Origin: Bacteroidia bacterium
GTDB taxonomy: Bacteria; Bacteroidota; Bacteroidia; SpSt-205
Assembly (NCBI GenBank): GCA_025059535.1
Contig: JANXCX010000011.1
Location: forward strand, 124,001-188,000
Direction: 5' to 3'
Length of the DNA: 64,000 nucleotides
Of this stretch, positions 1 through 64,000 are shown one piece after another. The notes beneath the pieces were generated by a model. That model was not told where the DNA came from. It saw nothing but the letters and a program-made list of their open reading frames with translations, and did not search any database. Positions within the stretch are counted from its first letter, which is position 1, and each line of letters opens with the position of its first letter. Position numbers and translations under genes: made by a program.

Positions 1-340
1 GCTGGAGGGCGCTGGCGTAGCCTAAGGCTAGCCAGAGCTCGTTTGGGGCTTCCTTGTAGGCCTTTTCGGCATGGGTGAGCATGCGCAAATAATCCCCCTG
101 CACGTAGGCTATCCGCGCTAAGTAGTGGTGGATGCCAGCGCTATTCGGGCAGACCTCTGCCGCTTTGTAGAAGTATTCGGCGCTTTCTTCGTAGAGGCCC
201 TGGCTAAAAAGTACGACGGCTCGGGTGAAAGGGGCGGCGGCCGCTTGCCACCGAAAGGTATCTACCTTAGGCGTCCGGCTAGACCGTTTCTGAGCCCAAC
301 TAATTGTCAAAAGGCAAAGGCTAAGCGCTTTCCACCCCAT
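1..340 (-). CDS. TPR protein with signal peptide, 3' end cut by window edge
   Basis: Minus-strand frame starting at the ATG at 340 and still open at base 1 (113 residues visible). The N-terminus is a short signal peptide (MGWKALSLCLLTISWA, then Gln), followed by a basic linker and helix pairs with TPR spacing (YEESAEYFYKAAEVCPNSAG at about residues 55-75, then a second repeat around AEKAYKEAPNE). It overlaps the 3' end of the nucleotidyltransferase gene by 20 bp, so it is probably translated from the same mRNA. An exported or periplasmic TPR scaffold is the likely role; partner and pathway are unknown. Confidence 0.75.
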   Translation of the reverse strand, partial: MGWKALSLCLLTISWAQKRSSRTPKVDTFRWQAAAAPFTRAVVLFSQGLYEESAEYFYKAAEVCPNSAGIHHYLARIAYVQGDYLRMLTHAEKAYKEAPNELWLALGYASALQ

Positions 341-1322
341 AGCGGCTATAATCCCCTAAGTCTATTTCGCCCACTGCCTGACGACAGCAGGCATGAGCCC
401 CAATCAGGGAATTATGAAGGACCGAAGCCTCTACTACGGCGCCAGTGCGGCAGAGCGTGTGCGAAAGGATACTCCGATAAACCCTTGCCCCCGCTTCAAT
501 GGCTACATAGGGGCCTATAACGCTGGCTTCTACTTCGGCGCCGGGAGCTATCCATACAGGTGGAAGAATGTGCGCCGAGGGCGGCGGCGAAGGCAGGGAA
601 GTACCCCCCCGCTCCAGAAGGCGCGCCTGCGCTTGCAAAATAAGGAGGCGACTGCCACAATCCAGCCATTCCTCCACAGGAAGCGCTTGCAAACGCCTGC
701 CTTCTTCGCAAAGCCGTTGCAGAGCATCCGTAAGCTGATACTCCCCTTTGACCCGAATATCGCGCTCAAAAAGATACTCTATGGCTGGCACGAGCCACTC
801 CGCCTGCCGCAAGAAGTAAACCCCAATAATCGCCAGATTAGAAGGCGGATTAGGCGGTTTCTCTACCAGGCGGCCTATGTAGCCGTCGGGCGAAAGTTCT
901 ACTACCCCATAGCTGCGCGGATCCGCCACTTCCTTTACCCAAAGCGCCCCATCAGCCTCTGGCCTAATATGGGCCGATGAAGTAAAAATGGTATCTGCAA
1001 AAAGAATTACGCAGGGGCCCTGCAGGTAATCCCGTGCCTGGTAGAGCGCATGCGCCGTCCCCAAGGGCACCGATTGGGTACAAAAAATCGCCTGACTCCC
1101 CCAGCGCTGGGCTAGCCTTTCCAAGAAGGCCCGATGATCGGCGCTTAGCTCACGCACTATAAACACCATGGCTTCTACGGGCTGGGCAAGCGCCCGACCC
1201 ACCTCTTCCACAAGCCATTCCACCACAGGCTTACCTAAAAGCGGAAAAAGGGGCTTAGGGGTGGTAAAGGTATGCGGCCGCAGCCGCTTCCCCTCCCCTG
1301 CCATCGGAATTATCAAACGCAT
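321..1322 (-). CDS. Sugar-1-phosphate nucleotidyltransferase (NTP_transferase + left-handed beta helix)
   Basis: Predicted to join an NTP and a sugar-1-phosphate to make an NDP-sugar. The N-terminal signature GEGKRLRPHTFTTPKPL (residues 9-25) is the nucleotide-binding loop of the RmlA/GalU/GlmU superfamily. A region of isoleucine/glycine hexapeptide-like repeats at about 245-325 suggests a left-handed beta helix as in two-domain pyrophosphorylases. Length 333 aa. Substrate (dTDP-, UDP- or GDP-sugar) cannot be read from sequence. It lies 15 bp downstream of plsY but has its own TAATTTTG element; neighbours with envelope roles suggest polysaccharide precursor supply. Confidence 0.85.
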   Translation of the reverse strand: MRLIIPMAGEGKRLRPHTFTTPKPLFPLLGKPVVEWLVEEVGRALAQPVEAMVFIVRELSADHRAFLERLAQRWGSQAIFCTQSVPLGTAHALYQARDYLQGPCVILFADTIFTSSAHIRPEADGALWVKEVADPRSYGVVELSPDGYIGRLVEKPPNPPSNLAIIGVYFLRQAEWLVPAIEYLFERDIRVKGEYQLTDALQRLCEEGRRLQALPVEEWLDCGSRLLILQAQARLLERGGTSLPSPPPSAHILPPVWIAPGAEVEASVIGPYVAIEAGARVYRSILSHTLCRTGAVVEASVLHNSLIGAHACCRQAVGEIDLGDYSRYGVESA

Positions 1323-1332
1323 GGCCGTCTTT

Positions 1333-1340
1333 CAAAATTA
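1333..1340 (-). promoter_or_regulatory. -7 element TAATTTTG for the nucleotidyltransferase
   Basis: Exact TAnnTTTG match, 10 nt before the ATG at 1322. Its first three bases are the TAA stop codon of plsY (1338-1340). Confidence 0.55.
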
Positions 1341-1931
1341 AGAGCTTTTTTGCCCTATGCGCGGTTCTTTACCCGCTAAAAGGCGCGCTAGGTTTTGGCG
1401 ATGGGTATATAGTACGAGTCCAAGCCAGAGCCCCCCAGCCAGATAGCCTATAGGGCCGCCTTCCCCCACTACACCATGCCATAGGAGAAAGCTAGCCACG
1501 CCAGCAAGCGAGCTAACAGACACAATCCAACTTAGGGAAAGAAAGATCAGAAAAGTACCCGTAGCCGCCAGCGCGCTTAGCGGCTCAATGAGGAGCATTC
1601 CGCCGAGAAGCGTATTGATACCTTTACCGCCCCGAAAGCCCGCCCATATGGGATAGATATGGCCAAGTACCGCCGCCGTAGCTACTGCATAAAGGCCTGC
1701 TTCGGGCACCGCCCGCAGCTTAGCCAGCCCCACTGACACTAAGGCCTTCCCTATATCTACAACCTGCACAAGCACCCCAGCCCAAAATCCCAATACCCGA
1801 TAAACATTCGTGCTACCAATATTTCCGCTGCCGACTTTTCGGATATCCACGCCGTAAGCACGCGCCAGCCATAGCCCAGGCGTAAGCGAGCCCAGCAGAT
1901 ACGCCAGGCTAATCCATAGCGCTACTTCCAT
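1338..1931 (-). CDS. plsY: Glycerol-3-phosphate acyltransferase PlsY
   Basis: Integral membrane acyltransferase that uses acyl-phosphate to acylate glycerol-3-phosphate, the first step of phospholipid synthesis. Family motifs are present: SGNIGSTNVYRVLG near residues 35-48 and GFRGGKGINT near 98-107, within five or so hydrophobic segments. The 197-aa length is normal. The start overlaps the preceding outer-membrane protein gene by 10 bp, indicating coupled translation. PlsX, which makes the acyl-phosphate, is not in this window. Confidence 0.93.
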   Translation of the reverse strand: MEVALWISLAYLLGSLTPGLWLARAYGVDIRKVGSGNIGSTNVYRVLGFWAGVLVQVVDIGKALVSVGLAKLRAVPEAGLYAVATAAVLGHIYPIWAGFRGGKGINTLLGGMLLIEPLSALAATGTFLIFLSLSWIVSVSSLAGVASFLLWHGVVGEGGPIGYLAGGLWLGLVLYTHRQNLARLLAGKEPRIGQKSS

Positions 1932-2632
1932 GCGTTGCCAATATAAAAAGCCAGGTAGCCTGAGAGCCAGAAGCGGCGTTTGGGTTTGTCGTGAAGAGTC
2001 TGGATAGGCTGAACAAACCCTTGGGCCCGAAGGCCCAGCGCTAAGCTGCGCACGAGAGCCGGACTGCGCCCCATATCTATAAGAGCCCCCACTTGAACTA
2101 AACCGCCTGGCACCCCTCGCAACTTATCAAAGCCTAAATAAAAGTCTGCCTCCCCTACAATGTCGTAGTAAGTGTGTTGGCCATGCTTGTAGGTATCTAT
2201 CTGAATAATCGCCTGGGTGGACGAGATGGGAACGGCAATTTCAATAAAGTAGGGCTTAAGCAAGGCTAAGGCAGGTCCTGCCCCTAACTGAAGACTGACT
2301 TGAAGGGGCGTATTAGGGGTGCGGGGCGCCACGATATACTGCCACCCATATACCAGTTCCAAAAGATAAGCGTAGTAGAGCTTGCCAAAGACATAATCCT
2401 TTCCCCCTTGGTCCCGATAGGCCGAGCGGGTGCGTATCTCATACTTCGTACGATAGGAGCTGAAGTCGCCCATCCAGAAGGAACCCCTCTGGGGATCCGA
2501 CCAGTTTTGCACTAGTACACCTAAGCCCCAGCCAAAAGAATGAAGAAAAGGGGAAGCCGCTACGCTGTGAGTGTAGGGCTCTATCGGTTGCCCCCATACC
2601 CACACACTACATAGCAGCCAGTACCTCCACAT
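1922..2632 (-). CDS. Predicted small outer-membrane beta-barrel protein, family not recognised
   Basis: 236 aa. A 14-residue signal peptide (MWRYWLLCSVWVWG) is followed by Gln. The rest alternates polar and aromatic/hydrophobic residues in short strands separated by Gly/Pro/Asn turns and ends in a strand-like stretch (SGYLAFYIGNAWK), which suits an 8-12-strand barrel. It overlaps the FKBP gene end by 26 bp and plsY by 10 bp, so it belongs to the same operon. I do not recognise the family and assign no function. Confidence 0.7.
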   Translation of the reverse strand: MWRYWLLCSVWVWGQPIEPYTHSVAASPFLHSFGWGLGVLVQNWSDPQRGSFWMGDFSSYRTKYEIRTRSAYRDQGGKDYVFGKLYYAYLLELVYGWQYIVAPRTPNTPLQVSLQLGAGPALALLKPYFIEIAVPISSTQAIIQIDTYKHGQHTYYDIVGEADFYLGFDKLRGVPGGLVQVGALIDMGRSPALVRSLALGLRAQGFVQPIQTLHDKPKRRFWLSGYLAFYIGNAWK

Positions 2633-3161
2633 AGAAGATCAGCGTAGCATTAGGTGGAATAGGGCCATACGCCTGGTTTCCATAGCCCAGCTCAGGGGGC
2701 ACAATAAGCACGGCCTGAGAACCTACCGGCAACTGAGCTATCCCCTCCTCCCACCCCGCAATCACCTGCCCGCGCCCGAGCCAGAAACTAAAAGGCTGCC
2801 CCCTCTCATAAGAACTATCAAATACCTTCCCATTTGGCAGAAGCCCATGATAATGGACGGTTACCTGTTGGCCCGCTCGGGGCAGATTCCCTTCCCCTCG
2901 CCGATGTATATATATCTTCAAGCCCGAGGAAAGTACCTGGAGTTTAGTAGAGTCAATGGGATAGGGCACAAATTTCTGGGGCAAGGGCGTAGCGGGAGGG
3001 GCTGTTTGCAGAGCTCTACCCTTTTCGCCTGAGAGTGGAAGGGGCTTAGGTGAGTCAAGGTTTTGAGGGCTTAGGTGCCTATCTCCTGAGCTTTCACTGG
3101 AGCTGGTGCAGCGCCAGCCGCTCCAAAAAAGCCCTATAATCAGCCAGTAAGCGTGACGCAT
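2607..3161 (-). CDS. FKBP-type peptidyl-prolyl isomerase, probable lipoprotein
   Basis: Catalyses cis-trans isomerisation at proline bonds, probably in the periplasm on exported proteins. The N-terminus (MRHAYWLIIGLFWSGWRC) looks like a lipoprotein signal with Cys18 as the acylated residue, followed by a Ser/Pro-rich linker to about residue 75. The FKBP domain fills about 78-184 and shows VTVHYHGLLPNGKVFDSS, then FWLGRGQVIAGWEEG and PPELGYG, the usual pocket motifs. The start overlaps the end of the upstream DHH gene by 68 bp. FKBP-type isomerases are known partners of the SprA translocon in Flavobacterium, but this gene is not next to sprA. Confidence 0.88.
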   Translation of the reverse strand: MRHAYWLIIGLFWSGWRCTSSSESSGDRHLSPQNLDSPKPLPLSGEKGRALQTAPPATPLPQKFVPYPIDSTKLQVLSSGLKIYIHRRGEGNLPRAGQQVTVHYHGLLPNGKVFDSSYERGQPFSFWLGRGQVIAGWEEGIAQLPVGSQAVLIVPPELGYGNQAYGPIPPNATLIFYVEVLAAM

Positions 3162-4134
3162 ATACCTCTTGAAGGAGTTGCTTAGTGAAATTTAGGCTTT
3201 CTTCCAGCGAGCGGTAGAGCGTAGCGCCGGCGGCGTTGCGATGCCCGCCACCCTTATCAAAATGCTGGGCTACCTCATGGCAGGGAAAGTCCCCTACACT
3301 GCGTAGGCTTATGCGGGTCGCCTCGGGGTATTCTTTGAGTACTACAGCAAGCAGCACGCCCTCCAGCGCCAAAATCTGATTGGGAAGCGTCTCTACCTCT
3401 TCCCAATCCGCCCCAAAACGCTCCAACTCCCTAGCAGGAATAGGCAGAAGAAGCACGGGTAAATCGTCCAACTTTTGGAGATAATTCTGGATGAGGTGAG
3501 CCTGTAGGTGAAGGGTAGAAAGCTTTTTGCGCTGGAAAATATAGTGATGCACAGCTTCAAGGGGGAAAGGGGGCTGAATAAGCTCGGCCGCAACTTGAAG
3601 GGTTCGGGGCGTAACGCTGCGAAACCGAAATCCACCTGTATCTGTGATAAGCCCCGTATAAAGCGCCAGCCGTGCAGGCATGGCTAGTGGCCGAAACGGC
3701 TCCAGAATCGTCTCATAAAGCAGCTCACAGGTAGCGGCTGCCGCCGGCTCCCAAAAATTCCACTGCGCCGCCAAAGGCAGACTATCGGCATGATGATCCA
3801 CCCAAATCAGGCGAGCGGGATCTATAAGGGCCTGTAGTGCCTCATCAATCCTATCCCACTTTCCAAAATCCACACATATGAAAAGGTCAGCCTGCAGCGC
3901 AGCGGCTGTAAGGGTTTCCTTAGCCTCCTCTGACCATACGGCGATAGCTTCCCAGCCGGGCAAAAACCGCAAATACTGCGGCACAGGATCCGGGAGTACG
4001 GCTAAGACTTCCTTGCCTTGGGCCCTCAAAGTGTGGTAAATCCCCAGAAGGGCCCCCACGGCATCGCCATCGGGCCGCGGATGGCTTAGGCAAAAAAGCC
4101 GCTTGGCTTGAAGCAGGGCCTCTCTCCACTCCAA
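3094..4134 (-). CDS. nrnA: DHH-family phosphoesterase (NrnA-like oligoribonuclease/pAp phosphatase)
   Basis: Predicted to degrade nanoRNA and/or dephosphorylate 3'-phosphoadenosine 5'-phosphate. Motifs in order: SHPRPDGDAVGALLG near the N-terminus, FICVDFG, the DHH motif in WVDHHADS, GLITDTGGFRF, and the DHHA1 signature GGGHRNAAGA near the C-terminus. The frame is open up to 4266, but that would overlap the divergent glycosyltransferase. I chose the TTG at 4134 because it gives the usual 15-20 residues before the first motif and lies 7 nt after TATCTTCG; TTG at 4155 or 4167 is also possible. First gene of the leftward operon to plsY. Confidence 0.82.
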   Translation of the reverse strand: MEWREALLQAKRLFCLSHPRPDGDAVGALLGIYHTLRAQGKEVLAVLPDPVPQYLRFLPGWEAIAVWSEEAKETLTAAALQADLFICVDFGKWDRIDEALQALIDPARLIWVDHHADSLPLAAQWNFWEPAAAATCELLYETILEPFRPLAMPARLALYTGLITDTGGFRFRSVTPRTLQVAAELIQPPFPLEAVHHYIFQRKKLSTLHLQAHLIQNYLQKLDDLPVLLLPIPARELERFGADWEEVETLPNQILALEGVLLAVVLKEYPEATRISLRSVGDFPCHEVAQHFDKGGGHRNAAGATLYRSLEESLNFTKQLLQEVYASRLLADYRAFLERLALHQLQ

Positions 4135-4141
4135 CTTACTA

Positions 4142-4149
4142 CGAAGATA
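4142..4149 (-). promoter_or_regulatory. Possible -7 element TATCTTCG for nrnA
   Basis: One mismatch to TAnnTTTG (TTCG), 7 nt before the TTG start at 4134. The same TTCG variant recurs before two other genes. Confidence 0.35.
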
Positions 4150-4173
4150 ACCCAAAAACCGCCTCAAAAGGCA

Positions 4174-4181
4174 GAATTTTG
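4174..4181 (+). promoter_or_regulatory. Possible -7 element GAATTTTG for the glycosyltransferase
   Basis: One mismatch to TAnnTTTG, 5 nt before the GTG at 4187. Divergent from the nrnA element, with 24 bp between the two boxes. Confidence 0.4.
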
Positions 4182-4186
4182 CCCCA

Positions 4187-5200
4187 GTGGCGCCCGTATA
4201 TGCGGCCATCTTAGCCCATGGGGGAAAAAAATGGCTGGAGCAATTCCTACCCACCGTGCTGGCCACCGACTACCCCAATCTCACCGTCTGGGTAATAGAT
4301 AATGCCAGTAAGCCGCCCTTATACGCCTGGCTAAGGGATACCTTCCCAACCGTAAAAGCTCTACGGTACGAGGAGAATTTAGGCTATGCGGGGGGCTACC
4401 AGCGATTTTTTGAGGAGCATGGCCACGACGTGCCCTACTTAGCCCTACTAAATAGTGATGTAGAGGTACCGCCCACTTGGCTTTCGCCCCTCATAAGGCG
4501 CTTGGAAAAGTGCCCTCAGGTAGCCGCCGTTCAGCCGCGCATACGCGCCTGGCAGGCCCGCACCGAATTTGAATACGCGGGGGCAGCGGGGGGGTTCCTA
4601 GATCCTTGGGGCTACCCTACCTGCCGCGGCCGCGGCGAAAAGGACGAGAATCAATACGCTGAGCCGTCGCGTATCTTCTGGGCTAGCGGCGCGGCTTTTG
4701 TCCTGCGCACCCAAGCCGTGCTGGATTCCCTCCAAGGCCTACTCTTCAAGCCCTACTACTTCATGCACATGGAAGAGATAGACCTCTGCTGGCGACTCCA
4801 ACGGGCCGGCTGGCAAATCGCCTACGAGCCGGCCAGCATTGTCTACCACGTCGGAGGTGGGTCCCTTACCTACACCGACACTCAGAAAACCTACTATAAC
4901 TTTCGCAATAGCCTTTTTTTGTTGTGGGAAAACCTAAGTGGTTTGGAACGCTATCGGCGTGTAGGGTGGCGACTGCTTCTGGATGCCCCAGCGGCCTTTT
5001 ATTTCCTTCTCCGCTATGGCCCAGCCCATGTCGGGGCCATTGCTCGTGCGCATTGGACGTTTTTCAGGTATGTGGCAGCCCGTCGGTTGAATTCCCCTAA
5101 GTGCCTACCTTATAAGCCTTTGCGTCAGCTGAATGGCGTACTTTCCAGACCTCTTTTATGGGGTGCGGCGAAGCCCCCTCACCTTCCCCTTAGCTGCTAG
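4187..5200 (+). CDS. Family 2 glycosyltransferase (rhamnosyltransferase-like)
   Basis: Transfers a sugar from an NDP-sugar in polysaccharide or glycan assembly; donor and acceptor are unknown. The N-terminal GT-A domain has VIDNAS near residue 36, a nucleotide-binding LNSDVEVP (DxD-type) near 89, and the GT2 motif MHMEEIDLCWRLQRAGW near 197. Length 337 aa with no clear membrane span, so it probably acts at the inner face of the membrane. Start is GTG, 5 nt after a near-consensus -7 box. It ends in a 4-bp CTAG shared with the convergent MBL nuclease gene. Confidence 0.85.
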   Translation: MAPVYAAILAHGGKKWLEQFLPTVLATDYPNLTVWVIDNASKPPLYAWLRDTFPTVKALRYEENLGYAGGYQRFFEEHGHDVPYLALLNSDVEVPPTWLSPLIRRLEKCPQVAAVQPRIRAWQARTEFEYAGAAGGFLDPWGYPTCRGRGEKDENQYAEPSRIFWASGAAFVLRTQAVLDSLQGLLFKPYYFMHMEEIDLCWRLQRAGWQIAYEPASIVYHVGGGSLTYTDTQKTYYNFRNSLFLLWENLSGLERYRRVGWRLLLDAPAAFYFLLRYGPAHVGAIARAHWTFFRYVAARRLNSPKCLPYKPLRQLNGVLSRPLLWGAAKPPHLPLSC

Positions 5201-6204
5201 GCTTCGCCCTCATACCGGCTGCACCAGGCATAGGCCGCATACCCCTGCCGGCGCAGGTAATCCGCCATAGCCTCGGTATAGCCATGGGTAAAGATAACCC
5301 GCTCAGGCTGCACTTCCTTAACCGTTTGGAGGATCTGGTAAAAATCGGCATGGTCGGAGAGGGCGAATCCTCTGTCAAGGGCCTTTTGGCGGCGGCGCCC
5401 CCGTACCGCCATCCACCCCGAGGCCTGCGCCTCCTCATAGGGCTCTAGCCGACTGAGCCACTTGGCCTTCTGAGCCGCAGGCGGAAGGATACAAAGAGCT
5501 CCCTGTAGGTGAGGTAGCGCTTCCGGTACGAGAACCTGCCACTTTCCCAACTTAACCCCCGCCTGCTCGTACAGGTAATTTATCGCAGCGATGCTCTTAT
5601 GCACATACCGAGGGCCGACTTCAGGGAGCAGGGCTAGAATCCTTTGAGCCTTTCCCAAGGTATAGGCGTAGAGTAGCGCATTTTTGCCTTCTTTTCGGCA
5701 GCTTTCCCACCAGGCTACTATTTCAGCCATCACTTCGGCTGGGGCACTCCACTGATAAATCGGCAGGCCGAAGGTGCTTTCGGAAATGAGTCCATGGGCC
5801 CTAATCGGCTCAAAAGGCACCGTAGTAGGATCGGCTCCTCGCTTGTAATCACCTGTGAAAACCCACACCTCGCCGCGGTATTCCAGGCGCACTTGGGCTG
5901 AGCCCCGAATATGGCCTGCCGGATGCAAGCTAAGCCGCAGGCCGTTTTGGTTGAGCGTCTCACCCCAAGCCAGCGTCTGCAGGCGGATATTTCCCAGCCG
6001 ATGCCGCAAAAGGGGCGCATTCTCTGCGGCGCATAAGTAGGCTTCGCTACCCCGCCGAGCGTGGTCGCTATGGGCATGGGTAATCACGGCCCGCGCAACA
6101 GGCGCCCAAGGATCCAGGTAAAAATCCCCAGGCACGCAATACAAGCCAGCCGGCCGAAGTTCAAGCCACGCCGGTAGGCCAGAGGTCTCGGAAAGGGACG
6201 GCAT
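5197..6204 (-). CDS. Ligase-associated MBL-fold DNA exonuclease
   Basis: Metallo-beta-lactamase-fold nuclease. THAHSDHARRG (about residues 41-51) is the HxHxDH zinc site, PAGHIRGSAQ (about 95) supplies the next His, and GDYKRGADPT (about 117) supplies the bridging Asp; the C-terminal FALSDHADF and FTHGY match the beta-CASP part. The family is usually encoded with an ATP-dependent DNA ligase and Lhr-like helicase, which are absent here; instead it follows a photolyase and a Dph6-like gene. Length 335 aa. The start overlaps the upstream gene by 44 bp. Confidence 0.82.
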   Translation of the reverse strand: MPSLSETSGLPAWLELRPAGLYCVPGDFYLDPWAPVARAVITHAHSDHARRGSEAYLCAAENAPLLRHRLGNIRLQTLAWGETLNQNGLRLSLHPAGHIRGSAQVRLEYRGEVWVFTGDYKRGADPTTVPFEPIRAHGLISESTFGLPIYQWSAPAEVMAEIVAWWESCRKEGKNALLYAYTLGKAQRILALLPEVGPRYVHKSIAAINYLYEQAGVKLGKWQVLVPEALPHLQGALCILPPAAQKAKWLSRLEPYEEAQASGWMAVRGRRRQKALDRGFALSDHADFYQILQTVKEVQPERVIFTHGYTEAMADYLRRQGYAAYAWCSRYEGEA

Positions 6205-6805
6205 GGCGAAAAATGGGTGCTTGGTAGCAGAAGGTATGAAACTCGCCTCTTTCGCCGCAGGGATCTACCTTCGGTGGAAGCTGCCGCAGCCAGCTCTGAT
6301 TGTAGGGTCGGCCCGGTAGAAAATCGGGAAAAAACTGCGGGTCAGCCCAGCATACTACGGCCCGAAAGCCGCGCCGCAGAAGCCTATGCGCCAAAATTTT
6401 AGACCGAGCAGGCCAGCCAATCCAGGCGGGAAAGAGCGGCACAAGCCCACTGCGCCTCACCAGCGCTGTTCTATAGGCTCGGAGGTCTGCCAGATAAAGA
6501 TCCCCAAAAGCCACATACCCAAAACTCGCCTGAGAAAGCCCCTGTAAGATCTCCCCAATAACCGCTTCGTAGAGCGCGTTCGGGCAGGGGAAGGGCAGGG
6601 ACACAAGGTGAAGGGGCAAGCCAGCCGCTTCAGCCTGCCGCTGCGCCAGGTTCACCGGCACATTATGAAAGGGAATAATCCCATCAGGCCGATGGGTGGT
6701 CAGAAGAAGCTCTACGGGCCAACCGGCCTTGCGCAGGCGGTAAAGGGCCCACGCACTATCCTTGCCCGTGCTCCAGAAAAGTACGACCTTACTCTTCCTC
6801 TTCAT
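6161..6805 (-). CDS. Dph6-like ATP pyrophosphatase (adenine nucleotide alpha-hydrolase fold)
   Basis: 214 aa. A PP-loop FWSTGKDSAWAL near residues 10-21 (the more common form is SGGKDS) and the family motif DPCGERGEFHTF near 181-192 place it with the diphthine-ammonia ligase-like N-type ATP pyrophosphatases. Archaeal and eukaryotic members amidate diphthine on EF-2; bacteria lack diphthamide, so the substrate here is unknown and the name should not be transferred. It overlaps the photolyase end by 17 bp and the MBL gene start by 44 bp, so the three form one operon. Confidence 0.75.
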   Translation of the reverse strand: MKRKSKVVLFWSTGKDSAWALYRLRKAGWPVELLLTTHRPDGIIPFHNVPVNLAQRQAEAAGLPLHLVSLPFPCPNALYEAVIGEILQGLSQASFGYVAFGDLYLADLRAYRTALVRRSGLVPLFPAWIGWPARSKILAHRLLRRGFRAVVCWADPQFFPDFLPGRPYNQSWLRQLPPKVDPCGERGEFHTFCYQAPIFRHAVPFRDLWPTGVA

Positions 6806-8267
6806 CAGCGGCTAGCAGCTTAAGGAGGGCATTCCCCTGCGGTGCGCCTTTGATGGCTCGCCAATAGGTATCCTTGGCGTAGGCCAAACTCTTCGGCCAA
6901 TCCACAATAGGCTGCGGATAGCCTAAAGTAGCCCGAAGGCCTGGCTCGGGCATGTAGATTTGAGGCGCACGCAGGGAAGCTAGCTCTGCTACCCATTGGC
7001 GGATATAGGCCCCGGTAGAATCGTACAATTTCGCCTGGCGGACTGGATCAAACCAGCGAAAACCGCGGCCATCAGTCCCTACCCCCGCTTGATAGAGCCA
7101 ATTCCCCCAGTTACTATACACATCGTAATCTATCAGCTGGGCTTCAAAGTAGGCGGCGCCCCAACGCCAATCTAGGAAGAGATTTTTAGTGAAGAAGCTC
7201 GCTACGATTTGGCGGGCTCGGTTAGACATCCAGCCTGTAGTTTTGAGCTCACGCATGGCGGCATCTACGATAGGATAGCCGGTCTTTCCGTCTCGCCAGG
7301 CAAGGAAACGCTCTGGGTCTTTTTGCCAGGGCAGCTTAAGGCCGCGTAAGCCTGAGGCGGCGAAAAACTTTCGGCCCCAGCGGGCACTCAGCCAGCGGAA
7401 GTATTCCCGCCATAAAAGCTCAAAGAAAAGCCAATAGGTAGAGTCATTGGCCCCGCGTCGCCGTTCCGCCTCCCGAAGCCGCTGATACACCCAGCGCGGG
7501 GAGAGGCAGCCCACCGCCAGCCAAGGGGAAAAATGGCTACTGAAGGTTTTCCCCTGAAAGGCGTTTCGGGTCTGCTTGTAGGTAAAAACGGCCTCTTGGA
7601 AGTAGGTTTCTACCCACCGCTGACCAGCACGCTCCCCCCCTTGGAAAGGCTCCCTTAGAGGCGGAAGCTGGCGAAGGCGCTGGGTAAGCCACTCCTGCGT
7701 AGAAGGAAGCGGCGGAGGGCTCTTCGGCAGCGCAGGGGTTGGCAAAGGCGCAGGCACTTGCAGGGTTCGCTCCACAAGCAGGCGAAAGCGTGTGAAAAGC
7801 AGCGGCACGCTGCTAAGGGGGAAAGGAAGCTGGGTAGAGTCATAGAGGCTATTCGCTTCCACTAGCTTCAAGGCAACGCCTTGCCGATTTAGGGCCTGCC
7901 GCACAGCCTCCTCATAGGCTATTTCTTCTACGGCCCATTCTTTATGGGCGTATATGGCTTCCAACTGGTACTTCGCCGCCCAAGCAGGTAGCTCTACATC
8001 CGGCTCGCCTTCCAAGAGGTATAATGGGATGCGCTCAGCTAAGTCCAAAAGGGCCTCTAGCAGAAACCTCTCGCGCGCAGGACTTATGCGGCGCTCGGCG
8101 ATAAAGGCCGGTGGAGGATAGGAAAGACGACCCCAACTCACAGCCGGCGGCCCCCATACAAAGGCAAAAATTACCTCTTCCGCCCCCGCCTGCAAGGCCG
8201 CCTGAAGAGCAGGCTGATCATGCAGGCGAAGGTCATTGCGCAGCCATATACCTACACGTCGCACCAT
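6789..8267 (-). CDS. Cryptochrome/photolyase family protein, DASH type
   Basis: FAD-binding blue-light protein that repairs cyclobutane pyrimidine dimers. N-terminal alpha/beta domain (GIWLRNDLRLHDQPAL) for the antenna cofactor, then the FAD-binding helical domain with SHFSPWLAVGCLSPRWVY, ELLWREYFRW, TGYPIVDAAMREL, TGWMSNRARQIVASF and NWGNWLYQAGVGTD. The LFTRFRLLVE segment and the NWGNW...GVGTD region are typical of CRY-DASH. The chosen start (492 aa) is the ATG of MVRRVGIW; an upstream ATG would place coding across the -7 element. First gene of a leftward operon with the Dph6-like and MBL genes, divergent from gap. Confidence 0.9.
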   Translation of the reverse strand: MVRRVGIWLRNDLRLHDQPALQAALQAGAEEVIFAFVWGPPAVSWGRLSYPPPAFIAERRISPARERFLLEALLDLAERIPLYLLEGEPDVELPAWAAKYQLEAIYAHKEWAVEEIAYEEAVRQALNRQGVALKLVEANSLYDSTQLPFPLSSVPLLFTRFRLLVERTLQVPAPLPTPALPKSPPPLPSTQEWLTQRLRQLPPLREPFQGGERAGQRWVETYFQEAVFTYKQTRNAFQGKTFSSHFSPWLAVGCLSPRWVYQRLREAERRRGANDSTYWLFFELLWREYFRWLSARWGRKFFAASGLRGLKLPWQKDPERFLAWRDGKTGYPIVDAAMRELKTTGWMSNRARQIVASFFTKNLFLDWRWGAAYFEAQLIDYDVYSNWGNWLYQAGVGTDGRGFRWFDPVRQAKLYDSTGAYIRQWVAELASLRAPQIYMPEPGLRATLGYPQPIVDWPKSLAYAKDTYWRAIKGAPQGNALLKLLAADEEEE

Positions 8268-8272
8268 GTTAA

Positions 8273-9324
<1,052 letters not shown>

Positions 9325-9325
<1 letters not shown>

Positions 9326-10512
9326 TGACCCGTCTCCCTTCGCTACGTCAGGCTGCGCTGCAAGGGCGGCGGGTATTTGCCCGCGTGGACTTTAACGTAC
9401 CGACAGAAGGAGAGCTCATTACGGACGATAGACGAATTCGGGCCGCGCTGCCTACGATTGAATACCTTTTGGGTCAGGGAGCTGGGGTTATTCTGTGCTC
9501 GCATTTCGGCCGTCCGAAGGCAGGCAGGCCCGAGTCCCGCTACTCCCTACAAATCGTACGCCGCCATTTAGAAAATCTCCTTCAGCGTCCGGTGGGATGG
9601 ATTGCCGACCCCTTTACCCCCTTCCCCGTAGCCCCCGGCAGCATTTACCTTATGGAAAACATCCGCTTTTTTCCGGGTGAGACGGAAAATGACCCGCATT
9701 TGGCGCAGGCCTTAGCGGCTTGGGCCGATGTGTATGTAAATGATGCTTTTGGAGCCCTTCACCGAGCCCATGCTTCGGTAGAGGCCCTGCCCCGCCTCTT
9801 TAGGGAAAAATACGCCGGCTTTCTCGTAGAAGCCGAATGGCAAAATGCCCAGCGGGTGCTCCAGGTTACCGAGCGGCCGTATCTCATTATTGTAGGAGGG
9901 GCCAAGGTAAGCGATAAGCTTCCTTTGTTAGAAAACCTTCTTCCGCGGGCGGACAGAGTGCTGATTGGAGGCGGTATGAGTTATACCTTTCTCAAGGCGG
10001 CGGGACGGCCGATAGGGCGTTCCCTTGTGGAAGCGGAGCAAGTAGAGGCGGCACGCAACCTTCTCGCTCAAGCGCACCAGCAGGGCAAAACTGTAGGCCT
10101 ACCTGTGGATGCCGTAGCCGCCGAAACCTTCTCCGCCGACGCGGTGCCCCATATCTTCCCGCATGAGCCTGGCGCCTTTCCAGAAACCTACATGGGCCTA
10201 GATATCGGGCCAGCTACGATTGAGCTGGCGCGCCGACTTATCCAGGGCAGCCGCACGATTCTATGGAATGGGCCGATGGGCGTATTTGAGTGGCCGGCCT
10301 TTCGGGCCGGCACCCAGGCTGTCGCCGAGGCCGTGGCGGCGGAGACCACCCAACACGGCGCCTATAGCCTTATCGGGGGCGGCGATACCGCGGCCGCCGT
10401 GGAAATGGCTGGCGTAGCGGACCAAGTAAGCTTCATTTCCACAGGTGGCGGCGCCCTCTTAGAGCTTTTAGCCGGGCAAACGCTTCCTGGCCTAGCTGTC
10501 CTTTTAGCATGA
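9325..10512 (+). CDS. pgk: Phosphoglycerate kinase
   Basis: Converts 1,3-bisphosphoglycerate and ADP to 3-phosphoglycerate and ATP, the step after GAPDH. RVDFNVP at about residues 20-26 is the PGK signature; substrate-binding LCSHFGRP, MENIRFFPGE, NDAFGALHRAHAS, GGAKVSDK and the C-terminal GGGDTAAAVE are all present. 395 aa, full length. Starts on the last base of the gap stop codon and overlaps the next gene by 4 bp (ATGA). Confidence 0.97.
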
Positions 10513-11003
10513 AAATTTGGCACACTAGCCTTCTCCCCTCTGTCCTTCTGGCACAGATCTACTGGCAGGGGCTAGAGGAGGCCTTCCAACGCGCCCGCTA
10601 CCAGGATCGGCTTCTCCTTATTTACCTCTACACGCCCTGGTGCGGCCTCTGCGTCCTTATGGATCAGGTTACATGGGCGCATCCTGTCATCGCCACCTAT
10701 GCGGTCCGCAATTTCCACTGCGTGCGCCTCAACGCCGAAAGCCGCGACTCCATTTTCTTCAATGGAACTTTCTTTCCCTACCTGCCCGAAGTCCATGCGA
10801 ACGAAGTGGCATACCTTTTGCTGGAAGGGAAAATGGAATATCCCGCCCTCGTGCTAATGGACCGCTGGGGTAGCACGCTTCTTACCTTGCGCGGCTATAT
10901 TGAGCCGAAACTCATGGATGAGATTCTGCGCTACTTCGGCGGGGGATACTATCGCACGATGGGTTGGGAAGAATTCCAAAAAACCTATCCCTCCCAACTA
11001 TGA
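10509..11003 (+). CDS. Exported thioredoxin-fold protein (CGLC)
   Basis: 164 aa. A 15-residue signal peptide (MKIWHTSLLPSVLLA, then Gln) is followed by a thioredoxin-like domain with YTPWCGLCVLMDQ, a CxxC of form CGLC near residues 45-48, and a cis-Pro-like MEYPALVLMD near 112. A periplasmic thiol reductase or thioredoxin relative is likely; no partner is evident. It is embedded between pgk and grpE with 4-bp ATGA overlaps on both sides, so it is co-translated with cytosolic glycolytic and chaperone genes. Confidence 0.75.
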   Translation: MKIWHTSLLPSVLLAQIYWQGLEEAFQRARYQDRLLLIYLYTPWCGLCVLMDQVTWAHPVIATYAVRNFHCVRLNAESRDSIFFNGTFFPYLPEVHANEVAYLLLEGKMEYPALVLMDRWGSTLLTLRGYIEPKLMDEILRYFGGGYYRTMGWEEFQKTYPSQL

Positions 11004-11533
11004 GTGAGGCGGAAAAGGTAGAAGCCCTGGAAGCGCAGCCTCAGCCCTCTCCAAGCACCGAGCCAGAGGCTTCGGAGGCCGCTGAAGTCAAGCGTCTGCA
11101 AGAGGAGGTGGCTTTTTGGAAGGATCAAGCGCTGCGCGCCGCCGCTGAGCTAGAAAACTACCGCCGGCGCGTCCAGCGCGACCTTCCCCAGCATATCCTG
11201 CAGGCCCAAGCCGACCTCCTGCGAAGCCTTCTCCCTTTGATAGACAGCCTGAACCGCGGGCTTCAAGCCGCCCAAGAAGCCCCCGACCTGGAAAAAATCA
11301 AGGAAGGCTTAGAAATCACCCACCGCCAGCTCCTCCAAGTTCTCCAGCGCCTTGAGGTAACCCTTATTTATCCCGATATAGGTAGTCTTCCGAACCCTGA
11401 ACTCCACGAGGTTCTTTCTACGGTGCCAGCCCCTGAGGGTGTGCAGCCTCATACCATCTTAGAGGTTGTACAGCCAGGGTACCTCTTTCGCGGGCTTCTG
11501 CTACGCCCCGCCCAGATAATTGTAACTGAATGA
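11000..11533 (+). CDS. grpE: Nucleotide exchange factor GrpE
   Basis: Releases ADP from DnaK in the Hsp70 cycle. The acidic N-terminus (about residues 1-30) leads into a long coiled coil ([20 protein letters not shown]) and the C-terminal beta domain with [13 protein letters not shown] and [18 protein letters not shown]. 177 aa from the ATG at 11000, which overlaps the previous stop as ATGA; a TTG 36 nt upstream is in frame but has no support. Overlaps dnaJ by 4 bp. dnaK is not in the window. Confidence 0.92.
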
Positions 11534-12645
11534 AAAAAGACTATTACGCTATTTTAGGTGTCCCGCGCAATGCAGATCTAGACACGATTAAGCAGGCCTA
11601 TCGCCGCCTGGCCCTGCAGTACCACCCCGATCGCAATCCAGGCAATCGGGAAGCGGAAGAGCGCTTCAAAGAAATCTCCGAGGCCTACGAAGTGCTTAGC
11701 GATCCGGAGAAGCGCCGCCAGTATGACCTTTTTGGCGTGGTTAGCTCGGCTCCTCCACCCTCAGCCGATCCCTTTACCCAGGTTGTAGAGGAAGTATTTG
11801 AGACCTTTTTTGGCACAGGGCGCCGGCGTACTGCGCGTCCCCAAGCCGTGCGGGGCGAGGACATACGCCTACCTTTAGAATTGACTTTAGAAGAGATTGC
11901 CACAGGCCTTACGAAGGAGGTAGAATATCTGCGGGAGATGCGCTGTGAGGTCTGTGGTGGCACCGGCAGTGCGCAAGGTACCGTACCTTCTACCTGCACC
12001 ACCTGTGGGGGAAGCGGTCAGGTCGCTTACCGTATAGGCGGAGGGTTCTTTGAGCAGGTGATTTACCAGACCTGCCCAGAGTGTAAGGGGCGCGGCTTTC
12101 GCATAATAAGCCCTTGCTCGGCGTGTGAAGGCAAGGGGGTAAGGGCCCGCATGCACCGACAGCTTGTAGAAGTACCACCGGGGGCTACGGGCGGCATGAC
12201 GCTGGCTCTGCGCGGGGCAGGCCATATGGGACCTTGGGGCGGCCCTCCTGGCGACCTCCTTCTAGAGGTGCGGGAAAAACCCCACCCTATCTTCATACGA
12301 GAGGAGTACAATCTGCTCTACGAGGCCTGGGTCAGTTACCCCGACCTCGTGCTGGGCACCACCCTTACAATTCCGCTGCTCAATGACGAAAAGCTAACTC
12401 TTTCTCTCTCGCCAGGCACCCTTTCTGGGGAAGTTTTTCGCTTCACGGGAAAGGGCCTACCCCATTACAATAGCCGAAAGCGCGGCGACCTCCTTGTACA
12501 AGTCCATGTGTGGGTGCCCAAACGGATAAGCAGCGAAGACAAAAAGCTCCTAGAGCTCATGCGCCAATCCAGTGCCTTCCAGCCTACCCCTAAAAAATCT
12601 GAAAAAAGCTTCCTGCGTCGCTTTCGGGAATTTTTTCAAAAATAA
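11530..12645 (+). CDS. dnaJ: Chaperone DnaJ (type I Hsp40)
   Basis: Co-chaperone that delivers clients to DnaK and stimulates its ATPase. J domain at residues 1-70 with the HPD motif (ALQYHPDRN), a short linker that is not the usual Gly/Phe-rich stretch, then four CxxCxGxG zinc motifs ([32 protein letters not shown]) at about 137-205 and the C-terminal substrate domain. 371 aa. Last gene of the gap-pgk-thioredoxin-grpE-dnaJ run. Confidence 0.93.
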
Positions 12646-12646
12646 G

Positions 12647-12654
12647 TATTTTTG
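12647..12654 (+). promoter_or_regulatory. -7 element TATTTTTG for the pre-sprA cluster
   Basis: Exact TAnnTTTG match immediately after the dnaJ stop, 5 nt before the GTG at 12660. Could start a transcript running into sprA. Confidence 0.6.
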
Positions 12655-12659
12655 AAGAG

Positions 12660-13319
12660 GTGCGATATGTGGGGCTAATCCTTGCACTGATAGCCTGCCG
12701 GCGCACTCTACCCCTACCCACCTACGAGGATGGGCAGGCACTTTTTCCCTTGAAAACCGGTCTTACATGGATTTACCTGGTGCAGGAAACGACTTATACC
12801 ACTTTAGGGGCGGTGCCGCATAGGTACTTTCTGCGCCTACGCGTGGACACCCTCACGCGCGATGCCTACAACCGACCGAGCTACTATGTGCTTTGGGATA
12901 GTAGCTATTCGGGCACCTCGTGGAGCTTTTGGCAAGCGGGGCTCGCCTATCGCGATACGGCGCAAGCCGAGCTGTGGGAGGATAATCGGCGCTACCTTAT
13001 TTTACGCTTTCCGGTCTCACCTTTCCTGCGGTGGAATCGGCACGCCTATACCAACCTACCTCCCGAATATGCCCGCTACGCTCACTTGGATACCACCTAC
13101 ACTCTCGACCAACGCCATTTCCCCTCCAGCGTAATAGTTCTGCGCCGCGAGGACACCCTTAGCCTGCTGCAAAAAGCCTATTTTTTTGAGGTTTATGCAC
13201 GCGGGAGAGGGCTTATTCACCGATATGAGCGCTTAGACGCCTACGACCTCTCTTCCAATGGCACGCTGGTTCGCCGTACTGACAGCTATTATCGGGAGTG
13301 GCGCTTGGTCGGCCCTTGA
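12660..13319 (+). CDS. Predicted lipoprotein of unknown function upstream of sprA
   Basis: 219 aa from a GTG placed 5 nt after a consensus -7 box. The N-terminus (MRYVGLILALIAC) has a lipobox with Cys13. The rest is rich in Tyr, Arg and Thr and looks like a beta-rich globular periplasmic domain; no catalytic motif is visible and I do not recognise the family. Its 3' end overlaps the next secreted-protein gene by 62 bp. Being first in a run of exported proteins leading to sprA, it may serve the outer membrane or type IX secretion, by position only. Confidence 0.72.
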   Translation: MRYVGLILALIACRRTLPLPTYEDGQALFPLKTGLTWIYLVQETTYTTLGAVPHRYFLRLRVDTLTRDAYNRPSYYVLWDSSYSGTSWSFWQAGLAYRDTAQAELWEDNRRYLILRFPVSPFLRWNRHAYTNLPPEYARYAHLDTTYTLDQRHFPSSVIVLRREDTLSLLQKAYFFEVYARGRGLIHRYERLDAYDLSSNGTLVRRTDSYYREWRLVGP

Positions 13320-13791
13320 AGCGCAGGACACGGTAGGGATATATTTCTCCAGTCGGGGTTTTGCGTTTGACCCCTTTTACCGCAAGGCTATCCTGACGAA
13401 TGATTCGGCCTATCTTGCGGGCAAGGCAGTTTTTCTCCTTCGGCTGGGTGATAGCCTGGCTCACGCCTGGAGGGCAGAAGGGCTGGTGGGCGTAAATCTA
13501 AATCGCCTGCCAGCCGCAGCCGAGTACGTCCGAAGTCCTCATACCCTACCTCCTACCTGGCGGGCTCTGGTACTTGTACAGCGGCTGGAACTCAAGGCCC
13601 AACCGCTCCAGGCTGTGTATGCCCGCAGCAACCGAATCCTCACCGACGCGGCCTACACCCTCCAAGCGCGGATAGAGGGGATTTGCTTTACCCAAGGAAA
13701 CGCCCACCCCTTTCGGCAGGAATATCCTCTGAACAATCCCGGCTGGTTTGCAAGTTTGCGAAACTATCTTCAAAAACTTCTATGCCACTGA
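13258..13791 (+). CDS. Predicted secreted protein, family not recognised
   Basis: 177 aa. Signal peptide MARWFAVLTAIIGSGAWSA to about residue 22, then Gln (cleavage ...LEA|Q). The mature part (about 155 aa) has no recognisable motif. The start overlaps the preceding lipoprotein gene by 62 bp and the stop overlaps the next small lipoprotein by 10 bp. The signal peptide and consistent operon spacing make it a real gene. Confidence 0.65.
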   Translation: MARWFAVLTAIIGSGAWSALEAQDTVGIYFSSRGFAFDPFYRKAILTNDSAYLAGKAVFLLRLGDSLAHAWRAEGLVGVNLNRLPAAAEYVRSPHTLPPTWRALVLVQRLELKAQPLQAVYARSNRILTDAAYTLQARIEGICFTQGNAHPFRQEYPLNNPGWFASLRNYLQKLLCH

Positions 13792-13979
13792 AAGGCCTAC
13801 TGATGTGTGTAAGTTTGCTGGTAGTAAGCTGTAGTGGAGCGCGTCGTGGGCGACGCGTTAGGCGCCCCATAGATATTCCGTGCCCTTGCCATTCCCTCAA
13901 GCCGCAATTCTTGCGGCAGGACCCTCTTGGCGTCGGGAATTGGAATCAGAAGAAAATCGTACTTTTGGACTATGCTTAG
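13782..13979 (+). CDS. Small Cys-containing lipoprotein (65 aa)
   Basis: ATG at 13782 overlaps the previous stop. The N-terminus MPLKGLLMCVSLLVVSC is a clear lipoprotein signal (LVVSC, Cys17). The 48-residue mature part has an Arg-rich start (GARRGRRVRRP), a CPC motif (IPCPCHSLKP) and a short C-terminus. An upstream in-frame start exists but would drop the signal from the N-terminus. Second-to-last gene before sprA; function unknown. Confidence 0.6.
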   Translation: MPLKGLLMCVSLLVVSCSGARRGRRVRRPIDIPCPCHSLKPQFLRQDPLGVGNWNQKKIVLLDYA

Positions 13980-14124
13980 TCGCTGGCGAAAAAGAAGCAT
14001 CTTTGTAGGGCTTTTACTGATTGTAGCGCTTGCAGAAGCCTGCGCCTCAGGACGGACGGGTCGGCTGGTATGGATGCGTTCGGGTAGTTGTCCGGCCACG
14101 CGTGTGGGCAATCACCTGTATTAA
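13972..14124 (+). CDS. Very small lipoprotein (50 aa) immediately upstream of sprA
   Basis: ATG at 13972 overlaps the end of the preceding small lipoprotein by 8 bp. The N-terminus has a basic n-region (MLSRWRKRS), a hydrophobic core and lipobox LAEAC (Cys24); the mature peptide is only about 27 residues and carries RSGSCPATRVGNHLY at its end. It resembles its neighbour in having a basic segment followed by a Cys-Pro, so the two may be distant relatives. Short, so the call rests on the lipobox and operon position. Confidence 0.5.
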   Translation: MLSRWRKRSIFVGLLLIVALAEACASGRTGRLVWMRSGSCPATRVGNHLY

Positions 14125-14138
14125 CAAGGGCTATCGCT

Positions 14139-14146
14139 TAACTTCG
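14139..14146 (+). promoter_or_regulatory. Weak candidate -7 element TAACTTCG before sprA
   Basis: One mismatch to TAnnTTTG, but 20 nt from the GTG. sprA may equally be transcribed from 12647. Confidence 0.25.
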
Positions 14147-14166
14147 CTGCGGGGACTTAGGGCTAA

Positions 14167-17100
14167 GTGGGAGCGCGTGCAGGTGGCTGGCTCTGCGCTG
14201 TAGTATTAGTATTGGAAGGCGGTCGTGTCTGGGCGCAAACGCTGGATACGACACGGCGGCGGTTTCGCGATTCCCCTGCCGATGCGCCCGTTCGCCGTTC
14301 GCCTGCTCCGCCTTGGATGCTTCCCCAACCCAGCACCTATGAGGTAGTATATGAGCTGGCCCCCGATGGACGGGGCTATTGGGTGCGCGAGCAGATAGGC
14401 GGACGGGATATTCGCCCACCCTCCTACATCACGCGCGAGGAATACGAGCGACTGCGTCAGCAACGTTTTATTCATCAGTATTTAGACCGGCGCAGCCGTG
14501 AGGCTCAGCTGGCTCCTGGCCGTACGCCCACTAGCCCCACCGCCCAATCCCTCTCTGGACTCATTCCGCCCATAAATGTAAATAGCGAACTTTTTCGCGA
14601 CATTTTCGGGAGCGGCCGCGTAGATATTCGGCCAAATATCAATGTACTTATAGACCTTTCGCTGCGTACCAACCGCATGCGCAACCCCGCTCTAACAATC
14701 CGCCAGCAGCGCAACACCAACCTAGCCTTCAACCAGCAAATCCAAATGAACGTGCTGGGCAGCATCGGCGAAAAGCTAAAATTGCGGCTTAACTGGGACA
14801 CTCAGACGAGCTTTAGCTTTGAAAATCAATTCAAGATAGAGTATCAGGGGTACGAGGACGATATTATCAAGAGCATAGAAGCGGGGAACGTAGGCCTGCC
14901 TTTAGGGGGTACGCTGATTACGGGGGGACAAAACCTTTGGGGCATCAAGACCCGGCTGCAATTTGGGCCTATTTTCGTTACCGCTATCGCTTCGCAACAG
15001 CGCAGCAAGAGCCAAGAAGTCGTGGTAAAAGCTGGGGGCCAGCGCCAAGAGCGCCTCAAGAAAGCCAGCGAATACGACTTCAATAGGCACTTCTTCCTCA
15101 ATCATTTCTTCCGCTCGCTGTATGAACCCTCGCTTTCTACCCTGCCTGTAGTCTCCTCTCCCATCAATATCACACGCATAGAGGTTTGGGTTACTAACCG
15201 CGCCAATGCTACCACCCAAAACAACCGCAACGCCGTAGGCCTTATAGACCTAGGGGAGAATGTGGCAGCGCGCGGGGGGCGCGTCTTCAATAGAGGGCTA
15301 GTGGTTACAGGAGACTATCCGGATAATTCGGCTAATGACCTCTATGCGCGCGTGACGCGCAATCCAGGGGCTCGCCTACGGGACTCGGTGATCTATTACC
15401 TCACCCAAGAGGGCCTTACCAATGGCCAGGACTTTGAACTGGTAGAAAACATGCGCCGCCTCAATGAGAATGAATTCTTTGTTCATCGTCAGTTGGGCTA
15501 CATCAGCCTCAACATCTCCCTCCAGCCTAATGACGCCGTCTTCGTAGCCTATGAATACACCCTTGCTGGGGATAATCGGGTGTATCGGGTGGGCGAATTT
15601 TCGGTAGACCAGCCCGCCGACCCCCAAAATAGCAACGTGCTCTTTCTTAAAATGCTCAAGCCGCAGGCTATCCGCCCAGTCCTCAATAACCAGCCTTACC
15701 CTACTTGGGACCTCATGATGAAAAATGTATATCGGCTAGATGCTTTCAATATTCGGGCAGAGGGGTTTGACCTACAGGTGCTTTATGAGGCAACGGATGG
15801 CAGCGGCGATGTGGCGTATCTACCTTCGCCTGATACGCGCGAGCGGCCGCTTATCCAAGTTTTGGGCCTAGATCGCCTACGCAATAATATGGAGGCTGGC
15901 CCCGATAATACCTTTGATTTCATTCCTCAAATAACCATCTTTCCCGACCGCGGCCTTATTTTCTTTCCGGTCTTGGAGCCTTTTGGGATGCATTTAGTGC
16001 GACAATTTACCTCAGACCCTGTAAATGACTCTATTCGCTATGCGTACGACCCCCTCTATCGCCTCACGCAGGTGGACGCCATTCAATACTACCCTCAGCT
16101 CAATCGCTTCAAGCTCAAATACAGCTTTTTATCCTCCACTGGGGCAGAAATCAACCTCAACACGCCGCAGATACAGCCTGGCAGCATACAGGTTACGGCA
16201 GGTGGGGCTCCCCTTACCGAAGGCGTGGACTACCAAGTGGACTACACTATTGGCAAAGTTACTATCCTCAATCAGGGCATTCTCCAATCGGGCCAAGAGA
16301 TTCGCGTGCGCTTTGAAACCAATCAGCTTTTTGGCATAGACCAGAAAACCCTTATAGGCAGCCGGATAGAATGGCGCCCTTCGCCGCGCTTTCAACTAGG
16401 CGTTACAGGCCTGAGCTTTTATGAGCGCCCTCTAATCAACAAGGTGATTATCTCCGAAGAGCCGGCAGCTAACCTTATGTGGGGCGCCGATATCCAACTT
16501 CAGGAACGTTCCCGCTTTATAAGCGCGCTGCTCAATAAATTGCCCTTTTACAGCACGAAGGAGGAGAGCGAAATCACCCTCAAGGGAGAATTTGCCCAGC
16601 TTTTGCCGGGCATTCCTCGTCAGGTGGTAGCTGGCGAAGAGAAGGGTATCGCCTATATAGATGACTTTGAGGGGCTTCGGAATACCTTAGACCTCACGCA
16701 ATGGACGCAGTGGCGGTTAGCCTCGGTACCGCCCCCCCTTCTGCCGGCCTCCAACCATCCGCGGGCCGCTAACTTCACCCGCGCCGCTTTGTCCTGGTAT
16801 TTTATTGACCCTGAGTTCTACAATCGGCCCTCCAGCTTCGGTCTAGAGGATCAGAGCCCTACGCTCAATGCCCACTATACGCGGCGCGTGGAGCCCGCAG
16901 AGGTTTTCCCTAACCGTACCATAGCCGCTGGGAGTAATATCCTTACTACATTTGACCTCTACTATAGGCCGCAGCAGCGCGGACCCTACAATTACAATAC
17001 GAACCCAGCAGACCTTCGGCCCGATGGGACCTTCCGCAATCCCGCTCGCAATTGGGCCGGCATTATGCGCCGCATCATCGGGAATACCGACTTTGAGGCG

Positions 17101-20100
17101 GCTAACTACGAGTTTATTGAATTCTGGCTCATGGATCCCTTCTTAGAGGATCCAAATGCCTCGGGGGGGGATTTGTATTTCAATCTTGGTCAGCTAAGTG
17201 AAGATGTGCTACCCGACAGCCGACGGGCCTATGAGCACGGCCTACCCACTAACGCCGAGGATGATGCGGCCAACCGCAACCTCACCCTTACTGCCTGGGG
17301 CCGAGTACCAAATATTCAAATTCCCGTACTGGCTTTTGATAACAATCCTGCCGCCCGCCAGTTCCAAGATGTAGGTTTGGACGGCTTAGGCAATGAAGCT
17401 GAGCGCAGGTTTTTTGCGGATTACCTGCAGGAGCTTCAGGGCATTCTTTCGCCCAGCGCCTACGAGCTGGCCTTCAATGACCCCTCCAGCGACGATTATG
17501 CGCACTTCCGCGATATTTCCAGCCCTAGCATCTTAGAGCGCTATCAGCGATTCAGTGGATTAGAAGGGAATTCGCCTATTCCGCGTGCGGGCGAGCCTTA
17601 TACGCGCCAAGCCAATGCCTTACCCGACGTAGAGGATATCAACCTAGATGGCACGCTAAACACGCAAGAGGCCTATTTTTCCTATCGCGTTTCTTTACGC
17701 CCAGCAGACCTTCAGGTGGGCCGAAACTTTATCGTGGATAAGCGGGAACAGGAGGTAAAGCTGCCTAATGGGCGTACCCTCACTACCCGGTGGTACCTTT
17801 TTCGCATTCCCCTTACCGCCGGCACGCCCGTGGGTGGAATACAGAATTTCAAGGCAATTGACTTTATCCGCCTGTATCTTACAAACTTTGAGAAGGAGGT
17901 CGTCCTACGTTTCGGCAAGCTGGAGCTGGTAGCGCCTACCTGGCGACGCGCTCTTATCAATCTCAATCAGCGCAACGAAAGCCAAACGCCTGAACCTGGC
18001 ACCGACCTTACCACTTTTGAGACGGGTACGGTGAATATTGAGGAGAATGGGTCGCGCCAGCCTTTCCCTTATGTGCTCCCCCCACGTATTCTTCGACAGC
18101 CCGTACCAGGAAGTCCAGTAGCAGGCATTTTGCAGAATGAGCAGAGTCTAGTGCTGCGGGTATGTAATCTAGCTGATGGAGATGCGCGGGGCGTTTTTCG
18201 CACCTTTAGCTATGATCTGCGCTTTTATGAGCGGTTGCGCCTCTGGGCCCATGCTGAGCCGCTCGTTGGAAGCCCTATCCCCCCCAATGTCCATACCCGC
18301 GGCGATGTCACTCTCTTTATTCGCCTAGGTACCGATTACTCAGATAACTACTACGAGTACGAGACTCCCCTCACCCTTTCCGAGCCAGGTAACTTTAGCC
18401 CCGAGAATATCTGGGCCAATAATATAGATATTCGCTTGGAAGACTTAAACTTTGTCAAGGTTCTACGCGACCAGGCTCGCCAATCGCAGAATTTTCCCTT
18501 AACGCAGACATTCTCTTATGTACTACCTAATGGTGACAGAATCTCAGTGCGTGGCACGCCCCAGCTCAATAATGTCAAAGCTATTCTCATAGGGATACGC
18601 AATCCGGACGACGGGCGCGGCCCTATATGCGTAGAAGTATGGGTCAATGAACTGCGCGTAACCAATTACAATACCCAATCCGGCTGGAGCGCTTCAGGCC
18701 TAGTTAATCTGCGCCTGGCCGATTTAGGCAATCTATCGGTTTCTGGCAGCTATGGCACGCCGTGGTTCGGCTCTATAGAACGGAAGGTAAGCCAGCGCAC
18801 TACAGAATGGACGCAGCGCTATACCCTAACGGGCGGCCTTCAGCTCCACAAACTCCTACCCAAAGCCCTAGCCGTGGAAATTCCCGCTTTTTTCACCTAT
18901 AGCGAAAATACCATTCGCCCATTGTATAGCCCATATGACCCCGATGTCCTTACTCGCACGCGCTTAGAGGCCCAATCCACCCCTTCGGCGCGCGATAGCA
19001 TGGAACGGATTCTTACCTCCTACACCCGTACCTATAGCTATACCTTCGCTGGGGTGCGCAAACTCTATCGCAATCCCCGAGCCAAAAAGCGCTTTTGGCA
19101 CATCCAAAACTTCGCCTTCAGCTATGGCTACAATGAAACCTTCTCCCGCACGCCTCAAATTGAATACCTCCTCAACCAGCAATATACAGCCGGCATTACC
19201 TACAATTACAGCTTTCAAACTAAGCCCTTGAGGCCTTTTGGCTGGACTAAGTTTGCCCTTCTGCGCGACTTTAGCCTCACCTACCTGCCCAATCAGATCG
19301 GTTGGAAAGTAGAAGGCAATCGGCAGTATCAGGAGCAGCGGCTCCGAGCAATTGGGGGGAACCATGCGGTCCGCCCTACCTTCTATCAGAACTTCCTCCT
19401 CAATCGCCAATACCTACTGCAGTGGAATCTTACCCCTTCCCTTAGCCTTAACTACAATGCTACCGTACAGGCGCGCGTGGATGAGCCCGAAGGCCCCATC
19501 AATACGCGCGAGAAGCGGGATAGCCTGTGGCGTAACTTTCTAAGCTTTGGAAAAGACCCTGCGCGCGGGCGCTACCAGCGTATCAATTTTGGGCGCACCC
19601 TCTCCTTCCAGCAAAATATTACCGTTACCTACCGGCTTCCTTTCGCTAAAATCAAATGGACCGATTGGATCAACAGCTCTATTACCTATACCGCCGATTA
19701 CCGCTGGATTACAGCGGCTTTAGGTCAAGAGGCTTTCGGTAATACCGTGAGTAATGGCCAAAACATTCAACTAAGCGGCCAATTCCAGCTCAGCAGCCTT
19801 TATAAGAAAATCAAGTTCATAGACCGCCTCCTCGCACCACCGCCTAAGCGGAATATATTTTCTCAGGCGGACAGTTCACGTCGGGCCGGCGATGACCCTT
19901 ACATCGCAATGCGCCATATAGGGCGGGCCATAGGCCGCGCCATTTTCGGCATTCAAAGTGTAGATGTTACTTACAGCCGTCAGCGTACTACCACTCTACC
20001 AGGTTTTCTGCCGCGTCCGGCGAATTTTGGGCTGGATTGGGAGTATACCGATACGCTTACGGGGCGTCGTACGCAGGCGCCGGGCTGGGCTTTCATCTTA

Positions 20101-21375
20101 GGGGATCAGCCCAATCTCACGGGCGGATGGCTGAGAGAAGGTGCCGCCAGAGGCTGGTTTACCCGCAACCCCCGCTTTACCCTGCCTTTTCAACAGACCC
20201 ATTCCACCCAGTTCAACCTACGTGCTAATATACTCCCGGCTAAGGACCTACGCTGTGACCTTACTTTCACCCGGAACGAAAGCCGATCCGAAGGCGGCCT
20301 TTTCAGCTGGGATACCCTAAACCAAGACTTTGCCTTCAGCAACCGAAACGCCCAAGGCACTTTCAGCATGAGTTTTTTTGCGTTAGGTACGGCCTTTGCT
20401 GGCAAGCGGGACCGAGGGCTGGAGCGCCTAGAAGGCGAGTACCGCTATATATTCTCCCAGCGCCTGCGGCTAGCTAATCCCCTCTACGAAACCGTTCTCG
20501 GTCCGTACGCGCGACCGACTCGGCGGGATTACTGGAACGGTTACATCGGCTCGCAGCAGGAAGTCGTCCTCTTAGCCTTCCTTAGTGCCTACGGTCCGTA
20601 TAACCCTCGGCGCATGGCCCTTTCCCCATTTCCCCAAATACCCCTTCCCAATTGGAATATCAATTACACTGGCCTTACCAACCTAAACTTTTTCCGCGAA
20701 AACTTTCGTAGTGTTACGCTCATGCATAACTACCGCTCCACTTACACGGTCAATTATACTCTTAATCTACGCGCCAGCGACCTGAATGGGGATGGCCTCT
20801 CCGACACACCGCAACGCCTTCAGAGCCCGCTAGACTCTTTACCGGGCTTGCCTATCTATATCTTTGAACCCCTCTACGTCATAAATGCCGTCAGCATCCA
20901 AGAAAGCTTTGCGCCCCTGCTCGGCCTAAATCTGGCTTGGAAAAATGGGATGAGCACCCTTATAGAAGTGCGGCGCTCCCGTACGCTCACCCTGAGCGTA
21001 GGGGCCCTCCAACTCAATCAGAGCCGCACCACCGAAATCAGCTTTACTTGGAACTGGCGGCGCGAAAGCTTTCTACCCCCTTTCAGCCTCTTTGGACGCA
21101 CCTTTGAGCTGCGCAATACCGCTACCTTCCGCCTGGAAGTGTCGTACCGCAGCCTAATCAATCAGAACTACCAGCTGGACAATCCCGATTTCGTCCAGCC
21201 TGTGGGTGGCACGCGCACTTTTACCCTCCGGCCTTCAGTGGATTATACGATTAGCGCTCAGCTAACGCTACGGGCCTATGTTGAACATACGCGCAATACC
21301 CCAGTCCTTTCCAATGCTTTCCCCACTTCTTTCACGGCTATAGGGGTTCAATTCCGTTTTACCCTTACCAACTGA
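14167..21375 (+). CDS. sprA: Type IX secretion translocon / gliding protein SprA
   Basis: Giant outer-membrane barrel through which type IX cargo leaves the periplasm; known from Flavobacterium as a 36-strand pore. 2402 aa, almost exactly the Flavobacterium length. A GTG start lies directly after an in-frame stop; signal peptide ends RVWA|Q near residue 23. SprA N-domain sequence (NINVLIDLSLRTNRMRN, near 157) is followed by barrel repeats, and the conserved IAYIDDFEG segment occurs near 830. The C-terminus is strand-rich and ends on Phe-Thr-Leu-Thr-Asn. Preceded by four small exported proteins on the same strand. Confidence 0.95.
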   Translation: MGARAGGWLCAVVLVLEGGRVWAQTLDTTRRRFRDSPADAPVRRSPAPPWMLPQPSTYEVVYELAPDGRGYWVREQIGGRDIRPPSYITREEYERLRQQRFIHQYLDRRSREAQLAPGRTPTSPTAQSLSGLIPPINVNSELFRDIFGSGRVDIRPNINVLIDLSLRTNRMRNPALTIRQQRNTNLAFNQQIQMNVLGSIGEKLKLRLNWDTQTSFSFENQFKIEYQGYEDDIIKSIEAGNVGLPLGGTLITGGQNLWGIKTRLQFGPIFVTAIASQQRSKSQEVVVKAGGQRQERLKKASEYDFNRHFFLNHFFRSLYEPSLSTLPVVSSPINITRIEVWVTNRANATTQNNRNAVGLIDLGENVAARGGRVFNRGLVVTGDYPDNSANDLYARVTRNPGARLRDSVIYYLTQEGLTNGQDFELVENMRRLNENEFFVHRQLGYISLNISLQPNDAVFVAYEYTLAGDNRVYRVGEFSVDQPADPQNSNVLFLKMLKPQAIRPVLNNQPYPTWDLMMKNVYRLDAFNIRAEGFDLQVLYEATDGSGDVAYLPSPDTRERPLIQVLGLDRLRNNMEAGPDNTFDFIPQITIFPDRGLIFFPVLEPFGMHLVRQFTSDPVNDSIRYAYDPLYRLTQVDAIQYYPQLNRFKLKYSFLSSTGAEINLNTPQIQPGSIQVTAGGAPLTEGVDYQVDYTIGKVTILNQGILQSGQEIRVRFETNQLFGIDQKTLIGSRIEWRPSPRFQLGVTGLSFYERPLINKVIISEEPAANLMWGADIQLQERSRFISALLNKLPFYSTKEESEITLKGEFAQLLPGIPRQVVAGEEKGIAYIDDFEGLRNTLDLTQWTQWRLASVPPPLLPASNHPRAANFTRAALSWYFIDPEFYNRPSSFGLEDQSPTLNAHYTRRVEPAEVFPNRTIAAGSNILTTFDLYYRPQQRGPYNYNTNPADLRPDGTFRNPARNWAGIMRRIIGNTDFEAANYEFIEFWLMDPFLEDPNASGGDLYFNLGQLSEDVLPDSRRAYEHGLPTNAEDDAANRNLTLTAWGRVPNIQIPVLAFDNNPAARQFQDVGLDGLGNEAERRFFADYLQELQGILSPSAYELAFNDPSSDDYAHFRDISSPSILERYQRFSGLEGNSPIPRAGEPYTRQANALPDVEDINLDGTLNTQEAYFSYRVSLRPADLQVGRNFIVDKREQEVKLPNGRTLTTRWYLFRIPLTAGTPVGGIQNFKAIDFIRLYLTNFEKEVVLRFGKLELVAPTWRRALINLNQRNESQTPEPGTDLTTFETGTVNIEENGSRQPFPYVLPPRILRQPVPGSPVAGILQNEQSLVLRVCNLADGDARGVFRTFSYDLRFYERLRLWAHAEPLVGSPIPPNVHTRGDVTLFIRLGTDYSDNYYEYETPLTLSEPGNFSPENIWANNIDIRLEDLNFVKVLRDQARQSQNFPLTQTFSYVLPNGDRISVRGTPQLNNVKAILIGIRNPDDGRGPICVEVWVNELRVTNYNTQSGWSASGLVNLRLADLGNLSVSGSYGTPWFGSIERKVSQRTTEWTQRYTLTGGLQLHKLLPKALAVEIPAFFTYSENTIRPLYSPYDPDVLTRTRLEAQSTPSARDSMERILTSYTRTYSYTFAGVRKLYRNPRAKKRFWHIQNFAFSYGYNETFSRTPQIEYLLNQQYTAGITYNYSFQTKPLRPFGWTKFALLRDFSLTYLPNQIGWKVEGNRQYQEQRLRAIGGNHAVRPTFYQNFLLNRQYLLQWNLTPSLSLNYNATVQARVDEPEGPINTREKRDSLWRNFLSFGKDPARGRYQRINFGRTLSFQQNITVTYRLPFAKIKWTDWINSSITYTADYRWITAALGQEAFGNTVSNGQNIQLSGQFQLSSLYKKIKFIDRLLAPPPKRNIFSQADSSRRAGDDPYIAMRHIGRAIGRAIFGIQSVDVTYSRQRTTTLPGFLPRPANFGLDWEYTDTLTGRRTQAPGWAFILGDQPNLTGGWLREGAARGWFTRNPRFTLPFQQTHSTQFNLRANILPAKDLRCDLTFTRNESRSEGGLFSWDTLNQDFAFSNRNAQGTFSMSFFALGTAFAGKRDRGLERLEGEYRYIFSQRLRLANPLYETVLGPYARPTRRDYWNGYIGSQQEVVLLAFLSAYGPYNPRRMALSPFPQIPLPNWNINYTGLTNLNFFRENFRSVTLMHNYRSTYTVNYTLNLRASDLNGDGLSDTPQRLQSPLDSLPGLPIYIFEPLYVINAVSIQESFAPLLGLNLAWKNGMSTLIEVRRSRTLTLSVGALQLNQSRTTEISFTWNWRRESFLPPFSLFGRTFELRNTATFRLEVSYRSLINQNYQLDNPDFVQPVGGTRTFTLRPSVDYTISAQLTLRAYVEHTRNTPVLSNAFPTSFTAIGVQFRFTLTN

Positions 21376-21469
21376 GGCCCCTCCTCGCAGACAAAGCGTC
21401 TAAGGCAAAAAGGGAGAAGGGGGGGCTTGGGCGGGGAAGCCATTTAGCCGACGGCGGGGCACTGGTTTT
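21376..21469. other. Intergenic gap between convergent sprA and pdxH
   Basis: 94 bp, G-rich. A 5-bp inverted repeat (GGCTT ... AAGCC) lies near 21424-21443 but has no T-run, so I do not call a terminator. Confidence 0.4.
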
Positions 21470-22117
21470 TCAAGGAGCAAGGCGGAGCTTTTCCCAGTGG
21501 GCTTCACGCTGGCGGTAGAGAATACGGTCGTGGAGGCGATGCGGCCGCCCCTGCCAGAATTCAATCTGCTCCGCCTTGAGCCGATAGCCGCCCCAGAAAG
21601 AAGGACGCGGCACAGGCCCTTCCCCAAAGCGCTTCTGAAACTCGGCCCACCGCGCCTCAAGCTCCGCACGCGTAATGGGGCGACTCTGAGGTGAAGCCCA
21701 AGCACTCACCTGGCTTGAAAGCGGCCGACTCTGAAAATAAGCCTCCGAAACCTCTGGAGGCGCTTTCTCCACCGAACCTATAATGCGCACTTGCCGCTCT
21801 AGCGACGCCCACCAGAACACCATAGCCGCATAGGGATTATACGCCAGCTGCTGCGCCTTAGCGCTCTCGTAGTTAGTGTAGAAGTACAGGTAAGGGGGTG
21901 TAAAGCCCTTAAGCAACAAGATGCGAGCATGCGGCTGGCCCAACCTATCTACCGTAGCTAGGGTAAAGGCATTTGGCTCAGGCACCTTAGCCGCTAAGGC
22001 TTCTTCAAGCCAGCGAGCTAAGAGAGTGAAGGGTTCATCAGGCAGGCTAGCCTCATCAAGCGAGGCCTGAGTGTATTCCTGCCGCAGCTGGGCTAAGTCT
22101 CTATCCACCATATCCAT
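21470..22117 (-). CDS. pdxH: Pyridoxamine 5'-phosphate oxidase
   Basis: FMN enzyme that makes pyridoxal 5'-phosphate from PNP or PMP. 215 aa with family motifs LATVDRLGQPHARILLLKG, FYTNYESAKAQQL, AAMVFWW and the C-terminal FWQGRPHRLHDRILY. It overlaps the 3' end of ilvE by 25 bp (19 bp if the second ATG is used), so a PLP-making enzyme is coupled to a PLP-dependent aminotransferase. Confidence 0.93.
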   Translation of the reverse strand: MDMVDRDLAQLRQEYTQASLDEASLPDEPFTLLARWLEEALAAKVPEPNAFTLATVDRLGQPHARILLLKGFTPPYLYFYTNYESAKAQQLAYNPYAAMVFWWASLERQVRIIGSVEKAPPEVSEAYFQSRPLSSQVSAWASPQSRPITRAELEARWAEFQKRFGEGPVPRPSFWGGYRLKAEQIEFWQGRPHRLHDRILYRQREAHWEKLRLAP

Positions 22118-23148
22118 TCTTCCGGAATTTCCCGCTCACCCTTCAAGGCTTTCCTATACTCCGTCAGAAGTTGGGAAGCTATGGGAGACTCGGGAGGCAA
22201 ATGCCACCATTTACCCTCGTAGTACAATTGAGAAATGGAGGTTATGGTGGCCGCCGTACCTGTACCAAAAATCTCTCGGATTGTTCCATTCGCTATGCCC
22301 TCCGTAACCTCGTGAATGGAAATTTCTCGCTCCTCTGCAGGCAGGCCTAAACGGGGCGCTAGAGCGAGTATGGTAGCGCGGGTAATCCCTGGCAAAATAG
22401 TGCCGCGCTGCAGTGACGGGGTAAGTAAGCGAGGTCCTTTGGTGACGAAGAATATGTTCATTGTGCTGAACTCTTCAATCCATTCGTGGTAGTGGGCATC
22501 CAGCCAGAGAGAGACTTGGCAGCCCACGCCTTGGGCTTTTTGGCCGCTGAGGAGTGCAGCGGCGTAGTTGCCAGCCATCTTGATGCTGCCGGTCCCGCCG
22601 GGGGCCGCGCGTACCATCTCCTTCTCTACATAGGCTGCAATGGAACCGCTGTAGTAAGCGCCTACCGGAGCCAGGTAGATAAGTAGTAGGTAGCTCTCTG
22701 AAGTACGCACCCCCAGCCAGGGATCGGTGGCAAAGTAGACTGGCCGCACGTATAGGCCTTGAACTAACTGGGGCGGGAGAAGATCACGCTCCATGGCCAG
22801 CAGCGCCCTCAAAAGGCCAGTGAAAAGCTCATAAGGCACCTCAGGCATGACCAGGCGGCGAGCGGAGCTATTGAGGCGCTGCCAGTGATCTTTTAGGCGA
22901 AAAACAAAGGCCCGCCCATCAGGGCGCTGGTAAGCCTTGAAGCCTTCAAAGAGGGCCTGGCCGTAGTGCAGGGCTGAGGTGCCTGGATGAAGGGCTAAGG
23001 GCTGAAGCGGCTGCACCCGCAAGCTATGCCACGTACCCCCACTATACTCTGCCACCGCCATATGCCGACTGAAAATGCGCCCGAAAGGCAGGTTATCCCA
23101 AGGTATGGCCTCCGTGCGCGGCGGTGCAGGTTCTATAGAAATCTTCAT
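22093..23148 (-). CDS. ilvE: Branched-chain amino acid aminotransferase
   Basis: PLP enzyme exchanging amino groups between Leu/Ile/Val and 2-oxoglutarate. 351 aa from the ATG (MKISIEPAPP) that overlaps the upstream stop as ATGA; a longer frame to 23226 is rejected. HYGQALFEGFKAY near the N-terminus, the PLP-Lys in GTGSIKMAGNYAAA, and EEFSTMNIFFV (usually EEVGTMN) identify a type II BCAT. Confidence 0.92.
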   Translation of the reverse strand: MKISIEPAPPRTEAIPWDNLPFGRIFSRHMAVAEYSGGTWHSLRVQPLQPLALHPGTSALHYGQALFEGFKAYQRPDGRAFVFRLKDHWQRLNSSARRLVMPEVPYELFTGLLRALLAMERDLLPPQLVQGLYVRPVYFATDPWLGVRTSESYLLLIYLAPVGAYYSGSIAAYVEKEMVRAAPGGTGSIKMAGNYAAALLSGQKAQGVGCQVSLWLDAHYHEWIEEFSTMNIFFVTKGPRLLTPSLQRGTILPGITRATILALAPRLGLPAEEREISIHEVTEGIANGTIREIFGTGTAATITSISQLYYEGKWWHLPPESPIASQLLTEYRKALKGEREIPEEWIWWIET

Positions 23149-24347
23149 AAACTGACGGATTGCGGCACTGAGCGGGCCGGACGCTGCCACAGCTGATAAA
23201 GCTCCGTGCCGCGGAGCACCTGCCACAGCCCTACCAGCTGCGCCACATGCGCCAGCACAAAGTAGCCTGGCAGAAAAAGCCAGCGTCCCAGCCAGTAAGT
23301 AGGCCGCAACCCGCTATAAAGAAGAAGTGCTTGGACGCTGGCGCCTCCCACCCCCACCACCCCCAACGCATACCCTAACTTACCCTCCAGCATACACACC
23401 ATCGCCGCTAAGCCCATACCGAATAGCGCCAGAGGAGCCACAAGATAGCGAAAGAACTTATGCGAAAGGAAGAAAAAGGTGAAGCGCCCCCGTCGAATTA
23501 GGGCCGAAAGCGAGAGTACATAGGGCAGCGTATGCCAGGCGGTGTAGGCAATACGCACTTTACGGGCAAATTCGGCCCGCGGATCAGGCGAGGGGATTTC
23601 ATAGGCTATGGCTTCGGGTTCCAACAGCACTTTCCACCCTTTCCAGCCAGCGGTCAAGTTGAGGTAGAGATCATCCCCTACTTTCTCGGGAAGCTCTTCC
23701 CAGACGGCGCGTCGCAGTAGGAGAAAGCCGCCGCCTAGGCCCAGCGCACAGCCCCAAAGGCTTTCCCACGCACGCAGCCGATTTTCGTATGCCAGGTAAG
23801 TCTGCTCCGCTCCGCCCACGGTAGCCGTGCGTGCGGCCGGTTGCACCGCTCGGCTACCGCCTACAATACCCACCTCGGGATCGGCCAGCATTTTCGCCAT
23901 AGCCTTACGCAACGACTGGGGCGCCAAAGGCGTATCCGCATCGGTAAGCAGCACATAGCTGGTATCCACCCACTGGCGCGCCTGATTGAGCGCATAGTTT
24001 TTTCCTCTGTGTGGAATAAGGCGGTATTCGGCCTCTGGGTAGGCCCGCAGAACGGCTAGGGTAGGCTCTAAAGTCTCATCCTCGGCATGGGTAGAGATAA
24101 CCCACAAGAGGCGGAGCTTGTCCTTAGGGTAGTCTAATTGGCGCAAAGACTCCATCTTAGGGCGGACGGAGTGGGCTTCGCGATAGGCTGGAATAACCAC
24201 CGTAACGGGTGGTAGCTCGGCAGAGCTTTCAGACTGCTTCAAAGGCCGCCGAAAAGCCGCCCCTACCCATAATCCTAACGGATATAGCCCATACGGATAG
24301 AGCAGAAGGATAAACCCTACCCAAAAAGCTATCTCCCAGCCATTCAC
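23145..24347 (-). CDS. Membrane family 2 glycosyltransferase (processive-type fold)
   Basis: 400 aa. An N-terminal membrane segment is followed by a GT-A domain with VTVVIPAYREA, LLTDADTPL (DxD) and a GGSRAVQP/EKVGDDLYLN acceptor region, then several C-terminal membrane segments, as in poly-GlcNAc/cellulose-synthase-like enzymes. The usual Q/RxxRW motif was not seen clearly. Start is GTG, 4 nt after TACCTTTG. First gene of an operon with ilvE and pdxH; the functional link to amino-acid metabolism is not obvious. Confidence 0.82.
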   Translation of the reverse strand: MNGWEIAFWVGFILLLYPYGLYPLGLWVGAAFRRPLKQSESSAELPPVTVVIPAYREAHSVRPKMESLRQLDYPKDKLRLLWVISTHAEDETLEPTLAVLRAYPEAEYRLIPHRGKNYALNQARQWVDTSYVLLTDADTPLAPQSLRKAMAKMLADPEVGIVGGSRAVQPAARTATVGGAEQTYLAYENRLRAWESLWGCALGLGGGFLLLRRAVWEELPEKVGDDLYLNLTAGWKGWKVLLEPEAIAYEIPSPDPRAEFARKVRIAYTAWHTLPYVLSLSALIRRGRFTFFFLSHKFFRYLVAPLALFGMGLAAMVCMLEGKLGYALGVVGVGGASVQALLLYSGLRPTYWLGRWLFLPGYFVLAHVAQLVGLWQVLRGTELYQLWQRPARSVPQSVSL

Positions 24348-24351
24348 TCAG

Positions 24352-24359
24352 CAAAGGTA
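24352..24359 (-). promoter_or_regulatory. -7 element TACCTTTG for the GT2-ilvE-pdxH operon
   Basis: Exact match with 4 nt (CTGA) before the GTG at 24347. Confidence 0.62.
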
Positions 24360-24376
24360 ACGCCCAGGCTTTTTTG

Positions 24377-24384
24377 TAACCTTG
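24377..24384 (+). promoter_or_regulatory. Possible -7 element TAACCTTG for the SUI1 gene
   Basis: One mismatch to TAnnTTTG; 4 nt (CCTT) before the ATG at 24389. Divergent from the GT2 promoter, 17 bp apart. Confidence 0.4.
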
Positions 24385-24388
24385 CCTT

Positions 24389-24664
24389 ATGAAACCTTCT
24401 AAAGCGCGGCTTGTTTGGAGCTCCGACCGCCGCAGCTGGGTTCTAAAGGTTACCGTACGCCGGCTAGGAGGCGGTAAGGAGCGCACCGAAATCACGGGGT
24501 TTTTAGGCGACTCTAAGGAATTGGAGACCTTGGCCAAAGCCTTACGGCAGCACTGCGCCACCGGAGGAAGCGTGAGTGCAGGCACCATCCTTCTCCAAGG
24601 GAACTGCGCCGAAAAGGCCGCTAACTTTTTGGCTAGCCAGGGGTACAACGTACGCCGCAGCTAA
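24389..24664 (+). CDS. SUI1/eIF1-like translation factor (YciH family)
   Basis: 91 aa. Basic N-terminus followed by the SUI1 fold: VTVRRLGGGKERTEITGF at about residues 22-39, then KALRQHCATGGSVSAGTILL and the C-terminal QGNCAEKAANFL. Relatives (eIF1, archaeal aIF1, bacterial YciH) act on the ribosome to police initiation; E. coli YciH affects use of non-canonical starts. Its own transcript should be nearly leaderless. The stop overlaps the convergent folE stop by 4 bp (CTAA). Confidence 0.85.
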   Translation: MKPSKARLVWSSDRRSWVLKVTVRRLGGGKERTEITGFLGDSKELETLAKALRQHCATGGSVSAGTILLQGNCAEKAANFLASQGYNVRRS

Positions 24665-25305
24665 AGGCCGATCATCCGAAAAAACCGCTCGCGCACAGGG
24701 TCTTGCTCAAAAGCCCCAGACAAAACATAAGTAAGGGTACGTGAAGCATCATCTTGAATACCACGCAGGGCTATGCAGTAGTGCTTGGCATCTATCACTA
24801 CCGCTACATCAGGCGTCTGAAGCTTATCCTGAAGAAAGTCAGCAACCTGCTGGGTGAGCCGCTCTTGCAACTGAGGTCGTCGGGCAAAGTAATCCACAAT
24901 TCGGTTGAGCTTAGAGAGCCCTATCACAAAATCACGTGGGATATAGGCCACATGGGCCACCCCAATAATTGGAACAAAGTGATGTTCGCATACTGAGCGC
25001 ACGCGAATGCCCTTCTGTACTACCATTTGGCCATAGCTGTAGGTATTCGGAAAGAGGCGCACCGTAGGGGCATTCGCCGGATCAAGCCCTCGAAAGAGCT
25101 CACGCACATACATCTTCGCCACCCGTGCTGGGGTATCCCGCAAACTAGGATCGGTGAGGTCCAGCCCCAGCAGGCGCATAATAGCCGCAAAATGGTCGGC
25201 GACGGCGGCCTCCTGTTCGGTAAGAGGGCTTGCCTCTTCGGAGAAAAGTACACCCACCTCCTCCTCGGTACAGCAGGCTGGGTGCAGCTCAGATGTATTC
25301 GCCAT
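24661..25305 (-). CDS. folE: GTP cyclohydrolase I
   Basis: Converts GTP to 7,8-dihydroneopterin triphosphate, first step of folate and biopterin synthesis. 214 aa. Zinc and active-site motifs VCEHHFVPIIGVAHVAYIP near the middle and CIALRGIQDDASRT near the end are intact. I start it at MANTSE (25305); this overlaps the end of the PTPS gene by 17 bp, implying coupled translation. Last gene of nuoI-nuoJ-PTPS-folE. Confidence 0.93.
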   Translation of the reverse strand: MANTSELHPACCTEEEVGVLFSEEASPLTEQEAAVADHFAAIMRLLGLDLTDPSLRDTPARVAKMYVRELFRGLDPANAPTVRLFPNTYSYGQMVVQKGIRVRSVCEHHFVPIIGVAHVAYIPRDFVIGLSKLNRIVDYFARRPQLQERLTQQVADFLQDKLQTPDVAVVIDAKHYCIALRGIQDDASRTLTYVLSGAFEQDPVRERFFRMIGL

Positions 25306-25714
25306 AGTATTCAAAACAATTTCTAGGAGTTTCCCAGAGCCGCAGGCGTACTAGTTCTACCCCAGGGGGGAGAAGCGCCGCAATTTCCTTCCACAGGGCC
25401 ACAATAAGATTTTCTGACGAGGGGATGCAACCTTTCAGAAAGGGCACGTCGGTATTGAGGTTGCGGTGGTCCAGCTGGCTAATTACTTGTGCCTCAATCG
25501 CTTTTCGAAGTAAGGTGATATCTATGACATAGCCTGTGTCGGGGTTAGGGGAACCAGCTACTACAACTTCCAGCTCATAGTTATGGCCATGGCCGGAAGG
25601 GTGGCTGCATGGACCGAAAACTTCAGCGTTTTTCTCATCACTCCAGGCTGGATTGTACACCCTGTGGGCAGCGGAGAAGTGAAATCGCCGTGCTACATAC
25701 ACGCGTGGGGCCAT
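25289..25714 (-). CDS. 6-pyruvoyl-tetrahydropterin synthase family protein (PTPS/QueD)
   Basis: 141 aa, T-fold enzyme acting on dihydroneopterin triphosphate. FHFSAAHRVYN gives one zinc His and GPCSHPSGHGHNYELEV supplies the catalytic Cys and two more His. The spacing is Cys-x5-HGH as in animal PTPS rather than the Cys-x3-HGH of QueD, so tetrahydropterin synthesis is as plausible as queuosine synthesis. Follows nuoJ by 3 bp and overlaps folE, the enzyme that makes its substrate. Confidence 0.88.
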   Translation of the reverse strand: MAPRVYVARRFHFSAAHRVYNPAWSDEKNAEVFGPCSHPSGHGHNYELEVVVAGSPNPDTGYVIDITLLRKAIEAQVISQLDHRNLNTDVPFLKGCIPSSENLIVALWKEIAALLPPGVELVRLRLWETPRNCFEYYGEYI

Positions 25715-25717
25715 AGG

Positions 25718-26197
25718 CTATAGCGATGAGACGGGGAAGTGCGGCCAAAGAAGGCCCAAGAGAAGCCAAACTGCCGTTATCGTCAGAGAAGCCCAGGCAA
25801 AAAGAGGCGCCCAGGGGTGCGTCCAGAGAAAGCCTACTTCGCTCAGGAGTGGGGAAGGCTGGATCGGACGGGAGACTAAATGGAAGCTCTCCCCCAGGCC
25901 CCATGTAACAAAGCCGACGGCGCTAAGCGCCCCTAGGCTATTCCAGCGGGGGGTCTGGCTATGGGGTCCGCCTAAGGCCAACCAGGCCCAGAGGAGTAAA
26001 ATGCCAGTGCCATACACCGCCCACTGGAAGGCCCAAAGGTAGGTAGCCCCCTGCCACCCATACCACAGCCCTAGGCCTAAAAATAAAAGCCAACTACCTC
26101 CCAGTGCCCCCGCCACCGTGCGCCGACTCAGAAGGTAAAGTAAAAGACTCCCCAAAGCGATGTACCAAAGTAGCTCTATCAGGCGTAGCGTAAGCAT
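25718..26197 (-). CDS. nuoJ: NADH-quinone oxidoreductase subunit J
   Basis: 159 aa, about five membrane segments. The region TYLWAFQWAVYGTGILLLWAWLA matches the conserved TM3 area of NuoJ. It supports proton translocation in complex I. The family N-terminus requires the ATG at 26197, which makes the gene overlap nuoI by 104 bp, an unusually long same-strand overlap. No nuoK/L/M/N follows; the next gene is a PTPS. Confidence 0.75.
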   Translation of the reverse strand: MLTLRLIELLWYIALGSLLLYLLSRRTVAGALGGSWLLFLGLGLWYGWQGATYLWAFQWAVYGTGILLLWAWLALGGPHSQTPRWNSLGALSAVGFVTWGLGESFHLVSRPIQPSPLLSEVGFLWTHPWAPLFAWASLTITAVWLLLGLLWPHFPVSSL

Positions 26198-26600
26198 AGT
26201 CTGGCACCATGAAGATACAATCCGTAGGACAAACTATCGTGCAGAGCCCGCAAAAGCAGCACAGCGCATGGTCAATATCAAAGCGGGGCAGGGCAAACCG
26301 GCGCGGCGCACCCGTAGAAGTATAGCCCAAAACCGTAGGCGACTTATGCTTCTCTATGGTAATGCAGCCTACTGGGCAAATCCGAGCACAGCGGTCGCAG
26401 CCGATACAATCCTCTATAACTACCTCTAAACGGTAGTGGCCATTTTCGGGAAGCGGTAGCTGGGCTTGAGGATAAGGCACCGTTACAGGCCCACCGGGCG
26501 ACTCCTTTAGCGCCTGAGCCTGTAGTGGATAGCGCTGCCGATGGTACCAGCCCAGAAAAAGGTGGCGGATAGCTACCCCTAAGGCCTTTAGTAGACTCAC
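26094..26600 (-). CDS. nuoI: NADH-quinone oxidoreductase subunit I (2x 4Fe-4S)
   Basis: Peripheral-arm ferredoxin subunit of complex I. Two classical cluster motifs are seen, CIGCDRCARICPVGC near residue 66 and CCFCGLCTIVCPTDC near 113. 168 aa, start GTG at 26600. The C-terminal tail (SESAHGGGGTGR) lies in the part that overlaps nuoJ. Divergent from guaB across 37 bp. Confidence 0.92.
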   Translation of the reverse strand: MSLLKALGVAIRHLFLGWYHRQRYPLQAQALKESPGGPVTVPYPQAQLPLPENGHYRLEVVIEDCIGCDRCARICPVGCITIEKHKSPTVLGYTSTGAPRRFALPRFDIDHALCCFCGLCTIVCPTDCIFMVPDYAYATPDRATLVHRFGESFTLPSESAHGGGGTGR

Positions 26601-26607
26601 TGAACTA

Positions 26608-26615
26608 TAAAACTA
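26608..26615 (-). promoter_or_regulatory. Possible -7 element TAGTTTTA for nuoI
   Basis: One mismatch (final A) to TAnnTTTG; 7 nt before the GTG at 26600. Confidence 0.3.
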
Positions 26616-26626
26616 AAATTGCGGCG

Positions 26627-26634
26627 TATTTTTG
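26627..26634 (+). promoter_or_regulatory. -7 element TATTTTTG for guaB
   Basis: Exact match with only 3 nt (CTC) before the ATG at 26638. Overlaps the in-frame TTG at 26632, which therefore cannot be the start. Confidence 0.62.
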
Positions 26635-26637
26635 CTC

Positions 26638-28095
26638 ATGGCCCGCGAGATTCCGCTAGCCCTTACGTACGATGATGTGTTGCTTGTACCGGCCTACTCA
26701 GAAGTCCTTCCCGATGAGGTAGATATAAGTACTTCGCTTACACCAGATTTTCACCTACCCCTGCCTATCCTGAGCGCGGCCATGGACACCGTAACGGAAT
26801 ACCAAATGGCTATAGCGATGGCCAGTGCGGGCGGACTAGGGGTAATTCACCGAAACCTCTCCCCAGCGGAGCAGGCGGAGCAAGTGCGGCGGGTCAAACG
26901 CTACGAGAGCGGCTTGATTGTGGATCCAATTACGCTGCCGCCCACTGCCCCCGTACGTGAAGCCTTCCAACTGATGCGGGAGCACCGAATTGGCGGTATT
27001 CCGATTGTAGAAGCGGATCGACGGCTTGTAGGGATTCTAACGAATCGGGACATTCGGTTCGCCAAGCCAGATGATACGCCAGTCTCAGCCTACATGACCC
27101 CTATGCCGCTTATTACTGCGCCCGAGAATACTACCTTAGAAGCGGCGGAAGCTATCCTGCGCCAGCATCGGGTGGAGAAGCTACCCCTTGTGGATCAAGC
27201 GGGGCGGCTCACGGGCCTTATTACTTACAAGGATATTTTGCGGCGCCGCACTTACCCTAATGCCTGTAAGGACAGCCTGGGTCGGTTACGTGTAGCAGCC
27301 GCTATCGGCACGGGCGAGGAAGCGCTCAAGCGGGCTGAGGCCCTTGTCCAAGCCGGGGTGGATATGCTCGTGATAGATACGGCCCATGGCCATAGCCGAC
27401 GCGTTTTAGACACCCTTACGGCGCTTCGGCAGAGATACCCTCATCTACCCCTCATGGCGGGCAATATCGCAACGGCCCAAGCCGCTGAAGACCTTATTCA
27501 AGCTGGCGCTGATGTCCTGAAAGTAGGGATAGGGCCCGGCAGCATTTGCACTACACGAGTAATCTCAGGGGTAGGTATGCCGCAGCTCTCGGCGATTTTC
27601 GCCGTAAGCGAAGTAGCCCGTCCAATGGGTGTAGGCGTAGTGGCGGATGGCGGTATCCGCTACAGCGGGGACATCACAAAGGCTCTGGCCGCCGGCGCCG
27701 ACGCCGTAATGCTGGGCAATCTTCTAGCGGGCACCGAAGAAAGTCCGGGCGAAACTATACTTTATGAAGGCCGCAAATTCAAAGTGTATAGGGGTATGGG
27801 TTCGTTAGAAGCGATGCAGGCTGGAAGTGCGGAGCGTTATGGCCAGCAGGCGGTCCCTTCTAGTAAATTAGTACCCGAAGGAGTAGTGGGGCGTGTGCCG
27901 TATCGCGGCCGGGTAGCTGAGGTTTTGCACCAGCTAGCAGGGGGCCTGCGAGCTGGTATGGGGTATTGCGGCGCACCTAACCTAGCCGCCCTTCGCAAGG
28001 CGCACTTTGTTCGTATCAGTCCTGCCGGCCTTACCGAAAGCCACCCCCACACCTTAGAAGTCATACACGAAGTCCCCAATTACAACCTTCCTTGA
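26638..28095 (+). CDS. guaB: Inosine-5'-monophosphate dehydrogenase
   Basis: Oxidises IMP to XMP with NAD, the committed step of GMP synthesis. 485 aa. TIM barrel split by two CBS domains (about 95-210); catalytic loop [15 protein letters not shown] with the Cys at about 303, then [12 protein letters not shown] and [10 protein letters not shown]. The start fixed by the promoter gives [21 protein letters not shown], a normal N-terminus. Its stop overlaps the next gene start (TTGA). Confidence 0.96.
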
Positions 28096-30101
28096 AGGTT
28101 AGCTTCCGAGTAGCCACAGCCTTAGCGGGTCTGGCGCTCATTGGCCTCCTGCTGTACGCGTGGCTCTGCTATTTTCCCAGCCAGGTCACCCTGCGCCTCG
28201 GGATAGGCCTACTGAGCTTCTTAGCAGGCTGGATAGGCGGCCATGGGGTATTTGCGGGGTTGGTATCTCGCCGCTGGCGTACCCCGCACCGCCTCCTTCG
28301 CTGGAATGCGCTTCTGGTAATCTTAGGGCTAGGCCATACCCTTGTTTGGGCCTTGCTCACTTTTATCCTAAAAGAGGAGGCGGAGCAGAGGATTGTCCAC
28401 CTCCTCATGGGTATTTTGGAAATTGGAATTCTTAGCCAGCTTGTTGGCCACCTTGTGATTGCGGCCGAGCTTACCCTTACAGCCCCTACCCCTCAAAAGC
28501 GCTGGACGGTCGTGCTCTTTGTAGTCTTTGCCAGCTTAGTGGCAATTCTGCGCGCGCTGCCCGCTGATTGGGTCTCGCCAGCCTTAGTGCTTTATTCCGG
28601 TCTGCTACTATGGATAGGCCTTTTCCCGATACTTTACTTCAGCCAGTGGCTTCAGCGAATAGCCCCTACCTACCGTTCAGAAACCCTCTTCCTCATAGGG
28701 GGCTCAGCTGTAGCCCTTTTCTTAGAATGGCAGATTATACCCTCTCTACTCCTTCCCTTCCCTGCGCCGCTTTTAGAAGTACTTCACCCTATCCTACTTA
28801 TAACAATTTCCCTTCATGCGGGCTGGCTTATCCTTCCTCTACTTATTCGGTTCACGGGTATCAGCACCGGGGAAACCGACGTTTTATGGCAACTTACCGA
28901 ATTTTTAGCCAAGCAGCAACGTTCAGCCTCCATTTCAGAGGTAATTGAGACCACGGCAGAAGTACTTCAGCAGCTGCCAAGCGTCCGCCTAGCGTTTATA
29001 GAGGTACGGGACTTCAATAAGACCTATCGTACGAATTCAACCGCCTATTCCCACTTAGGGGAGCTTCTCCACCAGGTGCTACGCCTTCATAGCGGGACTG
29101 ACTCCTATGTTCAGCTTGTAGAGTCGCTTCAGAAAAAATACCCGGGCTTACCTGATGTGGCCGGTATTCTGGTCCAGCGGCCTATTGCGCGGCTTTCTGG
29201 GGCTGCGCTGCAGGGGGTCCTTAGTGCCGCCGTATTAGCGCGAGAGCGGGATGGCTTTGAGGAGGCTGACTTCCGCCTTATCAGTACTCTCTTAGAGCAA
29301 ACGGCGCTTTTCTTAGAAAATCTAGATCGGCAGGCCTATCAAGAGCAGCTCCTCACGGCACGTAAGGAAGCCGACTTTCTGCGCGAGACGCGCGAGGCCC
29401 TTCTGCCGCCACCTGCCCCCATTCTGCGCCACATAGACTTTCATGTGGTTTTTGAGCCGTATGATAGAACTATCGGCGGGGATTACTACCAGATTCATGA
29501 GTATCCCGATGGTTCAGTGGATTTTCTACTACTTGACAGCGCAGGAAGCGGTATAGCCGCCGCCTACCAAATGGCTCAAGCGCGCGGCGCCTTAAATACC
29601 CTTTGGCTGCACCAGCTTACACCCGAAGCTTTTATGCTAGAGCTCAACGACGCCCTGCGACGTGTTTTTCACAAAAATAATTTCATAGCCGTTACGCTTC
29701 TAAGAATAGACCCCAATCGGCGAGAGTATACCTTACTTCGGGCTGGTAGTCCGGAAGTACTTTATTGGAACCCCCTAATAGACCAAGTGGAAGTGCTACG
29801 GCCTTCGGGGATTGTCCTTGGAAATGCCTCCTCCCAAATTATTGGACGCATCCTTACCCCCGAGCGCGGCCGTCTCATGCCTGGAAGCACTTTCGTGTGC
29901 TTCAGCGATGGCTTTACGGAAGCCTCTAACGCCGAAGGGGAGATGTTTGGGGTAGAGCGTATCATGGCCCTTTTTCAAGCCCACCACGACTTACCCGCCC
30001 GCCAGCTAGCGCAGAAAATCCAAGAAGCCGCCCATGCCTTTGTAGGCAGTAGCTCCTTAGGCGATGACGGCACCCTAATTGTGGCCCGATTCCTCGGCTA
30101 A
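28092..30101 (+). CDS. Membrane PP2C/SpoIIE-type serine phosphatase (RsbU-like)
   Basis: 669 aa from a TTG overlapping the guaB stop. About seven to eight membrane segments fill residues 1-255, followed by a GAF-like region (about 280-420), a short coiled linker, and a SpoIIE/PP2C phosphatase domain from about 450 (GGDYYQIHEYPDGSVDFLLL, FSDGFTEASNAEGEMFG and GDDGTLIVARF carry the metal-binding Asp residues). Such proteins dephosphorylate anti-anti-sigma factors or similar targets; no partner switch is encoded nearby. Ends in a 4-bp CTAA shared with the convergent gene. Confidence 0.85.
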   Translation: MKVSFRVATALAGLALIGLLLYAWLCYFPSQVTLRLGIGLLSFLAGWIGGHGVFAGLVSRRWRTPHRLLRWNALLVILGLGHTLVWALLTFILKEEAEQRIVHLLMGILEIGILSQLVGHLVIAAELTLTAPTPQKRWTVVLFVVFASLVAILRALPADWVSPALVLYSGLLLWIGLFPILYFSQWLQRIAPTYRSETLFLIGGSAVALFLEWQIIPSLLLPFPAPLLEVLHPILLITISLHAGWLILPLLIRFTGISTGETDVLWQLTEFLAKQQRSASISEVIETTAEVLQQLPSVRLAFIEVRDFNKTYRTNSTAYSHLGELLHQVLRLHSGTDSYVQLVESLQKKYPGLPDVAGILVQRPIARLSGAALQGVLSAAVLARERDGFEEADFRLISTLLEQTALFLENLDRQAYQEQLLTARKEADFLRETREALLPPPAPILRHIDFHVVFEPYDRTIGGDYYQIHEYPDGSVDFLLLDSAGSGIAAAYQMAQARGALNTLWLHQLTPEAFMLELNDALRRVFHKNNFIAVTLLRIDPNRREYTLLRAGSPEVLYWNPLIDQVEVLRPSGIVLGNASSQIIGRILTPERGRLMPGSTFVCFSDGFTEASNAEGEMFGVERIMALFQAHHDLPARQLAQKIQEAAHAFVGSSSLGDDGTLIVARFLG

Positions 30102-31378
30102 TCCGGCAGATTTTGCGCCTGGTTGAGGAGTTTTTTAGTTTCCGCGTACTCTACCTCCTCTAAATTTCCTTTCTGAGCGAGTTCTATCGCGCGGCTAAGG
30201 GCCTCTACCGCCTCGGCTTTTCGGCGAAGCTTGTAGTAAAGCGCCCCTAAGGTATCCCAAATGTACCAATCCTCCGGCGCATAGGTAAGAGCTTGTCGGG
30301 CCCAGATTACCGCTACCCATAAGTAGAAGGGATTATCAAGCTTTTCGTAAAATGTCCAGGCCAAATTATTCAGCACAAACGATAGCCGCTGACGCTGCGC
30401 TTTCTCTTCCGAGGCTATAGTTCGCCACAGAAACGCCACATACTGCACAGCTACTTGGGCCCATAAGTCTAATTCGTCGGCCTTAGCCTGCTTAGAGCCC
30501 CAGTCGCATAAGCTGCTCAACACAATCTCTTCCACAAAGGGAAATCCTTTTGCCTGCGCTTTTATAAACCGCTCCCCCTCTTCTAAAGCTTGCGCCAAGG
30601 AAGTCTTATGCATAAGCTGCCGCTCAAATTCCTCTGCCAGCAGAGGTAGGTACAACCGCTTATAGGCCTGAGAGTCCAGAAACGGGCGCAGGCTGTCAGC
30701 AATACCTAAAACGTAAGTGCGATAGCGCGGATGAAGCCGCGCTAAATCCCCCAAGAGCGTTAGGCCGTTGGACACTTCTACCCAGCCTTTCTTGATAGAC
30801 CCAGCCGCCTGAGTGTAGGCATAAAGCACCGTGTCTACCCGATTCAGCAGGTGAATTTCCACTACCCGCTGGAGGTAAGTGCGCAGGAACTCTGGATTTC
30901 TTTCGCCTTTATCAAAGCGTTGGTGCAACGCCCTAATTTCTATGCGGCTTTTTTGGGCCTGCTCGAGGTTTTCTAGAAAGGCTTTTACAAGGGCTTCTTC
31001 GCCAGGTTGGGCTATTTCAGGAATACCCAACTGGCGGTAAAACTCCTCGCCTGACGGCTCCAGGTAGAGGAAGGTAGGAAAGGCCTCAACCCCTCGGGCC
31101 TGGGCCAGCGAGTCAGCTCCCGGCGTACTTTTCGCCCCGCTGTTGGCATAGACCTTGAGGGGTATGAACGCTTTTCGCACCGCCTCTTGGAAACTTTTAC
31201 TGGTGAGAACTTTCTGCTCAACTAATTTGCAGGGGCTGCACCAAGTGGCCGAAACCATAATCCAGAGCGGCTTTTTAGCCCGGCGCGCTTTAGCAAATGC
31301 CGTAGGAATGTCCGTTTCATACCAGGGTCCTTGAGCCGCCAGGAAGCTAAAGCAGAAAAGCAGGCCTATTCGCCCCAT
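30098..31378 (-). CDS. Exported thioredoxin-fold protein with C-terminal TPR region
   Basis: 426 aa. Signal peptide MGRIGLLFCFSFLAA then Gln, thioredoxin-like domain with ATWCSPCKLVEQKVL (CSPC near residues 47-50) and a cis-Pro-like FPTFLYLEP near 99. The remaining 270 residues are helical with TPR-like repeats near the end (DTLGALYYKLRRKAEAVEAL). Probably a periplasmic thiol oxidoreductase or chaperone; target unknown. Divergent from GT9, with 26 bp between the start codons. Confidence 0.8.
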   Translation of the reverse strand: MGRIGLLFCFSFLAAQGPWYETDIPTAFAKARRAKKPLWIMVSATWCSPCKLVEQKVLTSKSFQEAVRKAFIPLKVYANSGAKSTPGADSLAQARGVEAFPTFLYLEPSGEEFYRQLGIPEIAQPGEEALVKAFLENLEQAQKSRIEIRALHQRFDKGERNPEFLRTYLQRVVEIHLLNRVDTVLYAYTQAAGSIKKGWVEVSNGLTLLGDLARLHPRYRTYVLGIADSLRPFLDSQAYKRLYLPLLAEEFERQLMHKTSLAQALEEGERFIKAQAKGFPFVEEIVLSSLCDWGSKQAKADELDLWAQVAVQYVAFLWRTIASEEKAQRQRLSFVLNNLAWTFYEKLDNPFYLWVAVIWARQALTYAPEDWYIWDTLGALYYKLRRKAEAVEALSRAIELAQKGNLEEVEYAETKKLLNQAQNLPD

Positions 31379-31382
31379 AGAG

Positions 31383-31390
31383 CGAAAGTA
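31383..31390 (-). promoter_or_regulatory. Possible -7 element TACTTTCG for the thioredoxin-TPR gene
   Basis: One mismatch (TTCG); 4 nt before the ATG at 31378, only 2 bp from the opposing element. Confidence 0.4.
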
Positions 31391-31392
31391 GC

Positions 31393-31400
31393 CAAATTTG
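31393..31400 (+). promoter_or_regulatory. Possible -7 element CAAATTTG for the GT9 gene
   Basis: One mismatch (first base) to TAnnTTTG; 4 nt (ATGG) before the ATG at 31405. Confidence 0.42.
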
Positions 31401-31404
31401 ATGG

Positions 31405-32391
31405 ATGCGCTTCCTCCTGGTACGGCTAAGTAGCATGGGGGATGTCGTGCTTACTACGCCGCTTATACGGGCCTTGGCCGAGCGGTTTCCTACGGCGGAG
31501 ATTCACTTTCTCACGCGCGCCCCTTACAAGCCGCTGGTGGCCCACCATCCCCTGCTCTATGCCGTACATATCTGGCCGCTAAGCCGTGAGGTTCGGCAGA
31601 CTTTCTGGGAAGGCGTGCTAGACCTTCAAAAGAACCTTCGTACGCTTCCTTTGCGCTGGCGCCTGCGCTACAGGCATTTCACTACCTTCCCAAAGGAAAA
31701 CTGGCGCAAATGGCTTATGGTGCGGCGCAAGCAGCGCCTACCCATAGCGCACGTAGTGCTACGCTATGGGCAGGCGCTGGCGCCATGGGGTATCCCAGCC
31801 GAAACCCTCGGCCCCTTGGAAGTTTATATTCCAACGGAGCTAATCGCCAAAGTACGGGCTGAAATGCAGGCCTTACACCAAGGCCCCTGGTTAGCCGTGG
31901 GATTAGGCGGTACGTACGCCACGAAAAAGTGGCCTACAGCATATTACATAGAACTGCTTCGGCGGGTGGGACTACCGGTGGTGCTTCTGGGTGGCGTGCC
32001 AGAGGCGCCCGCTGCGGAGACCATCGCTAAGGCCCTACCTCAGCCAGCACTCATAGGAGCCGGCCGATATACCCTCTTAGAGACCGCTGCGGCCATCTAT
32101 TTAGCTGAAGCCGTCCTTAGTCATGACACGGGCACGGCCCACCTTAGCGCCGCCTTCCGCAAACCTACCCTCGTACTGTGGGGAAATACCACCCCAGCCT
32201 TCGGCATGACGCCCTGGCAGACCCCTTACCTCGGGCTAGAGATTCCAGGTCTAAACTGCCGCCCCTGCAGTAAGCTCGGCTTTAGCCACTGCCCTAAAGG
32301 CCACCATGACTGCCTACGAGGCCTTACCCCAAGCTACGTAGAAAGCCGCCTCATACAATTCTTCAATAACCTGGCCGTATCCTTCTCTTAG
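31405..32391 (+). CDS. Family 9 glycosyltransferase (heptosyltransferase-like)
   Basis: 328 aa, GT-B fold. N-terminal LLVRLSSMGDVVLTTPLIRAL is the family signature; C-terminal LLGGVPEAPAA, LSHDTGTAHLSAAFRKPTLVLWG and the Cys-containing CRPCSKLGFSHCPKGHHDC segment are also typical. Transfers heptose or a related sugar in LPS or surface-glycan core synthesis. Followed after 18 bp by a polysaccharide deacetylase with its own near-consensus box. Confidence 0.9.
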   Translation: MRFLLVRLSSMGDVVLTTPLIRALAERFPTAEIHFLTRAPYKPLVAHHPLLYAVHIWPLSREVRQTFWEGVLDLQKNLRTLPLRWRLRYRHFTTFPKENWRKWLMVRRKQRLPIAHVVLRYGQALAPWGIPAETLGPLEVYIPTELIAKVRAEMQALHQGPWLAVGLGGTYATKKWPTAYYIELLRRVGLPVVLLGGVPEAPAAETIAKALPQPALIGAGRYTLLETAAAIYLAEAVLSHDTGTAHLSAAFRKPTLVLWGNTTPAFGMTPWQTPYLGLEIPGLNCRPCSKLGFSHCPKGHHDCLRGLTPSYVESRLIQFFNNLAVSFS

Positions 32392-32396
32392 AGCGC

Positions 32397-32404
32397 TAAA
32401 TTTA
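32397..32404 (+). promoter_or_regulatory. Possible -7 element TAAATTTA for the deacetylase gene
   Basis: One mismatch (final A); 5 nt (GCCAG) before the ATG at 32410. Confidence 0.35.
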
Positions 32405-32409
32405 GCCAG

Positions 32410-33504
32410 ATGCTGTGGGAAGCCGCGCGGGTAATCAGCCGCTGGCTGGGGGAAATTCCCTTAGTACGGCGGCATTATGAGGGTATAGGAAGTATTTTAC
32501 TCTTCCACCGGTTTGTGCCGCCTCCTCGGGAGGAATGGCCCGCCCTGCCGCCTTGGCACCAACCCCACAAGCGACTCAGCGCCCTGTGGAAGTACTACCA
32601 TCCCCGCTGGAATGAGGCCCGCGCCGATGCCCTTTGTATCTCCCCCCGCCAATTGGAACGGCTCATCCTCACCCTACGTCATAAAGGCTATACCTTCGTT
32701 CCGTTAGATACGCTCCTTGCGGCTATCTACCAGCCTGATCCGCCCCACCGCCTGGTTTGCCTAACTATAGATGAAGGCTACACCGACCTTTGCACGCAGG
32801 CCCTCCCGATTTTTGAACGCTGGCAAGTACCCTTTACGGTATATGTGGTGGTAGCGTATGCCGAGCGACGGCTTTTTCCTTGGTGGCTGGGACTGGAGGA
32901 TTTACTGCGTCAGAGCCGGGCTTTTCGCTTGGGTTCTGAGCTCTATCAGCCCGATGGCTGGGCAGCGCGGGGGAAACTTCTACTCAGGCTGAAGGCGCGG
33001 CTTATTCAATACCCCCCCGAGGAGGCCTGTGGGCTTGTAGAGCAGGCTCTGCGGGCGGCTGGTTTGCCAGTTGAACCCTACTACGCCGCCACTTTAGATT
33101 GGGCAGCTTTGGAGAAGTTGGCGCGCCATCCGCTCTGCCGCTTAGGGGCACATACCCTGACCCATCCCTGCCTCCCTATGCTCTCCGAAGCCCGCGCCTG
33201 GGAGGAAATCGCCCAAGCAAAAGCGATTTTGGAAGCCCGCTTAGGACAGCCTATACGCCATTTTGCCTACCCATACGGTTCAGTAGAGGCTGTATCCCTG
33301 CGCGAGGTGAAGATGTTAGAGGCCGCGGGCTACGTCAGTGCCGTGACTACAGGCGGCGGTAGTATTTATCCCGAACATCGCGCTATGCCATACGGTCTGC
33401 CACGCCGCCGCATTTTAGAGGATAGCAAGGCGGCCGACTTGTATCGGCCTCGCCAGCGCCGACTAGTGGCCTATCCGTATGCGGTGGAGGGAAAGACCGC
33501 ATAG
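32410..33504 (+). CDS. NodB-type polysaccharide deacetylase with altered metal motif
   Basis: 364 aa, CE4 fold. Motif 1, normally TFDDG, reads LTIDEGYTD near residues 119-127: the first Asp (base) is kept and the metal-binding second Asp is Glu. Motif 2 (HTLTHP) retains both His ligands and motif 3 (AYPYGS) is present. No signal peptide is clear, so it may act at the inner face of the membrane. The neighbouring GT9 suggests surface-glycan editing. Whether Glu supports metal binding cannot be judged from sequence. Confidence 0.8.
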   Translation: MLWEAARVISRWLGEIPLVRRHYEGIGSILLFHRFVPPPREEWPALPPWHQPHKRLSALWKYYHPRWNEARADALCISPRQLERLILTLRHKGYTFVPLDTLLAAIYQPDPPHRLVCLTIDEGYTDLCTQALPIFERWQVPFTVYVVVAYAERRLFPWWLGLEDLLRQSRAFRLGSELYQPDGWAARGKLLLRLKARLIQYPPEEACGLVEQALRAAGLPVEPYYAATLDWAALEKLARHPLCRLGAHTLTHPCLPMLSEARAWEEIAQAKAILEARLGQPIRHFAYPYGSVEAVSLREVKMLEAAGYVSAVTTGGGSIYPEHRAMPYGLPRRRILEDSKAADLYRPRQRRLVAYPYAVEGKTA

Positions 33505-33670
33505 GGGTTGGGGTAGAAAGCCCAAAAAGCTGGAAAAGGCCCCCTGCTCCCTCCCTTACTTGTACATAAGCCTGGGACTTAGGGAAGAGGGTAGGAGGTA
33601 GAAGACAGGGGGTTGTGGGACCTTGGCTATGCCAGCCCGCTCTCTGGGCGCAAGGCTGTATCTTTAGAGC
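33505..33670. other. Longest non-coding stretch in the window (166 bp)
   Basis: G/purine-rich. Contains the TATCTTTA element at its end. No tRNA, repeat, dif-like site or terminator was recognised. Confidence 0.4.
33659..33666 (+). promoter_or_regulatory. Possible -7 element TATCTTTA for xerC
   Basis: One mismatch (final A); 4 nt (GAGC) before the GTG at 33671. Confidence 0.38.
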
Positions 33671-34531
33671 GTGCTGGAGGATTTTTTGGCCTATTTGGAA
33701 GGAGTGCGTAAGGCTAGTCCGCACACACGCCGGGCGTATGCCGAGGACCTGCGGGGTTGGCAGCGCTTCTGTCAGGAGTTTCATGGGTTTGACCCGCTGG
33801 CTTCACCCCAAACTTGGCAGGCGGCGCAGCCCGAGCAGATTTGGGCTTGGCTAAGCCGTTTTGAAAAGCCCAGTACCCGGGCCCGTAAGGTAGCTGCGCT
33901 CCGACGTTTTGACGCCTACCTCCGCAAAGTACTGAATCAGCCTGGCCTGAAGCACCTGCCTACCATACCCCGCCAACCCCAGCGGCTTCCTACCCCCTTG
34001 CCCGCCCATCAGCTTCAAGCTGAGTTGACGGCTCTGGCCAAGGCCACTCCCAGCTTTGCTACCCTGCGCGATCGGCTCACCTTAGAGTTTCTTTACGGAT
34101 GCGGCCTACGGCGCAGTGAAGTCGTAGCCCTCCGCCTTGACCAGGTCCACCTAAGTCGCCGAGAGATCCATCTTAGGGGTAAAGGGGGCCGATGGCGTAT
34201 CGTACCCCTTTACCCTTTGCTTGTTGAATTGCTGGACGCTTACCTCCCCCTGCGTCAGGCGCTAGCGCTAAACCACCCTTATCTCCTCTGTACGGATAAA
34301 GGACGGCCTTTTTATCCAGAGGCCGTCTATCGCTTAGTGCGGCGCTACTTAGGCACTCACCCCCATCGCCTGCGCCACAGCTTCGCTACCCACTTAGTGC
34401 AAAATGGGGCCAATGTCCAGGCCGTACGCGACCTGCTTGGCCATAGCAGTTTAGCCACTACCCAAAAGTACTTAGCGATTACCCCCACAGACCTCCGCAA
34501 GGCCTACGATAAGTATCATCCGCGCGCCTAA
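33671..34531 (+). CDS. xerC: Tyrosine recombinase, XerC/XerD family
   Basis: 286 aa from a GTG. SAM-like core-binding domain (about 1-85) and catalytic domain with the complete set of active-site residues: Arg in GCGLRRSEVVAL, Lys in LRGKGGRWRIVP, HxxR in HPHRLRHSFATH, His in LLGHSSLATT and Tyr in TQKYLAI. Size and motifs fit a housekeeping Xer that resolves chromosome dimers rather than a phage integrase. A second Xer lies at 60833; which is XerC and which is XerD is my assignment by position and similarity only. Confidence 0.87.
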   Translation: MLEDFLAYLEGVRKASPHTRRAYAEDLRGWQRFCQEFHGFDPLASPQTWQAAQPEQIWAWLSRFEKPSTRARKVAALRRFDAYLRKVLNQPGLKHLPTIPRQPQRLPTPLPAHQLQAELTALAKATPSFATLRDRLTLEFLYGCGLRRSEVVALRLDQVHLSRREIHLRGKGGRWRIVPLYPLLVELLDAYLPLRQALALNHPYLLCTDKGRPFYPEAVYRLVRRYLGTHPHRLRHSFATHLVQNGANVQAVRDLLGHSSLATTQKYLAITPTDLRKAYDKYHPRA

Positions 34532-34538
34532 AATCGTT

Positions 34539-34546
34539 TATTTTTG
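34539..34546 (+). promoter_or_regulatory. -7 element TATTTTTG for nuoF
   Basis: Exact match with 5 nt (AACCT) before the ATG at 34552. Confidence 0.65.
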
Positions 34547-34551
34547 AACCT

Positions 34552-35826
34552 ATGGATTGGCGCTCCTATAAGCCACTCATCCTCCCAAACATACCTAACC
34601 TCCACGAAATCAGCGTATATGAGTCGCAGGGAGGGTATGAGGCCTTCCGTAAGGTACTTCAGGAAAAGTCCCCCGCTGCCGTTATAGAAGAAGTTAAAGC
34701 GGCCAATATTCGGGGCCGAGGCGGTGCAGGCTTTAATGCCGGCCTCAAATGGAGCTTCATGCCACCTAAAAAAGAGGGTGTGCCGCGCTACTTAGCCGCA
34801 AATGGGGATGAGTCCGAGCCCGGCACCTTCAAGGACCGCCGAATTTTGGAATTCAACCCCCACCTCTTTATAGAGGGGGCACTCATAGCGGCGTATGCCA
34901 TGCAGGTAGATGCTGTCTATGTATACGTGCGCGGGGAATATGCGGACTGGATAGACCGCCTCCAAAAAGCCTTAGACCAGGCTTATGCCCGAGGGTATGT
35001 TGGGCGCAATATCCTAGGCACCCACTTCAGTACCGAAATCTATGTGCACCGTGGCGCCGGAGCTTATATCTGCGGTGAAGAAACCGGCCTCATGGAATCC
35101 CTAGAAGGCAAGCGCGCCTATCCTCGCTATAAGCCACCCTTTCCTGCGCAGAAAGGGCTATGGGGTTGCCCCACTACCATCAACAACGTGGAAACTCTAG
35201 CCCATGTGCCCATAGTTATGCGTCTGGGGGCGGCCGCTTACACTCAGATTGGAGCGCCTGAGCACCCAGGCCCCTTGCTTTATGGCATTTCAGGTCATGT
35301 GAATCGCCCGGGGCTCTATGAGTACCCCAGCGGAATGCTCATCACCGACCTTATTTACGAAGTAGCGGGAGGGGTGCGTCAAGGCCGAAAGCTCAAAGGA
35401 GTCGTGCCAGGCGGCTCCTCCACCCCTATTCTCTTGCCAGAGGAGGTGGAAGGCACGCGCATGACTATGGAGAGCCTGCGCAAAGTAGGCTCCATGTTAG
35501 GTACCGCAGGCATGCTCGTGCTAGATGAAACTACCGATATGGTACGTTTTGCCTATCGGATTGCGGCCTTTTACAAGCACGAGTCCTGCGGTCAGTGCAC
35601 CCCGTGTCGGGAAGGTACGGGCTGGCTCAAGCAAATCCTTCGCCGGTTCTTGGACGGCAGCGCCACATACGCGGATATAGACCGGCTTCTCAGCGTAGCT
35701 AATCAGATGGAAGGCCGCACAATCTGCGCCCTGGCGGATGCGGCTGTATGGCCGATTCGGGCGATCGTTCAGAAATACCGCAAGGAATTTGAAGCGGCGG
35801 CTCGCCCCACCCTCGTCCCCGTGTAA
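34552..35826 (+). CDS. nuoF: NADH-quinone oxidoreductase subunit F
   Basis: NADH- and FMN-binding subunit at the tip of complex I. GRGGAGFNAGLKWSFMP near residue 60 is the NADH/FMN loop, NGDESEPGTFKDR follows, GAGAYICGEETGLMESLEG is the FMN region, and ESCGQCTPCREG near 344 plus a later Cys (GRTICALADAA) bind the N3 4Fe-4S cluster. 424 aa, full length. It stands alone here, away from nuoI-nuoJ and without nuoE or nuoG. Confidence 0.95.
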   Translation: MDWRSYKPLILPNIPNLHEISVYESQGGYEAFRKVLQEKSPAAVIEEVKAANIRGRGGAGFNAGLKWSFMPPKKEGVPRYLAANGDESEPGTFKDRRILEFNPHLFIEGALIAAYAMQVDAVYVYVRGEYADWIDRLQKALDQAYARGYVGRNILGTHFSTEIYVHRGAGAYICGEETGLMESLEGKRAYPRYKPPFPAQKGLWGCPTTINNVETLAHVPIVMRLGAAAYTQIGAPEHPGPLLYGISGHVNRPGLYEYPSGMLITDLIYEVAGGVRQGRKLKGVVPGGSSTPILLPEEVEGTRMTMESLRKVGSMLGTAGMLVLDETTDMVRFAYRIAAFYKHESCGQCTPCREGTGWLKQILRRFLDGSATYADIDRLLSVANQMEGRTICALADAAVWPIRAIVQKYRKEFEAAARPTLVPV

Positions 35827-35841
35827 GGGCACGGTTTTTGA

Positions 35842-35849
35842 TACCTTTG
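35842..35849 (+). promoter_or_regulatory. -7 element TACCTTTG for the divIVA-dcd-lpxD operon
   Basis: Exact match, but 15 nt before the ATG at 35865, so a short leader of about 10 nt is predicted. Confidence 0.55.
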
Positions 35850-35864
35850 CAGATAGCCTGAGCT

Positions 35865-36389
35865 ATGCTGACCCCCGTAGAAATTCAAAACCAGTCTTTT
35901 AACCGAACCTTTCGCGGCTACGACCCGGATGAGGTGCGTAGCTTTCTGCGTCAGGTAGCTCAGGAGTGGGGCTACTTGGTAGAAGAGCGCCAGTCCCTGC
36001 GCCAAAAACTGGAGCAGCTCACCTCCGAAATCAACCGGTATAAAGAGATGGAGGCCCTTCTTCAGCGTACCCTCTTGCAAGCCGAGGAAGCAAGCCAGCA
36101 TACCATCCAGAATGCCGAGAAAAAAGCCAGCCTTATCGTAGAAGAAGCTCGTCAAAAAGCCGAAGAAATATTGAAAGCCGCCCGCTACCAGAAAGAGCAG
36201 ATAGAAGAATCCATTCAATCCCTTCTCCAAAGGCGTCAGGATATTCTTCTGGAGCTGCGGAGTTTTCTTCAGCTTCAGCTTGAGCGGCTTGAGCAGCTGG
36301 CCCAGGGCACTTTGGCTTCTCCGTTGGGAAGTCGTCCTAGTCAGATGGGCGGCTCTATCTGGGCCAGTAAAATCGCCGAACGCCTATGA
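35865..36389 (+). CDS. DivIVA-domain coiled-coil protein
   Basis: 174 aa. Opens with the DivIVA motif LTPVEIQNQSFNRTFRGYDPDEVRSFL (here shown in part: FRGYDPDEVRSFL at about 17-29), followed by long heptad coiled coils to about residue 150. DivIVA-type proteins assemble at curved or polar membrane and organise division or envelope growth. A short Gly/Ser-rich tail follows. First gene of an operon with dcd and lpxD (ATGA overlap with dcd). Confidence 0.82.
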   Translation: MLTPVEIQNQSFNRTFRGYDPDEVRSFLRQVAQEWGYLVEERQSLRQKLEQLTSEINRYKEMEALLQRTLLQAEEASQHTIQNAEKKASLIVEEARQKAEEILKAARYQKEQIEESIQSLLQRRQDILLELRSFLQLQLERLEQLAQGTLASPLGSRPSQMGGSIWASKIAERL

Positions 36390-36952
36390 TTCTTTCCGAT
36401 ACCCAGATTCTGGAGGCTATTAGGCGAGGGGAGTTACGGATAGAACCTTTCCGACGCGAGGCGCTGGGTAGCAATAGTTACGATGTCCATTTGGGCCCCT
36501 ATTTACGGGTTTATGCGGCGCCTACCTTAGATGCGCGCCGCCCCACCCCGAGCACGCTTCTTAAGATACCTCCGCGCGGCCTCTATCTTGTGCCAGGGGT
36601 ACTTTACCTAGGCGTTACGGAGGAGTATACAGAAAGCCACGCCTATGTGCCTTTCTTAGAGGGCAAAAGTAGCATCGGCCGGCTGGGCATTCAAATACAC
36701 GCCACCGCCAGCAAAGGCGATATAGGCTTCTGCAATCACTGGACATTGGAAATCTCCGTCCTACAACCGGTGCGCGTGTATGCGGGTATGCCGATTGGCC
36801 AGCTTATCTTCTTTGCCTTAGAGGGGGAGGTGGCTGTACCGTACGGCCAGAAGGCCAGCGCCAAATACGCCCAGCGCAACCCTCTCCCCATGCCCTCACT
36901 CTACTGGAAAAACTTCGCTAATCATGAAGATACCTTTACACACCGCTCGTGA
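36386..36952 (+). CDS. dcd: dCTP deaminase
   Basis: Deaminates dCTP toward dUTP for thymidylate synthesis. 188 aa. [10 protein letters not shown] near residue 28, [23 protein letters not shown] near 91-113 and the catalytic-Glu region HWTLEISV follow the trimeric dUTPase/Dcd fold, and PIGQLIFF closes it. Overlaps the DivIVA gene by 4 bp and lpxD by 29 bp. Confidence 0.9.
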
Positions 36953-37931
36953 AATAGCGCAGCTGGTAGAAGGTGTCCTTTTAGGAGACCCAGAGGTTTG
37001 CGCTACAGGTATCAATGAGATTCACCGGGTAGAACCCGGGGACATCACCTTCAGCGATGTGCCTAAGTATTTGCGGCGGGCCTTAGAAAGCCCCGCCTCT
37101 ATTATTCTGGTCAATCAAGAAATGGAAGTACCGCCCGGTAAAGCCCTCATCCTCACTCCTTTTCCATTTCGCAGCTTTAATAAACTCTTGGAACATTTTG
37201 CGCCGGCCGTGCCCCCGACTTTCATGCCCTCTTCGGCTTACTTTCCCGAAGTGGAAATTGGCCAGAATGTGATTATCGGTGAGGGGACTTTTATTGAGCC
37301 GGGCTGTAAAATTGGCCACAATACGGTTATAGGTCCCCACTGTTACATCGGTCGGAATACCCTCATCTATCCTAATGTATCCATTGGCGCGCACACGTAC
37401 ATCGGCAGCCATGTGCTTATTCAGTCGGGGTGTGTAATTGGCGGAGAAGCCTTCTACTACAAACGCTTTCCCGAAGGCTCAGAACGCCTTTTGAGTAAAG
37501 GGCGCGTGGTTATAGGCGACTATGTGGAAATAGGGGCTAACACCACGATTGATCGTGGCGTTACTTCAGATACCTATATCGGCGACCACACCAAAATAGA
37601 CAATCTAGTTCAGATTGGGCATGATACCTTTATCGGACGCTACTGCCAGATAGCGGCGCAAGTGGGGATAGCGGGCACATGTATTATAGAGGACGGGGTA
37701 GTGCTGTGGGGGCAAGTGGGCGTACCGAGCGGGGTTCGGATAGGTGCTAAGGCCACTGTGCTGGCCAAATCTGGCGTTTTGGCTTCCCTTCCGGGAAACA
37801 AGGTTTACTTCGGCTTTATTGCTAAGGAGGTGAAAAAGGCTTGGCGTGAAATTGCTTCTATGGGTCAGCTGCCGCGCCTTCTGCGCGCCCTTGAGCCCTC
37901 CGCAAATGGCAGTACCGATGAAAACCCTTAA
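36924..37931 (+). CDS. lpxD: UDP-3-O-acylglucosamine N-acyltransferase
   Basis: Third enzyme of lipid A synthesis, adds a second acyl chain. 335 aa: N-terminal uridine-binding domain (about 1-100), left-handed beta helix of hexapeptide repeats, catalytic His in [12 protein letters not shown] near 240, and a C-terminal helix. Its presence indicates an LPS-bearing outer membrane. Overlaps dcd by 29 bp and the DUF502 gene by 14 bp. Confidence 0.94.
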
Positions 37932-38499
37932 AAAGGCTCTTCAGGTTTTCCTGCAATACTTTCTGCGCGGCGTCTTTCTCTTCCTCCCCGCTTTAGCTAC
38001 AGGTTATGTGATATGGCTAATCCTACGGTGGCTGGATAGCCTTCTACCAGTTCGGCTGCCGGGGATGGGAATCTTTCTTCTTTGTCTGGGCATAGCGGCT
38101 CTAGGCTATGTGGGTACCCACTGGCTAGGCCCTACGATCGTGGCCTCGCTGGAAGAACGAATTCGGCGAATACCCTTTATCGGGTTCATTTATAGCTCGG
38201 TACGTGAGCTGGTAGAGAGCTCCCGCCAAGGGCTGCGTTTTGACAAGCCCGTACTAGTTCAAGTAGGCCTAGAGCCGCCACTTTACCGAATAGGCTTTCT
38301 GACCCATGAGCGGCCCCTGCCTGACCAACCGCTAGTAGCCGTATATATGCCTTATTCCTTTGGGTTTATGGGTGACTTATGGCTTTTGCCTTCTAGCTGC
38401 GTGCAGCCGCTGAAGTTATCCGCAGCGGAAGCTCTACGGTTTGTATTAGCTGGAGGATTGGTAAGGCCCTCTAAATCGGTCAGTGCTTTCCCTGCATGA
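37918..38499 (+). CDS. DUF502 family membrane protein
   Basis: 193 aa from the ATG of [12 protein letters not shown] at 37906 is an alternative. Two N-terminal membrane spans (about 10-30 and 45-65), then the conserved [18 protein letters not shown] and a soluble domain with [20 protein letters not shown]502 members are widespread and uncharacterised. In the operon between lpxD and a NUDIX gene. Confidence 0.85.
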
Positions 38500-39077
38500 G
38501 CGGGGCGCGCTGGCTTTGGGAACATCCGCTCCTTCGCATAGAAGAACGCTTTGGCCCTGATGGGGAGAGGCGTTTAGTAGTGCATCGTGGGGCCTTCGTA
38601 GCGGTATGCCTGCACCTTATAGCAGAGGGGGGGGAAGCTTTCCTCATGGTACGGCAGCAGCGTCCTACGGCTGAAGAGCCTTTCTATGAGCATCCAGCAG
38701 GCATGATAGAGGCTCAGGAAACGCCTCTACAAGCGGCCCTGCGCGAGGTAGCGGAAGAGACGGGCTGGCTTCTAGCCCCACAAGACCTTACGCTACTTAC
38801 GCCGCAGCCGCTCTACCCCTCCCCGGCCTTCTGGCAGGAGGTTGGCTACTTCTTTGCCGTCCGGAAAGAAGTCCCATTAGCCTTACTCAAGGCCTACGCT
38901 ACCCCACAGCTCCGCCAAAGAGGCAAGGAAAAAGTAGAGCTGCTGGCGGTACCCCCTTCCCAAGTTCTGCGGCTTACCCGAAACCTTCAAACCGTAGCCC
39001 ACACCCTGCTCTACTATGCCTATCTCGGTGCTCCTTACCGAGACCTATCATCCTTTTCTCCTTACGGCGCTGGCTGA
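38496..39077 (+). CDS. NUDIX hydrolase
   Basis: 193 aa. A complete Nudix box, Gx5Ex7REVxEE..GW, is seen at GMIEAQETPLQAALREVAEE around residues 69-88. The N-terminal layout (VHRGAFVAVCLHL) resembles ADP-ribose or nucleoside-diphosphate-sugar pyrophosphatases; substrate not assignable. Start overlaps the DUF502 stop by 4 bp (ATGA). Confidence 0.85.
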   Translation: MSGARWLWEHPLLRIEERFGPDGERRLVVHRGAFVAVCLHLIAEGGEAFLMVRQQRPTAEEPFYEHPAGMIEAQETPLQAALREVAEETGWLLAPQDLTLLTPQPLYPSPAFWQEVGYFFAVRKEVPLALLKAYATPQLRQRGKEKVELLAVPPSQVLRLTRNLQTVAHTLLYYAYLGAPYRDLSSFSPYGAG

Positions 39078-39987
39078 AACGCCCCGTTTTCGCTTTGTTC
39101 ACCTTCCTCAGCCGACGCTCGCCGCTCTCCAAGCGGCCCTTTCCACCGCTCAAATATGGATACTTCGCGGCGCAGTACCTGTGGAGGCCTCCCTCTTAGC
39201 CCATGCGCCTAAGCTGCGCTGGGTTATACGCGCGGGTTCAGGTACCGAACACATAGATAAAGAGGCGCTTCAGGCTCGCCGCATACGGCTTTTCACCACC
39301 CCCTCGGCTAACGCCGCCACCGTAGCGGAATATGTGCTTATGGCGGTGGTCCTCTTGGCGCGCCGAATCCTTCCCGCCTACCATGACCTACGAGAAAAAG
39401 GCGTTTGGAGTCGCCGCGCCTACCCTGGCCGTGAGGTAGCCAGTCTTACCATAGGTCTCATCGGCTACGGCACTAATGGAAGCCGCACTGCCCAGCTCCT
39501 GCGCCTCCTGGGCGCCCGCCTTTTAGCCTACGATAAATACAAATCCGGCTTTGCCACGAGCGGAATAGAAGAAGTCCCTTTGGAAAGGATATGGGAGGAA
39601 GCCGATATATGCTCCCTCCATATCCCCCTCACGCCTGAGACAAAGGGATGGGTAGCCGCGGAATTCTTGGCCAAATTTCGCAAGCCGATAGCTCTCATCA
39701 ATGCCGCCCGCGGCGAGATTGTAAGTCTGGCCGCTCTGGCGCACGCCCTTCAAATAGGGAAGGTATGGGGTGCTGCGCTTGATACTCTACCTTATGAGCC
39801 GCCCTACAACCTACCACCCGCTGAAGCCGAAGCCTGGAACTACCTCCGAAGTCATCCAGCTGTCCTCCTTACGCCTCACATCGCTGGCCTTACTGAAGAG
39901 AGCGAATTACGGTTGGCCAAAAGCATTCTGGCGCTGCTCCAGCGCTTTCCCAAAGGCCATCCCTACACCGAGCAGCATCCAATATAA
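39016..39987 (+). CDS. D-isomer-specific 2-hydroxyacid dehydrogenase (SerA-like)
   Basis: 323 aa. NAD-binding GLIGYGTNGSRTAQLL near residue 147, catalytic Arg in INAARGEIVS and His in LLTPHIAGLT. RAGSGTEHID near 73 matches phosphoglycerate dehydrogenase-type enzymes, but without an ACT domain or serC/serB neighbour the substrate is open. Overlaps the NUDIX gene by 62 bp and, convergently, the membrane protein gene by 81 bp. Confidence 0.85.
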   Translation: MPISVLLTETYHPFLLTALAETPRFRFVHLPQPTLAALQAALSTAQIWILRGAVPVEASLLAHAPKLRWVIRAGSGTEHIDKEALQARRIRLFTTPSANAATVAEYVLMAVVLLARRILPAYHDLREKGVWSRRAYPGREVASLTIGLIGYGTNGSRTAQLLRLLGARLLAYDKYKSGFATSGIEEVPLERIWEEADICSLHIPLTPETKGWVAAEFLAKFRKPIALINAARGEIVSLAALAHALQIGKVWGAALDTLPYEPPYNLPPAEAEAWNYLRSHPAVLLTPHIAGLTEESELRLAKSILALLQRFPKGHPYTEQHPI

Positions 39988-41160
39988 CCCATACAGGCGC
40001 TGGCGGGCCAGCGAGCCCCAATACGGCGTTGCTAGCCCAATCACCCCTAAAATAAAAAGTCCGAAGGCCATAAGGAGAAAAGCTCTCCTGTTCCAGCTGC
40101 GCCATTTGGTGGCATAGGCGCTCAGCCAAACGCCCAGGCTGCTCAGTACCCAGACCTCGGAAGCATAGACAAGCTCGCGCAGGCGGTGGATATGCCAAGG
40201 AAAGGGTCCCCAAAGCACATGGAGGAGGGCTTGAAGCCACGCGCCCCAAGAACCCCAGAAAGTTAGCTGAAAATTGATGTAGAAAACGCTGGCGGTAGGA
40301 AGCTCAGGATACATACGCGGGTCTAGGGCCCAAGAGCGGTACTGGTAAGCCCATGGGGCTATGCCATACGGCAAAAGCACCAGCGCAGCCCCTACCGCCC
40401 CCGCTAGGGTAAGGTAAAAAGAGCCTAACCGATACAGCAAAGCTCCTCCCAGCGCTACGGCTACACTTTCAGGCCGTAGGAAGTAGCCTAAAGCTAGGAA
40501 GGGAAGACTTCGGACCCCTTCTCTCAAGGTGCCCCGAGCCAGAAGCGCGGCGCTATATAGCATGAGAGGCAGAGCCAAGGTATCGCGCAAAGCTCCAGAG
40601 ATCCAAAACAGGCTGCTGGGCAGCCCCATCCATACCCATATTCCTACCTTGGGTAGGGGGCCTAGCTCGGCCCAGCCCCGCCAAGCCCAGTAAAGTAAAA
40701 TTCCTCCTACCACCGCATACATTCCCTGTAGGCCATAGTAGCTGCCGCCACCCAAGAGGTAAAATACCACCGATAGCCTGTAGAAGTTATAATTGCTTGG
40801 TTCGCTCCATTCATAGTCGTAGCCGAAAAGGGCGGCGTCCTTGTAGAAGATCTGCCAGCCTATGGCCTCCCAGCGAGAGGAAAATTCTCTTAGGAGTAGG
40901 GCCAGGCCGATTTCAGGGCTCTCCCCTAAGTAGTGGGCGATTCGCTGAGCGGTAAGGTAGACTTTTAGGGTGTCGCCAAAGCAGTAGTAAGAGGCATACA
41001 GCCAACCGAACGCCCAAGCTCCAAGAACCTTAAGCGGTAAAAGAAAGGCTAATGGGTAGCGCTCAGGCGCCGAACGGCTCAACACATACCCTGCGGCTAA
41101 CCCAGTTGCCCCTGAGAGAAGAAAACCAACCCCTTCTCGCAGGGGCTCTAAGACGACCAT
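39907..41160 (-). CDS. Polytopic membrane protein of unknown function
   Basis: 417 aa with about ten hydrophobic spans. No signature that I recognise; the pattern is compatible with polysaccharide polymerase or GT-C-like membrane proteins, which is a guess. The ATG is 11 nt after the 3' end of tRNA-Arg on the same strand, so the two are probably one transcript. The last 27 codons overlap the convergent dehydrogenase gene. Confidence 0.7.
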   Translation of the reverse strand: MVVLEPLREGVGFLLSGATGLAAGYVLSRSAPERYPLAFLLPLKVLGAWAFGWLYASYYCFGDTLKVYLTAQRIAHYLGESPEIGLALLLREFSSRWEAIGWQIFYKDAALFGYDYEWSEPSNYNFYRLSVVFYLLGGGSYYGLQGMYAVVGGILLYWAWRGWAELGPLPKVGIWVWMGLPSSLFWISGALRDTLALPLMLYSAALLARGTLREGVRSLPFLALGYFLRPESVAVALGGALLYRLGSFYLTLAGAVGAALVLLPYGIAPWAYQYRSWALDPRMYPELPTASVFYINFQLTFWGSWGAWLQALLHVLWGPFPWHIHRLRELVYASEVWVLSSLGVWLSAYATKWRSWNRRAFLLMAFGLFILGVIGLATPYWGSLARQRLYGLYWMLLGVGMAFGKALEQRQNAFGQP

Positions 41161-41171
41161 GTCAGGCGGTG

Positions 41172-41243
41172 TAGCCCCACCAGGACTCGAACCTGGATCT
41201 TGAGCTCCGGAGGCTCACGTTCTATCCCTTGAACTATGGGGCC
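41172..41243 (-). tRNA. tRNA-Arg (anticodon CCG)
   Basis: Cloverleaf read on the minus strand: acceptor GGCCCCA/TGGGGCT (G1 pairs with U72 as wobble), T8-A9, D stem GTTC/GAAC, anticodon stem TGAGC/GCTCA with loop CTCCGGA giving CCG (decodes CGG), T arm CCAGG-TTCGAGT-CCTGG, discriminator A. CCA is not encoded. G1 lies only 4 nt after a TATCTTTG element. Confidence 0.93.
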
Positions 41244-41247
41244 AAGG

Positions 41248-41255
41248 CAAAGATA
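41248..41255 (-). promoter_or_regulatory. -7 element TATCTTTG for tRNA-Arg
   Basis: Exact match; 4 nt (CCTT) separate it from the first base of the mature tRNA. Confidence 0.65.
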
Positions 41256-41261
41256 GCAAAT

Positions 41262-42632
41262 TCAATAGGTATGGCTGGGATGAAAGTGAAGCTGCCACCC
41301 CTCCCGAGCGATAGCCGCATCCAGGCGCAGTATAGTGGTCATGTTCCACAGTATGCGTACGCCTATCCCTGCGCCCCAAACCGTATAGCGCGGGAAGCCT
41401 ACTTTATCGGTGCCCCAGCCAAGATCTACAAAGAAGGTCGGCCCTCCCAAGAAATGCTGGCGCAAAAAGCGCGCCTCCAAAATCCGCATACGCAGCTCAT
41501 ACTGCAAAAGGTAGGCAAAACTTGTAACAAAGCGATTTTCTCTAAAGGCTCGTAGGGTGTAAGGGCCGCTAAGAAGGGGGACATTCTGGCCATCCGACCA
41601 GCGATTGTAAGCGTAAAGGTCTAGAAAGAAGACTCGGCTCCCATATGTAGCGCTACCCACTACGTGCAAGGCCCCGGTGAAGCGGATTTTTCCTGAAGCA
41701 CTTCGCCAAAAGGTGTGGTAGTGCCGACCGCTGGCGTACGTCTTATGCGTGCGCAGGGTAGGTATAAGGCTCTCATGGCCAAACTCTATGAGCCAACCGC
41801 GATTAGGGTCTATCTCAAAGTCGCGACTATCCCATACTATGGCAGCTCCTAAGAACCAGCGGGGCACCCAACGGTCCTGCATTACCAAAACGCCGGGGGC
41901 CAATAGGGAGGGCATTTGGTCTATGCTGTCCAGTAGGGTAGGTAGCTGGATAGCTTCCACCTTCTCCCCGCTGGAATTCCGAAGACTATACGTGCGTCCC
42001 TTGAGAGAATGGACCCTTTCATTTACCCACCGAAGGCCTCCGATCACCCTAAGAAGGCCTTTCAGGCCTACCCATTCCCCACTGGCCCAAACCTGCCAGT
42101 GCGTGATATGAAAGTGATGGCGGTTCAAACGGGTATACCACACCCCACTGGCATCCTGCTGGGGCTTCTTTAGGTCTTCCTCATAGCTGTAAATGGAGCC
42201 CGGCAGGTAAGTACTGAGAAATCGCTCGCCTATGCCCCAGAATTGGCCTTGGCTCTCGTCCCTATGACTAACCCGAAGCGAAACCCGATAAGGCCTATTC
42301 CCCAACCATGGCGCGTCGTAAAAAAACCGCAGGAAGCGACTTCGCGTGTGGTAGATACCCGCTTGAACAAGAAAGTAGTGCTGATAGGGTTCATACTGAA
42401 AGGTGGGGTCATTACATTTGCCCTCATACGCTATGGAGGCTACCCCTGAGAGGGCAAAGCCGCGCAGGGCGTCATAGTCAATGCCGGGATAGCCGATAAT
42501 TACCCACCCTTCTCTTTTACGCTCAAGTTCAAACGGTTGAAGACGCTTGCGCGGGTCAATAAAGTCAGGTACCGTATCCTGAGCCCAAACTAGCGCCCAT
42601 AGAGCCACCTCTGCCCAGATCCGGCGCCACAT
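41262..42632 (-). CDS. Omp85/BamA-like outer-membrane barrel without POTRA domains
   Basis: 456 aa from the ATG of MWRRIWAEVALWALVWA|Q, fixed by a -7 box 4 nt upstream. After a short periplasmic segment (about 60 residues) the rest is a barrel: FFYDAPWLGNRPYRVSLRV, AAIVWDSRDFEIDPNRGW and GPTFFVDLGWGTDKVGF are surface-antigen (D15) features. The loop-6 motif, usually VRGF/Y, reads LRAF. No POTRA repeat fits in the N-terminus, so it is a BamA/TamA relative of unknown substrate. Confidence 0.75.
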   Translation of the reverse strand: MWRRIWAEVALWALVWAQDTVPDFIDPRKRLQPFELERKREGWVIIGYPGIDYDALRGFALSGVASIAYEGKCNDPTFQYEPYQHYFLVQAGIYHTRSRFLRFFYDAPWLGNRPYRVSLRVSHRDESQGQFWGIGERFLSTYLPGSIYSYEEDLKKPQQDASGVWYTRLNRHHFHITHWQVWASGEWVGLKGLLRVIGGLRWVNERVHSLKGRTYSLRNSSGEKVEAIQLPTLLDSIDQMPSLLAPGVLVMQDRWVPRWFLGAAIVWDSRDFEIDPNRGWLIEFGHESLIPTLRTHKTYASGRHYHTFWRSASGKIRFTGALHVVGSATYGSRVFFLDLYAYNRWSDGQNVPLLSGPYTLRAFRENRFVTSFAYLLQYELRMRILEARFLRQHFLGGPTFFVDLGWGTDKVGFPRYTVWGAGIGVRILWNMTTILRLDAAIAREGWQLHFHPSHTY

Positions 42633-42636
42633 AGAG

Positions 42637-42644
42637 CAAAGATA
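42637..42644 (-). promoter_or_regulatory. -7 element TATCTTTG for the Omp85-like gene
   Basis: Exact match; 4 nt (CTCT) before the ATG at 42632. Lies in the 26-bp gap after the M28 peptidase gene. Confidence 0.63.
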
Positions 42645-42658
42645 GGCCTGATTGTTCC

Positions 42659-43834
42659 TTAGGGTTGAGAAAGAAGGGTTACTATCCATCGGAAGAGGGG
42701 ATATACCCCTACGGGGTTTAGGGTAGAAGGACGGTCGTATATATCGTGGTAGTAGCCTGGGCCGCCCCGCAGATAGAAAAAAAGTGCGGGTATGCCTGCT
42801 TGCCGGAAGGGGTAATGGTCGCTATTTGGGGCGTTGGGCCGTAGAAGGAGGGAAGGGCTCCAACCGATGCGCTGACGGGCTGCCTCGGCCTTCCGCCAAA
42901 ATTCTGGCTGGTCGGCGGCTCCTACTACTCCTACCCCTTCGGCGCCAAAGCCCAGTAGGTCAAAGTTCAGCATGCCGCGCAGCCGTTCCAAGGGGTAGGG
43001 CGGATGGGCCACCCATCGCCTCGCACCCATAAGGCCTAACTCTTCCGCACCGAAAGCCACTACCCAAACGCTCCAATAAGGCCGATGGCGCTGGAGGTAG
43101 GCCGCCAGCTGAAGGATAAAGGCGACGCCAGAAGCATTGTCGTTAGCGCCCCAAAAGACCGCTTCCCCCATCCGGCCCAGATGATCGTAATGCGCGCCAA
43201 TCACCCAGGCCGAGTCGGTACGCTGCCCTGGAAGGTAGCCAAAGACATTCCAGCTGCTATCCGCACCCTCATAACTTTCCAGATGCACACGCAGGTGAGT
43301 AGGCACAGGCAGCGTGTCCTTAATCCAGATAACCGGCAATGCCCCAAGCTGAGGGGCCCGGACAGCCGTTAGCTTAGGCTGGCGGAGAAGGAGGCCAACC
43401 ACTTTTGCCTGGAGGGCTTTCTGAAAGGCTACATCGGATTTGAGATCCGCTGGGACTAGCCAAATTTGATCCGGCTGGGGGAGAGTGTCTACGCGCCATT
43501 CGCCGATAAGGGGGGGCGAGTCAGGTGCAGGTAAAAACGCCTTGCCTATGGGCCAGCGGTGCCACCGCCCCTTTACCTTTGCCCAAAGCCGCACGCGCGA
43601 AAAATGCACCACCGACACCGGAAAACCCTGACGCTGCGGCCTAAGGCCGAAGCGCCGCAAACGCTTTTCTATGTAGGCCGCCGCCTGCCGCCCCCCCTTC
43701 TCCCCTGTACCCCGCCCCTCATACCGACAGAGCCGCCGAACCTCCCGCCGAAATGCCCGCAGGAGCTCTAGGGAGTCTAGCCCGTTCTGACCGCATACTA
43801 TCCCCAATATCCCTAGCCAGGCGTATTTGCCCAT
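42659..43834 (-). CDS. Exported M28-family zinc aminopeptidase
   Basis: 391 aa. Signal peptide MGKYAWLGILGIVCG then Gln. Zinc ligands in order: His in GAHYDHLGR, Asp in GANDNASGVAF, Glu-Glu in GAEELGLMG, Asp in NFDLLGF and His in YYHDIYDRP. Hydrolyses N-terminal residues or dipeptides in the periplasm or outside. Starts 9 bp after the response regulator stop, so the two are likely one operon. Confidence 0.9.
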   Translation of the reverse strand: MGKYAWLGILGIVCGQNGLDSLELLRAFRREVRRLCRYEGRGTGEKGGRQAAAYIEKRLRRFGLRPQRQGFPVSVVHFSRVRLWAKVKGRWHRWPIGKAFLPAPDSPPLIGEWRVDTLPQPDQIWLVPADLKSDVAFQKALQAKVVGLLLRQPKLTAVRAPQLGALPVIWIKDTLPVPTHLRVHLESYEGADSSWNVFGYLPGQRTDSAWVIGAHYDHLGRMGEAVFWGANDNASGVAFILQLAAYLQRHRPYWSVWVVAFGAEELGLMGARRWVAHPPYPLERLRGMLNFDLLGFGAEGVGVVGAADQPEFWRKAEAARQRIGWSPSLLLRPNAPNSDHYPFRQAGIPALFFYLRGGPGYYHDIYDRPSTLNPVGVYPLFRWIVTLLSQP

Positions 43835-43843
43835 TCTAACGCC

Positions 43844-44524
43844 TTAGCTTGGGCTCGGCTCAGGCACAAAGCGGTAACCTACCCCTTTGAGGGTCTCTAT
43901 GTACTCCGCTCCAATTTTCTCCCGCAGTTTGCGTATATGCACATCCACCGTGCGCGGCACTACCCAGGTATCACTGCCCCACACCCGCTCCAGAAGGTGC
44001 TGCCGGGAAAAGTACCTATAAGGCCGGCTGGCCAGAGTAAAAAGGAGTTCAAATTCCTTTTTTGAGAGGGGGATCACTTGGCCGCGCTTATGGACGGCAT
44101 AGGCGTCCGGTACAATCTCTAGGCCAGGAAATTGCAGCCTATGAAAGGGTATGGCCCGCCGCGCCAGAGCTTTTAGACGGCTGAGAAGCGCTTTTGGACG
44201 AATCGGCTTGACCAAGAAATCGTCCGCGCCGGCCTCAAAGCCCGCTAGCTCCGCAAATTCCTCCGAACGGGCGGTAAGGAAGAGGATGTAGCTTTCTCGG
44301 GTTTCGGGTAGCTGACGCAGCGCGCGACACACCTGAAGCCCATCCATCCCTGGCATCATAATGTCCAGAAGGATTATTGCGGGCTGATGCTGGCGCGCAA
44401 GCTGCAGAGCTGTCTCCCCTTCCTCAGCCAAAATCGGCTCATACCCCTCCTGCCGAAGATTGTAACCTAAAATCTCCAAAACATCCGGCTCATCATCCAC
44501 GATTAGGACTTTGCGATTGAGCAT
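43844..44524 (-). CDS. OmpR/PhoB-type response regulator
   Basis: 226 aa. Receiver domain with DDEPDVLEI (acidic pocket), phospho-acceptor Asp in IILLDIMMPGMDG near residue 54 and Lys in DDFLVKPIRPKALLSRL; C-terminal winged helix with DVHIRKLREKIG. No histidine kinase is encoded within the window, so the partner is unknown. The start is 4 nt after TACCTTGG, a -7 variant. Confidence 0.92.
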   Translation of the reverse strand: MLNRKVLIVDDEPDVLEILGYNLRQEGYEPILAEEGETALQLARQHQPAIILLDIMMPGMDGLQVCRALRQLPETRESYILFLTARSEEFAELAGFEAGADDFLVKPIRPKALLSRLKALARRAIPFHRLQFPGLEIVPDAYAVHKRGQVIPLSKKEFELLFTLASRPYRYFSRQHLLERVWGSDTWVVPRTVDVHIRKLREKIGAEYIETLKGVGYRFVPEPSPS

Positions 44525-44528
44525 ATGG

Positions 44529-44536
44529 CCAAGGTA
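44529..44536 (-). promoter_or_regulatory. Possible -7 element TACCTTGG for the response regulator
   Basis: One mismatch to TAnnTTTG; 4 nt (CCAT) before the ATG at 44524. Confidence 0.33.
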
Positions 44537-44558
44537 AAGGTGTTGCGTAAAAGCAGAG

Positions 44559-45386
44559 TTAATCCACGCCTACCACGTGTCGGCCTCCTTGACTGGCCCA
44601 GCGGCGCAGGCGCGCACGCGTAGAGTCTGAGAGGGGATTGCCCCGCACATCCAAGTACCTAAGATTTGGGAGAGTGTAAAGCTCAAGGGGGAGGTCTATG
44701 AGCTCATTGTACTGGAGCTCTAGATGCGTAAGGAATCTCAGGTCGCCTAAGCCGCGCGGAAGCACCCGCAGACGGTTATGGCCTAGCCTAAGCCTACGCA
44801 GAAAGGCCCAATGGGTAATGCCGCTCGGCAGTACGGTCAAGCGATTGTGCGAAAAATCTGCTTCTTCAACATGGGAGAGGGTCCAGAGCCCTGGAGGTAA
44901 GGCCGAAAGTTTATTGTGCGAAAGGTCTAAACGGCGCAGAGAAGCCGAAAGCCTCAGGTAAGGAGGCAGTTGCATAAAGCCATAGCCCCTAAGCTCGGCT
45001 TCCTTAGGCTTATAGGGGTGAAGCCAAGTATAGACCACCGTAAGGCCTACAATAAGCATAAAAACCCCTCCCAATAGCCAGCTTAGGTAGGCGGGTACAG
45101 GGGGAGAGACAGGTTTCGTGCGCAAATAGGGGAAAGGCTGAGGCGCTGGCTGCGCCAACCGACGGAGAGCCAAAAGCCGCAAATCGTAAGCCAGCCGCAA
45201 ATGCGGGGTAGTAAGCGTCCTGTAAGCCTCATTCAGGAGGCGCATACGGCGCTCGGCTTCGGGCGAGGGATTTACATCAGGGTGGTATTGTTTAGCTAGC
45301 TCTCGGTAGCGTAGCTTTATGGCTTCCGCTGATGCCCCAAAAGGTACCCCCAGCAGATCATAGTAGGTTTCGCTTCGGTCGGCCAT
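44559..45386 (-). CDS. J-domain - transmembrane - leucine-rich-repeat protein
   Basis: 275 aa with an unusual layout. J domain at residues 7-70 (YYDLLGVPFGASAEAI, HPD at 35-37), Pro-rich linker 78-98, one membrane span 101-122 (LSWLLGGVFMLIVGLTVVYTWL in part), then five or so 23-residue leucine-rich repeats from about 148 to 253 (LRRLDLSHNKLSALPPGLWTL type). With the J domain in the cytosol the LRRs would be periplasmic. It could recruit Hsp70 to a membrane or envelope-sensing site. Followed by an orphan response regulator. Confidence 0.82.
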   Translation of the reverse strand: MADRSETYYDLLGVPFGASAEAIKLRYRELAKQYHPDVNPSPEAERRMRLLNEAYRTLTTPHLRLAYDLRLLALRRLAQPAPQPFPYLRTKPVSPPVPAYLSWLLGGVFMLIVGLTVVYTWLHPYKPKEAELRGYGFMQLPPYLRLSASLRRLDLSHNKLSALPPGLWTLSHVEEADFSHNRLTVLPSGITHWAFLRRLRLGHNRLRVLPRGLGDLRFLTHLELQYNELIDLPLELYTLPNLRYLDVRGNPLSDSTRARLRRWASQGGRHVVGVD

Positions 45387-45402
45387 CCCCCTCGGCGATT
45401 AA

Positions 45403-45410
45403 CAAAGATA
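45403..45410 (-). promoter_or_regulatory. -7 element TATCTTTG for the J-domain/LRR gene
   Basis: Exact match, 16 nt before the ATG at 45386; 3 bp from the opposing element. Confidence 0.5.
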
Positions 45411-45413
45411 CCA

Positions 45414-45421
45414 AAACTTTG
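45414..45421 (+). promoter_or_regulatory. Possible -7 element AAACTTTG for the Wzi/RemB-like gene
   Basis: One mismatch (first base); 4 nt (TGGA) before the ATG at 45426. Confidence 0.45.
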
Positions 45422-45425
45422 TGGA

Positions 45426-47030
45426 ATGCGATACAGCTGGTTAGGGCTCTTGACCTTAGTTTGGGCGCAGGATGCCGACCTTTTCCTTGGCAGTGAGATA
45501 TACAGCTATTTAGAGCGGTGGGACGTGCGCGCTAAGCTAACCTCCCCAATCCCCATAGAAACGCGTCCTTGGGGAAAGGAGGAGGCGTATGGTTGGCTCC
45601 TAGAGCTAGATCCCAACCAGCTGCATCCCTTGGATCGGGCGCGCTATCGTCGGGCTTTGTTTCTTTTAGGCGATACCTTACCGGCGCGCCGCCGCTTTCT
45701 TACTGGGCTTTTCCCCGAGCGGCGTGATTTGGTCGTGGCACGCCATGAGGGACTTGAATTGTATGCTGGACCCCTCCTATGGGGCTACCTGGGGCGAGAT
45801 ACTGCTTCAACTCTCCTCTACCAAAATACCCGCGGCGCCTATCTCCGCCTGCGATTGGGAAAAAAAGTGGCTCTCTATGGGGACTTTTTAGAGACCCAGA
45901 CCCGCCCCCCCTTTTTCGTCCAGACCCGCTATACCTTATACCAGACCCTCTGGGGTGAGGCCTTCGTGAAGCCCTTCCGCTCTACAGGCTTTGATTACAC
46001 TAATACGCGCGGCTACCTCACCTATACCCCTAATCGCTACCTCCGCCTCAAAGTAGGACGCGACAAAGCCTTCTGGGGCATGGGCTTTCAAAGCCTGAGT
46101 TTAGGCGACTATGCCCCCGAGTACCTGTATCTCCACCTGCGCTGGCGAACCCACCGATGGGAATATCACACGCTTTTTGCCCAGCTAATAGACTTTCTCC
46201 CCAATAAGCCCGATGCCTGGGGGGATCACCCCCGTAAATACGCCGCCCTCCATCAGTTTATATGGCGCCCTAGGCGTACCCTCAGCATAGGCGTCTGGGA
46301 AGGCCTCATGTACAACCCCTGGACGCCGCGTGGCCCCCGCGGCCTAGAGCTGAACTACTTCATCCCTATAATCTTCTACCGCAGCATAGAACAGGTTTTA
46401 GGCAGCCCCGACAATGCATTTATAGGGATTTTCGGGCGGGCCAATCTTCTGCGTCGCCTCCAGCTCTACGGGCAGCTCATAATAGATGACTATAACTTCA
46501 GCAAGCGACGCGAAGGGCGTGGCTGGTGGGGGAATAAATACGCCTGGCAGGTAGGGCTGAAGGTCTTTGACCTTGGCCTGCCTACCTTAGACCTCCGCCT
46601 AGAGCTTACCGAAATACGCCCCTACACTTATAGCCACTCTAATGTAGGCGCCAACTGGAGCCATTATGGCCAATTTCTCGCCCATCCGTACGGCGCAAAC
46701 CTGCGCGACTTCACCGCCCTCCTCACTTGGCAACCCCTCCCGGGTCTTACCCTAGAAGGACGCGCCAGCTTTATCCAACAGGGGCAAAACCGCCCAGGCG
46801 AAAACTGGGGCAGCGATATTTTCCAAACCGACATGACTTACATGCGTGCCTTCGGCAATCAGCTTCTCCAAGGCGAACGCACTACCTACCGGCTCTTACA
46901 CGGACGCCTAATTTACCAGCCCACCCTGCTTCCGCTTTACCTAGAGGCAGAGGGCTTTCATCGTAATAACCTAATCGGCGCTCTGGTAGGCCTGCGATGG
47001 ATGCTGCCCCCAAAGGTCCTACGCTTCTAA
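45426..47030 (+). CDS. Capsule-assembly Wzi / gliding RemB-like outer-membrane barrel
   Basis: 534 aa. A 14-residue signal peptide MRYSWLGLLTLVWA then Gln. GRDKAFWGMGFQSLSLGDYAP near residue 217 and LFAQLIDF near 259 resemble the conserved core of Wzi-like and RemB proteins of Bacteroidota. The remainder is beta-strand-rich. Wzi holds capsule at the surface in enterobacteria and RemB aids gliding in Flavobacterium; which role applies here is open. The promoter position fixes the start. Confidence 0.72.
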   Translation: MRYSWLGLLTLVWAQDADLFLGSEIYSYLERWDVRAKLTSPIPIETRPWGKEEAYGWLLELDPNQLHPLDRARYRRALFLLGDTLPARRRFLTGLFPERRDLVVARHEGLELYAGPLLWGYLGRDTASTLLYQNTRGAYLRLRLGKKVALYGDFLETQTRPPFFVQTRYTLYQTLWGEAFVKPFRSTGFDYTNTRGYLTYTPNRYLRLKVGRDKAFWGMGFQSLSLGDYAPEYLYLHLRWRTHRWEYHTLFAQLIDFLPNKPDAWGDHPRKYAALHQFIWRPRRTLSIGVWEGLMYNPWTPRGPRGLELNYFIPIIFYRSIEQVLGSPDNAFIGIFGRANLLRRLQLYGQLIIDDYNFSKRREGRGWWGNKYAWQVGLKVFDLGLPTLDLRLELTEIRPYTYSHSNVGANWSHYGQFLAHPYGANLRDFTALLTWQPLPGLTLEGRASFIQQGQNRPGENWGSDIFQTDMTYMRAFGNQLLQGERTTYRLLHGRLIYQPTLLPLYLEAEGFHRNNLIGALVGLRWMLPPKVLRF

Positions 47031-47036
47031 GGCTGC

Positions 47037-47044
47037 TACCTTTG
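47037..47044 (+). promoter_or_regulatory. -7 element TACCTTTG for the glycogen enzyme gene
   Basis: Exact match; 5 nt (CCAAA) before the GTG at 47050. Confidence 0.65.
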
Positions 47045-47049
47045 CCAAA

Positions 47050-50000
47050 GTGAAGGACGAGCCCATACCTCCTTTTCCTCCGAACTTACTTTTTGAGGTA
47101 AGTTGGGAGGTAGCGCACAAAGTCGGGGGCATCCACACCGTACTTGTAGGTAAAGCTCCTCTCCTGCAGCAGCAGTGGAACGGCCTATACCTCCTCATCG
47201 GGCCCTACCTACCCCAGGAAAATAGTGGTTGGACGTCGGATCCTACCCTTTATGCGGAGTGGCGGGCCTATTTCCAGCAGCGCTACAACCTATCCGTGTA
47301 TGCGGGCTACTGGCACATAAATGAAGCTCGCCTACCTACCCTTCTCATAGACTTCTACCCCGCCATCGCCCAGAAAGATGCCATTTTTGCAAGCTGGTGG
47401 CAAAAGTTCGGCGTTGAATCCCTCTGGGGCGGCTGGGAGTACATAGAGCCAGCCATTTTCGGCTATGTAGCGGGTCAGGTCATCCAGAGCTTCAGGGAGT
47501 TCTACTATGGGGAGGTAGAGACCTTGGCCCATTTCCACGAATGGCTGACGGGAGGGGGTATCTTGTATCTCAAAGCCCATGCTCCCACGGTAGCTACCCT
47601 TTTTACTATCCATGCTACGGTAGCGGGACGTGCCGCAGGTGGTGAGCTTATTCCCCGCGACCAGCTATGGAACTGGCTGCGTACCCGTAACCTCCTCAGC
47701 AAACACACCCTAGAACAAGCGGCTTGGCAGCAGGCGGATGCCGTAACTACCATCAGCCCCCAAATAAGCCAAGAAGCCTTGCATTACTTAGGGCGGGCGG
47801 CTGACCTTATCACGCCAAATGGCTGGAATCCACCTCCTAACCTGCCTGTAGGGGCGGCGCGCGAGTGGCTTGACCGCCTCAGCCAAGCCTGGGGTTGCAA
47901 CCCCCAAACCTTCTGGTTGCTTCACAGTGGCCGCCCTGAATTGGAAAATAAGGGCACCCTCGCCCTCCTAGAGGCCTTACGCTTGTACCAGCAGAATCCC
48001 CTGCCTGACCAGACTTTAGCGGTTATACTGGCCCTCCCAGCGGCCCATGAAGGCCCAGCCGGCCCCCCCACCAAACCCCTCTGGATAAGTCATAAACTCA
48101 CCCAACCCCAGGAAAATCCCCTCTACCGCCTTTTGGAGAGATGGGAATTTGTCCATCCCCAAAGCCTACGCCTGGCGTACATACCCGTTTATCTGGAGGG
48201 GCAAGATGGGGTGGTGAATTTGCCCTACTATGCCCTCTTAGGGGCCGTAGAGGCGTCGGCCTTTCCCTCACGCTACGAACCGTGGGGTTATACGCCCCAG
48301 GAAAGCCTAGGCATGGGCACCCCCACCCTTTCTTCGCAGCAGGCGGGCTTTGGGCAATGGATAAAAGCCCACCTAAAAAGCCCTTCCGAAGCCCTCACGC
48401 TCATAGACTATAGCCTGCCCGACGTGCCCAAGCAAATTTTGGACTGGCTTTATCGGCGCCTTCAGACTCCCCTGCCCCAGCGACTGGCCTTACGCCAAGA
48501 AGCTCGACGCCTGGCCGAGCTTACTCGCTGGATACATTTTCTGCCTTTCTACCACCGGGCCTACCAGCTGGCTCAAACCAAAGCCCAGGCCCGCCTCTGG
48601 CAACGCCTCACCCCCTTCCAAACCGCCGAAAAAAAGACCTTCATCTGGCATCGCGCCTTTTTCTTACCTAACCTGCCCGAAGAGCTCAAGCCCCTCCGCA
48701 GCTTAGCCTACAATCTCTGGTGGAGTTGGAACGCTGACGCTCAGGAGCTTTTCCGCCTGATTGACCCGCCTAACTGGGAGCACTACGAAAATCCTGTCTG
48801 GCTTCTCAATCATACGCCGCAGCGCCGCTGGCAGGAACTCGTTCAAGAGGAGGACTTTCTGCGTCTCTTTCGTCAGGTCTTGCAGCGCTTCCAGACCTAC
48901 ATGGCCGCACCCCTCAAGGCCAACCGCCCGCGCGTAGCCTACCTCTGCCTAGAGTACGGCCTGGCTAAATGCCTCCCCTTCTACGCAGGCGGGTTAGGTG
49001 TATTAGCAGGCGACTACCTCAAAGAAGCCAGCGACCAAGGCTACCCCCTCCTCGCCATCGGCCTTCTCTACCGGCAGGGCTACTTCACCCAGCGGATCAA
49101 CGCCCAAGGCGAACAGATTGCCGAAACCTCTAACCTGCGCTTTACTGACCTGCCTTTAGAGCCTGTGCGCCAACCCGATGGCCGCTGGCTCCGCCTCAAA
49201 CTCACCTTCGGCCCTATGCCCATCTTTCTCAAGGTATGGGTAGTCCACGTCGGACGCGTACCCCTGTACCTATTAGATGCCGATCTGTCCGAAAACCCCC
49301 CCGAGGTACGCGCAATTACCGCCCAACTCTACAGCGGCAATCCCGAGACCCGCCTACTGCAGGAACTCGTCTTAGGCTTTGGTACTCAGGCCCTTATAGA
49401 AGCGCTGCCAGCGCAGGTGGAGGTATTTCACTACAACGAAGGGCATTCAGCCTTCCACCTTCTAGCCTACTGGCTGGCGCGCCGGCGCCAAGGCCTATCC
49501 TTGGAAGCCGCCCAACTTGAAACGCGCACCTGTACGCTCTTCACTACCCATACCCCCGTACCCGCTGGTCATGAGGCTATTTCGCCCGAGCATCTCCGCA
49601 CCCATCTCCACTCAAGTCTGCTACAAGAATTGGGAATCAGCTGGGACACTCTACTGGAATGGGGGCTCATGCCCGACCAGCCAACTAAGTTTTCTCTAAC
49701 AGCTTTCTGCCTGCGCTTTTGCGCCCGCACCAATGCCGTAAGCCAATTACATGCGCGCGTCTCGCAGCGGATGTTCGCTTCGCTTTACCCAGGCTATCTA
49801 GCGGTGGAAGTGCCCGTCAAGGGCATAACTAACGGCATCCACCTACAAAGCTGGCGAGCGCCCGAATGGACCCAATCCACATGCCCTTGGGAGACGCACC
49901 AGAGGCTCAAGCGCGCCCTGCTGAGCTACCTCCGTCGCCGCCTTTATGCCCAAGCGGGACCCGTGGCGTACTTAGAAGCGTTGCAAGCCTTTCTTTCTGA

Positions 50001-51033
50001 AACGGACGAGGAGACGCTTTTGATGGGGTTTGCGCGTCGCTTTGCCACTTACAAGCGCCATCTTTTGCTTTTTCAGTATGAAGGCTTAGCTCGGCTCTTT
50101 GCGGAGGCGCCTGTGCGCCTTATCCTCGCTGGCAAGGCCCATCCCAACGATGAAGCTGGCAAAATGGCCCTCAAAACGGTTTGGCAAAAGGCCCTTGAGC
50201 CCCCCTTCAAAGGCAAAGTGCTCTTTATACCCGACTACGATATGCAGCTTGCCCGGTATTTGGTGCAGGGCGTGGATGTCTGGCTCAATCTCCCTATTTG
50301 CGGCTTGGAAGCGAGCGGCACCAGCGGGATGAAAGCCGCCCTAAATGGAGTCCTGCATGTTAGTATACCGGACGGCTGGTGGGCCGAAGTAGAGGCGGAG
50401 GCCGCTGGCGGCTGGACCGTGCCCACCTGTATCACCCAAGACTCCGCTATCCGCGATGCGTGGGAAGCAGCCCAGCTGGCCTATCTACTGCGAGAAGAGG
50501 TGCTTCCGCTCTTCCGGCGACGCAATGCCCACGGGAAGCCTACGGAATGGATCCAGCGCATGGTCAAAGCGCAAACCTACCTCCTCCACTACTTTTCTAC
50601 CCAACGCATGCTGGGCCAGTATGAAACCCTCTTCTACCAGCCTATAGCCGAAGCCCGCCGAGCGCTTACCCCCGAAAGGCAAGCCTACCTCCTAAATCTG
50701 CACCAAAAGCTGCAGAAAAGCTGGGACGCTGTCCAGGTAAAGCGCCTAAGTCTCCCTCCCTTTGCCGAAAAGCCTTATCCCGCTGAAGTGGCCTTCACCC
50801 TAGAGGCTGAGATAGACCTACACGATTTACCCGAGGAGGCCATAGGGATAGAGCTAGTCCTTGTAAGCCCAGAGGAGGAGGTACGCACCTTCCCACTTGC
50901 CCGCGTAGGGCCAGGCCTTTACCAAGGTACGGTGGAGGTAAAAGATGCCGGCGTATATCAATATGCCCTCCGCCTATTTGCCCGAAATCCCTTCTCCCAA
51001 GAGCGGCTCTGGGAATGGGTAAAGCTGATTTAG
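47050..51033 (+). CDS. Fused GT3 glycogen synthase and GT35 alpha-glucan phosphorylase
   Basis: 1327 aa from a GTG. Residues about 1-525 are a GT3 (animal/fungal-type) glycogen synthase: FEVSWEVAHKVGGIHTV near 15-31 and the two catalytic Glu in YEPWGYTPQE (E410, E418). Residues about 540-1230 are an alpha-glucan phosphorylase with EVFHYNEGHSAFH, TTHTPVPAGHE and the PLP site GTSGMKAALNG (Lys about 1095). A beta-rich tail (about 1235-1327) may bind glucan. One chain would hold both synthesis and breakdown of glycogen. Such fusions occur in Bacteroidota. The Arg-rich G6P-sensing helix of eukaryotic GT3 enzymes is only partly present. Confidence 0.9.
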   Translation: MKDEPIPPFPPNLLFEVSWEVAHKVGGIHTVLVGKAPLLQQQWNGLYLLIGPYLPQENSGWTSDPTLYAEWRAYFQQRYNLSVYAGYWHINEARLPTLLIDFYPAIAQKDAIFASWWQKFGVESLWGGWEYIEPAIFGYVAGQVIQSFREFYYGEVETLAHFHEWLTGGGILYLKAHAPTVATLFTIHATVAGRAAGGELIPRDQLWNWLRTRNLLSKHTLEQAAWQQADAVTTISPQISQEALHYLGRAADLITPNGWNPPPNLPVGAAREWLDRLSQAWGCNPQTFWLLHSGRPELENKGTLALLEALRLYQQNPLPDQTLAVILALPAAHEGPAGPPTKPLWISHKLTQPQENPLYRLLERWEFVHPQSLRLAYIPVYLEGQDGVVNLPYYALLGAVEASAFPSRYEPWGYTPQESLGMGTPTLSSQQAGFGQWIKAHLKSPSEALTLIDYSLPDVPKQILDWLYRRLQTPLPQRLALRQEARRLAELTRWIHFLPFYHRAYQLAQTKAQARLWQRLTPFQTAEKKTFIWHRAFFLPNLPEELKPLRSLAYNLWWSWNADAQELFRLIDPPNWEHYENPVWLLNHTPQRRWQELVQEEDFLRLFRQVLQRFQTYMAAPLKANRPRVAYLCLEYGLAKCLPFYAGGLGVLAGDYLKEASDQGYPLLAIGLLYRQGYFTQRINAQGEQIAETSNLRFTDLPLEPVRQPDGRWLRLKLTFGPMPIFLKVWVVHVGRVPLYLLDADLSENPPEVRAITAQLYSGNPETRLLQELVLGFGTQALIEALPAQVEVFHYNEGHSAFHLLAYWLARRRQGLSLEAAQLETRTCTLFTTHTPVPAGHEAISPEHLRTHLHSSLLQELGISWDTLLEWGLMPDQPTKFSLTAFCLRFCARTNAVSQLHARVSQRMFASLYPGYLAVEVPVKGITNGIHLQSWRAPEWTQSTCPWETHQRLKRALLSYLRRRLYAQAGPVAYLEALQAFLSETDEETLLMGFARRFATYKRHLLLFQYEGLARLFAEAPVRLILAGKAHPNDEAGKMALKTVWQKALEPPFKGKVLFIPDYDMQLARYLVQGVDVWLNLPICGLEASGTSGMKAALNGVLHVSIPDGWWAEVEAEAAGGWTVPTCITQDSAIRDAWEAAQLAYLLREEVLPLFRRRNAHGKPTEWIQRMVKAQTYLLHYFSTQRMLGQYETLFYQPIAEARRALTPERQAYLLNLHQKLQKSWDAVQVKRLSLPPFAEKPYPAEVAFTLEAEIDLHDLPEEAIGIELVLVSPEEEVRTFPLARVGPGLYQGTVEVKDAGVYQYALRLFARNPFSQERLWEWVKLI

Positions 51034-51046
51034 CTGCTTTCCCGCT

Positions 51047-52003
51047 ATGGAAGCACTTTATCGGAGGCGCCTACAAAGCTATCCTTCCTGGAGCGGTTTA
51101 GCCAGCTGGGCGGCTCTGGCTCTGCTAATAGGCGGCGGTTTGAGCCTAGACCTTCTAAGGCCGCGCTTAGAGCTACGCCAGCAGGCTGTCCCAATCAACC
51201 TGAATGAGGCCGATAGCCTTGAACTTTTAGCCCTTCCTTACATGACGCCTAGCCGTGTGGCCTACTGGCTGCGTCTGCGACGCGAACTAGGCGGCTTCCG
51301 CCATTTAGATGAGGTGGAAGCCATAACCGACAGTAGTCTATGGCCCTACCTTGCTCCCTGGCTATATGTAAAGCCCGACACGACAAGCGGCCCTCCGTTG
51401 AATCTCAATCAGGCGGATAGCACCGCTTTAGTCCAAGCGCGCCTATGCCGGCCTGAGGTGGCGGCCCGCCTTGTACGCTACCGCCTCAAAATTGGCGGCT
51501 TTCGCTGCTGGGCCGATATAGACTCTTTCCGAGGCCTTAACCGTCTGGAGCGGTACCGCCTAAAGCGCTACGGCCAGCTTGGCCAGGTTCGCCCTCAGCC
51601 CACCTACCCCTCCGTAGACCTCAATGCCGCCACCCCCGAAGAGTTAGAAAAGCTGCCTGGCATAGGTCCTTATACGGCTCAGCGCATCCTCCGCTACCGC
51701 GAAAAACTGCGCTACTATGTCGCCCTGACTCAGTTGGCGGAGATTTGGGGGGTGCGGATGGAAAACCTCCAGGCCGCTTGGCCCTATCTGTATGTGGGGC
51801 CCCCGCGTCAGCCCCCCCTTTCCCTGCGTCAGGCTTCTTTAGAAGAACTAGCCGCCCATCCTTACATCTCCCGAAAGCTTGCGCGCTTTCTAGTTCGTCA
51901 GCGCGACCAGTGGCCCGAGGGGCCCATACCATCGGCGGTATGGCAAAGTTGGCTACCCGACTCCCTACGCGCAAAGCTCCAGCCATACCTGAGCGGGGAA
52001 TAA
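51047..52003 (+). CDS. Membrane-anchored helix-hairpin-helix repeat protein (ComEA-like)
   Basis: 318 aa. One N-terminal membrane span (WAALALLIGGGLSL, about 24-37), then four repeated segments of ComEA/HhH type: INLNEADSLELLALPYM near 49, LNLNQADSTAL near 118, DLNAATPEELEKLPGIGPY near 189 and LSLRQASLEELAAHPYI near 261. The third carries the canonical LPGIG hairpin. Likely a DNA-binding protein facing the periplasm, as in DNA uptake; no other com gene is nearby. Its TAA stop forms the first bases of the apt promoter element. Confidence 0.82.
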   Translation: MEALYRRRLQSYPSWSGLASWAALALLIGGGLSLDLLRPRLELRQQAVPINLNEADSLELLALPYMTPSRVAYWLRLRRELGGFRHLDEVEAITDSSLWPYLAPWLYVKPDTTSGPPLNLNQADSTALVQARLCRPEVAARLVRYRLKIGGFRCWADIDSFRGLNRLERYRLKRYGQLGQVRPQPTYPSVDLNAATPEELEKLPGIGPYTAQRILRYREKLRYYVALTQLAEIWGVRMENLQAAWPYLYVGPPRQPPLSLRQASLEELAAHPYISRKLARFLVRQRDQWPEGPIPSAVWQSWLPDSLRAKLQPYLSGE

Positions 52004-52008
52004 CTTTG
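52001..52008 (+). promoter_or_regulatory. -7 element TAACTTTG for apt
   Basis: Exact match; 4 nt (CCCC) before the ATG at 52013. Bases 52001-52003 are also the stop codon of the HhH gene. Confidence 0.63.
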
Positions 52009-52012
52009 CCCC

Positions 52013-52549
52013 ATGGTACTTCAACAAGAGCTACGCAGCCTCATCCGAGAAATTCCCGACTTTCCCCAAAAAGGCGTGATGTTCAAAGATATTACGCCGC
52101 TTTTCCTGCGGCCTCGGCTTGTAGAGCGCTGCGTGGAAGAGCTTGCGCGCCCCTTTCGGGTGTATGACGTCACAAAGGTAGTGGGAATAGAAAGCCGCGG
52201 CTTTCTCTTAGGCCCCATGATAGCGCATCAATTGGGCGCAGGCTTTGCCATCGTACGTAAAAAGGGCAAGCTACCCGCCATTGCCGCCAGCATCTCTTAC
52301 GAATTAGAATACGGCTCCGCTACGATTGAAATGACCAAGGATGGCGTAGTAGCAGGCGACAGGGTTCTTATTCACGATGACCTTTTGGCTACGGGTGGCA
52401 CAGCCGCAGCCGCTGCCCAGCTGGTCAAGCAGATAGGCGCAGAGATAGTCGGTTTTGCCTTTATTATAGAACTGGAAGCCCTTGGAGGGCGGCAGGCTTT
52501 AGCGCCCTTCCAGGCCCCCATCTTAAGCCTTCTTACCTATCCCCGATAA
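52013..52549 (+). CDS. apt: Adenine phosphoribosyltransferase
   Basis: Purine salvage: adenine and PRPP to AMP. 178 aa. IREIPDFPQKGVMFKDITPL N-terminus, VVGIESRGFLLGP, and the PRPP-binding VLIHDDLLATGGTAAAA loop near 121-137 are all typical. Monocistronic by position, with a leaderless-type promoter. Confidence 0.96.
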   Translation: MVLQQELRSLIREIPDFPQKGVMFKDITPLFLRPRLVERCVEELARPFRVYDVTKVVGIESRGFLLGPMIAHQLGAGFAIVRKKGKLPAIAASISYELEYGSATIEMTKDGVVAGDRVLIHDDLLATGGTAAAAAQLVKQIGAEIVGFAFIIELEALGGRQALAPFQAPILSLLTYPR

Positions 52550-52573
52550 GCAAACGCTAAGGAAGAGAGGGCC

Positions 52574-53251
52574 TTATTCAGCGCAGGAAAAGCTTTCTAA
52601 GATGCCCATGAGATTAGGGGGCAGGCTTGTAGGTTTTCCTGAAGGCGGGCAGAGCAACCATAAGGGTTTTCCTAAAGCTGTCCAATCAGCCAGAGTAGGC
52701 CCCGTACAAGGGGCAACAAAAAAATCCCAGTGCGGCCAGAGTTCTGAATCGGCTAAGACGTCACTCCCTATGCCCCATTGATATTCCTTACCTTCCTGCC
52801 GTAGGCTTGCTAAGAGAGACAACCAAAAACTCTTTGGAAAAGGCACGTGCCGCCAGCTTAGCCCAAAGGCAATTGCCTCTATAGGGTAAGGCCGAAGGAA
52901 AGGGAGGAGCTCTTCCGCTAGCCAACTTTTTAGCGCTTCCACCCAAGCCGATAGCTGGTCTGCCGAGAGCCTAGGCTCAACAGCCTCAGGGGCTTCTATG
53001 AGGAGAAGGTGCGGCTGGAGCTGCTCCAAATAAAAGGCCAGGGCGTAGCGATGGCCTGACACCCATTCGGGCACGCCTTTCAGGGCATCCCTGCCCAAAT
53101 GAAGGGCTAAAGCCCACCTTTCATACCTAGCCAGACAGTCCATAGAAAGGATGGGAAGCGTAGACCCATAGATGGAAATCAGCCCTATTCGGTCGGGCGC
53201 CTTTGGATTTAGGCTACAGCTCCACAGGGCTAAGCCCCAAAGCCCTCTCAT
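52574..53251 (-). CDS. Predicted lipoprotein, possibly a diverged TIM-barrel glycosidase
   Basis: 225 aa from the ATG that overlaps the upstream stop (ATGA); MRGLWGLALWSC has a lipobox with Cys12. I do not recognise it with confidence. The stretch IEAIAFGLSWRH...FWLSLLASLR followed by WGIGSD and LWPHWDFFVAP is laid out like GH113-type barrels, which have a catalytic Glu (G-x-E) where this protein has Gly-Leu-Ser. If related, it may be inactive. Last gene of the zinc-ribbon/recR/GT2 series. Confidence 0.55.
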   Translation of the reverse strand: MRGLWGLALWSCSLNPKAPDRIGLISIYGSTLPILSMDCLARYERWALALHLGRDALKGVPEWVSGHRYALAFYLEQLQPHLLLIEAPEAVEPRLSADQLSAWVEALKSWLAEELLPFLRPYPIEAIAFGLSWRHVPFPKSFWLSLLASLRQEGKEYQWGIGSDVLADSELWPHWDFFVAPCTGPTLADWTALGKPLWLLCPPSGKPTSLPPNLMGILESFSCAE

Positions 53252-55170
53252 TCTGACCGCCCCATACCTAAGTAGGGCAGCCCCATAAGTACAATCTTCC
53301 AATCCAAAAGTACCGAGTACCGATGCGCATACATCAGATCCAAGCTAAGGGCTTGCGGATAATGCTGCCGCAGGAGATCGGTAGTTAGCACCCCCGCCTT
53401 AAGGAGGGGCATTTCTTCCGAAGGAATCTCGCTATAGCTTACAAAATGATACTTACCTCGCAAAACGCCGAGAAGGCTTCTAAGGGCTGCGAGAGGCTGA
53501 TGATAAATCCAAAAGGTGAAGGGATACGCTAAAATCAAGGCGACACTTACGGCAAGGTCAAAAATCTTTTTCTGAAAAAGCACTTCTGGCTGATGCAGAC
53601 GCAAGTAAAGGCGAAGGGAATTGCGGCTTATGAAGATGCTCTGGGGCCCAATAAGGTAATCGGCATAGGGGGGAATAATTTTGAAGTGCAGGCGCCGGTA
53701 AAAGTAACGCATCATCAGGGAGATGATTTCTTGGGAGGTAAGGCTGGTATTACAGAATATGAGCTCATCTGGCGCGTAGCGATCTAAAAGGTAAGGCAGG
53801 TGGGCGGGCGTGCCCAGCGCCTCCCGATGAGGCGTAGGGCTTACAAAGCCTACGAAGGTAGCGGGGTAGCGTATTTCCTCAAAGAGGAGGTGGCGAATAC
53901 GGCTAAATTGGCTAGGATGGGCAATCACCATAACGCGATGGGAAAGCTGGCCCGTAAGGTGGAGGCGCCCGCATCGCAGCCAGTTATCCAGTGCGCGCAC
54001 GGCTAGCCCCACGGGTAGAGCCGCCAACACTAGCCCCCCTACCAAAGAGCGGGCAAAATCCAGAGACGGCACAAGGTAGCCCAATAGCCCTAGGCTCACG
54101 AAAGCCACTAGGACGGCCCCAGCAATCCGCCTTAGCCGATAAGGCGTGGTATAGTTCAGGAAGATCGCATGGGCCGCTACGAAGGCCGCTACACAGACTG
54201 AAAGCAAACCTATTTCCCTTGGCCAAGGGGGACTGCCCTCAAGCTGTAGGAGCATCCATCCCCCCCCACCCAAAAGGAGCATCTCTAAAAGGGGTAAGTA
54301 AACCTTCAGAAGGCCGCGCTTGAAGGCGGAAAGAAAAGCCGCTGAAAGAATGCCCATCTGGTACCACATAGCCATAGGCCAGCGCCGCCAGCCCCGATAA
54401 TGCTTCTGAACAAACTGCAAAGAAGCCTTGTAGAAGGTGAGCACATAGTTGAAGGAATGCGTTCGCGTGCTCTCACCTTTGAAATGTACGATTTGCGTGG
54501 TAGGAAGGTAGTAGTTCTTATAGCCGGCTTGCAGAATCCGATAGCACAGATCAATGTCCTCCATATACATGAAAAATCGCTCATCCAGAAGCCCTACTCG
54601 ATCCAGCACAGCGCGCGGGATAGTCATAAAAGCCCCAGAAAGTACAGGTACCTCGGCTATAGCATCCTCTGGCAGGTAGCTTAGGTGGTAGCTGGCAAAT
54701 AGACGACTTTTAGGAAAAAGCCTGTCTAGCCCGCTCAGCTTACAGAATACGCCCCAGGCAGAGGGCAGATTTTTCCGGGAATCGGGTGAGAAGCGACCTT
54801 GCCCATCTATTATTTTTACGCCTACGGCGCCGGCTTCGGGATGCTCCGCCAAGAAGGCCAGCACTTTTCGGAAGGTGTCCTCTTGAACGATGGTGTCAGG
54901 ATTGAGGAGGGCGATGTAGCGGCCTTCGGCTAAACGAATAGCTTGATTATTTGCTCGCGCAAAGCCTACATTGGTAGTATTGACTATCAGCCGCACCCAA
55001 GGAAATTCCTCGCGCACCATCTCCACGCTATTGTCAATAGAGGCATTATCCACTACCCATACTTCTGCCGAAAGCCCCTCTATAGCGCGCGCTACCGACT
55101 GTAGGCACTGCCGAAGGAAGTACTTGACATTATAGCTTACGATGACGATGGAAAGTTCCTTCACAGGCAT
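53248..55170 (-). CDS. GT2 glycosyltransferase fused to a membrane and Rossmann-like region
   Basis: 640 aa. Residues 1-270 are a GT2 domain (SIVIVSYNVKYFLRQCL, VDNASIDNS, ALLNPDTIV, MYMEDIDLCYRILQAGY). Then several membrane spans (about 285-395), a soluble segment with RVMVIAHPSQFSRIRHLL and DELIFCNTSL like the CoA_binding_3 domain of WcaJ-type sugar-phosphate transferases, and a final KIFDLAVSVALILAYPF span as in that family. The transferase catalytic motif (KFRSM) is missing. Overlaps recR by 10 bp and the following lipoprotein by 4 bp. Confidence 0.75.
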   Translation of the reverse strand: MPVKELSIVIVSYNVKYFLRQCLQSVARAIEGLSAEVWVVDNASIDNSVEMVREEFPWVRLIVNTTNVGFARANNQAIRLAEGRYIALLNPDTIVQEDTFRKVLAFLAEHPEAGAVGVKIIDGQGRFSPDSRKNLPSAWGVFCKLSGLDRLFPKSRLFASYHLSYLPEDAIAEVPVLSGAFMTIPRAVLDRVGLLDERFFMYMEDIDLCYRILQAGYKNYYLPTTQIVHFKGESTRTHSFNYVLTFYKASLQFVQKHYRGWRRWPMAMWYQMGILSAAFLSAFKRGLLKVYLPLLEMLLLGGGGWMLLQLEGSPPWPREIGLLSVCVAAFVAAHAIFLNYTTPYRLRRIAGAVLVAFVSLGLLGYLVPSLDFARSLVGGLVLAALPVGLAVRALDNWLRCGRLHLTGQLSHRVMVIAHPSQFSRIRHLLFEEIRYPATFVGFVSPTPHREALGTPAHLPYLLDRYAPDELIFCNTSLTSQEIISLMMRYFYRRLHFKIIPPYADYLIGPQSIFISRNSLRLYLRLHQPEVLFQKKIFDLAVSVALILAYPFTFWIYHQPLAALRSLLGVLRGKYHFVSYSEIPSEEMPLLKAGVLTTDLLRQHYPQALSLDLMYAHRYSVLLDWKIVLMGLPYLGMGRSE

Positions 55171-55766
55171 ATTCGCTGACGATCTCTGAACGAACGCGCC
55201 AGAGTAAGCGGGTCTAGATATTCCAGGTCACTACTTACAGGTATGCCACTGGTAAAGCGCGTAATGCGCCCTGGCCAGTCAGCCAGCTGACGAGCGATAT
55301 AGTAGGTGGTGGTTTCGGCCTCTGGGCTTGTACCTAAAGCTAAAATAAGCTCTTCAAAAGGCTCATCCTGAAGACGCTGCCACAGCTCGGCTAGCCGGAG
55401 GTCTTTTTCTTGAATGCGTGCCAGCGGGTCTAGCACGCCCCCTAGGATATGGTAGCGCCCGCGAAAAGTTTGGGCCCGCTCCAGCGCCAGCAAAGCGCCT
55501 ACATCCTTTACCACACACAGCACCGGTTCGGTGCGGGTAGGATCCGTACAGATGGGGCAAAGCTCCGCCTCAGCCCAGAAACCGCAGCGGAGGCAAGGCC
55601 TTACCTGGGTTTGAACCGCCGCCAAAGCCTCCGCCAGTTCGCTTAGAAGGTTTTCTTTCCGCAAAAGAGCCTGCAGGATGCGCAGCGCACTTCGGGCCCC
55701 AATCCCTGGTAGCTTTTGCAGGACAGCCTGCAGGGACCTTACCGAAGAGGGTAAAAGCGCCTCCAT
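55161..55766 (-). CDS. recR: Recombination protein RecR
   Basis: Works with RecF/RecO to load RecA at gaps. 201 aa. N-terminal HhH (LQKLPGIGARSALRIL), C4 zinc finger (CLRCGFWAEAELCPIC) and a Toprim domain (VLCVVKDVGALLALE ... LALGTSPEAETT). An exact -7 box lies 10 nt upstream. Overlaps the GT2 fusion gene by 10 bp. Confidence 0.95.
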   Translation of the reverse strand: MEALLPSSVRSLQAVLQKLPGIGARSALRILQALLRKENLLSELAEALAAVQTQVRPCLRCGFWAEAELCPICTDPTRTEPVLCVVKDVGALLALERAQTFRGRYHILGGVLDPLARIQEKDLRLAELWQRLQDEPFEELILALGTSPEAETTTYYIARQLADWPGRITRFTSGIPVSSDLEYLDPLTLARSFRDRQRICL

Positions 55767-55776
55767 TAGCCGAATG

Positions 55777-55784
55777 CAAAACTA
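55777..55784 (-). promoter_or_regulatory. -7 element TAGTTTTG for recR
   Basis: Exact TAnnTTTG match, 10 nt before the ATG at 55766. Confidence 0.5.
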
Positions 55785-55812
55785 AGGCGAAAACGCCACT
55801 TTAGAGCAAAAC

Positions 55813-56901
55813 TTACAAGCTTTTCAAGTTCAGCCAATATACCAGAGCCCCTATCCCTGCACCAATCAGCAACACCAGTAGAACTACCTTTAGCCAGCTA
55901 ATAGGTCGGTCACCGCCCACTACGCCGCTTCGCCCATGGATAACGACCCTATAGGGCTTCTGCCCATACCTGTAGGCTAAAATATACACAGGTACATACA
56001 CCAGCTTAGTTGTAAGGCCCGAAAGGTGCAAACGCATATGGAAGTCTTTATAGGTATCCCCCGGGATAGCTCTTTTACAGGCGGCTTCGGTGAGTTCGGT
56101 TATGCGCCTATAGCCTTCGGTCCAGGCCTCACGTAAGGGCTTGTCTGGCAGGGCCACATCCCACCCCAGAAAGTAGGCCGGCTCATAGGGGCGCAGATCC
56201 GTAGGCGTGGCAAACCCACCCACATCGTCCAAGTAGCGCGTAGGCAGGCTCCGGAGGGCTGAAACCAGAAGGTCGTCAAAAAAATCCCTATGCTGACCGG
56301 TTACAGGGGGGCCCCACTCTACATACGTAGTGGTGCGCGTTTTCCAAGACTGCGTGCTTGCGTCGTAATAGCGCTCCGTACGCGTACGATGGTATCCTGG
56401 CACGGCGCGCCACTCCGCATAAACCTGCGCGTCAAAGGTCCAGCAGGGTAGATATACGCCGCGCAAATCATCTATTCGGCTGCGCTGCGCCAGATCCGAG
56501 GGGGCAAACCAGAGGCTTTTGAGCCAGCGCTGGAAAGCGGCCTTAGCGGAGTCCGGCGTTACACGGAAAGGCAGAACCCCCTGGGGCCGAACAGGCTGCT
56601 GTTCAAGGCGCGCCACCTCCACCGCTTCCGCTCCACAGAAGTCACACTTAGCGCGCGCCTCCTGATAGGCAATCGCCGCCCCACAGCTTCGGCAGGTCCG
56701 TACCTGATGCCCCTCAATCACCTCACGGCGCGCCTCCGCCTGCTGCAGCGCCGCCTCCAAGTCCACCTCGGTTATCGGCGCGCCCAAATCCGCTATCGCC
56801 GCTTCAGCCCCACAATAAGAGCATTTCAGCCGTTCTCGCCCCGCATCATAGGTTACCGAAGCCCCACAACTCCTACAGCGAACCGTATAAATGTCTGCCA
56901 T
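55813..56901 (-). CDS. Double zinc-ribbon protein with C-terminal membrane anchor
   Basis: 362 aa from the ATG of MADIYTVRC, set by the -7 box 3 nt upstream. Two zinc ribbons, CRSCGASV...CSYCGAEA and CRSCGAAI...CDFCGAEA (about residues 9-35 and 75-100), a central beta-rich domain of unknown type, and one C-terminal span (LKVVLLVLLIGAGIGALVY) near 340. Resembles zinc-ribbon proteins often labelled as TFIIB-like or PriA-like, but it has no helicase motifs. Function unknown. Confidence 0.78.
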   Translation of the reverse strand: MADIYTVRCRSCGASVTYDAGRERLKCSYCGAEAAIADLGAPITEVDLEAALQQAEARREVIEGHQVRTCRSCGAAIAYQEARAKCDFCGAEAVEVARLEQQPVRPQGVLPFRVTPDSAKAAFQRWLKSLWFAPSDLAQRSRIDDLRGVYLPCWTFDAQVYAEWRAVPGYHRTRTERYYDASTQSWKTRTTTYVEWGPPVTGQHRDFFDDLLVSALRSLPTRYLDDVGGFATPTDLRPYEPAYFLGWDVALPDKPLREAWTEGYRRITELTEAACKRAIPGDTYKDFHMRLHLSGLTTKLVYVPVYILAYRYGQKPYRVVIHGRSGVVGGDRPISWLKVVLLVLLIGAGIGALVYWLNLKSL

Positions 56902-56904
56902 AGC

Positions 56905-56912
56905 CAAAGTTA
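56905..56912 (-). promoter_or_regulatory. -7 element TAACTTTG for the zinc-ribbon gene
   Basis: Exact match with 3 nt (GCT) before the ATG at 56901. Confidence 0.62.
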
Positions 56913-56968
56913 GGCACAAAGGCCTCTAAGCAGTAGTCTAAACCTTTTCGGTGCTCGCAAATCCTTAC

Positions 56969-56976
56969 AAACTTTG
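56969..56976 (+). promoter_or_regulatory. Possible -7 element AAACTTTG for the TonB-type receptor
   Basis: One mismatch (first base); 4 nt (CCTA) before the ATG at 56981. Confidence 0.45.
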
Positions 56977-56980
56977 CCTA

Positions 56981-59419
56981 ATGGGCCGGCTTTTAGGTGT
57001 GGGAGGATGGATAGGCGGGCTCTTATTTGCGCAGCTTGCCCCAAGTCGGCGCGGCGAAGGCCCTGAGCTGATCTCGCCGCGCTTGGAGGCAGCCCTTAAT
57101 GGCACTATCAAAGGTACCCTAAGGGATAGCGCCACCAACCAGCCTCTAGCTTACGTAAGCCTGTACCTCTACAAGGGAGAAAAACTGGTTGCAGGCACCC
57201 TTTCAGATGAAAAGGGCCACTTCACCCTGGCTGAAATTCCGCCCGGTAGATACATACTACGCCTCCAGGCGATTGGGTATGCCCCCATTGAGAAACCCGT
57301 AGAAACTACCCCCCTCCGACCTGACCTTAATTTGGGTACACTCTATCTGAGCGAGCCCAGTACTACGCTTGCGCCCGTACAGATACAGGCCGAGCGAAAC
57401 CCTATAGAGTACCTTCCCGAGAAAGTCGTCTATACGCCTGAGCGGGATGCTACCATACAGGGAGGCGACGCCTTGGATGCCCTTCGGAAGATGCCCGCGG
57501 TAAATGTAGATATAGATGGACGGATTGAGGTGCGCGGCAGCGGGGCTGTCCGCATTTGGGTAGATGGTAAGCCCTCCCTCCTTTTTGCCAATAACCCCAC
57601 CGATGCGCTGCGCGCCCTTCCCGCCGACCAAATAGAGCGCATTGAACTTATTACTGTGCCTTCTGCGCGCTACGAAGCAGAGGGCGCAGCTATTCTAAAC
57701 ATCGTTCTCAAGCGCCATCGCTTGGAGGGCCTTGCCACCAGCTTAAGCGCCGGCGTAACCAACCAGCTCACTAACGCTAATCTCATGATAGGGGCTAAGG
57801 TAGGCCGATGGTCGCATACGCTGCAAGCAGGCGGGCGCTATCGCTACGCCGGCACGGGCTACAGCCGCTTCCAGCGCCTCCAATATACGGATAGCGGGCC
57901 TATCCAACTTAGGCAAAACGGCGACTTCCTCCCGCGCCGCCTCGCCTCTAACCTCACCTATAGCGGCGAATTTGTCCGAAATATCGCCCATTTCTTCTCG
58001 TGGGGCCTTCAATGGCGCCACCTGCTTTTTGACCGCCAAAATACTCTCACGGTGGAATGGCACGGGGGTAGGTGGGATGGCCTCCGCTACACTCGCCAGG
58101 CCCACTTCCCCTCCCAAGACTGGGGCCTTAGCGCTAACTTAGATTATACCTACCGCTCACCTCATCGTACGGGCGAAGAGCTTCTCGTATCCCTGCAGGG
58201 CGGATATAACCCCCGCTTGCAGCGCTACTTCCTAAACCAGATAGCCCCCCTAGACAGCTTTAACCTCCAAGAGCGCAGTACCAACAGCGGGCCCTCCTGG
58301 GAAGCACAAGGACAAATGGACTACACCCGCCCCTTAGGTACTCACTGGAAGCTGGAAACAGGATGGCGTTGGCAGGCCCGTACGCTCTACACGGGCTTCT
58401 ACTACGAACGGTATGATCCCCAACGGGAAACCTTTGTACGCCAATCCCATCGCCAAGATACCCTCACCTATACCCAGCTCATCCCAGCAGCTTACCTCTC
58501 CTTAGGATGGGCCAAGGAGAAATGGCTACTCAAAATAGGCCTCCGCTACGAGCTCACCTATAATACGGGAGCCTTTCTGCGGGGCACCCGCCCCTTCACC
58601 CAAAGCTATCACAATTTTTTCCCTACACTCCTTCTAAGCTACACTTTGAGGGGGCTTTTCCCCATCCAGCTCAGTTACAGCCAGCGCATTCGCCGCCCGT
58701 GGCTCCAAGAACTTAATCCTTTTGTAGATGCCTCGGATCCCCGCAACATTCAGTATGGAAACCCTGACCTTAACCCCGAAATCACCCACATCCTAGAGCT
58801 AGCCTTTTTCCCGTATGTGTCAGTGTTTTTCCGCCATACGCCAAATGCCATCCAGGAATACAGCTTCGTAGATGGTAGCCAGATTACGCACACTACTTTC
58901 CTAAATGCTGGCCGACGCGACTTTTATGGAATAAACCTCTTTGGACGACGGGCTTTCTTTTCCGATCGGCTTGTCCTTCAGGCGAATGGCGAATTTATGT
59001 GGGCTGTAGCGCGCGCTCACCTTCGAAATGAGGTACTTAGCACCTCTGGCTGGCAGTATAGCCTACGTGGCAGCCTTCAGCTCAAGCCGGCCCCCACTTG
59101 GCTTATTGAACTTTCAGGTAATTACAATTCCCCCCGAATCAGCCTGCAAGGGACACGGCCCGTATTTATGTTCCATGAGCTTGGGGTGCGTAAAACCTTT
59201 GGAAAGGGCCGCTGGGCCCTGGGCCTCATAGCCTATAATCCGTTCTTCGCCTATCTACGCCTCCAGACCATCCTTCAAAGTCCTGACTTCTATCAAGAAA
59301 GCCTTACTGCCATACCCTTCCGCCTGATAGGCTTGCAGGTGCGTTATCAGGCCACGCGGGCAGGCGAGAACTTCTGGCGGCGCCGACGCCCTTCCCCTAC
59401 CACCGAAGAGGAGTGGTAA
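56981..59419 (+). CDS. Outer-membrane TonB-receptor-like barrel with CarboxypepD_reg domain
   Basis: 812 aa from the ATG of MGRLLGVGGWIGG; an in-frame GTG at 56951 lies upstream of the -7 box and is rejected. Short signal peptide (LLFA|Q), carboxypeptidase-regulatory-like beta sandwich (IKGTLRDSATNQPLAYVSLY ... GHFTLAEIPPGRYIL), plug-like region (DALRKMPAVNVDIDG, then IERIELITVPSARYEAEG) and a barrel of OMP_b-brl_3 type to the C-terminus. No SusD partner follows. Substrate unknown. Confidence 0.88.
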   Translation: MGRLLGVGGWIGGLLFAQLAPSRRGEGPELISPRLEAALNGTIKGTLRDSATNQPLAYVSLYLYKGEKLVAGTLSDEKGHFTLAEIPPGRYILRLQAIGYAPIEKPVETTPLRPDLNLGTLYLSEPSTTLAPVQIQAERNPIEYLPEKVVYTPERDATIQGGDALDALRKMPAVNVDIDGRIEVRGSGAVRIWVDGKPSLLFANNPTDALRALPADQIERIELITVPSARYEAEGAAILNIVLKRHRLEGLATSLSAGVTNQLTNANLMIGAKVGRWSHTLQAGGRYRYAGTGYSRFQRLQYTDSGPIQLRQNGDFLPRRLASNLTYSGEFVRNIAHFFSWGLQWRHLLFDRQNTLTVEWHGGRWDGLRYTRQAHFPSQDWGLSANLDYTYRSPHRTGEELLVSLQGGYNPRLQRYFLNQIAPLDSFNLQERSTNSGPSWEAQGQMDYTRPLGTHWKLETGWRWQARTLYTGFYYERYDPQRETFVRQSHRQDTLTYTQLIPAAYLSLGWAKEKWLLKIGLRYELTYNTGAFLRGTRPFTQSYHNFFPTLLLSYTLRGLFPIQLSYSQRIRRPWLQELNPFVDASDPRNIQYGNPDLNPEITHILELAFFPYVSVFFRHTPNAIQEYSFVDGSQITHTTFLNAGRRDFYGINLFGRRAFFSDRLVLQANGEFMWAVARAHLRNEVLSTSGWQYSLRGSLQLKPAPTWLIELSGNYNSPRISLQGTRPVFMFHELGVRKTFGKGRWALGLIAYNPFFAYLRLQTILQSPDFYQESLTAIPFRLIGLQVRYQATRAGENFWRRRRPSPTTEEEW

Positions 59420-59450
59420 CCCTTCTTCCCTAAAGCCAATCCGTTATACC

Positions 59451-59458
59451 TAACTTTG
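59451..59458 (+). promoter_or_regulatory. -7 element TAACTTTG for the Wzz-like gene
   Basis: Exact match; 4 nt (CGCA) before the GTG at 59463. Confidence 0.63.
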
Positions 59459-59462
59459 CGCA

Positions 59463-60422
59463 GTGCCTCATCCAGTCTGGCGCTCAATTGAGCCTTACCT
59501 AATTCTCCTGAAAGCCTACAAATGGCATCTTTCTACTTTTGTGCTGAGCCTAACGGGGATCCTCGGCCTCCTACTCCTGTACTTACCGCCCTCCTACGTC
59601 TGCGAAATGGAATTCGTCCCACCCGACTTTAGCGTAGCTTCCCCCCTGCTCAAGAATGCCGCCCTAGTGCCTGGCGGTAGCAGTGACTTGGAACGCCTTT
59701 ATAGTTACCTTCAATCCTACTCCCTCCAACAAATGGTAATAGACTCCTTCAACCTTTATCGCTACTACCAGCTAGAGGACATACCTTCGCCCGCTCGACG
59801 CGCCCGCAAGGTTCGTCGCATCCTTGAGCGAAATCTCTCCGTGCGCATCACTCGTAATGCCACCCTCCTCGTCTCCGTAAAGGATACCTCCCCTCAAATG
59901 GCGTATAGAATGACGGTCTTTATCAAAAGAAAAGTAGAAGAATTCTGCCTAAGCCTCATAGGTGCCCAGAAGGCGCTAACTGAAACCACTGAAAGGCTAC
60001 GAGCGGTCTTAGATGAGATAAACCGTTTAGAAAAGGATATAGCAGAGGTACGCACAAAGTATAAAATAATAACAAGCTCTCCCCAAACCAGCCTATTCCC
60101 CTTTGTCCCTACGCCTGAGAGTTTTGTGTATTATGATTACGTCCTTAGTCGGGAAACCCGACTCACCCAGCTCCAGCAGATTTATGCTACCCTTCTGGAA
60201 GAGAAGCTGCGACGCGAGGAGCTAGCTCGCATTTATGCGAAACCCATCTTCATAATTGAGCCGCCTTATTACCCGCTCTACCCCGTCGGGCCAAGTAGAT
60301 GGATTCTCCTTTTAGTAGGGGCATTAGGGGCTCTGGCTTTAGGCCTGGGGGCCTTAGGGTATTTTTATCACTTAGGCTGGGTATCGGTGCCTTACCCACA
60401 GGCTGAAGCCGTGGAATCGTAG
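59463..60422 (+). CDS. Wzz/chain-length-determinant-like polysaccharide co-polymerase
   Basis: 319 aa from a GTG. Membrane span near 23-42 (LSTFVLSLTGILGLLLLYL), a periplasmic region with a coiled coil (about 165-200), Pro-rich PPYYPLYPVGPSRW near 265 and a second span near 282-300. This two-span layout with the Pro-rich segment is typical of Wzz/GumC co-polymerases that set glycan chain length. No fused tyrosine kinase. The 3' end overlaps aroQ convergently by 31 bp. Confidence 0.82.
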   Translation: MPHPVWRSIEPYLILLKAYKWHLSTFVLSLTGILGLLLLYLPPSYVCEMEFVPPDFSVASPLLKNAALVPGGSSDLERLYSYLQSYSLQQMVIDSFNLYRYYQLEDIPSPARRARKVRRILERNLSVRITRNATLLVSVKDTSPQMAYRMTVFIKRKVEEFCLSLIGAQKALTETTERLRAVLDEINRLEKDIAEVRTKYKIITSSPQTSLFPFVPTPESFVYYDYVLSRETRLTQLQQIYATLLEEKLRREELARIYAKPIFIIEPPYYPLYPVGPSRWILLLVGALGALALGLGALGYFYHLGWVSVPYPQAEAVES

Positions 60423-60856
60423 TTCGGCAGGACCGCGTGCAGGAGGGCCAGAAGCGCTAACTCATACCCATACATACCCACCCCTGCAATAACGCCTACA
60501 CACGCTCGGGCCGTAAGAAGGCGCTGCCGAAAGCTTTCACGCCGATAGACCGAACTCACATGCACTTCTATGCAGGGTTTTTTACAGCCCCGCAGAGCAT
60601 CGTACAGCACATAGCTGGTATGGGCTAAGGCCCCGGGATTGAATATAAGCCCATCGTAGGCTGTCGTCTCCCAAATCCATTCCACCAGCTGACCTTCATG
60701 GGGGCTTTCCAGATAGGTGAGGTGGGCAAGGTGGCCATACCGCTCGCAAAGTCCCTGCCATACGGCTTCCCAGGACAAATTCCCATAGATAGTCGGCTCC
60801 CGACCTTGCCCTATGTATCGTACATTCGGCCCATGCAAAATCCGAATACGCCACAT
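60392..60856 (-). CDS. aroQ: Type II 3-dehydroquinate dehydratase
   Basis: Third step of the shikimate pathway. 154 aa. LHGPNVRYIGQGREPTIYG carries the catalytic Tyr; the usual NLLG segment is changed to VRYIG. NPGALAHTSYVLYDAL has the catalytic His region, and EVHVSSVYRRESFR follows. Start ATG lies 5 nt after TATCTTTG. Its first 24 bp overlap the 5' end of the divergent xerD gene. Confidence 0.9.
   Translation of the reverse strand: MWRIRILHGPNVRYIGQGREPTIYGNLSWEAVWQGLCERYGHLAHLTYLESPHEGQLVEWIWETTAYDGLIFNPGALAHTSYVLYDALRGCKKPCIEVHVSSVYRRESFRQRLLTARACVGVIAGVGMYGYELALLALLHAVLPNYDSTASACG
60821..60828 (+). promoter_or_regulatory. Possible -7 element TACATTCG for xerD
   Basis: One mismatch (TTCG); 4 nt (GCCC) before the ATG at 60833. 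Lies inside the aroQ coding sequence. Confidence 0.38.
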
Positions 60857-61738
60857 CTACCCAAAGATATACTTACCCGCTGGCTGCACTATCTAGCCAT
60901 AGAAAGGGGCCTTAGCCCTGCTACGGTGAAAGCGTACAAGGCGGATATAGCGCCGATCTTAGCGGGGCCTTTTACGCTGGAGGGCATACATACCCAGCTT
61001 ATGAACCTAAGCCGCCAGCGTGAATGGCAGGCCATCAGCGTAGCGCGCAAGCTGGCCGCCCTCCGAAGCTTTCTTCGCTTCCTTTACGAGATGGGCTTCC
61101 TTGAGGAGGATTGGTCCGCCTTATGGGAAAATCCGCGCTTCTGGCGTAAAATCCCTATCTACCTCACCGTAGAGGAGGCCCAGCGCTTGCTGGACGCTTA
61201 CCCTACCCATACCCGGCATGGCCTGCGAAACAAGGTGCTTTTAGAGCTTCTATACGGGTCAGGGTTACGCGTAAGTGAGGCTTGCAAACTGCGTCTGGAA
61301 GATATCAGCCCAGAAGAGCGGATGCTTCGGATAGAGGGGAAAGGGCAAAAAGTGCGCTGGGTGCCCTTTAGTCGGCCATTAGAAGGGCTTTTGGCTGAAT
61401 ATCTACCTTTACGGGTGCAGCGCTATAGGCCGCACCGAGGGTGCGCCTCCTTCCTTTTACTGAGCCAGAAGGGCGGCCCGCTTACGCGGATTCAGGCCTA
61501 TGCGATTGTACGGGAGGCTGCGCGGGTGGCAGGCTTGGAGAGGCCTATTAGCCCGCATGCGCTGCGCCATAGCTACGCTACCCACCTGCTGCTGGCCGGG
61601 ATGGACCTAGCCTACCTACAGAGGCTATTAGGTCACGCTAGCCTCACGACTACCCAGCATTACCTCCACCTCCTCCCACAAGACCTCCACCAGGTAATCG
61701 CTCAGTACCACCCCCGCGCAAGAGTAGCCCCAGAATAA
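60833..61738 (+). CDS. xerD: Tyrosine recombinase, XerC/XerD family (second copy)
   Basis: 301 aa from the ATG of MQNPNTPHLP; the longer open frame to 60698 lies inside aroQ and is rejected. Core-binding domain with HYLAIERGLSPATVKAYKAD near residue 20 and a catalytic domain with Arg in GSGLRVSEACKL, Lys in EGKGQKVRWVP, HxxR in HALRHSYATHL, His in LLGHASLTTT and Tyr in QHYLHL. Housekeeping Xer type. The 3' end overlaps the convergent membrane protein gene by 89 bp. Confidence 0.88.
   Translation: MQNPNTPHLPKDILTRWLHYLAIERGLSPATVKAYKADIAPILAGPFTLEGIHTQLMNLSRQREWQAISVARKLAALRSFLRFLYEMGFLEEDWSALWENPRFWRKIPIYLTVEEAQRLLDAYPTHTRHGLRNKVLLELLYGSGLRVSEACKLRLEDISPEERMLRIEGKGQKVRWVPFSRPLEGLLAEYLPLRVQRYRPHRGCASFLLLSQKGGPLTRIQAYAIVREAARVAGLERPISPHALRHSYATHLLLAGMDLAYLQRLLGHASLTTTQHYLHLLPQDLHQVIAQYHPRARVAPE
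60862..60869 (-). promoter_or_regulatory. -7 element TATCTTTG for aroQ
   Basis: Exact match; 5 nt (GGTAG) before the ATG at 60856. Lies inside the xerD coding sequence. Confidence 0.62.
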
Positions 61739-62300
61739 GCCCATAAATCAGTCCCAAAACGCCTAATACCTTAGCCCGATCAAGTATGGCGTATCCCAGC
61801 ACTTGCTGTCGCGCCCGATAAGCATGATAGAGGTGAATCTGGGTTTCTATGATTTCCTCTACTTTTTGGGGTGAGAGGGTTAGTTTGCCTGCGGCTATTT
61901 GCTGTTGCAGGTAAGTTCGCAAGGCGGCGGCTCGGCGCGCAGGATAGGCCTCATAAGCAGCTCGCAGAAGGGGCTCCATCAGGCGCTCGCCCACCGCTTT
62001 CAGGGGCGCACTCAGCAGGCTGACGCCTACCACCCATAGGATTATCCGCACGGGATCTAAATACCCCAACCGACGCAAACGACCCAAAAACACCCCAAGC
62101 ACGATTACGAGCCACACCGCACCCGCCAGAAGGAGAAACTGGCCAGCCATTACCTCATACGCCCATCCCACCTTCCAGGTGAAGTAGTCTATAATTAGCG
62201 CGCCAGCTACATGAATAAGGGCCGCCGCTACCCCACTACCTATCCACGCTCGGAGAGGGAGTAAAGGACCCACCATAACCGGTAAGATAAAGCAGAGCAT
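61650..62300 (-). CDS. Small membrane protein of unknown function (DUF4199-like?)
   Basis: 216 aa with four or so membrane spans (about 5-30, 50-72, 85-100 and 185-202) and an amphipathic helical segment at about 110-180. The Gly-rich C-terminus (LPGGGLVGGGGGNAG) is encoded opposite xerD and may not be functional. Resembles DUF4199-type proteins in layout only. Overlaps the DUF1599 gene by 65 bp. Confidence 0.6.
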   Translation of the reverse strand: MLCFILPVMVGPLLPLRAWIGSGVAAALIHVAGALIIDYFTWKVGWAYEVMAGQFLLLAGAVWLVIVLGVFLGRLRRLGYLDPVRIILWVVGVSLLSAPLKAVGERLMEPLLRAAYEAYPARRAAALRTYLQQQIAAGKLTLSPQKVEEIIETQIHLYHAYRARQQVLGYAILDRAKVLGVLGLIYGLILGLLLRGGGTERLPGGGLVGGGGGNAG

Positions 62301-62769
62301 AGTTCATAATGTCCAGCAAATTGTCAATTATGGCGTCTTCGTTTTTATCGGGCTGGCTATCCATGTGGCGAATCCGCTCAAGTTTCATTAGGATGAATTC
62401 TATAAAAGCTAGGGGGCGCATATGGCGCCAAGCCTCTCCGTAATCGGCATTCTTGCAAGCTAAAAGACGCCGGGCCTGCTCCAGAATGTCCTTCAGGGCC
62501 TCCTCGGTGGGCGCATGGCTCGCGCGCAGCTTTAGTATAGCCAGCGCTGCATAATTCACTAGGCTCAGCCAGTCCTCCACGGGCGGCTCCCCTGTGGCCG
62601 GTAAGGCGGCATTACGCAGTAGGGTATGTATCCGCTGGGCCTTAATGAGCAGGAGGTCTATAAGAGAAGGGAGGGAGAGATACCGCCAACTTTCGCCATA
62701 CTGCGCCCGTTTGACAAGGAAGGTGCGGTGGGCCTTATCCTGCCATTCGGTATAGAGAGGGGGGAGCAA
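62236..62769 (-). CDS. DUF1599 domain protein (two repeats)
   Basis: 177 aa. Two copies of a helical unit with a shared motif: KRAQYGESWRYLSLPSLIDL near residues 20-39 and KNADYGEAWRHMRPLAFIEF near 105-124, each followed by KxxRI (IKAQRIHTLL, MKLERIRHMD). This double arrangement is typical of DUF1599 proteins in Bacteroidota. Biochemical role unknown. It follows clpC by one base and overlaps the membrane protein gene. Confidence 0.82.
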   Translation of the reverse strand: MLPPLYTEWQDKAHRTFLVKRAQYGESWRYLSLPSLIDLLLIKAQRIHTLLRNAALPATGEPPVEDWLSLVNYAALAILKLRASHAPTEEALKDILEQARRLLACKNADYGEAWRHMRPLAFIEFILMKLERIRHMDSQPDKNEDAIIDNLLDIMNYALLYLTGYGGSFTPSPSVDR

Positions 62770-62770
62770 C

Positions 62771-64000
62771 TCAGGAAGCCGAAGGAATGGGCTGGATGAG
62801 CTCTATCTCTATAGTAGTGCCATCGGCTGAGAGGTCGGCGCGAAAGCGCGCTAGACCCTCTACCCGATGGAAAATGACCGCATCGGCAATCTTATCTGCC
62901 AGAAACCGCTGGATAGCTCGCTGGAGCGGTCGCGCCCCAAACTGCTCATCAAAGCCCCGATCGATAAGATATTCTTTGGCCTTCTCGCTCACTTCGAGTT
63001 CCCATCCATTTTCGCTAAGCTGCCGCGCAAGCTCCCCCAGCTGAAGCTCTAGAATCTGCCGAGCATGCTCACGTGTGAGTGGATTGAAGATAATGATGTC
63101 ATCCACCCGATTGAGGAACTCGGGGCGGAATATTTTCCGCAGGGCACCCTCTAATACCTGACGGGCTGCGTCGTAGCTGCGCTCTTTGCGCGCTGCCGTC
63201 ATGAAGCCTACTCCCGTGCCAAACTCCCGCAGCTCCTTAGCGCCCACATTAGAGGTCATGATAATGATTGTATTTCGGAAATCCACCCGCCGTCCTAACC
63301 CATCCGTAAGCGAGCCATCATCCAGAACTTGCAGGAGTATATTGAAAACATCCGGGTGAGCCTTTTCAATTTCATCTAAGAGCACGACGCTATAAGGTTT
63401 ACGACGCACCCTTTCCGTAAGTTGGCCACCTTCTTCATACCCTACATAGCCTGGCGGCGCGCCGATAAGGCGGGATACGGAAAATTTCTCCATGTATTCC
63501 GACATGTCTATGCGGATAAGAGCATTTGGCCCCTCAAAGAGGTACTCCGCTAACGCACGCGCAAGCTCCGTTTTGCCTACACCAGTCTGCCCGAGGAATA
63601 TGAAGGAGGCGATAGGGCGCCGGGGATTTTTGAGGCCGGCACGCGCTCGGCGAATAGCCTTCGTGACGCGCTGAATAGCCTCCTCCTGACCAATAATCCG
63701 CTGACGGAGGGCCTCTTCCATGTGAGCCAGCCGCTGCATGTCCCCCTCGCCAATTTTTTGAACAGGGATGCCCGTCATAGAAGCCACCACCGCCGCAATG
63801 TCGGCCTCTTCTACCCTGAAGCGCTTATGTTTGAGCTCTTCCTCCCAGCGCAGCTTTTCCGCTTCCAGGCGCTCTTGGAGGCGCTTCTCCGTATCCCGAA
63901 GCTGGGCCGCCTCTTCGTATCGTTGGCTGCGCACTACCTGCGCCTTCTTCTCACGAATCTCTTCTATTTTCGCCTCTAGCTCGGCGATCTGAGGCGGTAC
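62771..64000 (-). CDS. clpC: ClpC-type AAA+ unfoldase, 5' end cut by window edge
   Basis: 409 residues of the C-terminal half are visible; the frame stays open to base 64000 (ELEAKIEEIREKKAQVV continues upstream of the first internal start). A UVR-like stretch (SQRYEEAAQLRD) in the middle domain points to ClpC rather than ClpB. The second AAA+ domain is complete: Walker A in GQTGVGKTELARAL, Walker B in VVLLDEIEKAHPD, sensor 1 in IIMTSNVG, Arg finger in FRPEFLNRVDD and sensor 2 in QFGARPLQRAI. It unfolds proteins, typically for ClpP. Confidence 0.93.
   Translation of the reverse strand, partial: VPPQIAELEAKIEEIREKKAQVVRSQRYEEAAQLRDTEKRLQERLEAEKLRWEEELKHKRFRVEEADIAAVVASMTGIPVQKIGEGDMQRLAHMEEALRQRIIGQEEAIQRVTKAIRRARAGLKNPRRPIASFIFLGQTGVGKTELARALAEYLFEGPNALIRIDMSEYMEKFSVSRLIGAPPGYVGYEEGGQLTERVRRKPYSVVLLDEIEKAHPDVFNILLQVLDDGSLTDGLGRRVDFRNTIIIMTSNVGAKELREFGTGVGFMTAARKERSYDAARQVLEGALRKIFRPEFLNRVDDIIIFNPLTREHARQILELQLGELARQLSENGWELEVSEKAKEYLIDRGFDEQFGARPLQRAIQRFLADKIADAVIFHRVEGLARFRADLSADGTTIEIELIQPIPSAS

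Follow-up and report, generated by a model that had tools for sequence, protein, structure and literature searches.

A predicted membrane-anchored J protein with leucine-rich repeats in one Bacteroidia family

A 275-residue protein encoded in the genome of a Bacteroidia bacterium joins a J domain, a linker, a single predicted transmembrane helix and a leucine-rich repeat (LRR) solenoid in one chain. The gene lies in a stretch of 64,000 nucleotides (the window; contig JANXCX010000011.1 of assembly GCA_025059535.1). The full-length architecture was found in all 12 of the sampled genomes of the family, 11 from the genus and one from a sister genus, which is conservation far beyond chance. The protein, referred to below as J-LRR, is interpreted as a membrane-anchored class C J protein in which the LRR would hold DnaK at one place on the inner membrane, a reading that we consider fairly probable.

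Domain architecture and predicted fold

The features of the locus, with the evidence for each in brackets, are as follows.

44559..45386, minus strand: whole open reading frame of 275 residues, J domain, linker, transmembrane helix and LRR (Pfam, AlphaFold2, orthologue alignment)
45183..45368, minus strand: J domain, residues 7-68, with HPD at 35-37 (Pfam DnaJ, AlphaFold2 helices, alignment with the genome's own DnaJ and CbpA)
45093..45182, minus strand: extended helix IV and a disordered, variable, K/R-rich linker, residues 69-98 (pLDDT, conservation)
45021..45092, minus strand: single predicted transmembrane helix, residues 99-122 (AlphaFold2 helix, hydropathy, same place in relatives)
44637..45002, minus strand: LRR solenoid, residues 129-250, six strands at 23-residue spacing (Pfam, AlphaFold2, conservation, Foldseek)
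44562..44636, minus strand: C-terminal cap, residues 251-275 (AlphaFold2)
45426..47030, plus strand: Wzi-like outer-membrane barrel gene, divergent neighbour of J-LRR (weak Pfam Caps_assemb_Wzi match, below cut-off)
43844..44524, minus strand: PhoB/OmpR-type response regulator gene, judged unrelated to J-LRR (Pfam; adjoins J-LRR in this genome only)

A preliminary description, made from the DNA letters and their open reading frames, had given the coordinates of the reading frame exactly, without naming its strand, which is the minus strand, and the order of J domain, span and LRR that it proposed was borne out by Pfam, by AlphaFold2 and by the family genomes. The J domain matched the Pfam DnaJ family with 67.9 bits (E 8e-19, cut-off 27.8), with the HPD motif intact as had been reported. 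Between residues 149 and 254, matches above the respective cut-offs were obtained for LRR_8 (54.6 bits), LRR_4 (52.1 bits) and LRR_1 (44.3 bits). The structure was predicted with AlphaFold2 from an alignment of 11 orthologues, and the mean pLDDT was 89.9. Four helices form the predicted J domain (residues 8-12, 20-34, 42-59 and 61-78), followed by a disordered part of the linker with pLDDT below 50 at residues 82-93. One helix of 24 residues was predicted with high confidence at 99-122, close to the single span first placed at 101-122, and the helix of the orthologues is hydrophobic and matches in position. The LRR strands fall at residues 129, 152, 175, 198, 221 and 244. The 23-residue spacing of the repeats had been read correctly; against the first count of about five, six strands were predicted, the first of them in the N-terminal cap. 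The C-terminal cap comprises a predicted helix at 254-264 and a strand at 270-272.

The repeats have the length (20-29 residues), the LxxLxLxxN pattern and the predicted solenoid fold of tandem LRRs. When the model was compared with the PDB by Foldseek, the best matches were Leptospira LRR proteins and SHOC2, in accord with the sequence search. LRR models of type III effectors (XopAC, XopL and SlrP) scored far below all cut-offs, with matches confined to the repeats, and this assignment was rejected. The pTM of the model was 0.58, so that the placement of the J domain relative to the LRR is not fixed by it; such a value is expected, because a flexible linker joins two rigid parts. Only DnaJ and LRR families passed the Pfam cut-offs. 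Neither a G/F region nor a zinc finger nor a DnaJ C-terminal domain was found by Pfam and reading, nor a TerB match by Pfam, and a J domain with HPD lacking the first three is that of a class C J protein. Relatives do not keep, at that place, the TAnnTTTG motif that is present here 24 bp ahead of the J-LRR start.

Conservation and gene neighbourhood

Homologues were sought first in 40 relatives and then at three wider ranks: the order (all 13 genomes), the class (395 genomes) and the phylum (395 genomes). The full-length protein was absent from the 383 other class genomes and from the phylum sample, the only other class-level match at the same threshold being an LRR-only protein in genome G186. 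The preliminary description had allowed for a lack of homologues with this architecture in related genomes; this doubt falls away, because the full-length order is kept across the family. Orthologues are 39-50% identical to the protein of the window. HPD, YRELA, NEAY and the LRR frame positions are invariant in the 11 aligned orthologue rows, and the J domain (mean conservation 0.80) is better kept than the LRR (0.60), which in turn exceeds linker residues 81-98 (0.21). The surroundings of the gene vary between the species of the family. The copy in G006 (L002 1495-2316, plus strand, contig C36) contains one in-frame TGA between helix and LRR in an otherwise intact frame; this is a nonsense mutation of recent date or else an error of sequencing. 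A chimeric assembly or a chance reading frame was rejected as an explanation, as the same protein occurs in 11 other genomes in varied surroundings, in one of them with the in-frame TGA. A scan of 84,980 species genomes gave at least three full-length cases, and the matches listed (Bacteroidia bacterium KatS3mg025 and KatS3mg026, and 'Sphingobacterium sp.' RSWP8) all belong to this family; the scan was seeded on J-domain peptides, and its result is still compatible with independent fusions elsewhere. The family looks as if it arose once, in one lineage, when an LRR of the exported type described below was fused to a J domain and helix.

The response regulator gene 34 bp downstream had been described as an orphan, and this proved correct: a motif search gave no evident kinase gene beside it in the window or in the neighbourhoods of six relatives. 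Its orthologues, 75-88% identical, are present in 10 of 11 relatives at loci unrelated to J-LRR, and in none of these 10 does the regulator stand beside the J-LRR gene. The regulator is a strongly conserved orphan whose adjacency to J-LRR happens to occur in this genome. An operon of the two genes was accordingly discarded, the adjacency being private to one genome, and J-LRR lacks the conserved linkage expected of a two-component partner. The proposal of a signalling device coupled to this regulator is not supported by the comparison. In some relatives the regulator adjoins apparent rimP-nusA-infB genes (by reading).

The only neighbour kept across branches is the Wzi-like gene, which in the window starts 39 bp from J-LRR on the opposite strand. 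In six of the 11 genus genomes (G000, G001, G005, G006, G007 and G009) the two genes diverge in this way, their starts no more than about 0.1 kb apart. These six are spread over the tree, and the neighbours on the far side of either gene are not common to all of them. The two genes are apart in the clade of G002, G003, G004 and G010 (support 99/98) and in G008, and no match to the Wzi-like gene was found in the sister-genus genome G011 (66% complete), which has J-LRR. The pairing is suggestive of a functional relation, perhaps through a shared control region, with the Wzi-like protein as a possible partner. Beyond the Wzi-like gene, the window holds a reading frame of 1327 residues (47050-51033, plus strand) that reads as a fusion of a glycogen synthase and an alpha-glucan phosphorylase.

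Topology, chaperone partner and competing explanations

The preliminary description had placed the J domain in the cytosol and the LRR in the periplasm, and this arrangement is probable. In the 11 orthologues taken together, the 30-residue flank ahead of the helix has 59 K/R and 5 D/E, against 28 K/R and 15 D/E in the flank of equal length behind it. Within 15 residues on each side, K/R are equal (17 and 18), so that the assignment depends on the longer flank and on homology. The nearest matches outside the family are LRR proteins of the order and class, mostly of about 200 residues (L130, L013, L015-L018, L020 and L141), that begin with an apparent export signal, judged by eye; an LRR outside the cytosol thus seems common in this group. 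Such exported-type proteins are widespread in the class, and several end in Cys-x-Cys. ATP and DnaK are cytosolic, and therefore a working J domain must be inside. Together, the charge bias and the exported relatives speak for a J domain in the cytosol and an LRR in the periplasm, though they fall short of proof.

J-LRR is one of three J proteins in the genome of the window, beside a class A DnaJ and one like CbpA, and is also its sole LRR_8 protein. Each family genome has one DnaK (one strong Hsp70 match), split over two contigs in the draft of G011. In the alignment with the genome's DnaJ and CbpA, helix II and the HPD loop of DnaJ type are kept in the J domain of J-LRR, along with family-specific changes such as an invariant Met48 where DnaJ has Phe. 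Contact with DnaK is inferred: the inner end of J-LRR can probably call the cell's Hsp70.

In the proposed mechanism, helix 99-122 would span the inner membrane with the N-terminus inside, and the cytosolic J domain would stimulate the single DnaK. The LRR would bind a partner at the outer face, such as a membrane machine, through its periplasmic portion, or a protein leaving the translocon on export. This binding would hold the J domain, and thus DnaK, at the site of the partner, where DnaK could work on whatever the partner exposes to the cytosol or on precursors in the course of export. With about seven residues between it and the helix, the LRR should lie close to the inner membrane on its outer side, and its small size would keep it from extending far into the periplasm. 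Lacking a DnaJ C-terminal or zinc-finger domain, J-LRR needs another targeting part. Against the tether stand the balanced near-flank charges, a neighbourhood that offers only the Wzi-like gene, with the pairing lost in five of 11 genus genomes, and the stop codon between helix and LRR in G006.

The same topology would serve a transmembrane sensor, in which a ligand bound by the periplasmic LRR would change how active the J domain is and, through DnaK, modify a regulator of envelope stress, as DjlA does with the Rcs relay; to turn on Rcs, DjlA depends on its J domain being active, on DnaK and on a membrane anchor (PMC11709261). This has less support than the tether, and we regard it as unlikely: the response regulator adjoins J-LRR in one genome only, no kinase is linked to the gene in the neighbourhoods read, and the linker is disordered and variable. 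Allosteric signalling through the membrane is disfavoured by this linker, with its pLDDT below 50 at 82-93 and a conservation of 0.21 against 0.80 for the J domain; since a flexible linker lets the J domain reach, tethering is likelier than rigid signal transmission. A little less likely again is a transmembrane Hsp70 receptor, whose periplasmic LRR would sense the envelope state or an exported client and switch DnaK on the cytosolic side; such control of a bacterial Hsp70 across the membrane is, as far as we know, undescribed.

The balanced near-flank charges would also suit a protein with both ends in the cytosol, where the helix would serve for membrane association or as a hairpin, and the LRR would select clients in the cytosol for DnaK at the surface of the membrane. 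SHOC2 and Rsu1, solved LRR relatives matched by J-LRR, are cytosolic LRR proteins. Since the 24-residue helix is confidently predicted and hydrophobic in orthologues, and the nearest LRR relatives in the class look exported, this arrangement appears slightly more doubtful than the receptor. The Wzi-like neighbour raises a further reading, in which J-LRR is an assembly partner for surface polysaccharide or an outer-membrane barrel, its LRR handling the Wzi-like protein and DnaK helping the precursor at the membrane. The divergent pair persists in six genus genomes whose other neighbours are not common to all of them, and nucleotide-sugar genes (by reading) lie nearby in G005, G009 and G011. Given the separation of the pair in the clade and in G008, the sister-genus genome that holds J-LRR without a Wzi-like match, a Wzi call below the Pfam cut-off and a modelled LRR close to the inner membrane, this reading is the least probable and quite improbable.

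Relation to known J proteins

The class C J proteins form a very varied group, in which some members span the membrane and some carry protein-binding domains (PMC8215388). As a tether, J-LRR would resemble in principle DjlA, which has a single helix and a cytosolic J domain, works with DnaK at the inner membrane, is proposed to direct DnaK to Rcs proteins and affects envelope signalling, and is without a specific substrate-binding domain (PMC11709261). J-LRR shares the single transmembrane helix and a presumably cytosolic J domain. Unlike J-LRR, with its N-terminal J domain, DjlA has an N-terminal helix, a TerB-like middle, a C-terminal J domain and a short periplasmic stretch. DjlB and DjlC, tail-anchored J proteins that work with HscC (PMC8215388), likewise combine a J domain with a membrane helix; no folded domain lies beyond theirs, whereas about 150 residues of LRR follow the helix of J-LRR. 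Sec63 and Pam18 place Hsp70 at translocons (PMC13254874). With Sec63, ERj1 and Pam18 the comparison is one of principle only: a J domain on one side of the membrane, a partner-binding part elsewhere and Hsp70 pinned. These three belong to eukaryotic organelles, lack an LRR and have known translocon partners.

Closer at hand, the Bacteroidota proteins L077, L082 and L083 also have an N-terminal J domain, a single helix at a similar place and a large C-terminal part. L077 ends in TPR, and L082 and L083 in a domain without a family name (that of L082 had no Pfam match), in contrast to the LRR of J-LRR. Another Bacteroidota J protein, L142, has two helices. The exported Bacteroidia LRR proteins have repeats of the same 23-residue type, but an apparent signal peptide followed by LRR only takes the place of the N-terminal J domain and helix of J-LRR. 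No description of a J protein with LRRs was found in the literature, two surveys of J-protein architecture (Barriot 2020, Malinverni 2023) left aside. The new element would be the LRR as outer part, restricted as far as sampled to one Bacteroidia family; only the LRR partner is new, because inner-membrane J proteins that affect envelope signalling are already known (DjlA/Rcs, PMC11709261).

J-LRR may bear on the still open question of how J proteins anchored in bacterial membranes locate their clients. With a well-formed LRR across the membrane from the J domain, it would offer a simple, testable case in which the periplasm directs where Hsp70 is placed, and its LRR could be used as bait for the site.
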